IMG/VR virus record: IMGVR_UViG_3300038701_000961
Span: 1-39,943 of that record
Length of the DNA: 39,943 bases
From: a virus
Reading direction: 5' to 3' (one strand)
In this document: piece by piece, positions 1 through 39,943 of the stretch
Position numbering within the stretch: the stretch's first letter is position 1
Layout: every line of letters begins with the position of its first letter
Notes under the pieces: generated by a model
Databases searched by the model: none
The model's input: the letters and a program-made list of their open reading frames with translations, nothing else
Told to the model about the DNA's origin: nothing
Made by a program: the position numbers and the translations under genes

Positions 1-260
1 AGGAGAAAAAAAGGAGAAGGAGGAAAACGCCCTCCTGAGAAATGTTTTTTTATAGCCCTATTTTGACCATGGGGGACTTAAGAAAAAAAAGATTCATCGG
101 ACGACGCTAGGAGGCCGATGAATAAAGGGAATTGATAAGATTTACCACCCTGAATTGATAAGAAATACAGGGTAAAAAACTAAGATTTTAACCAATTAAT
201 AACCAATAACTTACGAAAGCATAACCTTTCTTAGTGGGATTCACTAAGAAAACTTACAAT
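1..260. other. left genome end: cos-like region
   Basis: This is non-coding DNA ahead of terS. It is purine-rich at the very end, and AGGAGG (18-23) can pair with CCTCCT (31-36). It carries a 9-bp perfect hairpin (92-100 with 115-123), a second inverted repeat ACCCTG/CAGGGT (147-152 with 168-173), and the 12-bp direct repeat GAATTGATAAGA at 129-140 and 152-163. AACCAAT occurs at 190-196 and 201-207. CGCCCTCCTGA (28-38) and GGACTTAAGAA (74-84) recur at the right end (39923-39933 and 39911-39921). Repeats and hairpins next to terS are what a terminase-binding cos site looks like. No cut site can be read directly, and the repeats could also be regulatory. Confidence 0.55.
227..251 (+). promoter_or_regulatory. 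hairpin just upstream of terS start
   Basis: TTTCTTAGTG (227-236) and CACTAAGAAA (242-251) form a perfect 10-bp stem with a 5-nt loop, ending 9 nt before the terS ATG at 261. There is no Shine-Dalgarno sequence in the gap. The hairpin buries a GTG at 234 that would otherwise extend the gene. It may position ribosomes or be a DNA operator; which one cannot be told from sequence. Confidence 0.6.
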
Positions 261-722
261 ATGGGAAAGAGAGGACCAAAGCCAACCCCCACCAATATAC
301 GGAAGATCCGGGGAGCCCAAGATTCCAAGCTGGCGAAGAATGAGCCAGAGTTTGGAGTCGGCGTAGGCACGCCTCCGGCCCATCTCCCACACCTAGGGAA
401 GAAATGCTGGAATGAGATTGCACCAATGCTGACACGCGCAGGAGTCATCTCCCCAGCCGACGCAAAGGCCCTAGAGATGTATTGTTTCATCTATGCGGAG
501 TGGAGACAGGCCATCAAGGCCCTCAAGCGAGAGGGGTCCGTTATGACCCACTCAACTGGCTCCAGGCAGGTCTCAGCAGAGTACACTGTTGCGAAAGGAT
601 TATTAGAACAGCTACTGAAGCTATCCCGTGAGTTTGGCATGACCCCATCATCGCGCACCTCCATCAACTCAATGATTGATGATGCACAGAATGATGATAT
701 GGATAAGTTATTATTTGGATAA
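261..722 (+). CDS. terS: terminase small subunit (P27 family)
   Basis: This protein binds packaging sites on concatemeric DNA and recruits the large subunit. The 153-aa product starts MGKRGPKPTPTNIRKIRG, the basic N-terminus typical of P27-family small terminases, followed by a helical body (about 45-135) and an acidic tail ending DDMDKLLFG. I chose ATG 261 because the family normally begins at this motif; the in-frame GTG at 234 lies inside a hairpin. It sits between the HNH endonuclease (across the genome ends) and terL, the usual order for HNH-assisted cos phages. A 280-nt structured spacer, rather than the usual overlap, separates it from terL. Confidence 0.9.
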   Translation: MGKRGPKPTPTNIRKIRGAQDSKLAKNEPEFGVGVGTPPAHLPHLGKKCWNEIAPMLTRAGVISPADAKALEMYCFIYAEWRQAIKALKREGSVMTHSTGSRQVSAEYTVAKGLLEQLLKLSREFGMTPSSRTSINSMIDDAQNDDMDKLLFG

Positions 723-1002
723 TTTTACCGAAGGGCATGAACTCGTGCAGGTGTTCAATGCTGACCCGGCCCACCCCGATTCGTCTAATAAGAAGACCCT
801 TGATTGTGTCAAGGAAATACGTGACTGAAAATACCGTATCGGGGTGGAGACTTTACTTAGGACCGTTGTAAACGGCTACAGCAAACCCTCTAGAGTGCCT
901 GAGTGCGGGCGCTAACTCAGGAGAATGACCCCTTTAGAGGGAGCCACTTTTAACCAAACCCACTCCACTTATTGAAAACTGGAGTGACTTTAATTAAACC
1001 AC
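723..1002 (+). other. highly structured non-coding spacer between terS and terL
   Basis: This 280-nt gap holds a series of perfect complementary segments: CCACCCCGAT (771-780) with ATCGGGGTGG (838-847), enclosing CCTTGA/TCAAGG (798-803 with 809-814) and GTCT/AGAC (783-786 with 794-797). Next come CCGTT/AACGG (863-867 with 871-875), then CCCTCTA/TAGAGGG (886-892 with 935-941) enclosing CCTGAG/CTCAGG (898-903 with 916-921). The last is CACTCCA/TGGAGTG (961-967 with 980-986), 16 nt before the terL ATG. A 44-codon frame (737-871) crosses it but has no spaced ribosome site. The nesting suggests a folded RNA. I could not assign it to a known ribozyme, intron or riboswitch. Confidence 0.7.
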
Positions 1003-2601
1003 ATGGATGAGAAAGAGTATTTCAAACAGCTTAACGAAAGATGGCCATACATAATCAAAGATGGTTATACGTATGACCATGAAGCTGCATCCAAAATTGT
1101 TCTTTTCATAGAAAACTATTGCGTTCACGTCGAAGGTAAGTTGATGGGGCACCCATTCCTCCTGGAGGATTGGCAGAAGGTATATCTAATGACTTTGTTC
1201 GGGTGGAAAAACCCCGATGGCACGCGCCGCTTCCGCAAGACCTATCTTGAGATCCCTCGGAAGAATGGTAAGTCAACAATGGCGGCTGTCATTGCTCTAT
1301 ATATGCTTCTCTGTGATAACGAGGGTGCTGCACAGGTATACTCGGCCGCAGCTGATGCAGAACAAGCTAAGATCGTATTTAATATGGCTAAGAAGATGGT
1401 TGCATTAAACCCCAAGTTAGCTAGCATGGTTGACCCCAAGATTAAATCAGTTGTATCGGTGCCATCTTCCTTTTCGGTCTACAAGTCACTTTCCTCTGCC
1501 CCTAAAGGCAAGCACGGGTTTAATGCCCACTGTGTTATCGTAGATGAGTATCACGCCCACCCCGATGATAAACTTTATGAGGCCTTAGCTACTTCTGTTG
1601 GGACACGTGAACAACCCATGATTGTTGTCATCACGACTGCGGGATACGACAAGACTTCCCCATGTTACCACATGAGTGAGTATGCTAAGAAGGTTGCATC
1701 GGGGTCCCTTGAAAACAGCACGTTCTTCCCTGTGTTATTCGGCATCGATGAAGGAGACGCGTGGGATGATGAAGCAGCGTGGGCCAAGGCAAACCCCAAC
1801 CTTGATGTCACAATTGATGCACAGTTCCTTAAGGCACAGCTAGAAGAAGCTAAGGCAATGCCCAGTTATGAGAACTCTTTCAAACAACTTTATTTGAATA
1901 TATGGACGTCACAACACTCACGGTGGATATCTGATGAGGCTTGGATGGATTGCAAGCAACCTCTAGATATAGAACAGTATGCAGGTAGGGAATGTTTTGC
2001 AGGGCTAGACTTAGCTAGCACGGGAGACTTAACAGCACTATCCCTGGTGTTCCCAGAACCAGACGGTTCATTTGCCACTTTCCCTTTCTTCTGGGTCCCG
2101 GAAGAGACTTTGACAAAGAGAAGGAGACAGGAGGATTCAGCGTTTCGGGATTGGGTATCCGAGGGGCACCTAATGACAACCCCCGGTGATGTGACCGATT
2201 ATGATTTTATACGTACCTATATACACGGCCTAGCCGATAAGTTTCAAATTAAGGAGGTGGCTGCAGACCCATGGAATGCGCAACAGATAATGACACAATT
2301 TGTTAATGACGGTTTAAACGTAGTCAAATTTAGACAGGGGTTCATAACCATGTCGCCGGCATGTAAGGAGTTTGAACGAGTAGTAATAGGTAAACTAATT
2401 AAACACAATGGACACCCAGTTTTACGGTGGAACATGAGTAACATCGAATTATCCAGAGATGCGGCGGATAATATCAAGATAAACAAGGCCAAAAGTCAAG
2501 ATAGGGTAGACGGGGCAGTTTCCACTGTAATGGCCTTAGGAAGAGCCATCGCACATATCGACCAAGCAGATCTATCAAACCCACAAGTATTTTTTATTTA
2601 A
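1003..2601 (+). CDS. terL: terminase large subunit
   Basis: This is the DNA-packaging motor ATPase and headful/cos nuclease. The 532-aa protein has a Walker A region EIPRKNGKSTMAA (about 83-95), a Walker B-like VIVDEYHAHP (178-187), and a C-terminal RNase H-fold nuclease with acidic motifs GLDLASTGD (D336), AADPWNAQQ and DRVDGAV near residue 500. This is the HK97/Terminase_1 pattern. The N-terminus is somewhat shorter than many relatives, which carry an extra helical lead before the position of residues 20-25. No Shine-Dalgarno sequence precedes ATG 1003; a 7-bp hairpin ends 16 nt upstream. The portal start follows its stop by one base. Confidence 0.95.
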   Translation: MDEKEYFKQLNERWPYIIKDGYTYDHEAASKIVLFIENYCVHVEGKLMGHPFLLEDWQKVYLMTLFGWKNPDGTRRFRKTYLEIPRKNGKSTMAAVIALYMLLCDNEGAAQVYSAAADAEQAKIVFNMAKKMVALNPKLASMVDPKIKSVVSVPSSFSVYKSLSSAPKGKHGFNAHCVIVDEYHAHPDDKLYEALATSVGTREQPMIVVITTAGYDKTSPCYHMSEYAKKVASGSLENSTFFPVLFGIDEGDAWDDEAAWAKANPNLDVTIDAQFLKAQLEEAKAMPSYENSFKQLYLNIWTSQHSRWISDEAWMDCKQPLDIEQYAGRECFAGLDLASTGDLTALSLVFPEPDGSFATFPFFWVPEETLTKRRRQEDSAFRDWVSEGHLMTTPGDVTDYDFIRTYIHGLADKFQIKEVAADPWNAQQIMTQFVNDGLNVVKFRQGFITMSPACKEFERVVIGKLIKHNGHPVLRWNMSNIELSRDAADNIKINKAKSQDRVDGAVSTVMALGRAIAHIDQADLSNPQVFFI

Positions 2602-2602
2602 T

Positions 2603-4156
2603 ATGAACTTTTTCCAAAAAATTATAACACAGTTTCTGCCCTCAACTGAGCAAAGAGCTATCAATAACAGCCACCTATGGGAAGATATTACCACAGGCAC
2701 ATCTAGCAGTGGAGAGCTGGTTAATGAGAGCACAGCTATGCGTGTCAGCGCAGTATACGCCTGTGTCAGAGTTATTGCTGAGTCTGTTGCGTCTTTATCT
2801 GTGGATGTTTATGCAAAGGATTCAGATGGTAGTCGCGATAAGGTTAATTCCGAGCTCGCTAATCTTCTCAAGGTACAGCCTAATGATGATATGTCTGCTT
2901 ATTCTTTCCTAGAGGCACAAACAGCCGCTGCTGTACTCACAGGCAACTCTTACACTCAAATTGTACGAGCAGTAAATGGCAAAGTTAAAGCATTAAGGCC
3001 CCTAAGTGTTAAAAATGTGCAAGTTAGACAAGAAGAGTCTACGGGGCGCATTTATTTTTTATATCAAAATGTTAGGTTCGAACAGGATGAGATCATACAT
3101 ATAATGGGACCCACTAAGGATGGTTTATTAGGTATGAATCCGATCGAGTTGGCCCGAGAAGCTATGGGTTTATCTTTATCTGCTGAAAAGCATGGTGCAT
3201 CTTACTTTGATAACGCATTTAGCCCAGGTGGAACACTTTCATTCCCTCAACCCATTTCTGCTGACGCTAAACGCAGAATTAGTGAGGCTCTCAAGAAAAA
3301 CTTCTCTGGCGCAAACGCCGGAAAGGTAGCAATATTTGATAATGGGGCTAAGTTTGATCCGGTCAGTCTATCCAACCAAGATGCACAGTTCCTCGAGACC
3401 CGCAAATTCCAAGTCAGTGAGATTGCACGCATGTTCCGGGTGCCACCCCATATGATTGGTGACCTAGAGAGAGCTACGTTCTCCAATGTGGAGCAGCAGG
3501 GTATTGATTTTGTTGTATATACCCTTCGCCCATGGCTACGCCGCTGGGAAGATGAGCTTAATCGCAAACTACTCAAGGGTTCTGGTAGATTTATAGAATT
3601 TAATGTATCCAGCTTGTTACGGGGCGATACAGCATCCCGATTTAGCGCGTATGCAGTAGGTAGGCAGAACGGCTGGCTCAGTGCTAATGATATCCGTGCC
3701 CTAGAGAACATGAACCCCATTGAGGGCGGTGATATTTATCTCACACCTATGAATATGACCCCATCGGACAAGGTGGAAGACCTAGTTGACTCTCAGATTG
3801 ATAGCACATCTGATGACGGAAGCACCAAAGACTCACAGGATGTGGCCAGAGCCTTTCACAACGCCATGTCAACAGCATTAGAACGTTGCAGGTTAAAGGC
3901 AATACCGTCCATGAAGAAGGAAGATTTTGATATAGAAACATTTGAGGGTAGGCACCAAAAATATGTCAAAAAGGCCCTAGAACCTGTATTTCAGTTAGGA
4001 AGTGACCTAGGAGTGACCACAAAAGATAAAATCACAGATGTTGCAGAGATGGTGGTCCGTAATCATATATTTGGATTTGGAGAATGGGCAGCGGGTAAAG
4101 ACGGTACGTTAGAAGAAGTCCTTGAGGATATCGATAACCAATTTAACAGCTTATAA
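2603..4156 (+). CDS. portal protein
   Basis: This forms the dodecameric ring at the capsid vertex through which DNA passes. The 517-aa protein matches HK97-type portals: an early RVSAVYACVRVIAESVASL helix, a wing/stem core, GLLGMNPIELA, and the YFDNAFSPGG and VSEIARMFRVPPHMIGD signatures around 215-310, followed by the QGIDFVVYTLRPWL clip/stem region. The last ~110 residues (after TPMNMTPSD) are a charged helical extension beyond the usual core. It lacks a Shine-Dalgarno sequence and starts one base after the terL stop, so translation is probably coupled. The head protease follows after one base. Confidence 0.95.
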   Translation: MNFFQKIITQFLPSTEQRAINNSHLWEDITTGTSSSGELVNESTAMRVSAVYACVRVIAESVASLSVDVYAKDSDGSRDKVNSELANLLKVQPNDDMSAYSFLEAQTAAAVLTGNSYTQIVRAVNGKVKALRPLSVKNVQVRQEESTGRIYFLYQNVRFEQDEIIHIMGPTKDGLLGMNPIELAREAMGLSLSAEKHGASYFDNAFSPGGTLSFPQPISADAKRRISEALKKNFSGANAGKVAIFDNGAKFDPVSLSNQDAQFLETRKFQVSEIARMFRVPPHMIGDLERATFSNVEQQGIDFVVYTLRPWLRRWEDELNRKLLKGSGRFIEFNVSSLLRGDTASRFSAYAVGRQNGWLSANDIRALENMNPIEGGDIYLTPMNMTPSDKVEDLVDSQIDSTSDDGSTKDSQDVARAFHNAMSTALERCRLKAIPSMKKEDFDIETFEGRHQKYVKKALEPVFQLGSDLGVTTKDKITDVAEMVVRNHIFGFGEWAAGKDGTLEEVLEDIDNQFNSL

Positions 4157-4157
4157 A

Positions 4158-4730
4158 ATGAAAAACATGGAAAATAGAGATTTAAAATTAGAACAAGTTG
4201 AAGTTCGCAAGTTAGAGGACAATGGTTTAACGCTGTCGGGATATGCTGCGGTATTTAATTCAGAGTCAAGGGATTTAGGGGGATTCATCGAAGTTATTGA
4301 TACCCGGGCTTTTGACAAAACGCTAGAAGAAGGTCCTGATGTAGTTGCCTTGGCCCATCACAATTATGACCTAGTCCTAGGTAGGAAATCTGCAGGCACA
4401 TTGCGACTAGAACGGGATGGTGTAGGGGTTAAAGTCTCTATTGATATGCCTAATACTTCTTATAGTAAAGATATTGCCGAATCAGTAAAGCGTGGGGATA
4501 TTTATGGCATGTCTTTCGGATTCACGGTTGATAAAGAGGATTGGGACCTAGAAGCAGAAATGCCGTTACGAACATTAGAAGGTGTCACCCTATATGAAGT
4601 CAGTGTTGTCACTGAGCCGGCTTATCCCGAGACATCTGTCGCACTAAGGAACCTGGAACAAGTAAAGAAATCCTTGTTCAAAGAGCCAAGGCGTCGTAAT
4701 GAAGCACGGTTAAAGAAATTTAAAAAGTAA
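4158..4730 (+). CDS. prohead maturation protease (HK97/S78 family)
   Basis: This serine protease cleaves the capsid delta domain and itself during head maturation. The 190-aa product (start ATG 4158, one base after the portal stop) has the family pattern: SGYAAVFNSESRDLGGFIEVI near the N-terminus, the histidine motif LAHHN (H67/H68) and the serine motif GMSFGF (S119). It ends in a basic tail (RRRNEARLKKFKK). An upstream in-frame ATG at 4122 lies within portal and would add 12 residues; the 4158 start fits the family better. It lies directly before the major capsid gene, as expected. Confidence 0.92.
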   Translation: MKNMENRDLKLEQVEVRKLEDNGLTLSGYAAVFNSESRDLGGFIEVIDTRAFDKTLEEGPDVVALAHHNYDLVLGRKSAGTLRLERDGVGVKVSIDMPNTSYSKDIAESVKRGDIYGMSFGFTVDKEDWDLEAEMPLRTLEGVTLYEVSVVTEPAYPETSVALRNLEQVKKSLFKEPRRRNEARLKKFKK

Positions 4731-4740
4731 CGCCATTGCG

Positions 4741-4756
4741 TTTACTTGCAAGTAAA
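4741..4756. promoter_or_regulatory. perfect palindrome before capsid gene
   Basis: TTTACTTGCAAGTAAA is a perfect 16-bp palindrome in the 51-nt gap between protease and capsid genes, 25 nt ahead of the capsid ATG. As RNA it gives a 6-bp stem with a TGCA loop. It could stabilise capsid mRNA, help initiation on a gene without Shine-Dalgarno, or be an operator. No T-run follows, so it is not a standard terminator. Confidence 0.5.
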
Positions 4757-4781
4757 ACATAATACATAAAAACACAATATA

Positions 4782-6014
4782 ATGGACATCAAAAAATTGA
4801 ATGAAGAAAAGCTGGCCGCTTTTAATAAGGCCAAGTCCCTTCTTGATACAGCTAAGTCCGAAGAGCGTGATCTCACACAAGAGGAGCAAGTCAAATACGA
4901 CGGTCTTCTCGATAAATGCGACAAAATCGCAGAAGATGTGACCCGCCTTACGAGAGCAGCTGATATTGAAAAGAGCCTTGAGGTTCCCGTTAAAGAAGAG
5001 GCTAAGCCTGAAATCCGCAGCTCTGGCGTAGAAGTTACCAGTGAGCTTCACCCAACAAATACAGTATCGTACAAGAAAGCGTTCTGGAAAAGCCTAATCG
5101 AAGGTCGTCATTCTTTGACACCCGCAGAGAATCGTGCTCTTACAGAAGGTTCAGCTACAGCTGGTGGTAACTTGGTCCCTACCGAGTACAATGACAAGCT
5201 TGCCCTCCTACTGGAGCAAGAGAACGTAATGCGCAAACTGGTTAAGAATCGTCTTGTAATCAACAAGGCAGATATCGATCTCCCATACCAAAGCAACCAC
5301 CCATCTGCAGCAGCAGTGGAAGGTGAAGGAGATGCGCTAACTGGTACAGATCCAACATTCGGGTCATCCAACGTAAGCCTCTTCAAATACGCAGAAACAT
5401 ACCGCGTATCGAACGAGCTTATGAGTGACTCTGTTGTTAATCTTGACGAGTACTTGATCAACCGCATTGGTATGTCAATCGCCAAAGCAGAAGAGCGTGT
5501 ACAAGTTAACGGTGCAGGTACAACCGAGCCTCTCGGCGTATTCGGTGAGCTATCCGCAGCATCCACAACAATCGCTTCCGCTTCAGCAGTAACATACGCA
5601 GAGTTGATCGATATCCTATACGAGGTTCCAGTACAGTACCGTGCAGGCGCCAAGTTCCTCATGCATGATGACATGTGGAAGATCATCCTCAAGTCGGTAG
5701 ACGACGCAGCTGGTGACCCAGCATCCTTGATTGGATACAACGTTATCGACCCAGTGAATCGTAAGATTCTTGGTCATGATGTACTCCTATCTCCGTATGC
5801 ACCTAATACATTCGGTCTCAGCGATCCTATGATGGTTGTAGGACACTTCGATCACGACTGCACGATCGTCGACCACTCGGAAGGAATGAAATTACTCCGT
5901 TCTGACCACGTCTTCTTCTCCACGGACGAAGTAGGCATCCGCGGTGTTAAACGTTCCGGATTCGGCATGCAATCTGAAGAGTCATTCGCACTCATCAACA
6001 GAGCTGCAGTTTAA
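4782..6014 (+). CDS. major capsid protein (HK97 fold)
   Basis: This forms the icosahedral shell. The 410-aa protein has a charged, coiled-coil-rich N-terminal ~105 residues (delta/scaffold domain, removed by the upstream protease in this family). The HK97-fold shell domain follows: TEGSATAGGNLVPTEYNDKL, FKYAETYRVSNELMSDS, INRIGMSIAKAEE with the NGAGTTEPLGVF loop, and C-terminal VFFSTDEVGIRGVKRSGFG. Length and order are normal for the family. Despite being the most abundant virion protein it has no Shine-Dalgarno sequence; its leader is A-rich (ACACAATATAATG) with a palindrome just upstream. A strong hairpin follows its stop. Confidence 0.95.
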   Translation: MDIKKLNEEKLAAFNKAKSLLDTAKSEERDLTQEEQVKYDGLLDKCDKIAEDVTRLTRAADIEKSLEVPVKEEAKPEIRSSGVEVTSELHPTNTVSYKKAFWKSLIEGRHSLTPAENRALTEGSATAGGNLVPTEYNDKLALLLEQENVMRKLVKNRLVINKADIDLPYQSNHPSAAAVEGEGDALTGTDPTFGSSNVSLFKYAETYRVSNELMSDSVVNLDEYLINRIGMSIAKAEERVQVNGAGTTEPLGVFGELSAASTTIASASAVTYAELIDILYEVPVQYRAGAKFLMHDDMWKIILKSVDDAAGDPASLIGYNVIDPVNRKILGHDVLLSPYAPNTFGLSDPMMVVGHFDHDCTIVDHSEGMKLLRSDHVFFSTDEVGIRGVKRSGFGMQSEESFALINRAAV

Positions 6015-6024
6015 TACTTAAAAT

Positions 6025-6069
6025 ATGTGGCTTGGGGTCTTTCGTGGACCCCTCCACTTCACTTTATGA
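6025..6069 (+). CDS. possible 14-aa leader peptide overlapping a hairpin
   Basis: The frame encodes MWLGVFRGPLHFTL, and its TGA overlaps the next gene's ATG as ATGA. The coding bases contain GGGGTC/GACCCC (6034-6039 with 6047-6052) plus an outer GTGG/CCAC (6027-6030 with 6054-6057), a strong hairpin. A translating ribosome would open the hairpin and deliver itself to the connector start, which has no Shine-Dalgarno sequence. It may instead be only a 3' hairpin protecting capsid mRNA; no protein evidence exists. Confidence 0.35.
   Translation: MWLGVFRGPLHFTL
6027..6057 (+). promoter_or_regulatory. strong hairpin after capsid gene
   Basis: A 6-bp G:C-rich stem (6034-6039 with 6047-6052, loop TTTCGTG) is extended by a 4-bp outer stem (6027-6030 with 6054-6057). 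There is no U-run, so full termination is unlikely. An attenuator or mRNA 3'-end stabiliser separating abundant capsid message from the less abundant connector fits best. Confidence 0.6.
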
Positions 6070-6635
6070 AATATTCAATTAAAACAGACACAAGTACTTT
6101 ACCAATCAGTGTAGCGGAGCTTAAGCACTATCTACGTATAGTTGAGGATGATGCTGAGCAAGATACCCTTCTAAGGGGCCTTATTATTGCTGCCCGTGAC
6201 TCCATGGAGCAAGAGCTTCATATGAGTCTCGTTAATCGTGTGTATACTTATTATTTCGACTGTTTTGACTCGGAATTAGACATCACCCTACGCCCCGCAG
6301 TATCAGTGGATGCTATACGGTATTATGACGCGGACGATGTGCAGCAAACCTTAGCCACCTCCATATATCAGTCAGATTTACAAAAATACAGAGCAGAGAT
6401 CAGTTTGAAAGACGGACAGAGCTGGCCCACAGTGTATAATAAGAAGAATGCAGTAGAGGTCGACGTAACCATAGGACACGGATCCCTGGCAGAGGATGTC
6501 CCGGAGGATTTAAAGTTGGCTTTAAAGATGTTGGCCGCTCATTGGTTTGATAACCGAGCTCTTGAGGGTAATATTAAAGTAATCCCGCAGGGGATCGAGA
6601 GAATTATAGCATTAAATAGAAATCTTGAAATATGA
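6066..6635 (+). CDS. head-tail connector (HK97 gp6-like)
   Basis: This is an adaptor ring beneath the portal. The 189-aa product shows the gp6-like pattern: ISVAELKHYLRI then DDAEQDTLLRGLIIAARDSMEQEL near the start, and a C-terminal EDLKLALKMLAAHWFDNR helix (about 153-170). ATG 6066 was chosen over an in-frame GTG at 6027, because the upstream frame lies in the hairpin and its residues (MAWGLSWTPPLHF) are not family-like. Its own stop overlaps the start of the tail-fibre gene (ATGA). Confidence 0.85.
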   Translation: MKYSIKTDTSTLPISVAELKHYLRIVEDDAEQDTLLRGLIIAARDSMEQELHMSLVNRVYTYYFDCFDSELDITLRPAVSVDAIRYYDADDVQQTLATSIYQSDLQKYRAEISLKDGQSWPTVYNKKNAVEVDVTIGHGSLAEDVPEDLKLALKMLAAHWFDNRALEGNIKVIPQGIERIIALNRNLEI

Positions 6636-9052
6636 GTTTAAATACATTCAGCATAGTATCCACACCAGCATTTAGCACCACCATCAGCGACTCAGTCTCA
6701 GGTGGGAGGTTGAAGCTGCAAAGTGGGAACGATTGCACCGTGAGGGTGCTCGTGTTGGATGCATCCTACGAGGTTATGGATCTGACTGCATACTCAAGTG
6801 CTACATTAGAGTTTAAGGCCTTAAATGCAGATGGTACAGCCCCCGATGAAGAAGATACAATCGTGGTACAAAAGGTTGATTCATCTTTAACAGCATTACC
6901 CACCAAGGCCCAGTGGGCTGCGGGGACATCTGAGCACATATCCATAGCGCTATCTGATATAGAAACGAACCTCACGGGTACATATTGGATGTCCGTTTAT
7001 TTGACTGGCTCTGCGGGCGAGTTGCATACTGTTTTAGCCGATAAAATTGATTTCCTGGAAGATGGTATACAAGCAGGAGGATCTCCCACAAGTGTCGCTT
7101 CACCATATCTGATATCGGCAAACAATTTATCTGATTTGGCAGACTCTAACGCGGCCGCTGCTAATTTAGGCATACCTCTAGCATTTTCAACTGTCGCATC
7201 CATGTCGGCTTATGATGTATCTTCATTATCAAATGGGGCTATTGCCAGATTGGATGGTTATACATCTGTAGGCGATGGTGCAGAAGGGACTTTCTATTTA
7301 GATAAAGCCAATGGGTCCATATCTGCAGATGATGGGGTTATAATCACTGCCGCTGGGACCGACAACTATTGGCGACGGATGTATGTTCACGAGGATGGAG
7401 TACATGTAGACTGGTTTGGTGCTGTTGGAGATGGTGCCACAGACGATTATGCCAACATCATGAAGGCCGTGAACAACTATCAAGCAATACGATTCGGGTA
7501 TAAAACTTATTATGTTGCCACTCCTATTGGGTTTACCAATGAACAGGAGTTCCTGGGGGTGGGACTATCTTCCACCATAAATAGGGGTTCCACAATCAAG
7601 GGATTAACCGACTGTTTCACCTCAACAGATGCGTCGAATAGGGATAATATCTGGAAGAATCTGAATTTCACCACATCGGGGGCTACCTCAGTGGGTATTA
7701 ATGTGGCAGGTAATCCTACAGGCGGGCTTAGTAACATGTCGCTAGTTGAACAGTGTAGCTTTGAAAATGATTTACAATATGGCATAAAAGGTACAGCACA
7801 GGGTCTGAAAGTTATAAATTCCATTTTTGGTGAGCACAGCTCCTCCACTAACAACATGCTAGCCGGGGCTTATTTAGATGACACCCAGTCCAACACAGCA
7901 GTGTCATTTATCGCTTGTAAATTTAGATATGCTGAGAAAGGCCTTTTATTAGAGGAGACCTCGGGTGTAAATGTGTCGCACTGCCTATTTGAATCATTAT
8001 CGGGTGTGGCAGCACATTTCAAGGGGTGTGGTCCTGTGACAGTAGATAAGTCGTATTTCGAAAACTGCCGCACCACAGATGCGGGGGATGACGGGTTTAT
8101 TAGGTTTGATTCATCTGATACACCAACTGGCTGTAAAGGGCTACGAGTATCTGGAAATTATTTCATAAACAATGGGTCTGTAAACATTGATACAATCATC
8201 GGCGGCAGCTGGGTCACAGCCTTAATGTTCGAGTGCAACTATATAGCCATGGGAGGTTCAGGTAAATATCTCTTTAACAGCGGTGCACAAGAGCCATACT
8301 TATCCCAGAACAATCAAGGTATCCAAGCCTCATATACACCTGTTGACTTCCCTGATTATAATGATCCAGATATGGACGCCCTTACCAGTAAAGGTGACCT
8401 TTTAGTCTATGATGGTTCTGATTACGTTAGAGTGCCTGTAGGTACGAATGATGACGTACTAACTGCAGATTCTGCCCAGTCAGCCGGTGTAAAATGGGCT
8501 GCAGGCGGAGGGGGTGGCGGAGATGGAACCGGATGGACCTTAATAACCACTTCCACCATCGGCTCAACTGTAGCAACTGTATCGTTAGATAACACAGTGT
8601 TCGACGGATCCTATACCAATTATAGAGTAGTGTTTGAAGGTATCTCATGGCAGAATGACGATGGCGGTATCTCGTTTCAGGTCAGTACAGACAATGGCAC
8701 ATCATATTTAAATACCGATGAATACAGCTACACCAGAGGGTGGGGGTATACGGTAACGGCTGATGCATCTAAGACCACAAAAGTATTTCTATGCAGAAAT
8801 GCCACGAATGCGGGGGTTGATTCGACCTCTACATACTCTGGGGAGCTGCACATATATAATCCACACAGTACAGATGCAGATTTCAAGACCATGGTGAGCC
8901 ACGCCTCTTTCTTAAGGGCCGATGGGACAACCATTAGGCAGGGCGCCATAGGGATCGGTATAGAAACTAGCGCAAGCATAGACAACATACAGTTCACCGG
9001 GGAATTCTCTAATTCCTTTACAGCTGGAACAATCAAAGTTTACGGAGCATAA
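6632..9052 (+). CDS. tail fibre/tailspike with pectate-lyase-like beta-helix
   Basis: The 806-aa virion protein probably binds or degrades surface polysaccharide. Residues ~25-150 resemble a baseplate/fibre-attachment domain (LKLQSGNDCTVRVLVLD, TLEFKA, GTYWMSVYLTG). The pectate_lyase_3 signature VDWFGAVGDGATDDYANI (about 259-276) opens a right-handed beta-helix to ~560. Then come SKGDLLVYDGSDYVRVPVG, a glycine hinge (GGGGGGDG) and a C-terminal jelly-roll-like domain ending FTAGTIKVYGA. It lies in the neck cluster between the gp6-like connector and head-closure genes, overlapping its upstream neighbour by four bases and its downstream neighbour by one. That is an unusual position for a receptor-binding protein. 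Catalytic residues cannot be assigned by eye. Confidence 0.85.
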   Translation: MSLNTFSIVSTPAFSTTISDSVSGGRLKLQSGNDCTVRVLVLDASYEVMDLTAYSSATLEFKALNADGTAPDEEDTIVVQKVDSSLTALPTKAQWAAGTSEHISIALSDIETNLTGTYWMSVYLTGSAGELHTVLADKIDFLEDGIQAGGSPTSVASPYLISANNLSDLADSNAAAANLGIPLAFSTVASMSAYDVSSLSNGAIARLDGYTSVGDGAEGTFYLDKANGSISADDGVIITAAGTDNYWRRMYVHEDGVHVDWFGAVGDGATDDYANIMKAVNNYQAIRFGYKTYYVATPIGFTNEQEFLGVGLSSTINRGSTIKGLTDCFTSTDASNRDNIWKNLNFTTSGATSVGINVAGNPTGGLSNMSLVEQCSFENDLQYGIKGTAQGLKVINSIFGEHSSSTNNMLAGAYLDDTQSNTAVSFIACKFRYAEKGLLLEETSGVNVSHCLFESLSGVAAHFKGCGPVTVDKSYFENCRTTDAGDDGFIRFDSSDTPTGCKGLRVSGNYFINNGSVNIDTIIGGSWVTALMFECNYIAMGGSGKYLFNSGAQEPYLSQNNQGIQASYTPVDFPDYNDPDMDALTSKGDLLVYDGSDYVRVPVGTNDDVLTADSAQSAGVKWAAGGGGGGDGTGWTLITTSTIGSTVATVSLDNTVFDGSYTNYRVVFEGISWQNDDGGISFQVSTDNGTSYLNTDEYSYTRGWGYTVTADASKTTKVFLCRNATNAGVDSTSTYSGELHIYNPHSTDADFKTMVSHASFLRADGTTIRQGAIGIGIETSASIDNIQFTGEFSNSFTAGTIKVYGA

Positions 9053-9261
9053 TGAAAAATTTAAATATAGGAAAAGACAAGTCGGAGATTATAGAGATCG
9101 AAGATGTTATACCCACACCTCCACATTACGGTGCAGAGCGTGCTGCGGAATACCCCACAATCCAAGAGCAGCTCGATATGTTATACTGGGATAGTATTAA
9201 TGGCACCAGCAAGTGGGTGGACCTGATTAAGAGCATTAAAGAGAAACATCCTAAATCATGA
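9052..9261 (+). CDS. small protein of fibre-associated YPTIQEQLDMLY type
   Basis: The 69-aa product contains AAEYPTIQEQLDMLYWDSING and ends SIKEKHPKS. A YPS/TI-x-x-QLDMLY core with a KYP/KHP tail recurs in small phage proteins next to fibre genes, often annotated as hypothetical or as fibre/tail accessory proteins. Start overlaps the fibre stop (TAATG) and stop overlaps the next start (ATGA), so it is co-translated. Its job is unknown; a chaperone or fibre-attachment role is inference from position. Confidence 0.7.
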   Translation: MKNLNIGKDKSEIIEIEDVIPTPPHYGAERAAEYPTIQEQLDMLYWDSINGTSKWVDLIKSIKEKHPKS

Positions 9262-9590
9262 ACCCCGGTAAACTAGACAGATTGATATCAATACAGGAGT
9301 TGACCACCTCAGTTGACTCGTATGGAGGGCATACCAACACATTTAATAATCCTGTGTTAACGCCTGCGCATATGTCTATTCAGGGTGGGGGACGTAAACA
9401 AAGTGGCTTATCTGGCTATGAGTATAATATAGTCTTTACTATACGGTATAAGTCAGGTATAACGCCCGAGACACATAGAATACAGTATGACGGTCAGAAG
9501 TATGATATCCTGGTTGTTATGGAAATGAGCAGACGCCAATGGTTAAAAATTGTCTGTAAACGTACAACCCATCAGAATGATGCCGTTTAA
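9258..9590 (+). CDS. head closure / head-tail adaptor (gp7/SPP1 gp16-like)
   Basis: The 110-aa product begins MNPGKLDRLISIQELTTSVDSYGG, the characteristic opening of phage head-tail adaptors (GxLdrrItiq..t...D..Gg). It continues through a beta-barrel-like FTIRYKSGITPETHRIQYDGQKYDIL segment. Such proteins form the stopper ring that retains DNA after packaging. It overlaps the start of the following gene by 14 nt. Confidence 0.85.
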   Translation: MNPGKLDRLISIQELTTSVDSYGGHTNTFNNPVLTPAHMSIQGGGRKQSGLSGYEYNIVFTIRYKSGITPETHRIQYDGQKYDILVVMEMSRRQWLKIVCKRTTHQNDAV

Positions 9591-10005
9591 TAGTTTTAAA
9601 GTTATAACCAATGAGAAGGAGGTACTAAAAAGCCTCAAACAGACAGGCAAGAATGTCACTGCCACCACAGCTGTCGGGAAAGCAGCGCGGCATCTCGTAA
9701 AGGCCTTAAAACAATCAGCACCTGTAGGACAGTCAAGGGGCGGAACTAAGTTAAAAGACTCCTTCGGGGTGAGTAAGCAAAAGGCTCGTAAAACAGGCCT
9801 TGTTCTCACGAAAGTTGGTTCACTGTTGTCTTTGGGTAAATGGCGCATCCTACATATACTAGAATTTGGCCGTAAAAGTGGTAAGGGTAAAAAGCCCTTC
9901 ATGCGGCAAACCTTCGCCAATGAGCGAGATACCATGTTAAAGATTTTCACCGATGAATTTAAACGCAAGATAAACTTCGTAATAAAGAAGTACAGAAACA
10001 AATGA
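9577..10005 (+). CDS. neck/tail-completion protein (HK97 gp10-like)
   Basis: The 142-aa basic protein has the gp10-like features: alternating helices near the start (LKSLKQTGKN...AARHLVKALKQSAPV), a G-rich turn, and WRILHILEFGRKSGKGKKPFMRQTF, the conserved E-x-G...kPFmrpA motif. Start ATG 9577 (or 9580) lies inside the adaptor gene; the longer frame would need a TTG at 9550. It joins head closure to the tail tube end. Confidence 0.85.
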   Translation: MMPFNSFKVITNEKEVLKSLKQTGKNVTATTAVGKAARHLVKALKQSAPVGQSRGGTKLKDSFGVSKQKARKTGLVLTKVGSLLSLGKWRILHILEFGRKSGKGKKPFMRQTFANERDTMLKIFTDEFKRKINFVIKKYRNK

Positions 10006-10388
10006 TTGACCCACGAACAGTAAGACAGCGACTCATAGATGACGTGACAGTAAGTGCAATCGTTGGCACAAACATTACTTGGGGACCTCCTCAAGCATCT
10101 TTAAATGCACCAGCGGTGTGGTTTTCGGTTGTATCCTTCACACGCGAGTCTACATTTACGGGAGCGTTTCCTTATAATAGAACTTTAATTGATATTCATC
10201 TAGTTTCCACATCAGCTTCAGAACACAAATCTCTAATAGATGCTGTCATCTCGGCATACGACCACGCTGAGTATACAGCACATTCTACAGAGGTTAAACA
10301 AGCCCTAATTCAGGGTTTGGTAGATTCTGATTGGGATGAGGACACAGATGAATATCATTCAATATTAACCATACAATTCACAACCTAA
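10002..10388 (+). CDS. tail terminator/completion protein (DUF3168/gp17-like)
   Basis: The 128-aa product begins MIDPRTVRQRLIDDVTVSAIVGTNITWG and ends EYHSILTIQFTT. A start helix, a central NRTLIDIHLVSTSASEHKSLIDAVISAY segment and a terminal beta strand match tail-completion proteins that cap the tail tube. It starts ATGA-overlapped with the previous gene and sits directly before the tail tube gene. Confidence 0.8.
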   Translation: MIDPRTVRQRLIDDVTVSAIVGTNITWGPPQASLNAPAVWFSVVSFTRESTFTGAFPYNRTLIDIHLVSTSASEHKSLIDAVISAYDHAEYTAHSTEVKQALIQGLVDSDWDEDTDEYHSILTIQFTT

Positions 10389-10401
10389 ACTATATAATAC
10401 T

Positions 10402-10836
10402 ATGGCACAACGAGCAGACGATATCAAATTTGAGATCAGTAGTGATGGCGGCACCACGTATGTCGACTACACTTCGATTCTCATCGAATTAACACCCCCA
10501 TCTATGGAGCGCACCATGATCGACGCTACCAAATTGACGGACACGCACAAAGTATACATCCCCGGTTCAGTCGAATCTGGTGAGATTTCCGCCGTGTTCG
10601 AATTTGACGAGGGCGACACCAAACTGTGGGGCACAACCGGACTAGTGATTGAGGGCAATGCTGCAGCTGATAGCGCGGTGGCGTTTAAACTCAGGATTTC
10701 AGTTCCCAACTCTGCAGCAGAGACAGCTGTATGGGACGCTTACCTAGCAAGTTCCGCTATCGGACCGGGAACGAAGGATGAGAGAGCTACTTTTTCCGCA
10801 TCCTTCAAACTGACCGGCAGCGCAACCTTAAGTTAA
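10402..10836 (+). CDS. major tail tube protein
   Basis: The 144-aa product is probably the stacked hexamer forming the tail tube. It begins MAQRADDIKFEISSDGGTTYVDYTSI, has the beta-rich VESGEISAVFEFDEGDTKLW core and ends KDERATFSASFKLTGSATLS. It lies just before the frameshifted chaperones and tape measure, the fixed place for this gene in long-tailed phages. No Shine-Dalgarno sequence precedes ATG 10402 (leader TATATAATACT), as for the capsid gene. Confidence 0.85.
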   Translation: MAQRADDIKFEISSDGGTTYVDYTSILIELTPPSMERTMIDATKLTDTHKVYIPGSVESGEISAVFEFDEGDTKLWGTTGLVIEGNAAADSAVAFKLRISVPNSAAETAVWDAYLASSAIGPGTKDERATFSASFKLTGSATLS

Positions 10837-10855
10837 TTAACAGGAGGAACTAACA

Positions 10856-11143
10856 ATGATTAAAGTAAAGGGTAAAGAAGTAGAGCTACACATGGATTGG
10901 TTTACAATGACCAAACTAGATAAAGAGTTCGGCATAAAATTAAATAATCTTGCAGAACTTGAGAATAGCCCCGTGTTGCAAACAGATGTACTGATCGCCC
11001 TCATGCCCAAGGATGTTACACTAACATTTGAGGAGGCATGCGAGGTATTCAATGAAAATGGACCAGTAAAGGTAGTCTCTGAGTTGAGTGATGTCATCAT
11101 TAAATACTTTGGAGAAGACCTGCAGGGGGAGACGAAAGCCTGA
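10856..11143 (+). CDS. tail assembly chaperone (gpG-like)
   Basis: The 95-aa non-frameshifted product is all-helical and acidic at its C-terminus (YFGEDLQGETKA). It sits between tube and tape measure where lambda G is found. Such proteins coat the tape measure during tail assembly. It has a strong ribosome site (AGGAGG, 7 nt before ATG), in contrast to its late-gene neighbours. A minority of ribosomes is expected to shift -1 near the end to make the G-T fusion. Confidence 0.85.
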   Translation: MIKVKGKEVELHMDWFTMTKLDKEFGIKLNNLAELENSPVLQTDVLIALMPKDVTLTFEEACEVFNENGPVKVVSELSDVIIKYFGEDLQGETKA

Positions 11144-11451
11144 AGCAGTGGGCGTTCTATCGTGCAGTTATAGGGTTATCTGATACAGAGATATCCAACA
11201 TGTCACAAACCCAGTTAAATCATTTGTACTGGGCCCACGAAAGAGAGCACTACCGCAATGACCTAAGGATCGGTCATCTTCAGGCATTAATAGCTAACTT
11301 AAAGACAGATCCGAAGAAGCGTAAACGGCCGTATGAAGCGCTGGACTTTGTTTGCGTACCTGATCCAGATAAAGAAGGGGTTCGTAATAAGAAGATGGCA
11401 CGCGCCGTAAGTGAGTTCACAAAGATAATAAAAAACACCAAATGTCAATAA
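10856..11451 (+). CDS. tail assembly chaperone fusion (gpGT-like, -1 frameshift)
   Basis: The -1 frame is open from 11104 to 11451 and reads SLKQWAFYRAVIGLSDTEIS before its first ATG (11200). So the second frame is coding upstream of any usable start and has no ribosome site of its own. This is the classic G/GT arrangement. The T part (MSQTQLNHLYWAHEREHY ... IKNTKCQ) overlaps the tape-measure start by 10 nt. A shift within 11104-11143 gives a protein of about 198 aa. Confidence 0.8.
11125..11131 (+). other. probable -1 ribosomal slippery site
   Basis: In the G/GT overlap the zero frame reads CAG GGG GAG ACG AAA GCC TGA. GGGGGAG at 11125-11131 lets the glycine tRNA on GGG re-pair with GGG one base back. 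No other run in the overlap allows good re-pairing. It is not a perfect X-XXY-YYZ heptamer, so the exact site is a best guess. Confidence 0.6.
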
Positions 11452-13481
11452 AAAATAAAATAGCCAGCTTATTCGTAGCCGTTGATGGTGATACGAGAGG
11501 GTTCCGCAAGAGTCTCAAAAAGACCCAGGGACCTATTAAGAAGTTTACCAACAATGCACAGAGGATGAGAAATTCATTCCTGGTATTAACAGGTGTTGCA
11601 ACTGCGTTTGCGGGACTGGCAGCAAAGACTGCAGGCGTGTGGGGCGAGGCTATGCAAACTCTACAAGCAGCTACGGGTGCCACAGGACAAGAGTTTGAGG
11701 CATTGAAGGGAAGCTTATCTAATGTACTGGGCACCACAGGGGCAGATATACAATCTGTCGCTTCTGCCATGGGCGAAATAAGTACTCGTGCTGGCTTGTC
11801 GGGCAAGGCGCTGGAGCAGGTAACTCAACAAGCTGCCAAATTATCATCAATTACAGGCGAGTCGGCCGAACAATTAGCGGCACAAACTACAAGTGCAGCC
11901 AACTTGTTTGGCGTTCAAAAAGAAAAATTAGCTGGTATTTTTGATACACTGTTCACTATATCACAGAAGACGGGTGCTTCAGTTACCAGTATAACAAGCA
12001 CACTAAACAATTACGGTGCTACGCTTAAAACACTTGGCTTCAGTATGGAAGAGGCCTCACAAGTGGTGGGTAATTTCGAAAAGAATGGTTTAGCAGCCAG
12101 GAGGGCGATGGCCGGATTGTCCATAGGGCTCAGAAACTTAGCGGCAGCTGGCGTTACAGACATGCGTGAAGGTATGCAGCTGTTAGTAGAAGCAATTAAA
12201 AATGCTGATACGGACGCTGAGAAATTAAATATAGCCACCAAAGCGTTTGGGTCGGAGGGTGCTATACAGATGGTACAAGCCATTGAAAAAGGCGTGTTTG
12301 CTTTGGAAGACTTGGACAAAACACTTGAGGAAGCAGATGGGTCCATTAACAAAGTGGCTGGGGACACACGTACATTAAGCCAAGCCTGGAATGATTTCAC
12401 TAGTCAGATGTCATCCTCCCTGGGACCATTATCTGACAAGCTAGAAAACACATTAGTGGCCGGATTAGACTACCTTAAGGACGTCATGAAGGACTTACCT
12501 ATGGTGTGGGGTTTTGTGGTAGACAAGTTTTCTGAAACGATGGACACAATATCAACCAAAGTCAAAGAGTTCTTCGATGTCGGGGGTAAGATAGCCAAGG
12601 TAAACCAATGGATTCGAGATCAGTTCGCCCAAACTGAAGATGAAGTGGTGGGCAATTCTACCTTCCCTGATTTAGTAGACGGTGTTAAGTCTGAAACAAA
12701 ACGTCTGGTGGATGGTATGCAGCCTATCATCGATATAAACAAGGAGGTTCGTAAGGAGTTTGAGAAAACTCAGAAAGAGTTTGAGTCTAATCGACAAAGA
12801 GTCGCTGATATGCTAGCAGACAAAAAAGAGAAGAAGAAAGGTGGCACAGGCGCAGGTTTCTTTGGTATAACCCCACAATCACTAGGTTCCCAGATCGCAT
12901 CAGGCATACAATCTGGTGATTTTTCACAGATTGGCCGGTCAATCGCATCGTCCTTTGTATCCCAGGGGTTTGACGCCATCGGTCAACAGATGTTCGCACC
13001 AGGAGAAGAATTTAATAACAATTTTGCCAGTATTTTTAGCCAACAGGGTTCTTCGTTCCTGAGTGGGCTGGGTAACGCCCTTTCCTCTGTAGCATCGGCT
13101 ATCTTTGGAGGTGGCGGAGGAGGTGGTCTACTCGGCGGTATCGGGTCTGCAATTGGGGGTTTATTTGGATTTGCCACAGGTGGACAGTTCGAAGTCAGTG
13201 GCTCCGGTGGCGTAGACTCCAATATCGTAGCCTTCAAGGCAACTCCTGGTGAAGTCGTGACAGTCAGTAGACCCCAAGATATGGCTCTACCACAAGCAGC
13301 ATCGGCGGCCACAGGACCCGTTGTGCAACAAACAATAAATGTACATCCCTCCACCGCTGAGCAGACCCGCCAAGAGATTTTCAATATGTTACCTTCTATA
13401 CATAAAAGTACGGTTGATGCTGTAGGTCGATCAGTACAAAAAGGAGGATCACAATCTAAAAAGATAAGAGGTAAACAATAA
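11442..13481 (+). CDS. tail tape measure protein (TP901 type)
   Basis: This sets tail length and is ejected with DNA. The 679-aa protein has a TP901-like N-terminal core (KTAGVWGEAMQTLQAATGAT; AAKLSSITGESAEQLA; NGLAARRAMAGLSIGLRNL, residues ~65-240), a helical middle with charged coiled-coil (IINKEVRKEFEKTQKEFE region ~430-470), and a glycine-rich C-terminus (GGGGGGGLLGGIGSAIGG) followed by FATGGQFEVSGSGG. It is short for the class, implying a tail of roughly 100 nm at the usual ~1.5 angstrom per residue. It overlaps T upstream and the next gene by one base. Confidence 0.92.
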   Translation: MSIKNKIASLFVAVDGDTRGFRKSLKKTQGPIKKFTNNAQRMRNSFLVLTGVATAFAGLAAKTAGVWGEAMQTLQAATGATGQEFEALKGSLSNVLGTTGADIQSVASAMGEISTRAGLSGKALEQVTQQAAKLSSITGESAEQLAAQTTSAANLFGVQKEKLAGIFDTLFTISQKTGASVTSITSTLNNYGATLKTLGFSMEEASQVVGNFEKNGLAARRAMAGLSIGLRNLAAAGVTDMREGMQLLVEAIKNADTDAEKLNIATKAFGSEGAIQMVQAIEKGVFALEDLDKTLEEADGSINKVAGDTRTLSQAWNDFTSQMSSSLGPLSDKLENTLVAGLDYLKDVMKDLPMVWGFVVDKFSETMDTISTKVKEFFDVGGKIAKVNQWIRDQFAQTEDEVVGNSTFPDLVDGVKSETKRLVDGMQPIIDINKEVRKEFEKTQKEFESNRQRVADMLADKKEKKKGGTGAGFFGITPQSLGSQIASGIQSGDFSQIGRSIASSFVSQGFDAIGQQMFAPGEEFNNNFASIFSQQGSSFLSGLGNALSSVASAIFGGGGGGGLLGGIGSAIGGLFGFATGGQFEVSGSGGVDSNIVAFKATPGEVVTVSRPQDMALPQAASAATGPVVQQTINVHPSTAEQTRQEIFNMLPSIHKSTVDAVGRSVQKGGSQSKKIRGKQ

Positions 13482-14095
13482 TGTCATTAATTACTTTTCC
13501 ATCAAATTATTCCCCATCGTCAGTTAATTGGCGTATGCAGAGTATCACAGCATCTAATGTATCTCCATTCACGGGGCACCAACAGATCTATGCGTACCCC
13601 GGACAGTGGTGGGAGGCAGATGTAGTATTAACCCCTATGACTAGAGCAGATTATGCTATATGGGCTGGTTTCTTTGCACGCCTGAATGTAATGGAAAACT
13701 ATTTTTATATGAGCCCCTCTAACGAGGCTACATCTAGGGGTACACCAGGAGGTACACCATTAGTTAATGGGAATGGTCAGGCAGGTTCCAGCACACTAGT
13801 TACTGATGGATGGTCACTAAGCACCACAGTCCTACAGACAGGGGACTTCATATCAGTACAGGGCTCGTCTTATAAATCTCTATACCGTGTCACAGGCCCG
13901 GTCACAAGTGATGGGTCGGGTAACGCAAATGTGGGTGTGTGGCCCAAGGTACGTTCCGATGTGGCCGACAACGCAACAATTGAGTACAACCCTCCCGTTG
14001 GCACGTTCAGATTGGCTAGCCCTAACATACAGGTGTTAGAGGGAGAAGATAACTTATTTAATGTACAATTCTCAGTAAGGGAGGTATTTAAGTAA
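13481..14095 (+). CDS. distal/minor tail protein
   Basis: The 204-aa beta-rich product begins MSLITFPSNYSPSSVNWRMQS and contains YPGQWWEADVVLTPMTRADYAIWAGFFARL. This pattern is common to tail proteins placed right after the tape measure in lambda/HK97-like and marine siphophages. It ends EDNLFNVQFSVREVFK. By position it is probably the distal tail ring that connects tube and tip. The precise family name is uncertain. Confidence 0.75.
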   Translation: MSLITFPSNYSPSSVNWRMQSITASNVSPFTGHQQIYAYPGQWWEADVVLTPMTRADYAIWAGFFARLNVMENYFYMSPSNEATSRGTPGGTPLVNGNGQAGSSTLVTDGWSLSTTVLQTGDFISVQGSSYKSLYRVTGPVTSDGSGNANVGVWPKVRSDVADNATIEYNPPVGTFRLASPNIQVLEGEDNLFNVQFSVREVFK

Positions 14096-14096
14096 A

Positions 14097-14648
14097 ATGT
14101 CCAGGGGAGACGCAGCATTTAAGGCAGCAGCCGAGGCAGAGGTAGTACACCCTGCTATATTCGTACAACTCAAGTTTGACGAGGGGGATTTCAATGTATG
14201 GACTGGTCTAGGTGAAAAAGCGCTTGGGGGTGAGGGGACCTTCCAAGGAGTTGGAGGCTTAATGGAAGTAGGTGAATTTATAGAAAGTACAGACACTGAG
14301 GCAACAGACATCACATTAAAACTGAATGGGATCCCTAGTGATTTCCTCATTGACGTAATGGGGTCTGCATATCAAGGTAGGGAAGCCAAGATCTTCCTAG
14401 CCCTATATAGCTCTGATGGAGCTCTATTATCATATGTCACCATGTTTCGGGGCCGCATGAGCACACTTACTATACAGGACAGCGGTGGAGATATCACAGT
14501 TGAGGCCATACTTCAATCATCCTTAACTAATCTTTTAAGACCCTCTGAAAAGAGGTTCACTGACTCAGACCTTAGATCTCGGTTTTCCGACGATGCAGGG
14601 CTGGCATATATATCCACCATCAAGGACATACAAATCAAATGGAAGTAA
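14097..14648 (+). CDS. tail tip/baseplate hub protein (DUF2163-like)
   Basis: The 183-aa product has the pattern EVVHPAIFVQLKFDEGDFNVWTG, TFQGVGGLMEVGEFIESTDTEATDITLKLNGIPS, FRGRMSTLTIQDSG and PSEKRFTDSDLRSRFSDDAGLAYI. It matches a family of tail proteins that in gene-transfer-agent-like tails precede a cell-wall peptidase and the tip protein, as here. It overlaps the next gene by 10 nt. Function in hub assembly is inferred from family position. Confidence 0.75.
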   Translation: MSRGDAAFKAAAEAEVVHPAIFVQLKFDEGDFNVWTGLGEKALGGEGTFQGVGGLMEVGEFIESTDTEATDITLKLNGIPSDFLIDVMGSAYQGREAKIFLALYSSDGALLSYVTMFRGRMSTLTIQDSGGDITVEAILQSSLTNLLRPSEKRFTDSDLRSRFSDDAGLAYISTIKDIQIKWK

Positions 14649-15052
14649 AACACGAATTAGACAAATTCCTAGTTAGCTGGTCCCGTAAAGATTTTAATTG
14701 GGGGTCACATAACTGTGCAACCATGGCTGTACTATGGGTATCTCATATAACAAACCGTCGTGGATTAGAACAATTCCTACCGCCCCAGGACGCCACTAAG
14801 GCGGGTGTATGCCGACACATGATAGGCACCCTTAAAGGGAAAAACATCATCCAGGTGGTTGACGGGCTGTATGAGCGTAAGAGTAAACCTGAAACGGGGG
14901 ATGTAGTCGCCTACAGGTCAGGTACAGAGGGGGAAGTAATGGAGTATTCACTAGGGGTATGTTTGGAGGATAACATTGCGGTTATGTCACCCACGGGGGT
15001 GGTATTTTTACCAAAATCTAAATCAGTAGTAGTATGGGACGTTTTTGTATAA
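14639..15052 (+). CDS. NlpC/P60-like tail peptidase (DUF6950-like)
   Basis: The 137-aa product has WSRKDFNWGSHNCATMAVLWV, matching the W..DCa.fAa motif around the nucleophile Cys (C26) of NlpC/P60-like tail proteins. A later ETGDVVAYR strand resembles the barrel of that fold. A second His is not obvious, so activity is unsure. By order (DUF2163-like, peptidase, tip) it probably nicks peptidoglycan during DNA entry. It is also the only recognisable candidate for a peptidoglycan hydrolase in the window. Confidence 0.65.
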   Translation: MEVKHELDKFLVSWSRKDFNWGSHNCATMAVLWVSHITNRRGLEQFLPPQDATKAGVCRHMIGTLKGKNIIQVVDGLYERKSKPETGDVVAYRSGTEGEVMEYSLGVCLEDNIAVMSPTGVVFLPKSKSVVVWDVFV

Positions 15053-16968
15053 TATTTTTATCACTTTTTCTAATAGCACAACCCGCTCATGCGGGATTCA
15101 TCGCTGCTGCTGTAGCTGCTGTGGCATCTGCTGCGGGGGCGTTGGGGGGCGTTCTTGTATCTATTGCCTCGTCATTGGCACTCTCTTTTCTATCTTCACT
15201 ATTTGCCAAAAAGCCCAAACCCATCACCTTTGACTTAGGCGGGTTATCTTTCATGGTCAAAGAGCCGGTAGAACCACAGAAGATTGTTTATGGTTACCAA
15301 AAGCTGTCTGGCCCCATCGCCTTCCTCTCACAAGAATACCTACAGGCTGGTACATCTAGCAATACCAAAGGTGGTGTAGAATTTTCTGGTGTTGAAGATA
15401 TACAACCCCAACCCTGGGGTACATTACAGACCAAAAATGATCTGTTCTCTATGGTTATCATGCTCACCGGGCATGAAATTGAAGACCATGACCAAATATA
15501 TTTTGATGATACGTTAGTGTGGGACCGCGCTAGTGGTAACTTAGGTACTGAGTACCAAGATAAATTTGCCATAGAACGAAACCATGGCACCGATACACAA
15601 TCAGCTCTGAAGCTACACGGGCCAAACCCAAGCGACAAGCAAAGTGCGAAACTGTGGTATGCAGCCAGATGGGACAAAACACGTCGATGCCGAGGTATGT
15701 CTCATGTAGGGGTCACGATGAAATATAATGCAGATGTGTTCCACAACGGAGTACCTAATGTGTCGGTAGTTGTGTACGGTAAAAAGGTATGGGACCCAAT
15801 CGCACAACCTTGGGCAGGGTCTTATGGAGCTACTGATAAAGGATATTCACCAAACCCTGCATGGTGTATATTAGACTATTTACTTGACCCAATCGTTGGT
15901 AGGGGCGTGTCGCTTGATGAAATAGATCTTACTTCCTTTATGGATACGGCGGTTGCATGTGCTACCCGTGGCCATGAGCTACATGCTACTATAAAATTAG
16001 ATCAAAGCCCCGAGGATATTATCAGCAAGATGCTGTCCACCTTCGGGGGCACGTTGAGTGCCATCTCTGGTAAATTAACTTTACGAGCCGCACAATGGAC
16101 GGAGAGCGTTATTACCCTATCTGAGAAAGATCTAGCTGGCCCCTTAAACGTACAAACCCAGGTACCATACGAGGACAGATACAATAAGGTACGGGGTTCT
16201 TTTTATGAGGGTGGTAAAGTGGCGAAAGAGTACTACCATGTAAATGGAGCTGCCCAAACTGCCGACGGTAAAGAACTGGAAATTGTTCTAGACCAACCCT
16301 TTATAGCAGACCACTTACAAGCAGTGCAAGTGGCCGTCATTATGTTGGAGATTGCCCGTGGTAGATATACAGTCTCTTGCCTATGTAATTTTAAGGCCCT
16401 GGATGTGAAACCCGGAGACCTGATAAGTCTAGACCTCGAGAGATACGACTTTGGGAGTGATATTAGATTTTTAGTTATTGGATATGAGTTAATTGACTCA
16501 GGAGGCACCCCCGCCGTGTCTCTAACTTTACGCTCAGTGACAGAAGAAGCATTTGACTTGCTTGAGTCAGATGTGGAGACTACAACAGAGGATCTACCTT
16601 CTTTAACATACGAGCTATCTGCCCCGGAGAGTCTTCTAGTTGCTAGTGGTAATAGTACGTATACTTTGAACAATGATGGCACAGTAACCCCTAGAATGAT
16701 TATCTCCTGGGCCAGTCCCGACGATTCCACTATTCAGGCACATCAGGTGGAAGTATATCTGTCCGGGGAGCTGGTATTCTCGGAAGTAGTACCGGGCGAT
16801 AGAAACTCCAGAACTCTCCCAGGGGAAGCGGGACGCACTTACACAGTTAAAGTTGCTGCCATAGGGCTGAACAATGCACGTAGCAGTTTTACAGAAACCA
16901 CACACGTATTGGTTGGTAAGACAGACCCACCAACAGACCCCGGGACACTAACAATTTACGATACTTAA
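15034..16968 (+). CDS. tail tip / central hub protein (lambda J-like)
   Basis: The 644-aa product has J-like features: YGYQKLSGPIAFLSQEY, a long beta-rich phage-tail_3-type core including GYSPNPAWCILDYLLDPIVGRGV and FNALDV-like VKPGDLISL, then FN3-type strands from ~530. The N-terminus (MGRFCIIFLSLFLIAQPAHA, then an Ala-rich hydrophobic stretch to ~60) looks like a cleavable signal peptide, which is odd for a virion protein. No downstream Met before ~residue 74 gives a plausible alternative start. The protein stops in the first strand of an FN3 domain that appears to continue in the next gene. Confidence 0.85.
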   Translation: MGRFCIIFLSLFLIAQPAHAGFIAAAVAAVASAAGALGGVLVSIASSLALSFLSSLFAKKPKPITFDLGGLSFMVKEPVEPQKIVYGYQKLSGPIAFLSQEYLQAGTSSNTKGGVEFSGVEDIQPQPWGTLQTKNDLFSMVIMLTGHEIEDHDQIYFDDTLVWDRASGNLGTEYQDKFAIERNHGTDTQSALKLHGPNPSDKQSAKLWYAARWDKTRRCRGMSHVGVTMKYNADVFHNGVPNVSVVVYGKKVWDPIAQPWAGSYGATDKGYSPNPAWCILDYLLDPIVGRGVSLDEIDLTSFMDTAVACATRGHELHATIKLDQSPEDIISKMLSTFGGTLSAISGKLTLRAAQWTESVITLSEKDLAGPLNVQTQVPYEDRYNKVRGSFYEGGKVAKEYYHVNGAAQTADGKELEIVLDQPFIADHLQAVQVAVIMLEIARGRYTVSCLCNFKALDVKPGDLISLDLERYDFGSDIRFLVIGYELIDSGGTPAVSLTLRSVTEEAFDLLESDVETTTEDLPSLTYELSAPESLLVASGNSTYTLNNDGTVTPRMIISWASPDDSTIQAHQVEVYLSGELVFSEVVPGDRNSRTLPGEAGRTYTVKVAAIGLNNARSSFTETTHVLVGKTDPPTDPGTLTIYDT

Positions 16969-16969
16969 T

Positions 16970-17716
16970 ATGAAGCTTTTTAAATGGGATCCAGTTACTG
17001 ACTATGATTTGGCGGGGTACAAACTGAAGGCTAACTCCTACACAGACGGCACGTGGGATCAGGCCACACAGCTCACTGACAAACTAATCAAGCGTACAGA
17101 TTACGAAACAAATCAATTACCTAAGGGTACGTATAAAATATTTCTGAAAAGCGTTGACACTTCTGGAAATGAGTCCGGCTCTTTTTCAAGCACCACCTTA
17201 ACAGTTGATCCGGCTGCTGCCCTATACCATGCTGCCACAGATTGTTTTGCACTGTCATGGTCGGGCACTATCTCGGGAGGTACCTTGAATGTGACTGAAA
17301 ATATCATAGAGCCGACCACAACGGCCCGTACCAACTATATACCGTGGTCAGACTGGGATCCCTGGACAGAGTATACAGCGTGGTCTGATATGGCAGATGC
17401 TACCACTGCATGGTCAGCATGGGAAACCTGGTCTGGTATGACAGCATGGGAAACGGCGGCCCCAGACATCGCAGATAACATTGTGTATGAGCATGTTACA
17501 GACGCTGGTTCTTCAGTGACCTTCCGCCCTTTAATTTTCTGCCAAGCAATTGGCACCATCCAAATAGAAATAGCAGATAGTGCAGACAATGTGACCTACT
17601 CGTCATACACGGACTACACTACTGACCAAATCACTAACAGATATTTAAAAACTAAAGTAACAATTTCTGGTCCTGAGCCTCTCTTGACCGGTCTAAACAT
17701 TCAATTAAACGTATAA
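16970..17716 (+). CDS. tail tip continuation: FN3 remainder plus Trp-rich region
   Basis: The 248-aa product begins one base after the hub stop, in the +1 frame. Residues 1-80 (FKWDPVTDYDLAGYKLKA ... LPKGTYKIFLKSVDTSGNESG) are an FN3 domain missing its first strand, and that strand is the C-terminus of the previous protein (GTLTIYDT). Residues 126-160 hold eight tryptophans in W-x-x-W spacing (PWSDWDPWTEYTAWSD). A beta-sandwich-like tail follows. It is most likely the distal part of the J-like tip, made by reinitiation at TAATATG, or by a frameshift. Confidence 0.75.
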   Translation: MKLFKWDPVTDYDLAGYKLKANSYTDGTWDQATQLTDKLIKRTDYETNQLPKGTYKIFLKSVDTSGNESGSFSSTTLTVDPAAALYHAATDCFALSWSGTISGGTLNVTENIIEPTTTARTNYIPWSDWDPWTEYTAWSDMADATTAWSAWETWSGMTAWETAAPDIADNIVYEHVTDAGSSVTFRPLIFCQAIGTIQIEIADSADNVTYSSYTDYTTDQITNRYLKTKVTISGPEPLLTGLNIQLNV

Positions 17717-17729
17717 GGAGGAATAAAAT

Positions 17730-19316
17730 ATGGCTTGGCCTACAACATCAGTATCAACTACCAACCTGGACAACGACGCAGATAGTCCAGTTTTGGCACG
17801 TCCCGACATCAAACAGATGGCGGATAATGTAAATGACATCAAAGATGCACTCTTAGATGAGGACGACATGTCTTCAAACAGCAGTACATCCATCGCTTCA
17901 CAACAATCCATCAAGGCCTACGTGGATAAGCAGGGCAAGAGAAACATGGCTGTGTTCGATGTTGTCAATGATTATGGCGCTGCGGGGGATGACTCTACAG
18001 ACGATTTAACAGAGATTCAGGCAGCAATTGATGCAGCTGAAGCGGCAGGTGGGGGTATCGTATGGTTTCCTGACCTAATATACCGTGTATCTTCTGCTCT
18101 GATTGTTGACACAGACAATGTAATACTACTAGGTGCAGGCAAAGGTGCTGTTATTAAAACTACTAATACTGCCATTGACATCCTCCAGCTTAAGGCCGAT
18201 TGCCTTGTACAGAATATTGCACTCACGTGTTTCTCGGTACCGACGGCAGGGGACGCAATCCAAGTACAAGATGATGCCGCCGTTGTCCTCCGGGATGTTA
18301 AGATTGATAACACATTCCAAGGAGTCTATGTCTATGAGTGCAGCTCGTGCGTATTTGATAACGTGGAAATTAACCAGCTGCATGGTGCAGTAGGTTTACT
18401 CTTTGCAGGTGGCTCTGGTGATATTGCCAAGAAAATCTATGGACAAAATATCCGCATCTCACAACCATATCATACAGCTTTAACCGCGCATTCCCAGTTT
18501 AAGTCATGGGCAGCTACAACAGCCTTTACAGCTGGGGACGTGGTAGTTTCCTCTGGTAACATCTACCAGTGCTCCACAGGGGGCACATCTGGGGGCACAA
18601 CACCCTCAGGGAAGGGCAGTTCCAACGCTGCTGATGCATTCACCACTGAGATTACAGACGGTACTGCAGGGTGGAAATACATCGGATCGTCTTCATTGAA
18701 GCTCATCCGCGTTAACACCTATGTGGAGGACCTAGCCCTCAATGCCCTATACCTAGAAGGGGGTGCATACGGACTATACGTTGAATCCACCTCTGGGGGA
18801 GCCTCAGATGTCCCAACACGGGTTAACTTCGAGAGCGTGTCAGTCACACAAGCCTACTATGAAAACATTACTGTTACAGCAGGTAAAGAGATCTCAATTG
18901 ATGGCTTTAGTAACACCTATTGTTGGCAAGGCAAGGGGGTTAATGCCTCAGGTACTAACTTCGACCACTTCTCCCTATTAAATGGGAAGATCAGTAACTG
19001 TTATGAGGAGGGCTTATACCTAGCTGGTGTGTCCGATGCGCGTGTATCCTGCGCTGTCGGGAACAACTCAGAATCGGGATCAGCTTCCTTTAGTGGGATT
19101 CGTGTAGGTGCCACCACTGAAAGGTTCTTTATTGTCAATACCACATCAGGAGACGTCACGGGCGGGACAAACAACCAAGCCTATGGTATCCTTGTGGACG
19201 AGGACGCCTCTATTGACAACTACATCATACGCGGGTGTATCTTACAGGACAATGTTACAGGATCCATAGATGACAACTCACTCGCATCAACAACTAGCGT
19301 AGGAGATAACATCTAA
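17730..19316 (+). CDS. tailspike: pectate-lyase-like beta-helix with carbohydrate-binding insert
   Basis: The 528-aa product is a likely receptor-binding or depolymerase protein. The N-terminus MAWPTTSVSTTNLDNDADSP is a typical virion-attachment lead. VVNDYGAAGDDSTDDLTEI (about 78-96) starts a pectate_lyase_3 beta-helix with WFPDLIYRVSSALIV. Residues ~257-310 (WAATTAFTAGDVVVSSGNIY ... GWKYIGSS) form an inserted CBM5/12-like chitin/carbohydrate-binding module. It has the strongest ribosome site of the late block (AAGGAGGAATAAAATATG). It is the second beta-helix fibre in the genome after the one at 6.6-9.1 kb. Confidence 0.88.
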   Translation: MAWPTTSVSTTNLDNDADSPVLARPDIKQMADNVNDIKDALLDEDDMSSNSSTSIASQQSIKAYVDKQGKRNMAVFDVVNDYGAAGDDSTDDLTEIQAAIDAAEAAGGGIVWFPDLIYRVSSALIVDTDNVILLGAGKGAVIKTTNTAIDILQLKADCLVQNIALTCFSVPTAGDAIQVQDDAAVVLRDVKIDNTFQGVYVYECSSCVFDNVEINQLHGAVGLLFAGGSGDIAKKIYGQNIRISQPYHTALTAHSQFKSWAATTAFTAGDVVVSSGNIYQCSTGGTSGGTTPSGKGSSNAADAFTTEITDGTAGWKYIGSSSLKLIRVNTYVEDLALNALYLEGGAYGLYVESTSGGASDVPTRVNFESVSVTQAYYENITVTAGKEISIDGFSNTYCWQGKGVNASGTNFDHFSLLNGKISNCYEEGLYLAGVSDARVSCAVGNNSESGSASFSGIRVGATTERFFIVNTTSGDVTGGTNNQAYGILVDEDASIDNYIIRGCILQDNVTGSIDDNSLASTTSVGDNI

Positions 19317-19741
19317 TGGGAATTGAACTATTTTTAACAGCGGGGTCTGCCATCATGGGTTGGCTCATGAAAGCATCTGCTCTAGCACGAAAAGAACGCC
19401 ACGAGGAGATGCTCATGGCGCTCAAAATGGCTGGGGCAGTGGATCAATCAGCCGACTTGGCAGCTAAACGTGTCAGGTCCAACGGCGGAGTGTGGGTTAG
19501 GCGTATTATTGCATTTGCCATAGTCGCCTTCCTGGGCTTCTTAGTCATTGGTGGAGGCTTACTCCAGATACCTGTAGTTGTGGAAACAGTCAAAGAAGGA
19601 GGATCATTCCTCTTTGGATTGTTCTCCAGTGGTAAATCTGTAACGTACCAAGAGGTACACGGTATGCTATTAACTCCTGAATTAAGACAGGGATTCTTAG
19701 CTGTGATTGCATTCTACTTAGGTCAAGGAGCAGCGAAATAA
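19316..19741 (+). CDS. holin-like membrane protein
   Basis: The 141-aa product has a hydrophobic N-terminus (LFLTAGSAIMGWLM), a basic middle helix (KERHEEMLMALKMA), a main membrane span VRRIIAFAIVAFLGFLVIGGGLL (about 61-83), and a C-terminal LRQGFLAVIAFYLG segment (about 122-135). This architecture recurs in an uncharacterised family often called holin or 3TM holin-like in phages of proteobacteria. It sits at the end of the late operon. A lysis role is inferred from topology and place. Confidence 0.6.
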   Translation: MGIELFLTAGSAIMGWLMKASALARKERHEEMLMALKMAGAVDQSADLAAKRVRSNGGVWVRRIIAFAIVAFLGFLVIGGGLLQIPVVVETVKEGGSFLFGLFSSGKSVTYQEVHGMLLTPELRQGFLAVIAFYLGQGAAK

Positions 19742-19923
19742 TGTTCCATAAGATTGTAAATACACTACTCCACACGTCAGGACCCTTAGCAACCCTATCA
19801 GTAGGTGTTGCAGGTTACATGGAGGTCATTCATGGTACACTCAGTATCGTGCTCATGATGATCTCAATACCCGCCGCTCTGATTACTCTACTTGTAAATC
19901 TGCGTAAATGGCGCAATAAATAA
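19741..19923 (+). CDS. small membrane protein, possible second holin/antiholin
   Basis: The 60-aa product has two predicted spans (PLATLSVGVAGYMEVIHG and LSIVLMMISIPAALITLLV) and a basic C-terminal NLRKWRNK. Start overlaps the previous stop (TAATG). Paired small membrane proteins at the end of a late operon often act as holin/antiholin; no family was recognised. It is the last + strand gene before the convergent terminator. Confidence 0.6.
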   Translation: MFHKIVNTLLHTSGPLATLSVGVAGYMEVIHGTLSIVLMMISIPAALITLLVNLRKWRNK

Positions 19924-19951
19924 TTTACCCTACTAGTTCCTCCAAGAACAC

Positions 19952-19984
19952 AAAAAGGCCCATCTTTAATTGGATGGGCTTTTC
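19952..19984. terminator. bidirectional Rho-independent terminator
   Basis: GCCCATC (19958-19964) pairs with GATGGGC (19973-19979) around an 8-nt loop, flanked by an A-run on the left and TTTT on the right, so it works in both directions. It separates the rightward late operon from the leftward early/replication operon, whose last gene ends at 19990. Confidence 0.9.
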
Positions 19985-19989
19985 TGCGT

Positions 19990-22092
19990 CTATATGGTGA
20001 GCTCTTTAAGGGCTTCGCATGGCCTGTCCACTGGCCAAACTTGATCACGTGCATTAAATGTCTTGCCTATGTTGATCTCACATCCAATGGGTAGTCCAGG
20101 GAATAACTCAGACTCGCTCTCCATTATGGATGCAATCATCTGTATCTGCTTCTGTGCAAAGATATATCCATCTATTTCATCATGTACAACCATACGCACA
20201 TCAATCCCAGCATCCTCCATTTGTACAAGCTTCTCGTGTAAAAGGTCACTAGCAGCAGCCTGACACAGGTTCTCGATCATTAGGGCACCGTATATCTTGT
20301 TACGTCGTCCATGTCCGTATACGGCCGTAAACTCATACCCTTTGTGCCCCCATGGCATCATCTTCTCGATACCCACAACACCCCAATACCTCATACTGCG
20401 GTCTTTATGAATGCGTGTCTCAGCTACCCCAACATCGTTTCGGCGGAACTCTTCATTGAGTTTCATCTGTAATTCTACTTGGGTTTCATCTGCGAAGATC
20501 TCACCAACATCCAAGCCATATTTACGTTTTACATAATAGGCTGTTTCTTGGGCTGCCTTTTTAAGCCGGTCAGCTGCAACTTTCCATAATCGCTGTACAT
20601 CTTTCTTATTCTCCCTCCACGCCTTGAATGATGCTTCTGCTTCCTCAAAACAGCTAAATGTATCACGGTTGCGATCATAATATTTCTTGGCTCCTTGACC
20701 ATACCCTAGTGATAATACCTCTGCCTTGGCACGCTTGTAAAACGGTGGGTTGTGCTTCTTAAGGGGTCCTGGGCCATCATAACCTAGGGATAGACGTGCA
20801 TGCACCTCATACACAGATTCACCCTCTCTAACACGCTCTAGGGTATCCCAGTCCTTTGCATAATATGCAACCAAACGTGCCTCAATTTGAGCTAGGTCAG
20901 CTGTGAAGAACATTTGCCCGGGAGGGGCTATTAGCATATCACGCATGACAACACCATACCGTTCCCCGTTGGTTATGTTCTGTAAATTGAATTTACCATG
21001 TTTACCACCACCACGTTGCTCATTGCCTGTACTTTTGCCACTAAAACGGCCTGTATGGGCCCCAAAGAAGGACAATGATCCATGATACCGGCCCGCCACG
21101 GATAGGTTCTTGAGCTTATTCAGGTCATTGTAGACCTTGTTGATCTCCTTAAACTCGATATATGCTCTCAACTCGGGTACATCCGACTCATATTTCTCAT
21201 AAAAACGTTGGAACACGGGCTCATTCTTGTTGAATGTAGACGGCAGTTTACCCTTCAGTTGTTCATGTTTCTGTAGAAAGTAACGCAACTCCACGAGTGA
21301 AGTTACCGCTGGTACCACTGTAAGCCTATACCCTGTCTTGGTTTTCCCTATACGGCGGCTTGGGATACCCTCACTCCGTTCAGTAATGGTACTATGGGCA
21401 GCGTGTTTGGTCACTGTCTTATGATTAAAGATACTACCATCTAATGAGTCTAGAATCTCACGACCCCATGGCAAGATTGACACAGTGTCTCTGCCTATCT
21501 GTTCCAGCCTATCAATATGCTTATTAATCGCCTCCATGTCTAGATACAGCCCCCGCATCTCCATACTAACAACCCACTCGGACAATCCCTGGAAGGCAGG
21601 TGGCATAGATAGCTTTTCATTCAATTTCCAGGACCACTTAGAATCATCCAGACAGTACTTCTCAAACTCCTCCCACTCCTCGTCTGTAAAGTCCTCACGG
21701 GTTTTACCTAGTGCATCTGCCCGAATCTGTTTATCCAGGTCCACCCCAAACACAGACTGTACAGCCCCCTTAAGGCTCTTGGGCCGACCACTATATGCGG
21801 CCAGGTGCTGCGTGTCAATCCACTTAGATGGGGTTGCTGTTATCCCTAATGTGGGTAGGTAATAATGTACTATGGCAGCCTCGAAAGACGCATTGTGGGC
21901 AATCCATACATGCCCATCAATCTTGTCCCATGGGGCTTCTTCTACGCGTCCTACATACTCTAGATCATCTGAATAGATGGATACTAGTAGGGCCTCAAAC
22001 CTGGGGTGGTGTACATATTTAACAGCTCCCAGACTGGCGACTGTACACTCCTTATCATAGTAGGTTTCGAAATCTATTGCGTATGTTTTCAT
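19990..22092 (-). CDS. DNA polymerase, family A, with 3'-5' exonuclease
   Basis: The 700-aa replicative polymerase has an N-terminal proofreading domain with DFET (D7, E9), HNASFE (66-71) and YCLDDSKW (146-153). The polymerase domain has motif A ADLAQIEAR (399-406, in place of DYSQIELR), motif B KRAKAEVLSLGYGQG (453-467) and motif C VVHDEIDG (635-642). At the position equivalent to E. coli Phe762, four residues before the motif B Tyr464, there is Leu460. This Leu type is found in a subset of environmental phages. It is last in the replication operon, its start overlapping the primase-helicase stop (ATGA), with a terminator 6 nt downstream. Confidence 0.95.
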   Translation of the reverse strand: MKTYAIDFETYYDKECTVASLGAVKYVHHPRFEALLVSIYSDDLEYVGRVEEAPWDKIDGHVWIAHNASFEAAIVHYYLPTLGITATPSKWIDTQHLAAYSGRPKSLKGAVQSVFGVDLDKQIRADALGKTREDFTDEEWEEFEKYCLDDSKWSWKLNEKLSMPPAFQGLSEWVVSMEMRGLYLDMEAINKHIDRLEQIGRDTVSILPWGREILDSLDGSIFNHKTVTKHAAHSTITERSEGIPSRRIGKTKTGYRLTVVPAVTSLVELRYFLQKHEQLKGKLPSTFNKNEPVFQRFYEKYESDVPELRAYIEFKEINKVYNDLNKLKNLSVAGRYHGSLSFFGAHTGRFSGKSTGNEQRGGGKHGKFNLQNITNGERYGVVMRDMLIAPPGQMFFTADLAQIEARLVAYYAKDWDTLERVREGESVYEVHARLSLGYDGPGPLKKHNPPFYKRAKAEVLSLGYGQGAKKYYDRNRDTFSCFEEAEASFKAWRENKKDVQRLWKVAADRLKKAAQETAYYVKRKYGLDVGEIFADETQVELQMKLNEEFRRNDVGVAETRIHKDRSMRYWGVVGIEKMMPWGHKGYEFTAVYGHGRRNKIYGALMIENLCQAAASDLLHEKLVQMEDAGIDVRMVVHDEIDGYIFAQKQIQMIASIMESESELFPGLPIGCEINIGKTFNARDQVWPVDRPCEALKELTI

Positions 22093-23729
22093 ATAATCTC
22101 CTTTTCTTCATTGTCTACATAAATAACTCCTTTTTCCCGATCATATCTAACACAGTCTAGGTAATCCTCCTCGGTGGCTGCTCCACGGGACTTGAAACAG
22201 CGTAGGTAAGCCTTATCCTTGCCTCTTTGGCGCTCTATGCCCATGTAAAAGTCAGCTACGGTTTCATATGCGCCTCCGAATAGAGCGTCTGACCGATCCA
22301 CGGTATGCTTCTCGTTACCATCCTTATCGACCATGTTCTTCACAGTGTGCATGATGGAAAAGACCGTACCACCAGTTTCAATGACCATACGTTGCAACTC
22401 GGAGGCAAACTTCTCGTGTCTCTCATATGAGCTACCACCCAATGTCTTACCAACATATGGCATAGCTGCACGAATACCGTCTAGGAGTACGATGTCACAC
22501 TTGAGGGCTACAAACATATACCTCATCTCTGTGAGTATGTCTGAGGTGCTCGCACACCCTTTGTGGTCGTAGAAATAGAATCTATCATTCAATTCTTCTA
22601 GTTGTTGTTTGATCTCCTCATCTGTACCAAGAACTCCACGGTTCTGTTCAACTAAGGACCATGGAACCTGTTTACGCATAGCTAGCATGGAAAGCTGTGT
22701 GGCAATCCCCTGCTCCTCTAAGCATAGGGCTCCTACGCGCATCCCCTGGTCCATGAAATGATTGGATAAGTACTTAACAATGGTTGTCTTACCTGTACCT
22801 GGACGTGCTATCCAGAACCACAGTTTACCCTTCTTGAATCCCTGGGCACATTCATTCAGTTTGGGGAAAGGGATCTCCAGCCCCTCGATGTTAAAATCCT
22901 TAAGAGCTTCCATGTCAACCTCATTCATCCCCTTAATAGAATCGGGTCTCCATAGTGGCGCATTCCACAAGGCATCCTCAATCTCCCCAGCACGGCCGGC
23001 TAATACCATCTCATTGGCATCCTTCATAGGAAGTTTGGCAATATAGGCTGTTCCAGGAGGGAGGATCTCAGCCACTTGTAATGCTGCTTCTTGCCCCGCA
23101 TCATCATTATCAAAACAGATGACTATCTGCTCAAACTTGCTCAACCATTTAAGGTTTCTCAGAATTGCCTTAGATGCGCCCGCAGCACCATTAGGCACGG
23201 ACACAACAGGCCATCTGGCATTATGTAATTGGGCAATACTAACTGCATCAATCTGCCCCTCTGTGATAATTACACGTTTGGCCTTGGTGTTACGGTGCAT
23301 CCCGAAAAGGGCTGTTGGTTTACCAATAGTTGCGAAATGCTTGTCTTTCCCACTACCTAAGCGTATCTGTTGCATCACCAACTCTCCACTATCATTGTAG
23401 TGGTTAGCAACATGGCAACTCTCACGCTTACCAGTTTTATGATTGAAGTATCCACCTGTCCCTGTGTCTGGGTTGTGTATACTGACCCCATAGCCCATTT
23501 TCTCACATACGGACTTCTTCAATCCCCGTTTTGTGATATTGGCATACTTCACAGGGATAAATGTAGGTTCTGCCTCAAAATTAAATGTATCTTGCACGTC
23601 GTTCTTCCCTCCTCGTTCTTTGTAATTGCATGTTGGGCTGTGGCAGTATGCCGACCCATCTGCGTACCTAGCTAAGTTATCCGCGCTTTTACACTGTGGA
23701 CATGGCTCGTGTCGTAAAAACTCACTCAT
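22089..23729 (-). CDS. bifunctional DNA primase-helicase (T7 gp4-like)
   Basis: The 546-aa product has an N-terminal zinc site (C10, C13, C29, C34), a TOPRIM primase domain (IITEGQIDAVS with E157; VICFDNDDAG with D207/D209/D210), a linker, and a RecA-type helicase domain with Walker A ARPGTGKTT (308-316) and a Walker B-like DIVLLDGIR. It unwinds DNA and makes primers for the polymerase encoded next. The domain order and the adjacent family A polymerase, exonuclease, SSB and endonuclease I mark a T7-type replisome in a long-tailed phage. Confidence 0.95.
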   Translation of the reverse strand: MSEFLRHEPCPQCKSADNLARYADGSAYCHSPTCNYKERGGKNDVQDTFNFEAEPTFIPVKYANITKRGLKKSVCEKMGYGVSIHNPDTGTGGYFNHKTGKRESCHVANHYNDSGELVMQQIRLGSGKDKHFATIGKPTALFGMHRNTKAKRVIITEGQIDAVSIAQLHNARWPVVSVPNGAAGASKAILRNLKWLSKFEQIVICFDNDDAGQEAALQVAEILPPGTAYIAKLPMKDANEMVLAGRAGEIEDALWNAPLWRPDSIKGMNEVDMEALKDFNIEGLEIPFPKLNECAQGFKKGKLWFWIARPGTGKTTIVKYLSNHFMDQGMRVGALCLEEQGIATQLSMLAMRKQVPWSLVEQNRGVLGTDEEIKQQLEELNDRFYFYDHKGCASTSDILTEMRYMFVALKCDIVLLDGIRAAMPYVGKTLGGSSYERHEKFASELQRMVIETGGTVFSIMHTVKNMVDKDGNEKHTVDRSDALFGGAYETVADFYMGIERQRGKDKAYLRCFKSRGAATEEDYLDCVRYDREKGVIYVDNEEKEII

Positions 23730-23913
23730 CTCGTTCTGCCTTTATTTGTTCGGGATACTTAAATGCCGATTCATTGACCATTGTAATCATAGAATCCCGA
23801 TGGTTTTTCCTATACACTTCAACGATCCAATCTCCACACCCCAGATAGCGATGTAGTATTGCACGTCGACCTCTACCCCGTTTCAATAGATGTTCCTTCC
23901 CGCTCATTGTCAT
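23722..23913 (-). CDS. small basic hypothetical protein
   Basis: The 63-aa product bridges exonuclease and primase genes, overlapping the former by 41 nt and the latter by 8 nt. ATG 23913 has a strong Shine-Dalgarno AGGAGG 6 nt upstream, which supports it as a real gene rather than a shadow frame. It is basic (KRGRGRRAILHRYLGCGDW) with one possible beta-hairpin; no family was recognised. Its position suggests a replication accessory, which is inference only. Confidence 0.65.
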   Translation of the reverse strand: MTMSGKEHLLKRGRGRRAILHRYLGCGDWIVEVYRKNHRDSMITMVNESAFKYPEQIKAERDE

Positions 23914-24694
23914 TCTTTGCCTCCTCTAACAGTTTGTAGAATTGATCAGGGGTCCATGGTGTGATCTCACCTGTATCAAAATCATAGTTTTCCTCTCGTA
24001 GTAGGAATGTTAATTTGGCGTTCTTGACTGCTTCATCAACATCCATTTTAGCATCAGCATAAACTCCACACACGGCAGACCAATAGTCATGGTTAAATGA
24101 TGTGTCGCCTAATGCTCTCTCAGCTGCCTTGACGCCCTTACGCCAAGCACCCTTAATACCATCCGCGCTATCACCCACTATAGTCTGCTCCATATGATTA
24201 TATAAAGCATCCAACTTAGAGATGTAGACTAATGCTTGTCCCCACGATTTATGTTCTTTGCTATAAATGTGTCTATAGTGGTACCCCGGGATAGTGAGTA
24301 AATCTTTATCTACCCCATATGTGGCCACTGAACCAACCCCCGATTCGTCTATCATCTTACTTTGGATAATGGAGCACAGGTCATCCGCTTCCAACTTAGG
24401 GGCGCATAAAGCCTGGTATTCATCCATCAGGAATTGTCGCAGCTCATCCTCGTGCGGAGGTCTTGATCCCTTGCGATTACTCTTATACCCATCCCAGATC
24501 TGCGTCTTACGGAAGCCCTGTGATGAGGGGCATGAAAGTAGTACCACAAGATCACCACAATGAGTCCAGCTGGGGAGACTCTCAATCTCCCCTACCAGAT
24601 CCTCAATCTCAACCAACAAGGGCTGGTTTCTCAACCCTACCTTGAAGATCAGATGATCAGCGTCGATTAATAATGTCGGCTTAGAAAGGGACAT
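23873..24694 (-). CDS. 5'-3' exonuclease (T7 gp6/FEN-like)
   Basis: The 273-aa product removes primers and degrades host or duplex DNA from 5' ends. Metal-ligand motifs of the FEN/PIN fold are in order: LIDADHLIF (D11, D13), GYKSNRKG (69-76, helical arch), LEADDLCS (E102, D104, D105), YGVDKDLL (D129, D131), VGDSADGIKG (D175, D178). Start chosen at ATG 24694, the third of three tandem ATGs, because GGAGG lies 6 nt before it; the longer frame begins at 24733 inside the SSB gene. It overlaps the SSB stop by 14 nt. Confidence 0.9.
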   Translation of the reverse strand: MSLSKPTLLIDADHLIFKVGLRNQPLLVEIEDLVGEIESLPSWTHCGDLVVLLSCPSSQGFRKTQIWDGYKSNRKGSRPPHEDELRQFLMDEYQALCAPKLEADDLCSIIQSKMIDESGVGSVATYGVDKDLLTIPGYHYRHIYSKEHKSWGQALVYISKLDALYNHMEQTIVGDSADGIKGAWRKGVKAAERALGDTSFNHDYWSAVCGVYADAKMDVDEAVKNAKLTFLLREENYDFDTGEITPWTPDQFYKLLEEAKNDNEREGTSIETG

Positions 24695-25322
24695 CATCAT
24701 CCTCCACATCTTTAGCTTCCACAGCTGGGCCATCCCCTACTAAGTCTTTCATATCAGCAGAGGGATCATAATCGTCCAGGATTGTGGTAGCCTTTGTTTC
24801 CATCTTCAGGATGGTTGCTCCCGAGATGTAGATGGGCACCGTGCAATCAAACATCCCATTCAACACAGCCTTATCAGCTGCTGCGAGTGAAATGTCTACG
24901 GTAATGATAGACCCCTTACGGATGAACCCATCATAGATCTCCTGAGACCCGTCTGTATGAGCTAATTTGACCTTAGGTGGCATTTTCGCACTGGAGGTGG
25001 CTCTTACCACGTATTTGTCGCCTTCTTTACGTACAGCCCCTTCTTTCGCTTTAAACACCCCTAGTGGTTTCATGTTATCCACATCCAGGTTGTGATCCTT
25101 GGCATGTTCAATGACTTGTTTGTTCAGGGCGTCATACTGCTCCTGGGTTAATAATAGGTCTACCGAATACGGGAACGTTTCAGCGTCAACCGAGTGGGTT
25201 TTGCTGATGTTCTTAACTGCAGACAGACGTTGTACATCTGTAAGGTTGGAGTTTAGCACTTCCACCTTGCGTAACAATACTCTTTTATACTTATTCATAC
25301 TCGTTTGCTTTGTCATTTTCAT
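24681..25322 (-). CDS. single-stranded DNA-binding protein
   Basis: The ~213-aa product has a beta-rich OB-like core and a strongly acidic C-terminus ending DVEDDDVPF, the SSB tail type that binds replisome partners. Its placement between endonuclease I and exonuclease matches T7 gp2.5/gp3/gp6 neighbourhoods. Start set at ATG 25322 (MKMTKQTSMNKYKRVL), 5 nt after the endonuclease stop; the frame is open to 25394 but those residues come from the endonuclease gene. ATG 25316 is equally possible. Confidence 0.8.
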   Translation of the reverse strand: MKMTKQTSMNKYKRVLLRKVEVLNSNLTDVQRLSAVKNISKTHSVDAETFPYSVDLLLTQEQYDALNKQVIEHAKDHNLDVDNMKPLGVFKAKEGAVRKEGDKYVVRATSSAKMPPKVKLAHTDGSQEIYDGFIRKGSIITVDISLAAADKAVLNGMFDCTVPIYISGATILKMETKATTILDDYDPSADMKDLVGDGPAVEAKDVEDDDVPF

Positions 25323-25327
25323 GTTTG

Positions 25328-25765
25328 TTATTCGTTGTACCACTCCATGGGGATTGTAGTTTTGGCCCATTTGGCACCGATCTTCTTGGCCCATGAAGCG
25401 TAGGTTTCCTTTTTACACCCTGGCATCTTACCACCAGGATTGCTAAATATAAAACGTAAGTCTAGAATCTTATTCTTCGACATGTATGCAAACTTACGTT
25501 TCTGTTCTGAATCAATGGCCTTCTTTGCCTCTATGTATATATGTTTCCCTGTTTTAGTTGTTAATGTGAAATCTGGCGTGTACCGGCGGTTCCGTACCAA
25601 GGTTTCTTTATACGGGACTGTAAACTGCTCGTACTCGACGTTAGATAGGATCCCGTTCTTATCAGCCTCTTTGGCTATATTAGCCTCATACATGGATCTA
25701 TACTCTACCCCCTTGTAAATGGTCTTGATCCCGTATCTATGCTTAAAATAACGTCCATACTTCAT
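25328..25765 (-). CDS. Holliday-junction resolvase, T7 endonuclease I-like
   Basis: The 145-aa product aligns end to end with T7 gp3: EYRSMYEANIA (E27), RYTPDF (D65), YIEAKK (E79, K81) and the C-terminal GAKWAKTTIPMEWYNE (T7: GIKFADKLIPAEW). These correspond to T7 E20, D55, E65 and K67, so it should be active. It resolves branched replication/packaging intermediates. It overlaps the sigma-like gene upstream by four bases. Confidence 0.93.
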   Translation of the reverse strand: MKYGRYFKHRYGIKTIYKGVEYRSMYEANIAKEADKNGILSNVEYEQFTVPYKETLVRNRRYTPDFTLTTKTGKHIYIEAKKAIDSEQKRKFAYMSKNKILDLRFIFSNPGGKMPGCKKETYASWAKKIGAKWAKTTIPMEWYNE

Positions 25766-26247
25766 CCTTTGTATCCTTTCATTTTTAGAAATGTGTGGAT
25801 TAGACGTAACCGGCGTGTAAAGGTGGCGGGGTCCATGTTTACTCTATCCGCCGCTATGTCTAGGTTACACCCATACAACATGAAGGACTCTAGCACTCGC
25901 CGCATTGGGTTTGGTAATGACTCCGACACCTCAATACAACATTCGTCTGTTGCCTCCATCACAGCGTCCAGGGTGTCCACCTCGGGCCATTTAGCCTTGG
26001 CTCGTATAAAGACAGATAACTCCCAGCTGACAGCCCGTTGCAATAATGTCTCCAACCATTTCTCCACGTTCTCCTCGGGCAACTCTTCATCCTTTAAGTG
26101 CTGCCAAACAGTGATTAATGCAAGTTGATAGACATCATCCACATCCTGGTCATGTAGCCCAACACCCAACCTGCCAGCTATTATCTGCTTATAGGTGGCT
26201 AGGTGCTTACGCGCTACCTTGTCGAATATGTTTAATGGTTCTTTCAT
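25762..26247 (-). CDS. sigma factor-like (ECF-type) protein
   Basis: The 161-aa product has two helical blocks spaced like sigma regions 2 and 4. The first is VDDVYQLALITVWQHLKDEE with a following WLETLLQRAVSWELSVFIRAK (region 2, ~35-85). The second is a C-terminal helix-turn-helix, RRVLESFMLYGCNLDIAADR then MDPATFTRRLRLIHTFLKMKG (region 4, ~117-158). The match is by pattern, not close. If real it would redirect host RNA polymerase to phage promoters, and its place in the early operon suits a late-gene switch. It could instead be an unrelated DNA-binding protein. Confidence 0.55.
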   Translation of the reverse strand: MKEPLNIFDKVARKHLATYKQIIAGRLGVGLHDQDVDDVYQLALITVWQHLKDEELPEENVEKWLETLLQRAVSWELSVFIRAKAKWPEVDTLDAVMEATDECCIEVSESLPNPMRRVLESFMLYGCNLDIAADRVNMDPATFTRRLRLIHTFLKMKGYKG

Positions 26248-26249
26248 GA

Positions 26250-26984
26250 TTATAGTATTTTTGGTAATTTACCAGTCCACCTGCCGTGTTTGTCTAGTTG
26301 CATTGGCAGTAGTACCGGGAACCCGTGAAGGACAGCCCCAGTGCCTATAATACTCTTCTTTTTATACGCTTTGGAGTATTTAAACGCTAAATGTTTCTGA
26401 TCTAAAAGCGAGCCACAGTTCATACCAAATATGATCTTGGACGGGTTGGCGAAGTAATTTATACCAAACTCTGCATGAAAGTGGAACACCACCGTTGATT
26501 GGAACATCTCCATGGCCTGCTTGAGCGCGGGATGTAGACCTGCTTTACCTTGGTGGCCATGTTGATACAGCACTCCATCAATAACTATGTTCTCCTCCAG
26601 GCTCCATTTTTTAGGGGCCTCCATTATATCTAAAAGTCCTCGCATAAATTTGACACTCAGGCCGGACGCTTCAGCAACCCTATAGATCCTGTCGGAATGG
26701 TTATCCTTAAGCATAGTCGCTTTTGGAAATAATTTGTAAACCTGACGCATAGTTACCATGGCCTGCTCAAATTCGTCTCTTATCGAAGGCAAATCTGGGT
26801 TCCGTGTATAGAAAGATAAGCTGTGGAAATCAAATGCATCCCCGCCGTGCACTATCTTAGTGGGTTTCACCACGCTCTTACATTCCTTTAGGAAGTCTAT
26901 ACTGTCAATATGGTGCGCCGGGCACTGCATGTCGCTTATAGTAAGCACTCGTTCTTTTCCGTCGTATATATGTTCGTAACTCAT
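26250..26984 (-). CDS. calcineurin-like metallophosphoesterase
   Basis: The 244-aa product has the five blocks of the fold: ISDMQCPAHH (D18), HGGDAFDF (48-53), LKDNHSDR, YQHGHQG and VVFHFHAEFG. The first block has Gln where most family members have His (D-x-H), so metal binding may differ. Start chosen at ATG 26984, which has AAGGA 6 nt upstream; a longer frame from 27011 begins inside the HNH gene. Substrate unknown; phage members act on nucleic-acid ends or cyclic nucleotides, which cannot be resolved here. Confidence 0.8.
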   Translation of the reverse strand: MSYEHIYDGKERVLTISDMQCPAHHIDSIDFLKECKSVVKPTKIVHGGDAFDFHSLSFYTRNPDLPSIRDEFEQAMVTMRQVYKLFPKATMLKDNHSDRIYRVAEASGLSVKFMRGLLDIMEAPKKWSLEENIVIDGVLYQHGHQGKAGLHPALKQAMEMFQSTVVFHFHAEFGINYFANPSKIIFGMNCGSLLDQKHLAFKYSKAYKKKSIIGTGAVLHGFPVLLPMQLDKHGRWTGKLPKIL

Positions 26985-26998
26985 AATTGTCCTTTTGT

Positions 26999-27613
26999 TT
27001 ATTGTTGCCATCTGGAAATTGACCCAGCTCTAGAATTCTCGCTATGTGTTGAAAAAAATATATTTCCCATTACATATCCATCTTGGGTGTTAAGCCTGTC
27101 TATGGATGGTGAGTCTACCAATTTATAACCGCCCTTTTCCCATTCTTCGAATATCTTATTAAACATCTTGTCCTTTGTTGCCCAATTTAAGAATTCCTCC
27201 TTTTCCATTATTGGCAACCCCACATACTGTTCCAAGCTTCCAACGGGATTGCCTTGTTTGATGGCTGAACGAAGTTTACGCCCTGTAACTCTACCTTTAG
27301 CATTACTGTAGGCATTCAATAGAAAACCCCGCTTTGTGCGATGACGTTTTTTAGCATATGTTAATCTATTTTCTCTATCCTTATAATAACGTTCCTGATT
27401 TTTAATGCGGAGCTCCTCCTTGTGCTCCTTTGCGTACATTCGCATTCTCTTGAGGCATGCGTCTCGATTTTTATGATGATACTCCCTACTTAGAGCACTC
27501 TCACAAGGTTTGCACCTAGACCGTTTGCCATCCTTACGATGACGATCCTTGCTAAACTCGTCAGACGTTTTAACCTCTCCACATTTAGTGCATTTCTTAT
27601 TTTTCTTTTCCAT
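26999..27613 (-). CDS. HNH-family homing-type endonuclease
   Basis: The 204-aa very basic product opens with a zinc knuckle (CTKCGEVKTSDEFSKD ... CKPCES). It has a long K/R-rich helix, and ends SIDRLNTQDGYVMGNIFFST followed by SENSR, the DR...GY...N...N core of a broad family of free-standing phage HNH endonucleases. It lies between the nucleotide enzymes and the phosphoesterase and overlaps the upstream gene by 17 nt, so it is integrated in the operon rather than freshly inserted. The probable role is self-spread or intergenome competition. Confidence 0.75.
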   Translation of the reverse strand: MEKKNKKCTKCGEVKTSDEFSKDRHRKDGKRSRCKPCESALSREYHHKNRDACLKRMRMYAKEHKEELRIKNQERYYKDRENRLTYAKKRHRTKRGFLLNAYSNAKGRVTGRKLRSAIKQGNPVGSLEQYVGLPIMEKEEFLNWATKDKMFNKIFEEWEKGGYKLVDSPSIDRLNTQDGYVMGNIFFSTHSENSRAGSISRWQQ

Positions 27614-28148
27614 ACAACATTTGTGTTGAATTTTGTCCTACATCTAAAAGGCTATCGGGTAGTCTTCCTTCCCCAACCCACAAAAGTGTCTGTAACCCGC
27701 TGACCATGTTCCATAAAAAAGCTCTATGGTGTGGCTCATCCTCAAGTCCCGCGTGGCACTGTTCCATATGTCTTAGTCCACTCGAGATGAAAGATGATAA
27801 TGGTATACCTTTTTTCCAATTATCATTACCGCGGTTACGTCCACCCTGTTCAAAATGCACTGCTAGTGCCTTAAGTGGCAACTCCTTGTCATGTTTCTTT
27901 GTGATAATCCACGCCAATGTGCACATAACCCTTAAATTCTCCTCCAACTTCTCCACTGTCTGGAAATCAAGTAAATGGGCTGTAGCCGCATACACCTGTG
28001 GCCAGGTAAAATCCTTAAGGATCCCTTGTGTGGCTGTCTGATATGCTGCTGGGGGTAAGAGATCAAATCGACCCTTATCGACTTTCTCTTCTCGTTCCGC
28101 ACCTGTACCAAAGGCTGTAACTTCTTGCTCTGCATTCTTAATTTTCAT
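27597..28148 (-). CDS. dATP/dGTP diphosphohydrolase-like (MazZ/PF18909-type)
   Basis: The 183-aa product carries the characteristic KGRFDLLPPAA start (25-35) and the paired motif LAVHFEQGGRNRGNDNWKKG then IPLSSFISSGLRHMEQ, ending HHRAFLWNMVSGLQTLL. In phages this family hydrolyses dGTP and dATP and is part of the 2-aminoadenine pathway, though it also occurs outside it. It has a Shine-Dalgarno (AGGAG) and starts within the HD gene's stop. It is adjacent to an HD phosphohydrolase and a dimeric dUTPase, forming a dNTP module. Confidence 0.8.
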   Translation of the reverse strand: MKIKNAEQEVTAFGTGAEREEKVDKGRFDLLPPAAYQTATQGILKDFTWPQVYAATAHLLDFQTVEKLEENLRVMCTLAWIITKKHDKELPLKALAVHFEQGGRNRGNDNWKKGIPLSSFISSGLRHMEQCHAGLEDEPHHRAFLWNMVSGLQTLLWVGEGRLPDSLLDVGQNSTQMLYGKEK

Positions 28149-28717
28149 TTGTTTATCTCCTTTTTAACCTCTTCAATTCGTTTTATATATAAATGTGATA
28201 CGGCCTCGGCCAACGCGATGGTATACTCCGAGTACCTAGCTGCTTCTTCCACTCGGACTGTCGCGCAATTATCTAACTCAACCAGACGCCACTTATGGAC
28301 GGGTGTGTGTATATGTTGGGTGTTGCCATCAAGCTTATCACAAAAATTAACAAATTTGGACTCCTCTGTTTCCTGCTCTATGTACTCCTCCCACAACATT
28401 TGTATTTTACTACCATATGGCCCCATATCTTCATATATTATACCCTCCATGGCTTTATTTTCCCGATCGTCATCTCTTTCTGTTTTCTCAAAAAAGGGCA
28501 CATCTCCGCATACGGATTCGCCTAAATCATGGATTAACAATAATTCATATACGCGCTTCATGTCTAGATGGTCCGGGGCGTATAACATAGCCATAAACAT
28601 TGCTCCCCACGTGTGTGCCGCCACATCTTCGACACGGCCATCTTTCGTATAGCTGTGCCTCAATGTACTTTTCATCTTGTCTATGTACTTTAGTATATTT
28701 GTTAAAATGTCCATCAT
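28145..28717 (-). CDS. HD-domain nucleotide phosphohydrolase (YfbR/DatZ-like)
   Basis: The 190-aa product has the HD motif set: VAAHTW (H35), LIHDLGE (H63, D64, E67), CGDVPFFEK and NFCDKLDGN. It belongs to the YfbR-type 5'-deoxynucleotidase superfamily, which also includes DatZ, the phage dATP triphosphohydrolase. The two cannot be separated by eye. Flanked by dUTPase and a PF18909 enzyme, it probably shapes the dNTP pool before replication. Confidence 0.75.
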   Translation of the reverse strand: MMDILTNILKYIDKMKSTLRHSYTKDGRVEDVAAHTWGAMFMAMLYAPDHLDMKRVYELLLIHDLGESVCGDVPFFEKTERDDDRENKAMEGIIYEDMGPYGSKIQMLWEEYIEQETEESKFVNFCDKLDGNTQHIHTPVHKWRLVELDNCATVRVEEAARYSEYTIALAEAVSHLYIKRIEEVKKEINK

Positions 28718-29037
28718 CCCTGTCTTTCTATGTTTGTATATTTCTTTTTGAGATACAGGTCGACGATCTCTTCCGCGTCCATACCTTCAGCAAGAAAAGC
28801 ACTTAGTAAAAAGTGTAAACAATCCACCAACTCTTCCTTAAGTTTATCGTGGTCAATATCTTCTGTCTCCTTCCACCACTTCCAATTTGTCTCATCTCTA
28901 GCCTCCACAGCCTCGTGTATTAAGGCTGTTAGAAACTCCGCAACCCATACACTGCCCTCCATGGGACGTAATCCCCGTTTTATCTCTAGAAAGTGGTTTA
29001 GCTTCTGCTGTTCATCTAATAATTTCTGTAACATCAT
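28714..29037 (-). CDS. dimeric dUTPase / MazG-like NTP pyrophosphohydrolase
   Basis: The 107-aa all-helical product has EFLTALIHEAVEARDETNWKWWK (about 34-56) and KLKEELVDCLHFLLSAFLAE (about 65-84), giving the E-x-x-E and E-x-x-D metal motifs of all-alpha dUTPases. It ends LYLKKKYTNIERQG, as in dUTPase_2. The product would remove dUTP. Start is ATG 29037 or 29034; AGGAGG is 2 or 5 nt upstream, favouring 29034. Confidence 0.8.
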   Translation of the reverse strand: MMLQKLLDEQQKLNHFLEIKRGLRPMEGSVWVAEFLTALIHEAVEARDETNWKWWKETEDIDHDKLKEELVDCLHFLLSAFLAEGMDAEEIVDLYLKKKYTNIERQG

Positions 29038-29282
29038 TTCCTCCTATACTTTAAAACTAAATACGTCTGTACCACTAACACCGCCAATGACCCAACACTG
29101 CTAACCCTAAATCCCAATGAGTCATCCATTAAAGATTGGATTGACAGGAGCGCATAGCCTAAACATAAACATGTCATGAGGACCATGCTAACCCCTGTCG
29201 AATCCTTTACTTTAACTAGGTGGAAAATTTGTGATAAACTACCTATCGAAAGGATTAAAGTTCCTATGAGCGCTAATGTCAT
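29034..29282 (-). CDS. PQ-loop/SemiSWEET-like membrane protein
   Basis: The 82-aa product has three predicted membrane helices (5-24, 32-50, 57-77) and the family motif SLSQIFHLVKVKDSTGVS, where PQ is replaced by SQ, followed by a helix rich in small residues. SemiSWEET halves dimerise to carry small sugars; other PQ-loop proteins carry amino acids. It is in frame-overlap with both neighbours (ATGA upstream; stop inside the dUTPase start), with no ribosome site of its own. Function in a phage is unknown. Confidence 0.65.
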   Translation of the reverse strand: MTLALIGTLILSIGSLSQIFHLVKVKDSTGVSMVLMTCLCLGYALLSIQSLMDDSLGFRVSSVGSLAVLVVQTYLVLKYRRK

Positions 29283-29563
29283 AAAATATTATGTGTTATT
29301 TTTGACAGGTCTGATACGTTAGATTCTATCCTGCCTAAACATTGCCTCTGTATATGTGCTATGTAAGCACTCCCCCATTCGCTTTTGGCATCATCTAACA
29401 ATTTATTGCAAATAGTGTGAAGTTTGAGTGCTGCCTCGAGCTCCTCTAAGTTTTTATTAACATAAAAATCATGTTGTTTTACATCGTCTTCGTCACCGTT
29501 TTTCCTCACTTGTTTACGTGAAGCTTTTATTTTTTTATGTAATTTCTTTAAATCTATACACAT
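29279..29563 (-). CDS. hypothetical helical protein
   Basis: The 94-aa product has a basic N-terminus (KKLHKKIKASRKQVRKNG) and then amphipathic helices (NLEELEAALKLHTICNKLLDDA). Shine-Dalgarno AAGGA lies 6 nt before ATG. It is co-translated with the PQ-loop protein (ATGA overlap), which suggests a functional link. No family recognised. Confidence 0.7.
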   Translation of the reverse strand: MCIDLKKLHKKIKASRKQVRKNGDEDDVKQHDFYVNKNLEELEAALKLHTICNKLLDDAKSEWGSAYIAHIQRQCLGRIESNVSDLSKITHNIL

Positions 29564-29607
29564 AACAAATCCTTTCTAATATTATAAAATACCATTCCCA
29601 TTAAGTA

Positions 29608-29919
29608 CTAGCTGCATTCTTTTAGGTACTCCTCATCAGAAGGTAATGGGTGATCATATACCAACAGGTGACTGATTAGAGTATGGCATAGTACCATATC
29701 ATTTACAACCTGATCTTTTTCGTCAATCATAGTACCTAATTTCACTGATACATCCTCACGTAAGTCTGGTAATTCGTGTATCTTTTCTAATTCATGGTAT
29801 ATTTGATTAAGATTATTTTTACACTCCTCGCATCTATAATTTAAAGCTTGCAGCCGCGTTACCACATCCTCCAACCTTTTAAAAACAAGCCCTAAAGTTG
29901 AATAATTATCTAATTCCAT
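29608..29919 (-). CDS. hypothetical coiled-coil protein
   Basis: The 103-aa mostly helical product has a likely coiled coil (VFKRLEDVVTRLQALNYRC ... NNLNQIYHELEKIHEL) and a CEEC pair. AAAGG lies 6 nt before ATG. It follows the membrane-anchored protease-like gene by 12 nt. No family recognised. Confidence 0.7.
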   Translation of the reverse strand: MELDNYSTLGLVFKRLEDVVTRLQALNYRCEECKNNLNQIYHELEKIHELPDLREDVSVKLGTMIDEKDQVVNDMVLCHTLISHLLVYDHPLPSDEEYLKECS

Positions 29920-29931
29920 AATTAACCTTTC

Positions 29932-30669
29932 CTATTTCCTTGGGTGAATCCCGTTCTTGTTAAGCGCTGGGAATGTAACAATATCCCCACTAAAAATTTG
30001 CACAGGCCTGATATATCTTTTCTTATCTCTGTAAACATGGTGCGCTGTGATCGTGACGGAGATAGCGATAGCCTCGGGGGACTCCTGTACCATCTCGACA
30101 AACCTAGCTACACGTGGGTCCTGGAAGGTATCGTATAGAACTAGGTCGCCCACGATGTTCATTGTCTTACCGTCCTTGGCCACAACCACCCGGAAGTTCT
30201 CGAAATAGCCTACCGACTCCATTGCTCTTGCGAAAGAACCGTGGTTGATGTAGCTCTTAACCTTACCGCGCTTCACACATAGGTCATACATCATGGCTAT
30301 AGTAGTCTTATCGGCGAACGATCCGTGCCCCAACGCTTCCCCACTCTCCATAAGGGAGATGTTCTTAATTACCCGGTTCTGCTTTGACTTCTCGGCAACA
30401 ACCTTCTCCACAATGGTTTTAGCTTTGGTTAAAGATTCTACAGACTGTTTGTACAACTTCTCATACAAGGTCTTCCACCGCTGGATCTCATCCTGGTGGG
30501 TGCGGATCTGGTTGGTTAGGTCGTCCAGATAGGACATGTGCCCGCTTTGGATAACCAAGAGTTTGTTCTCGTAGTGTTCAATCTGAATGTACGCCCCTGT
30601 GAAGTATGCTCCGGCCCCTAATGCTACACCCAGTACAATGTTTAGTATTTTCTGTTTTATATTTTTCAT
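29932..30669 (-). CDS. membrane-anchored coiled-coil protein with capsid-protease-like domain
   Basis: The 245-aa product has a basic start, one membrane helix (8-28), a coiled coil (~30-95) and a C-terminal domain (101-245). That domain shows the order of motifs seen in Mu-I/scaffold-type capsid proteases: SLMESGEALGHG (105-116), YINHG (H143), VGYFENFRV (153-161), VGDLVLYD, SPEAIAISVTI (S204) and SGDIVTFPALNKNG (227-240). His and Ser are both present. The positive N-terminus places the domain outside the inner membrane. It lies in the early region, far from the head genes, which already have a protease at 4158. A lipoprotein with the same domain is at 31971. Role unknown. Confidence 0.65.
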   Translation of the reverse strand: MKNIKQKILNIVLGVALGAGAYFTGAYIQIEHYENKLLVIQSGHMSYLDDLTNQIRTHQDEIQRWKTLYEKLYKQSVESLTKAKTIVEKVVAEKSKQNRVIKNISLMESGEALGHGSFADKTTIAMMYDLCVKRGKVKSYINHGSFARAMESVGYFENFRVVVAKDGKTMNIVGDLVLYDTFQDPRVARFVEMVQESPEAIAISVTITAHHVYRDKKRYIRPVQIFSGDIVTFPALNKNGIHPRK

Positions 30670-30673
30670 AATT

Positions 30674-31006
30674 TTAATAACAGTTGTCGATTATCTCGTG
30701 TGTGTGCTTCTTAAATATTTCCTTTATCGTGCCCACACTTCCGTCTGATTCCATAATCTCTATGGTCATAGCCTCTGCTCTTTCTCTACCAAAGGAGACG
30801 ACTATACTGCTCCCCCGGTCTCTATACTCACGCTCTGGCGGCACATCTACGATTTCCTCGGTAAACATGCTCTCCATTCTATCCTCCATATAGTTGAAAC
30901 ACTCCAAGGTGAATGGTATAAGAACCACAATAATTAAGAAGAAACCTGCGAGTGCGGCTGTCAAAGACGATAGGATCCAGACGATTAATTTTAAGCTGTC
31001 TTTCAT
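30674..31006 (-). CDS. hypothetical single-span membrane protein
   Basis: The 110-aa product has one strong span (LIVWILSSLTAALAGFFLIIVVLI, about 7-30) after a basic N-terminus, so residues 35-110 should be periplasmic. That part is charged (VPPEREYRDRGSSIVVSFGR). It is five bases from the protease-like gene and probably co-translated with it. No family recognised. Confidence 0.7.
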   Translation of the reverse strand: MKDSLKLIVWILSSLTAALAGFFLIIVVLIPFTLECFNYMEDRMESMFTEEIVDVPPEREYRDRGSSIVVSFGRERAEAMTIEIMESDGSVGTIKEIFKKHTHEIIDNCY

Positions 31007-31011
31007 AATTT

Positions 31012-31146
31012 CTAAAGGTTAAAGTTGAATAACTGGTCCATAAAGATGAATAATAGGACCCACCCAATCGAAGCTGCAACCGCGAATAGTACCCCTATTC
31101 CCATGATTTGTAGCGAATCTTTTAAGTCGTTTATTAAGTTTTTCAT
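31012..31146 (-). CDS. 44-aa membrane peptide
   Basis: This short frame encodes a protein starting MKNLINDLKDSLQIMGIG and ending MDQLFNFNL, with one membrane span at about 15-38 (LFAVAASIGWVLLFIF). Its stop lies 5 nt before the next gene's ATG and it starts 5 nt after the previous stop, filling an otherwise empty gap in a tightly packed operon. Ribosome site is weak (AGG 5 nt upstream). It probably belongs to the same membrane module. Confidence 0.6.
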   Translation of the reverse strand: MKNLINDLKDSLQIMGIGVLFAVAASIGWVLLFIFMDQLFNFNL

Positions 31147-31151
31147 AAGGC

Positions 31152-31619
31152 CTATTCACTATACATTCTACCAAAACCTTCCTCTTCCCACCAATCTGGG
31201 CGACCCCATCTGAGGTACCCCTCGGCAAGTTTTAGAAGCGTCTTCCTACATTTACCTAATTTCTTAAATTCCTTACATTTACCTTCATGTCTGATACCAT
31301 TTACCTTTAATAGTAGAAACAGCGGCACTGGTAAGTTAGCCCCCTTCTTAATTGTTATATATCCATTTTCTGCCACAGTGAACCATGGTATTAAGTTGTT
31401 CTTTGTTAAATACTCCCAATCCTTTCTATCTCTATTGAGTATGTACGCATTATCTGAGTGGTGAAACACATTAATCGAGAGTATTTTTCTGGTGCAACAC
31501 TTACTGTTTGGCAGCCACAAAATAGTCAATAAATAACCCGCGGTAACATGACGTGAATGGAACTTATGATATTTTGTGTCCCACTCACTTGAGATAAATA
31601 CATTATCACTGTGCATCAT
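31152..31619 (-). CDS. hypothetical protein
   Basis: The 155-aa product has a strong ribosome site (AAGGAGG) before ATGATG. Visible features are LLTILWLPNSKCC, two cysteine/lysine-rich turns (KCCTRK, GKCKEFKKLGKC) and an aromatic, acidic C-terminus (WGRPDWWEEEGFGRMYSE). HHSDNAYILNRDRKDWEYL could be a structured beta-alpha unit. No family recognised. Confidence 0.7.
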   Translation of the reverse strand: MMHSDNVFISSEWDTKYHKFHSRHVTAGYLLTILWLPNSKCCTRKILSINVFHHSDNAYILNRDRKDWEYLTKNNLIPWFTVAENGYITIKKGANLPVPLFLLLKVNGIRHEGKCKEFKKLGKCRKTLLKLAEGYLRWGRPDWWEEEGFGRMYSE

Positions 31620-31629
31620 TTCCTCCTTT

Positions 31630-31974
31630 TCAATAACCTTCCTGGTTTAGTTCATTTTGTATCTCCACGTCGATCAATCCTTCAAGATGGTTAGCCATCT
31701 GTTCCAGCGACATACCATGAAACATAGGCAGTCGCCACATACTCCCGTACCCAGTACCTTTTAGGGATACTGCTATAGTTTTGGTATTCCCAGGTCCGGA
31801 CGCCGGGCGCACCTTAACATAACCGCCCCCTTCGTATACATCACAACCTCCTCCTTTATAGTGGCCCACACGCACAGCATTCATGCTCGATAATCCTTTG
31901 TTGAATAGCACTTCAGCGGTTTTATATATTTCCAGCAGTTGTGTATACTTATTCATCTCTTTAACTGTTTTCAT
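31630..31974 (-). CDS. hypothetical protein
   Basis: The 114-aa product has an N-terminal helix (MNKYTQLLEIYKTAEVLFN), a glycine-rich beta middle (GHYKGGGCDVYEGGGYVKVR) and a C-terminal helix. It overlaps the lipoprotein stop (ATGA). The YTQLLEIY helix weakly recalls YTQLCELY in the protein at 34405-34824. No function assigned. Confidence 0.7.
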   Translation of the reverse strand: MKTVKEMNKYTQLLEIYKTAEVLFNKGLSSMNAVRVGHYKGGGCDVYEGGGYVKVRPASGPGNTKTIAVSLKGTGYGSMWRLPMFHGMSLEQMANHLEGLIDVEIQNELNQEGY

Positions 31975-32519
31975 TTCAATAACCTCCCTGTTGCTGCCCC
32001 ATCAGGCACAAATGACACCTCTGAAGCAAACCATGTACCGTCACCAAACTGGTTCAGACCAGCTGATAGCTCCGCACGATAAGGCATAAGGTAATACAGT
32101 ACACGTACTCCGTCGGCTAGTTTCTCATTCAACGTATCACGTGGATTAAGCCGCAAATCGGCCACCAACACCCCGTCCTCTACTCGGAAGTTCTCAAAGT
32201 AACCAAAGGATACATCATCATCTAATGTATGCATCAACATGGCAGGTGCTTCAAAGGTGTTGTCAACGATCTGCTGTAGATGTTCATCTGTAAACAGTCG
32301 CCAACGTGCCTTGGTATCCCTGGCTTTACCAGGTTCCATGATCAAGAAGCCCTTCAGGAGGGTAGCTTCCCGTTGTTCTTGTGTTAGTTGATCTACATCC
32401 CCGGCCAGGTTGTCCAGCAGCTGGTACCTGCCGTGCGCTGGTGTACAGGAGAACAGGCTTAGTGCTAGTACTCCCGTCACGAATAAATAGAATCCTATAA
32501 TTGCTTTTAAATCTCTCAT
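31971..32519 (-). CDS. lipoprotein with capsid-protease-like domain
   Basis: The 182-aa product has a signal peptide (hydrophobic 7-24) ending in a plausible lipobox LFSC (Cys25). The mature part repeats the domain order of the 245-aa protein at 29932: LLKGFLIMEPGKA (54-66), MLMHT (H97), GYFENFRVEDGVLVADLRL (106-124), RAELSAGL (S152) and VSFVPDGAATG (168-178). The GYFENFRV segment is shared exactly. It would be membrane-tethered facing the periplasm. It has a strong Shine-Dalgarno (AGGAGG). Together with the TM protein it forms an inner-/outer-membrane pair. Role unknown. Confidence 0.65.
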   Translation of the reverse strand: MRDLKAIIGFYLFVTGVLALSLFSCTPAHGRYQLLDNLAGDVDQLTQEQREATLLKGFLIMEPGKARDTKARWRLFTDEHLQQIVDNTFEAPAMLMHTLDDDVSFGYFENFRVEDGVLVADLRLNPRDTLNEKLADGVRVLYYLMPYRAELSAGLNQFGDGTWFASEVSFVPDGAATGRLLK

Positions 32520-32539
32520 AATTATTTTCCTCCTATTTG

Positions 32540-32947
32540 TTACTTTGGTTCTGTTTCAGTGAGGATCACCTGGCCGTTCATGAATTTACCTATACACAAG
32601 ATGCCCAGGTCTACCATAATAGTCATAGCTAATTTCTTGATATCCTCGCTATCATCGTTTAGCGGCCCTTCCTCGCTCAATACCTGTTTAAGAATTGGAA
32701 GCAACCTCTCTTTATGATCTGCGGTAAGTTTGTGCTTCTTGTGAAGTTTATACATTGTCTCTACCACGAAATCAAGATCTCCTTCTTGTGCTAGCCCATC
32801 CCACTCTTCGGTTCCAAACATAAGATCAATCAAATCTTCGGGTTTTTCAGAGTGCTGGTATTGATCAATTAAGAGGTCTGCAAACCTGTTATAATAAGTT
32901 CTTTCGGTTGCGTAGCTTTCTAATTGGCTAATTATGTTATCAATCAT
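32540..32947 (-). CDS. hypothetical protein, paralogue A
   Basis: The 135-aa acidic helical product shares long near-identical stretches with the 171-aa protein at 34841 (EKPED.IDLMFGT, DGLAQ, KKHKLTA.HKERL.PILKQV, KKLAMTI.VDLGIL, VLTETE.K). It lacks a ~36-residue segment present there. It is the first gene behind an internal early promoter (32983-33011). No family recognised. Confidence 0.8.
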   Translation of the reverse strand: MIDNIISQLESYATERTYYNRFADLLIDQYQHSEKPEDLIDLMFGTEEWDGLAQEGDLDFVVETMYKLHKKHKLTADHKERLLPILKQVLSEEGPLNDDSEDIKKLAMTIMVDLGILCIGKFMNGQVILTETEPK

Positions 32948-32982
32948 TGTATTATCCTTTCCTGGTTTGTTAATTCAAAAGT

Positions 32983-33011
32983 AACATAGCACATGTTTGG
33001 TCATTTGTCAA
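32983..33011 (-). promoter_or_regulatory. early leftward promoter
   Basis: Read on the minus strand: TTGACA (33006-33011), a 17-bp spacer ending ATGTGC, then TATGTT (32983-32988). The -35 is a perfect sigma70 consensus and TGC directly before the -10 is an extended -10. It overlaps the stop of the upstream gene and drives 32540-32947 and onward. Confidence 0.85.
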
Positions 33012-33394
33012 GTCTCTTTTACACTTTCTTGTAATCTATAAACCTCCTTAATAGCATATACAGCTACTATTACCTCTTCGGAAGCAGGCGGTCCTATTTC
33101 TGGCTCCCAACTTCCCGGTTTAACATACTTAACAAGTGTCAACACCCCGTTGTCGTCATAGCATAAACAGTGCGGAGTGTGGCTACGGCAATCCTCGCTG
33201 TATTGAATCCAATATCTCAGTAAATAAGGCTTCTCGGTGAACACGTTTGCCACAGCCTCTACTAGCGAACCTGGAAATATCCATTTACTTTTTATATGAA
33301 CCCCCTCTGATAACTCGATTGGGGTTTTATCGCCTGCTTTGTAAAACATACCTGCTAGAGACGCTATGTGATGTGCTGTTGTTGATAATTTCAT
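33008..33394 (-). CDS. hypothetical protein
   Basis: The 128-aa product begins MKLSTTAHHIASLAGMFYKAG and has SEDCRSHTPHCLCYDDNG, a Cys/His cluster that could bind metal, then a C-terminal helix. ATG 33394 has no ribosome site; the Shine-Dalgarno AGGAGG upstream instead serves a 5-codon frame that stops two bases before this ATG. So reinitiation is the likely route. No family recognised. Confidence 0.65.
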   Translation of the reverse strand: MKLSTTAHHIASLAGMFYKAGDKTPIELSEGVHIKSKWIFPGSLVEAVANVFTEKPYLLRYWIQYSEDCRSHTPHCLCYDDNGVLTLVKYVKPGSWEPEIGPPASEEVIVAVYAIKEVYRLQESVKET

Positions 33395-33396
33395 AT

Positions 33397-33414
33397 TCAA
33401 GTTTTTACATTCAT
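33397..33414 (-). CDS. 5-codon leader frame (MNVKT)
   Basis: ATG AAT GTA AAA ACT TGA, with AGGAGG 7 nt before its ATG, ends 2 nt before ATG 33394 of the next gene. Its likely purpose is to load ribosomes for reinitiation. It may alternatively be an accident of an overlapping ribosome site. Confidence 0.4.
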   Translation of the reverse strand: MNVKT

Positions 33415-33432
33415 TTTATTGCCTCCTAATTT

Positions 33433-33744
33433 TTATCTTCCTCTGTTGGTTTCATTACCCAGCTCCTCCAAATAACTGACATACTGTGCCGTACCATGGG
33501 CCAGCAGATCATCATACCATCGATCAAACGAACCTTTATAGGCGGCAACCTCGTCATGCGTTTCAGACATGGCGTTAAACGCCGCCTCTAGGTGGAGGAA
33601 CCTCTCTACACGTCCGTGTGAAGATATTAGGTGCGTACTTGAGTCCATGATCCGCGTATCCTCTCCTTGTACTAAAATCTCGTACTCAAGGATGTCTTGG
33701 TGCCCTGTAAATCGGGTATACTCCATTGTTGCTATATGTTCCAT
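33433..33744 (-). CDS. hypothetical protein
   Basis: The 103-aa product starts MEHIATMEYTRFTGHQDILEY and has acidic, helical character (LHLEAAFNAMSETHDEVAAY; FDRWYDDLLAHG). No ribosome site; a small palindrome AACATTcAATGTT lies just upstream. No family recognised. Confidence 0.65.
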   Translation of the reverse strand: MEHIATMEYTRFTGHQDILEYEILVQGEDTRIMDSSTHLISSHGRVERFLHLEAAFNAMSETHDEVAAYKGSFDRWYDDLLAHGTAQYVSYLEELGNETNRGR

Positions 33745-33763
33745 GATTATTTAACATTGAATG

Positions 33764-33940
33764 TTAATTTTTCTCTTCGAATCGCTTCACCAATTCACAG
33801 GCACTCTGGAATATGGTCCAATTGCCATCTGTCGGATAAGCCTTGAACTCCTCATAACATCCGGTTTCATATGCGTCGTAAACCTCTGCCATATCCAGTT
33901 CCAGAGCCTCTTTAAACATCATTTCAAATCTATGCTTCAT
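33764..33940 (-). CDS. small hypothetical protein
   Basis: The 58-aa acidic helical product begins MKHRFEMMFKEALELDMAEV. GGAGG lies 6 nt before ATG 33940, so this start is preferred to the longer frame beginning 33967. Its start overlaps the stop of the 28-aa membrane peptide (ATGA). No family recognised. Confidence 0.65.
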   Translation of the reverse strand: MKHRFEMMFKEALELDMAEVYDAYETGCYEEFKAYPTDGNWTIFQSACELVKRFEEKN

Positions 33941-34023
33941 CGGAAACCTCCCAAATATAAGAACCATACTACTGCGACAAACGTCACGATCGCAGCTGCT
34001 AAAACTCCATCTACAATCATCAT
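33937..34023 (-). CDS. 28-aa membrane peptide
   Basis: The frame begins MMIVDGVLAAAIVTFVAV and ends LYLGGFR: a single membrane span filling nearly the whole peptide. AGGGGA lies 6 nt before the first ATG. Its stop overlaps the next gene's start. It and the 45-aa frame upstream fill the 34.0-34.2 kb gap. Confidence 0.6.
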   Translation of the reverse strand: MMIVDGVLAAAIVTFVAVVWFLYLGGFR

Positions 34024-34024
34024 G

Positions 34025-34162
34025 TTATTTCCCCTTGTTGAATTTGTCCAGCTTCTGTTGTAGGCTGATAAGTAGGCTAGCTGCATATCGTGATACTAAC
34101 ACGATAACATGTCTGTAGTAAACCCCAACCTTGTGAATGAATAGTTTGATTTTTGCTTTCAT
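34025..34162 (-). CDS. 45-aa basic peptide with hydrophobic middle
   Basis: The frame begins MKAKIKLFIHKVGVYYRHVI and ends LDKFNKGK, with a moderately hydrophobic stretch (VIVLVSRYAASLLISL). AAAGG lies 7 nt before ATG. It has a basic N- and C-terminus, a possible membrane-surface peptide. The next frame starts one base after its stop, consistent with a real operon member. Confidence 0.55.
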   Translation of the reverse strand: MKAKIKLFIHKVGVYYRHVIVLVSRYAASLLISLQQKLDKFNKGK

Positions 34163-34183
34163 ATATTTACCTTTCTGTTTTGG

Positions 34184-34408
34184 TTATCGTAAAATAATTG
34201 CGGTGAACTCCCCATCGATCCAACGAGCTTCATCCCCATGCTTGTCAAATACGGCCACATCTGCGTCATAACTTTTCTGGAGGGCTAGTTGTAGAGCCCT
34301 AGGTGAAACAGTCATGAATCCGCCGTCTGGGTGGTAAACGCTACCAGCAATACGGGTTGTATGCCCCGGTTTCTCGGAATCTTCGATATGTGTAAGTTCA
34401 ATTTTCAT
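34184..34408 (-). CDS. small hypothetical protein
   Basis: The 74-aa product (MKIELTHIEDSEKPGHTTR ... DGEFTAIILR) is predicted mostly beta with one helix (SPRALQLALQKSYDADVAVF). GAAGGA lies 6 nt before ATG. Its start overlaps the stop of the 139-aa gene. No family recognised. Confidence 0.7.
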   Translation of the reverse strand: MKIELTHIEDSEKPGHTTRIAGSVYHPDGGFMTVSPRALQLALQKSYDADVAVFDKHGDEARWIDGEFTAIILR

Positions 34409-34824
34409 AGTTGTTCCTTCTCAGTTGTTGTTTCAATATATTGCATAGCATAATTGTGAAACATTCTCTTTAACATCATCTCTTCTGTGCCGTCCGTTAT
34501 TAGGCTATGTATACAGGCAGTATACCTACCGCGAAACCTGTCTCCAGGTCTCTCTATAAATGTAAAAGTTAATTCGTACTTTGATTTATTCATCGACACC
34601 TCCATACTTAGGTTCCCCTCCTCCCAAACATTTGCACCTACGTCAAACCAATAATCTATATCCCCACCTCTGAGTTTCAATTCCCGTATCATGCCACGAA
34701 TAGCGGGCAACACTAATGTATACAACTCACAAAGTTGGGTATATTTTTCATATATATTTTTATATTGCTTTGCTTTATCGGCGTACATGTTCGCCCTACC
34801 ATTAAAATCAATTATGTTACTCAT
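34405..34824 (-). CDS. hypothetical protein
   Basis: The 139-aa product has an N-terminal coiled-coil-like helix (KAKQYKNIYEKYTQLCELYT), a beta-rich middle (NLSMEVSMNKSKYELTFTF) and a C-terminal helix (EEMMLKRMFHNYAMQYIE). Strong ribosome site AGGAGG. No family recognised. Confidence 0.7.
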   Translation of the reverse strand: MSNIIDFNGRANMYADKAKQYKNIYEKYTQLCELYTLVLPAIRGMIRELKLRGGDIDYWFDVGANVWEEGNLSMEVSMNKSKYELTFTFIERPGDRFRGRYTACIHSLITDGTEEMMLKRMFHNYAMQYIETTTEKEQL

Positions 34825-34840
34825 TGTTCCTCCTAGTTAG

Positions 34841-35356
34841 TTACTTTGATTCCGTTTCAGTGAGGACTACACGACCATTCGTGAATTCACCTATACTCAA
34901 GATGCCTAAGTCTACCACAATAGTCATAGCTAATTTCTTGATGTACTGATTATCGTCATTTAGTGGTCCTTCTGCACTCAACAAGAACTTGTGTACCTTG
35001 TTCTTTAAAAGCTTACTGCCCTTCTTGCGGTACATCTCGGCCAACAATCTCAGGGCGTAATGCTTCGTATCATACACCTTGCTGACAGATGTTACCTGTT
35101 TAAGAATTGGGAACAACCTCTCTTTATGCGCGGCAGTAAGTTTGTGCTTCTTGGAAAGTTGATATATTGCCCCTACCACGAAATCAAGCTTTCCTGTTTG
35201 TGCTAACCCGTCCATCTCTTTGGTTCCAAACATAAGATCAATCATATCTTCGGGTTTTTCAAAGTAACCGTATTTATCAATTAAGACATCTACAAACCTG
35301 TCGAGATGCGTGCTTTCGGTTGAGTATTTTTCTACTTCTTTCATTAGTTTTTCCAT
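34841..35356 (-). CDS. hypothetical protein, paralogue B
   Basis: The 171-aa product is homologous along its length to the 135-aa protein at 32540, with high DNA identity. It has an extra ~36-residue basic segment (TSVSKVYDTKHYALRLLAEM then YRKKGSKLLKNKVHKFLL) before SAEGPLND. Ribosome site AGGAGGAAAGAACAATG is the same as for the gene at 35385. No function assigned. Confidence 0.8.
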   Translation of the reverse strand: MEKLMKEVEKYSTESTHLDRFVDVLIDKYGYFEKPEDMIDLMFGTKEMDGLAQTGKLDFVVGAIYQLSKKHKLTAAHKERLFPILKQVTSVSKVYDTKHYALRLLAEMYRKKGSKLLKNKVHKFLLSAEGPLNDDNQYIKKLAMTIVVDLGILSIGEFTNGRVVLTETESK

Positions 35357-35384
35357 TGTTCTTTCCTCCTAGTTGTTATCGTTA

Positions 35385-35651
35385 TTACAAAATCGATGCG
35401 CTAATCTTAATTTCACGAGTACTGACCTGATGCACATCTCCTGTGTCTAGGTCTACACCAACTGAGTACTCCGTTTTATCTCCATCATGACTCACAAGAG
35501 TCGCATAATCTGAACAGGGGTTCATACCTGCAGTCTCAATGTTGATGTCAAACAGGTGGTCCTCAATATTAACCTTAATACCAAGTTGGGCCATAACAGC
35601 TTTCTCCAGTTTGTGTTGCATTTTCTTGTAGAATGTTTTGTATTCTTTCAT
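35385..35651 (-). CDS. small hypothetical protein
   Basis: The 88-aa product has a helical N-terminus (MKEYKTFYKKMQHKLEKAV) then beta-rich TEYSVGVDLDTGDVHQVSTR. Strong ribosome site AGGAGG. It is the first gene behind the promoter at 35783 and its structured leader. No family recognised. Confidence 0.7.
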   Translation of the reverse strand: MKEYKTFYKKMQHKLEKAVMAQLGIKVNIEDHLFDINIETAGMNPCSDYATLVSHDGDKTEYSVGVDLDTGDVHQVSTREIKISASIL

Positions 35652-35698
35652 TGTTCTTTCCTCCTAGTTGGTTGTCGTTGTGTGTTTGTTTGAAATGC

Positions 35699-35758
35699 CG
35701 GCGGTGATTGGTGCGACCGATCCAGGGCTCTCATCCTGCTCCACTCGGTAGACCGCCG
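35699..35758 (-). ncRNA. three-tier hairpin leader RNA
   Basis: In the 5' leader between the promoter at 35783 and the gene ending at 35651, three stems nest within 60 nt. CGGCGGT/ACCGCCG joins 35699-35705 with 35752-35758. A middle stem joins 35716-35720 with 35745-35749, and an inner CAGG/CCTG stem joins 35723-35726 with 35735-35738. Internal loops are asymmetric (10 and 2 nt; 2 and 6 nt). No U-run follows. It may be a cis-regulatory or stabilising RNA; it does not fit a tRNA (no TTCGA loop, no T8) or a riboswitch I know. Confidence 0.6.
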
Positions 35759-35782
35759 TTAAAGTTTTCTCATCTTGAAAAC

Positions 35783-35811
35783 AACATGACACACTTTTTG
35801 CCAAAAGTCAA
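35783..35811 (-). promoter_or_regulatory. early leftward promoter
   Basis: Minus strand: TTGACT (35806-35811), 17-bp spacer ending GTGTGT, CATGTT (35783-35788). A TGn extended -10 is present. It drives the structured leader and the genes from 35651 downward. Confidence 0.75.
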
Positions 35812-35823
35812 GAACTTTTTCGA

Positions 35824-36189
35824 TTATTTTTGATCTTTTTTCTGGATCTTCTGTAAACACTTGGTACACAGGTTGTAGTGTTTGTAGTGATCTTCAACTA
35901 ATTCCCACGTTATCTCATATTTACCATACATAAGCTTATGTATGATAGGTTTGTTGACTATTATGTGCCTCCCGGTTGGGCATTGCGTTGTATATAAGTC
36001 GTAGTAACATGGCCATTGCTGAATGCCGCAACGTTTGAGATATCTATCAACGGCTTTCTCTAGTGGGGCGTCCGTACCTAAACTGTATACCTTCTTCTCC
36101 TTTGAGAATATCTGGTCATACATATCCCTATATTTATCCCCATCCACCTTTCGTGGCCTGTCTCCCTTGCCTGCTTGTTTATCCTGCAT
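35824..36189 (-). CDS. conserved phage protein of GKGDRPR type
   Basis: The 121-aa product begins MQDKQAGKGDRPRKVDGDKY then MYDQIF, an opening seen in small uncharacterised proteins of many phages (GKGdapR...y...wd.IF). The C-terminal part has paired cysteines (RCGIQQWPC; QCPTGRH; LCTKCLQK) that could bind zinc. Start lies inside the upstream gene. Function unknown. Confidence 0.7.
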   Translation of the reverse strand: MQDKQAGKGDRPRKVDGDKYRDMYDQIFSKEKKVYSLGTDAPLEKAVDRYLKRCGIQQWPCYYDLYTTQCPTGRHIIVNKPIIHKLMYGKYEITWELVEDHYKHYNLCTKCLQKIQKKDQK

Positions 36190-36877
36190 CTCTAAACTCC
36201 TTCATGATTTTACTTAATTCCCTTGCTGTCTTGGACGGAGAATTCTCATATCTAAAGAAAAATCTGTCCACATTCCTATTATCCTGTACAACATGTACCA
36301 GAACACCTTTCTGGCTCCATTTACCAATACACGCTGCAATTAATATCCCGCTTCTCATCAACGACCCGATGAAGTCATAGATATATCGCCGTTTCTTCAT
36401 CTTGGGTCTAGCTTTTGGCTTCAATTTACACATAATCCTATGTTTATAAGTTAAGTGCATAGCCGTAGCTGATTTCAAATCATCCTTAACGAGTTTCCTC
36501 CTCTGCTCATGCGGCATCATATCCCACTTTCCCAGTAATTCCCTGCATAAATGGTCCCACTCAGTATCAGTCAGCTCGGTTGAGTCACCCTTTTCATAGG
36601 CGATACCCGCCCTGTAGTATAGGTCTATTTTATCTTTCCAGACTTTAGGCGTAAATTTACACATTACCTCATACCTATGTGGGAGGTACATAGCCGTAGC
36701 TGATTTCAAATCATCCTTAACGAGTTTCCTCCTCTGCTCGTGTGGTATTTGATCCCAATTCTGTAGGAGCTCTTGACATAGTTCATCCCATTGGCGATCA
36801 GTTAACTCAGATGGGTCGCCCTTTTCATAGGCGATACCTGCCCTGTAGTATAGGTCTATTTTATCTTTCCAGTCCAT
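36179..36877 (-). CDS. protein with two tandem ligase-Ia-like repeats
   Basis: The 232-aa product contains a 77-residue unit twice (about 3-79 and 80-156). Each has YYRAGIAYEKGD, then ELTD..WD.LC.ELL..WD, PHEQRRKLVKDDLKSATAM and MCK. The YY...G-D...L-T/S-D-x-x-W/Y-D-x-L-x-x-E-L pattern recalls domain Ia of NAD-dependent DNA ligase, but no nucleotidyltransferase domain is present. At DNA level the units are offset by exactly 231 bp, with stretches over 50 nt identical, so the duplication is recent. Residues 157-232 are a basic unique tail (KMKKRRYIYDFIGSLMRSG). Confidence 0.7.
   Translation of the reverse strand: MDWKDKIDLYYRAGIAYEKGDPSELTDRQWDELCQELLQNWDQIPHEQRRKLVKDDLKSATAMYLPHRYEVMCKFTPKVWKDKIDLYYRAGIAYEKGDSTELTDTEWDHLCRELLGKWDMMPHEQRRKLVKDDLKSATAMHLTYKHRIMCKLKPKARPKMKKRRYIYDFIGSLMRSGILIAACIGKWSQKGVLVHVVQDNRNVDRFFFRYENSPSKTARELSKIMKEFRDAG
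36410..36871 (-). repeat. 231-bp in-frame tandem duplication
   Basis: Two 231-bp copies lie head to tail (36641-36871 and 36410-36640) within one gene. The segment around 36458-36510 is nearly identical to the segment around 36689-36741. The reading frame is kept. Confidence 0.85.
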
Positions 36878-36901
36878 TTACCTAATCCTTTTTCATCAAA
36901 T

Positions 36902-36997
36902 TTATAATATCCAGAGCATAGTCCTCTTTTTGGCCAACTCCTCTACGTTTTTGGGGGCCTTAATCCCCTTATCTTTCCAAAACTCGTATAAACTCAT
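36902..36997 (-). CDS. 31-aa small protein
   Basis: The frame begins MSLYEFWKDKGIKAPKNV and ends MLWIL. AGGAAGGG lies 6 nt before ATG 36997 and the frame fits the gap between two operon genes. It looks like one amphipathic helix with a basic end. No family recognised. Confidence 0.5.
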   Translation of the reverse strand: MSLYEFWKDKGIKAPKNVEELAKKRTMLWIL

Positions 36998-37110
36998 ATC
37001 ATTCCCTTCCTAGAAGTGCCGAATAAAGCCACAGGAGGCCCTACACGGCGTTTTTATGTTAAATTGGACCCTTACCCTACCTCGATGGATAAAAAGCCCA
37101 TATGAGGCAA

Positions 37111-37353
37111 TTATGTAGTCTCCTCCTCTATGTCATAAATCCGTTTAAACGCCTGCGCATCCTCACGGGTGGTTAGATACATCGCACCCTCATCCTCTAA
37201 TGGATCGATGAACACTGTCACAATACGTTCCTTACCCTTATACAACACCTTATAATCAAACCGACGTAGTGGTGATTTACTCCCCACCTCTACAACCGAG
37301 ATTAATTTCCCATCCTTGAAGGTACGTTCTACTGCTTTATCTACTGCTCTCAT
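37111..37353 (-). CDS. small hypothetical protein
   Basis: The 80-aa product (MRAVDKAVERTFKDGKLISV ... IYDIEEETT) looks like a small alpha/beta protein with a basic first half and acidic end. Ribosome site AAGGA. Downstream (minus strand) a weak stem GCCTcatatgGGGC-like element with TTTTT at 37094-37109 may reduce read-through. Confidence 0.7.
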   Translation of the reverse strand: MRAVDKAVERTFKDGKLISVVEVGSKSPLRRFDYKVLYKGKERIVTVFIDPLEDEGAMYLTTREDAQAFKRIYDIEEETT

Positions 37354-37366
37354 TGTTCTTCCTTGG

Positions 37367-37630
37367 TTAGTCGATTATGTCCATACTCATCTTCTCCACA
37401 ATATACTCAGCCTGTGGTGCTGTCACATCAATCGTGAACTGGTCACCCTCAGTCATTACATAGTTTGGATGAGCCTTATATGAGGGCATATCAACATACC
37501 CATGTTCCCCAGTGATCAAATGATACAGGTTACTAACGCGCGATTCCCCCTCGGACACATATAATGTCAAACGATACAGATTACGTGTTGTCTTCTCAAG
37601 TCGTGATAATCCAATTGTTACAGAATCCAT
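37367..37630 (-). CDS. small hypothetical protein
   Basis: The 87-aa product is beta-rich (RNLYRLTLYVSEGESRVSNL, GDQFTIDVTAPQ) with a C-terminal helix. It starts inside the 3' end of the membrane-protein gene. No family recognised. Confidence 0.7.
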   Translation of the reverse strand: MDSVTIGLSRLEKTTRNLYRLTLYVSEGESRVSNLYHLITGEHGYVDMPSYKAHPNYVMTEGDQFTIDVTAPQAEYIVEKMSMDIID

Positions 37631-37848
37631 AATAACGATACTCCTATGTAGATGTTCAATAATACGATTAATACTGCCTGTGCTAGAAATTTCCTAGCCC
37701 AATGTTTATGGTACTCCTTAAAGACCTTTTGTGTACACGGCCCATAATTACTAAGGTCAACTTGTAAATATGCAGACGCATATACAAGAGCCTCATATAC
37801 ACACAAGAGTGACCAAATAACGGTTAATACAAATAGTGCCCACAACAT
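37618..37848 (-). CDS. two-span membrane protein
   Basis: The 76-aa product has spans at about 2-27 (LWALFVLTVIWSLLCVYEAL) and 55-75 (AQAVLIVLLNIYIGVSLLWI), with a polar loop between. The start is next to the stop of the first operon gene. An early phage membrane protein of unknown role. Confidence 0.7.
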   Translation of the reverse strand: MLWALFVLTVIWSLLCVYEALVYASAYLQVDLSNYGPCTQKVFKEYHKHWARKFLAQAVLIVLLNIYIGVSLLWIL

Positions 37849-38090
37849 TATGATTTCTCCTTATTTAAAATTTGACGTTGCATCTTCTCAAGTTTCTTAG
37901 TGAGTATTTCGAGTTCCTCCTGTTTACTGAGAGGCTCACTGTACACTATTTCGGTTTTGAACGTAGGTTTGATACGTTTTTGATTATATGTACGTAACAT
38001 GTCTAAGTTGTTTTCGAGATGTGCCCGTTTGGACATTTTCTTCTTCAACTTTGGACAGGTCAATCTTAATATGATGTCGATGATTTTCAT
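37848..38090 (-). CDS. first gene of leftward early operon, hypothetical
   Basis: The 80-aa basic product (CPKLKKKMSKRAHLENNLDM ... KKLEKMQRQILNKEKS) is largely helical with a C-terminal coiled coil. Very strong ribosome site (AAGGAGG, 6 nt before ATG) and a consensus promoter directly upstream imply high, immediate expression after infection. No family recognised. Confidence 0.75.
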   Translation of the reverse strand: MKIIDIILRLTCPKLKKKMSKRAHLENNLDMLRTYNQKRIKPTFKTEIVYSEPLSKQEELEILTKKLEKMQRQILNKEKS

Positions 38091-38119
38091 TTGATCCTCC
38101 TTTTTTTGATTATGATGTC

Positions 38120-38148
38120 AACATAGCACACAACCATGTGGAAGTCAA
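38120..38148 (-). promoter_or_regulatory. main early leftward promoter
   Basis: Minus strand: TTGACT (38143-38148), 17-bp spacer ending GTGTGC, TATGTT (38120-38125), with TGC extended -10. It lies 30 nt ahead of the first early gene. Confidence 0.88.
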
Positions 38149-38169
38149 GTGATTTTGGAGAAATAGTTG

Positions 38170-38192
38170 TTTAATAAGGAGAGCTTATTAAA
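38170..38192. promoter_or_regulatory. inverted repeat upstream of early promoter
   Basis: TTTAATAAG (38170-38178) and CTTATTAAA (38184-38192) form a perfect 9-bp inverted repeat with a GAGAG loop, about 20 bp upstream of the leftward -35. It is a candidate operator or short terminator. Confidence 0.55.
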
Positions 38193-38346
38193 ATAGGTTG
38201 TTTTTGATAAGTAGAAGTAATAAATAGTAGTATTTTGAAAAAAGTTCATATTTTCCCTGACAAATGGACCTATACTAACAGAGAGGGATATATAATATAT
38301 TTAAAAAATAATTATGAGAGAGACCATGAAATGAGAGCTTCGCATC

Positions 38347-38373
38347 GGGGCCGTTGTGGTCGGCCCTCTTTCT
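38347..38373 (+). terminator. rightward terminator/attenuator hairpin
   Basis: GGGCCG (38348-38353) pairs with CGGCCC (38361-38366), extended by a G-T pair, followed by CTTTCTT on the + strand. It precedes the rightward promoter, so it would stop transcripts entering from the left or end a short leader RNA. Confidence 0.65.
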
Positions 38374-38419
38374 TCAAGATGAATATTATTAAACTTTTTA
38401 AATTAATTTTAATATATAC

Positions 38420-38448
38420 TTGACAAATGAGAGTTTATGTGCTATAGT
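38420..38448 (+). promoter_or_regulatory. rightward early promoter
   Basis: TTGACA (38420-38425), 17-bp spacer ending ATGTGC, TATAGT (38443-38448) with TGC extended -10. It matches the leftward early promoters in design and lies about 40 nt before the ATG at 38487. Confidence 0.88.
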
Positions 38449-38486
38449 ATTGGATCAACTTAAATACTAATATAGAAAGATTACAC

Positions 38487-38927
38487 ATGACACACCATAA
38501 ACGAGTTAATAAATTACATATCTATAGTGACCCGAACAGCGAAGTGTCTAAACAATGCCACACTTGCAAAAAGGTTAAACCACGTAATTACTTTCGTAAG
38601 GATTCAAAAAGACAACTCGGAAGAGAAAACATCTGTTGGGTATGCCACCATAAGGCAGCTGTTCCCACATATGACAAAGAGGCATGGATCAACCAAACAG
38701 GGGAATATGCACCCGGTTACCTAGAACGTAATGAGGCTAAACTACGTAGGGAAGATGATCGCACTGTTGCCGAGCAGAATAGACGCAAACGTGAGAATGC
38801 ATACTACTATCAGAAGAAGCTTGTTGAGGAGCAGATGACAGAGGGGCTTCATGACGCAAAGCATAATCACATTTTAAATAATCGTTACAACGGAGAAGAA
38901 TTTGAATATAACCCAGAATTATATTAA
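38487..38927 (+). CDS. zinc-knuckle protein, HNH-related
   Basis: The 146-aa product has CHTCKKVKPRNYFRKDSKRQ then CWVCHH (about 24-54), the same CxxC-K...F-x-K-D...G...CxxC knuckle that opens the HNH protein at 26999. The nuclease core is absent; the rest is a charged helix (RREDDRTVAEQNRRKRENAY) and an acidic tail. It may be a domesticated DNA-binding relic and is the first rightward early product. Regulatory role is inference. Confidence 0.65.
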   Translation: MTHHKRVNKLHIYSDPNSEVSKQCHTCKKVKPRNYFRKDSKRQLGRENICWVCHHKAAVPTYDKEAWINQTGEYAPGYLERNEAKLRREDDRTVAEQNRRKRENAYYYQKKLVEEQMTEGLHDAKHNHILNNRYNGEEFEYNPELY

Positions 38928-39148
38928 TGGACGGACAACTGACAGCAGCCGAGGCACAGTTCCTTATCAGACAGATGAGGGGCATCGATTGGTATGTTCA
39001 TCTAGACCACTCCCTAAATGAGGAGTGCTATTATGCTGTAAGTAAGGATGATCTGTATAGATCGACATCATGGATGAGCTTATGTATTGAACTATTAATG
39101 GAAGATATAGAGAGGGTTATATATGAACCAGTCTTACTCGAGGGATGA
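38927..39148 (+). CDS. small hypothetical protein
   Basis: The 73-aa product (MDGQLTAAEAQFLIRQMRGI ... IERVIYEPVLLEG) overlaps the previous stop (TAATG). It is acidic and alpha/beta, with a helix-strand-helix look. It shares a final W-x(3)-C/I-x-E-L-helix pattern with the next protein, so the two may be distant duplicates. Unknown function. Confidence 0.65.
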   Translation: MDGQLTAAEAQFLIRQMRGIDWYVHLDHSLNEECYYAVSKDDLYRSTSWMSLCIELLMEDIERVIYEPVLLEG

Positions 39149-39323
39149 GGCAGAGAAGATAGCACGACGTTTAATAAGGAAGAAGATAATCACCAAATAC
39201 AACAACCTGAATGAGGGTAACCAGTGTCAGATCTGGGTTGGTGATAACAGAATAGCGGGTGGTCACAATTGGAGACAGGCCATCATAGAACTGTGTGATA
39301 TAGTAAAGGAATTTTATATATGA
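39123..39323 (+). CDS. small hypothetical protein
   Basis: The 66-aa product has a basic N-terminal helix (EKIARRLIRKKIITKYNNL), a beta hairpin (CQIWVGDNRIAGG) and a C-terminal helix (WRQAIIELCDIVKEFYI). It overlaps the previous gene by 26 nt. Unknown function. Confidence 0.65.
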   Translation: MNQSYSRDEAEKIARRLIRKKIITKYNNLNEGNQCQIWVGDNRIAGGHNWRQAIIELCDIVKEFYI

Positions 39324-39535
39324 AGATAGTATACAAACATGTAGAAGTAGAGCTCACCTACTGTGATGTAGGATATGTGGGACGCATCGAGGGATTCGGT
39401 GGGTTCTCTGTACGAGTCGAGGAAGATAATGTAGAGGAGCTGACAGAGCGTGTGCACAACCTTATTGACCACTTCGGCCTAGGATTATACAGCCATGAGG
39501 AGGTTTGGGATAATGCCGAAGAAGATACCGAGTAA
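39320..39535 (+). CDS. small hypothetical protein
   Basis: The 71-aa product is acidic with beta strands (KIVYKHVEVELTYCDVGYVG; GFSVRVEEDN) and a C-terminal helix (VEELTERVHNLIDHFG). ATGA overlap with the previous gene. Its 3' end provides the AGGAGG ribosome site of the HNH gene. Confidence 0.65.
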   Translation: MKIVYKHVEVELTYCDVGYVGRIEGFGGFSVRVEEDNVEELTERVHNLIDHFGLGLYSHEEVWDNAEEDTE

Positions 39536-39860
39536 CTGTAGTACAGCAGGTTGCCCAGGCTTATCCACCAAAGGAACTGGCCGTTGTGATAAGTGCATGC
39601 CTAAGTATAACTATCAGAAAGAAGACAGACCATCAGCTCATGCCAGGGGGTATACCTCCCAGTGGACAAAGATACGAGACTGGTACATTAGACGTGAGCC
39701 AATCTGTGAACATTGTAGAGAGAATTTAGCAGAGGAGATCGACCACATCATACCGTTAAGACACGGCGGTGGTCACGACATAGATAACTTGCAAGCGTTG
39801 TGTAAGAGGTGTCATACTAAGAAGACACATCAGGATATGCGCAAGTATAATCATCCGTAG
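39513..39860 (+). CDS. HNH endonuclease, packaging-associated
   Basis: The 115-aa product has GYTSQWTKIRDWYIRREPIC, two zinc-binding CxxC pairs, and the HNH core EEIDHIIPLRHGGGHDIDNL then QALCKRCHTKK. It is the HK97 gp74-type nuclease that works with TerS/TerL at cos, and it sits directly before terS across the genome ends. ATG 39513 was chosen because AGGAGG lies 9 nt upstream; ATG 39495 lacks a ribosome site. Confidence 0.9.
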   Translation: MPKKIPSNCSTAGCPGLSTKGTGRCDKCMPKYNYQKEDRPSAHARGYTSQWTKIRDWYIRREPICEHCRENLAEEIDHIIPLRHGGGHDIDNLQALCKRCHTKKTHQDMRKYNHP

Positions 39861-39943
39861 ACCCGCTGTTTAAGCAGGTCCCAGGGGAGTCATAAATCCT
39901 TGTAAATCAAGGACTTAAGAACCGCCCTCCTGATTCTCCTCCT
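39861..39943. other. right genome end: cos-like region
   Basis: After the HNH stop lie a hairpin from GACC.GCT (39860-39867) to AGC.GGTC (39873-39880), a second TCCTTG/CAAGGA (39897-39902 with 39908-39913), and GGACTTAAGAA (39911-39921) and CGCCCTCCTGA (39923-39933), both repeated at the left end. The last 11 bases are pyrimidine-rich (ATTCTCCTCCT) facing the purine-rich left end. Joined ends would place CTCCTCCT next to AGGAGA, a natural cos core. Confidence 0.55.

Follow-up and report, generated by a model that had tools for sequence, protein, structure and literature searches.

Two minus-strand genes of a 39,943-base IMG/VR virus record, analysed at its full length and referred to here as the window, apparently encode phage head-maturation serine-protease domains that have been fitted with export anchors. 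The first, P245, is a 245-residue protein predicted to be anchored in the inner membrane, while the second, L182, is a predicted lipoprotein of 182 residues (Table 1). Reuse of a head-maturation fold in the cell envelope, as raised in a preliminary description of this DNA, is well supported in terms of the fold, with the location being predicted. Prohead proteases are textbook capsid-assembly enzymes, with a conservation that spans tailed phages through herpesviruses, and their expected place of action is the interior of a closed protein shell. If the present reading is true, the prohead-protease fold would have moved to a new compartment and a new job, beside a normal head protease encoded in the same genome, and the pair would provide a clean way to ask whether exclusion or envelope takeover by phages involves proteolysis. 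A description of the assemblin/prohead-protease fold being used outside capsid assembly was sought and not found.

Table 1. Positions of the features considered in the text.
Feature	Coordinates	Strand	Basis
P245, predicted inner-membrane-anchored coiled-coil protein with C-terminal head-maturation-protease domain	29932..30669	-	
P245 transmembrane (TM) segment, residues 8-26	30592..30648	-	Kyte-Doolittle (KD) 1.67
P245 long helix/coiled coil, residues 45-92	30394..30537	-	AlphaFold helix
P245 capsid-protease domain, residues 100-240	29950..30372	-	Profile, pLDDT, BFVD matches
P245 catalytic His143 (by alignment)	30241..30243	-	Invariant in 42-row alignment A2
P245 catalytic Ser204 (by alignment)	30058..30060	-	At least 90% conserved in alignment A2
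P245 third triad residue, Asp229	29983..29985	-	Invariant in alignment A2
P110, one-TM protein lacking a Shine-Dalgarno sequence, lying 4 nt before the P245 start	30674..31006	-	
P44, small one-TM protein	31012..31146	-	
155-aa soluble protein, same gene run, no family	31152..31619	-	
114-aa soluble protein, start overlaps L182 stop	31630..31974	-	
L182, lipoprotein with diverged capsid-protease domain	31971..32519	-	
L182 lipoprotein signal, lipobox LFS-C25, +2 residue Thr	32445..32519	-	PS51257-type match
L182 protease-like domain, residues 52-180, H97/S152/E167	31980..32366	-	A3 alignment, model, BFVD
HK97-type (S78) head protease, between portal and major capsid protein (MCP) genes	4158..4730	+	Pfam S78 E=3e-48, TIGR01543

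Protease-like domains of P245 and L182

Both ORFs had the coordinates and lengths assigned to them in the preliminary description, which had also numbered the putative catalytic residues correctly (H143 and S204 in P245; H97 and S152 in L182) and had listed motifs that are indeed present, namely SGEALGHG and VTFPA in P245, EPGKA and VPDGAA in L182, and GYFENFRV in both. The relation of these proteins to head proteases was considered using a DNA pattern corresponding to D-x-V-x-x-P-A-x-N-x-N-G, derived from the C-terminal strand of P245 and scanned over viral contigs. More than 100 ORFs were recovered, forming one clear family, and 42 non-redundant members served to build a profile. Among the 389 ORFs of the window, the profile matched exactly P245 and L182. 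P245 was matched along its whole domain at E=1.6e-25, and at E=3.8e-19 once the scanned motif had been cut from the profile, while L182 scored E=9e-4. No reversed decoy matched the profile, and 1000 shuffles reached at most 7.4 bits, as compared to 131.8 bits for P245, itself contained in the profile used, and 13.4 bits for L182. When residues 97-241 of P245 were compared by tblastn with one relative, 34% identity was seen at E=5e-17, a value relative to the candidate stretches only.

In addition to the three residues of the H143/S204/D229 triad, P245 keeps V231, P234, A235, N237, N239 and G240, all of which are invariant in alignment A2. A Gly found in nearly all relatives at the second position ahead of the catalytic Ser is absent from P245. 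The spacing between Ser and Asp is 25 residues, equal to that of SPN3US gp245, a protease of the T4 gp21/phiKZ type with a triad of H77, S153 and D178 (PMC5694885). P245, with its triad intact, may be an active protease. In a model generated by AlphaFold2 fed with the alignment of relatives, pLDDT values were mostly above 90 across the domain. A Foldseek search of BFVD with this model yielded phage prohead proteases (prob 1.00, E to 2.6e-9), labelled 'prohead core protein serine protease,' 'capsid maturation protease' or COG3740 'head maturation protease,' whereas a search of the PDB returned zero matches. The profile, the AlphaFold/Foldseek results and the intact triad together provide strong backing for the capsid-protease fold foreseen for P245, which almost certainly carries a domain of this protease family.

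For L182, the match is more limited. Residues 45-123, covering no more than the N-terminal half of the domain, match phrog_976 'head maturation protease' at E=8.8e-7. In the 16-row alignment A3, H97 and S152 fall in invariant columns, with E167 being found opposite D229 of P245. The structural model was of moderate quality (mean pLDDT 67.6), yet presented the same order of strands and helices as P245, and in BFVD matched prohead proteases (E to 8.8e-6) and, more weakly, herpesvirus capsid proteases; as the model was aided by the alignment of relatives, it is the weaker evidence. The capsid-protease-like fold proposed for L182 is thus moderately supported by phrog_976, alignment A3, the model and BFVD, although no Pfam family was matched. 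L182 very probably carries a domain of the protease family, as a more diverged member nearest to phrog_976. With Glu in place of the Asp found in P245 and a shorter active-site hairpin, L182 may be inactive as a protease. A PDB match of L182 to sugar epimerases (E=0.003 over 38 residues) was judged to be due to chance.

Neither protein matched a Pfam family, with S78 and Mu I not being matched at E<=10. Hence, of the earlier proposal that both are Mu-I/scaffold-type capsid proteases, the head-protease fold stands, while assignment to the Mu-I type in particular was not borne out. The same lack of Pfam matches, the modest score of L182 and the limited direct similarity of the pair (a 27-residue match by BLASTP, E=0.001) could be taken to mean that P245 and L182 are unrelated membrane proteins that by chance share a short motif. 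Such a reading is hardly credible, given the profile E values, triad and fold match of P245, together with the decoy and shuffle controls; chance resemblance is refuted for P245, leaving doubt possible for L182 only.

The closeness of the two proteins implied by the shared GYFENFRV octamer is weakened by comparison with relatives, in which GYLENFRI, GKLENFRI and similar versions appear; the octamer corresponds to a family-wide strand, G-[YK]-[LF]-E-N-F-R-[IV]. In alignment A3, moreover, L182 shares 21-24% identity with the group comprising L158, L230, L241 and L260, the last being the one sampled relative to reach phrog_976 as well, as compared to 17% with P245. Since the octamer is a core strand of the family and L182 is nearer to other members, the pair is not evidently the product of a recent duplication, and recent tandem duplication is not favoured. 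A scan of viral contigs with the DNA pattern for GYFENFRV gave two matches, one out of that frame and the other antisense to another ORF.

The head-protease family of P245

P245 falls in an uncatalogued family of head proteases encoded between portal and MCP genes in viral contigs (L163, L174, L216, L255, L260 and others), with which it shares the whole domain, from the G-EALGHG start, through the H/S/D triad and the GYxENFR strand, to the D-V-PA-N-NG end. The family is large, absent from Pfam and barely covered by PHROGs. Portal and/or major head protein genes flank all four of the relatives for which neighbours were tested, with terminase nearby in one, and in each of the 32 other virus records searched, exactly one family copy was found. 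The C-terminal parts of relatives score weakly as coiled coil, as would those of protease-scaffold fusions. Unlike these sampled anchor-free proteins of head modules with their C-terminal coiled-coil-like tails, P245 bears an N-terminal TM segment and coiled coil and is encoded among replication genes. No real membrane anchor was found among 155 homologous ORFs; in L209, considered as a second membrane-anchored relative, the hydrophobic stretch proved to be upstream non-coding DNA containing a terminator-like hairpin. Likewise, no relative with the same combination of TM segment, coiled coil and protease domain was found, such that a membrane-anchored head protease of the P245/L182 type is singular in the searched collections.

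A maximum-likelihood tree placed P245 within one head-protease clade, where its branch length is 3.76, as compared to a median of 0.55, with such long branches rendering the exact placement unsure. At third codon positions, the GC content of P245 is 0.60, the highest among the listed window genes. The simplest reading is that P245 is a captured foreign head protease that would have changed rapidly for a new job.

Single-protein tblastn searches of 50,697 phages and IMG/VR pattern scans with P245 and L182 revealed no relatives, nor did a GTDB pattern scan with L182. Weak matches of P245 to rIIA and to fecal-phage proteins (E>=0.5) were treated as chance. No convincing members of phrog_976 were seen in Mu, N4, YuA, LUZ24, BPP-1, Jersey, phi10:1 or S-CBS1, or in viral contigs sharing TerL or polymerase.

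Export signals and genome layout

Examination of the N-termini supported the anchors originally proposed for the two proteins, with P245 containing one TM segment (residues 8-26) and L182 a PS51257-type lipobox (TGVLALSLFSC, ending at Cys25). Since the single hydrophobic segment of P245 follows a positive N-terminus (MKNIKQK), an N-in/C-out topology is predicted. Residues 8-26 can alternatively be read as a cleavable signal peptide. Export of both P245 and L182 is highly likely. On the strength of these signal sequences, both domains would lie in the periplasm, with P245 held at the inner membrane and a lipid attaching L182 to the outer (or inner) membrane.

The structural genes of the record, encoding terminase, portal, the S78 protease, MCP, tail and tail-spike, occupy the plus strand at 0-19.7 kb, while the minus strand at about 20-37 kb contains replication and nucleotide-metabolism genes, with which P245 and L182 share a tight gene run. 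Since the record is bounded by the small terminase on the left and an HNH endonuclease gene on the right, it is probably near complete, even though it contains no terminal repeat. In agreement with the description of small membrane proteins between the pair, P44 and P110 each contain one TM segment; two soluble ORFs of 155 and 114 aa in the same interval had gone unmentioned. The gaps that separate P44, P110 and P245 are of 4-5 nt. A Shine-Dalgarno sequence is absent for P110 and P245 and weak for P44, whereas good matches precede the genes encoding L182 and the 114- and 155-aa proteins. The short gaps, together with the missing or weak Shine-Dalgarno matches, suggest that P44, P110 and P245 are translationally coupled.

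That the genuine head protease is encoded elsewhere in the window was confirmed by Pfam (Table 1). Judging from sequence, the protease slot between portal and MCP, and hence the head role, is already filled by this non-orthologous S78 enzyme. In alignment A3, P245 and L182 share the general domain order and the His and Ser positions with this HK97 gp4-type protease, yet differ from it in subfamily, gene position and predicted localisation. Like T4 gp21/phiKZ-type (S80) and herpesvirus assemblin-type proteases, P245 presents the Ser/His/Asp triad order, and fold matches to such proteases were seen in BFVD; those enzymes act inside proheads and show no direct sequence match here. Functional head proteases are cytoplasmic, are packed in the prohead and usually have a fused or neighbouring scaffold; what sets the pair apart from them is the gene place outside the portal-MCP interval, the predicted export anchors and, in P245, the N-terminal position of the coiled coil.

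These observations bear on the possibility that P245 faces the cytoplasm and starts or processes proheads at the inner membrane. The protease family belongs to head modules, proheads of T4 start on the inner membrane (PMC9958956) and T4 portal assembly uses gp40. Still, such a membrane-tethered head-assembly factor is very improbable, considering the N-in/C-out prediction for P245, the export required by the lipobox of L182, the complete S78 protease already present between portal and MCP, and the position of the P245 and L182 genes on the opposite strand with replication genes.

Timing and possible roles

Going by gene order, the run that includes P245 and L182 would be expressed early, before the structural genes, and the most likely use of the pair would be as an envelope device of early takeover. 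In superinfection exclusion, the leading specific role, the targets bound or cut by the two proteins could be those inserted via the periplasm by an incoming phage, such as tape-measure or tail-tip proteins, or, alternatively, a host envelope protein needed by such phages. With less certainty, the P245 protease might be kept inactive or selective through oligomerisation of its coiled coil, and L182 might serve as a partner or as a diverged enzyme beside P245. It is conceivable, if short of probable, that captured capsid-maturation domains have in this manner become a two-membrane periplasmic protease pair acting early on envelope or incoming-phage proteins. The explanation as a whole, i.e., an envelope-tethered early-takeover pair with superinfection exclusion as its leading role, is offered tentatively, and superinfection exclusion as the specific role is slightly more doubtful.

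Superinfection exclusion is favoured by the evolution of capsid proteases as enzymes that recognise phage structural proteins, and by the precedent of T5 Llp. Llp is a phage lipoprotein that blocks a receptor from the periplasmic side of the envelope (PMC9586334), and its early expression is indicated by the title of a report cited there. L182 is similarly a phage lipoprotein, with a predicted periplasm-facing position in the envelope, and is likely early. Llp, which jams FhuA, is a small protein, unlike the larger L182. Points against the exclusion role are that Llp and other known exclusion lipoproteins function through binding, not through proteolysis, and are much smaller, and that a window without recognised lysis genes has room for a lysis role.

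The intact triad of P245, its predicted periplasmic tether and a gene run common to takeover and nucleotide-metabolism genes would also fit with cleavage of a host inner-membrane or periplasmic protein, such as a defence sensor, transporter or stress regulator, in a manner favouring replication. Such processing of the host envelope is, however, unlikely, as neither a substrate signal nor a homologous precedent was found and capsid proteases normally work in the assembled shell on scaffold-bound substrates.

The main rival to early takeover is a spanin-like lysis pair, since no lysis gene, whether for endolysin, holin or spanin, was recognised in the record. P245 and L182 would then span the periplasm and, as infection ends, breach the outer membrane, P44 and P110 serving as holin-like partners and the protease-derived domains acting as contact or fusion modules or as cutters of periplasmic tethers. 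A TM-coiled-coil protein paired with a lipoprotein is the architecture of two-component spanins (PMC6139136); the predicted arrangement of P245 and L182 recalls Rz/Rz1, comprising an inner-membrane coiled-coil protein and an outer-membrane lipoprotein, and L182 is the sole ORF in the window with a lipobox of the PS51257-type pattern. Residues 5-108 of P245, moreover, weakly match the Rz-like spanin phrog_739 (E=0.0036), although this match is limited to the TM segment and coiled coil, with the coiled-coil phrog_5890 scoring nearly equally (E=0.0063). Despite these likenesses, a spanin-like function seems rather improbable. Unlike Rz/Rz1, the pair contains protease-type domains and lies in no recognised lysis cassette, its genes being found among nucleotide-metabolism and replication genes and not where the late operon ends. 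The gap of about 1.3 kb between P245 and L182 exceeds the ~1 kb extreme of a large survey, and the two proteins total 427 residues, while spanin pairs average no more than 250 (PMC6139136).

Relatives of P245

The head-protease relatives of P245, the 245-aa membrane-anchored protein with a capsid-protease domain, belong to a widespread phage protease/scaffold family (L145-L291, with four examples listed below), encoded between the portal and major capsid protein genes and bearing the signature EALGHG...NH...FGLS...DLVxxPAANPNGLF. When five members were tested, no Pfam entry and next to no PHROGs coverage were found.

Tail and candidate lysis genes

Two separate tail-spike/depolymerase-like proteins are encoded by this small, siphovirus-type genome. 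No endolysin, holin or spanin was recognised within window positions 1-39943, the phage genome being otherwise near-complete. The membrane protein ending the late run, assigned to phrog_38283 (unknown function), is a candidate holin.

Other proteins

Extended segments (e.g., IKKLAMTI.VDLGIL) are common to two small paralogous proteins of unknown function, a duplication within the early run. This run also encodes a protein with three transmembrane segments and weak likeness to PQ-loop transporters (Pfam E=0.0075). In one further protein, an N-terminal domain resembling that of DNA ligases (Nlig-Ia) occurs twice, with a Pfam E-value of 4e-14.

Coordinates of the features considered (window positions unless a contig is named)
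Feature	Length	Position
Tail-spike/depolymerase-like		6632-9052
Tail-spike/depolymerase-like		17730-19316
Membrane protein	141 aa	19316-19741
Weakly PQ-loop-like	82 aa	29034-29282
Paralogue		32540-32947
Paralogue		34841-35356
DNA-ligase-like	232 aa	36179-36877
Protease/scaffold family		L163:521-1441
Protease/scaffold family		L174:4671-5594
Protease/scaffold family		L216:2745-3713
Protease/scaffold family		L260:59-1258
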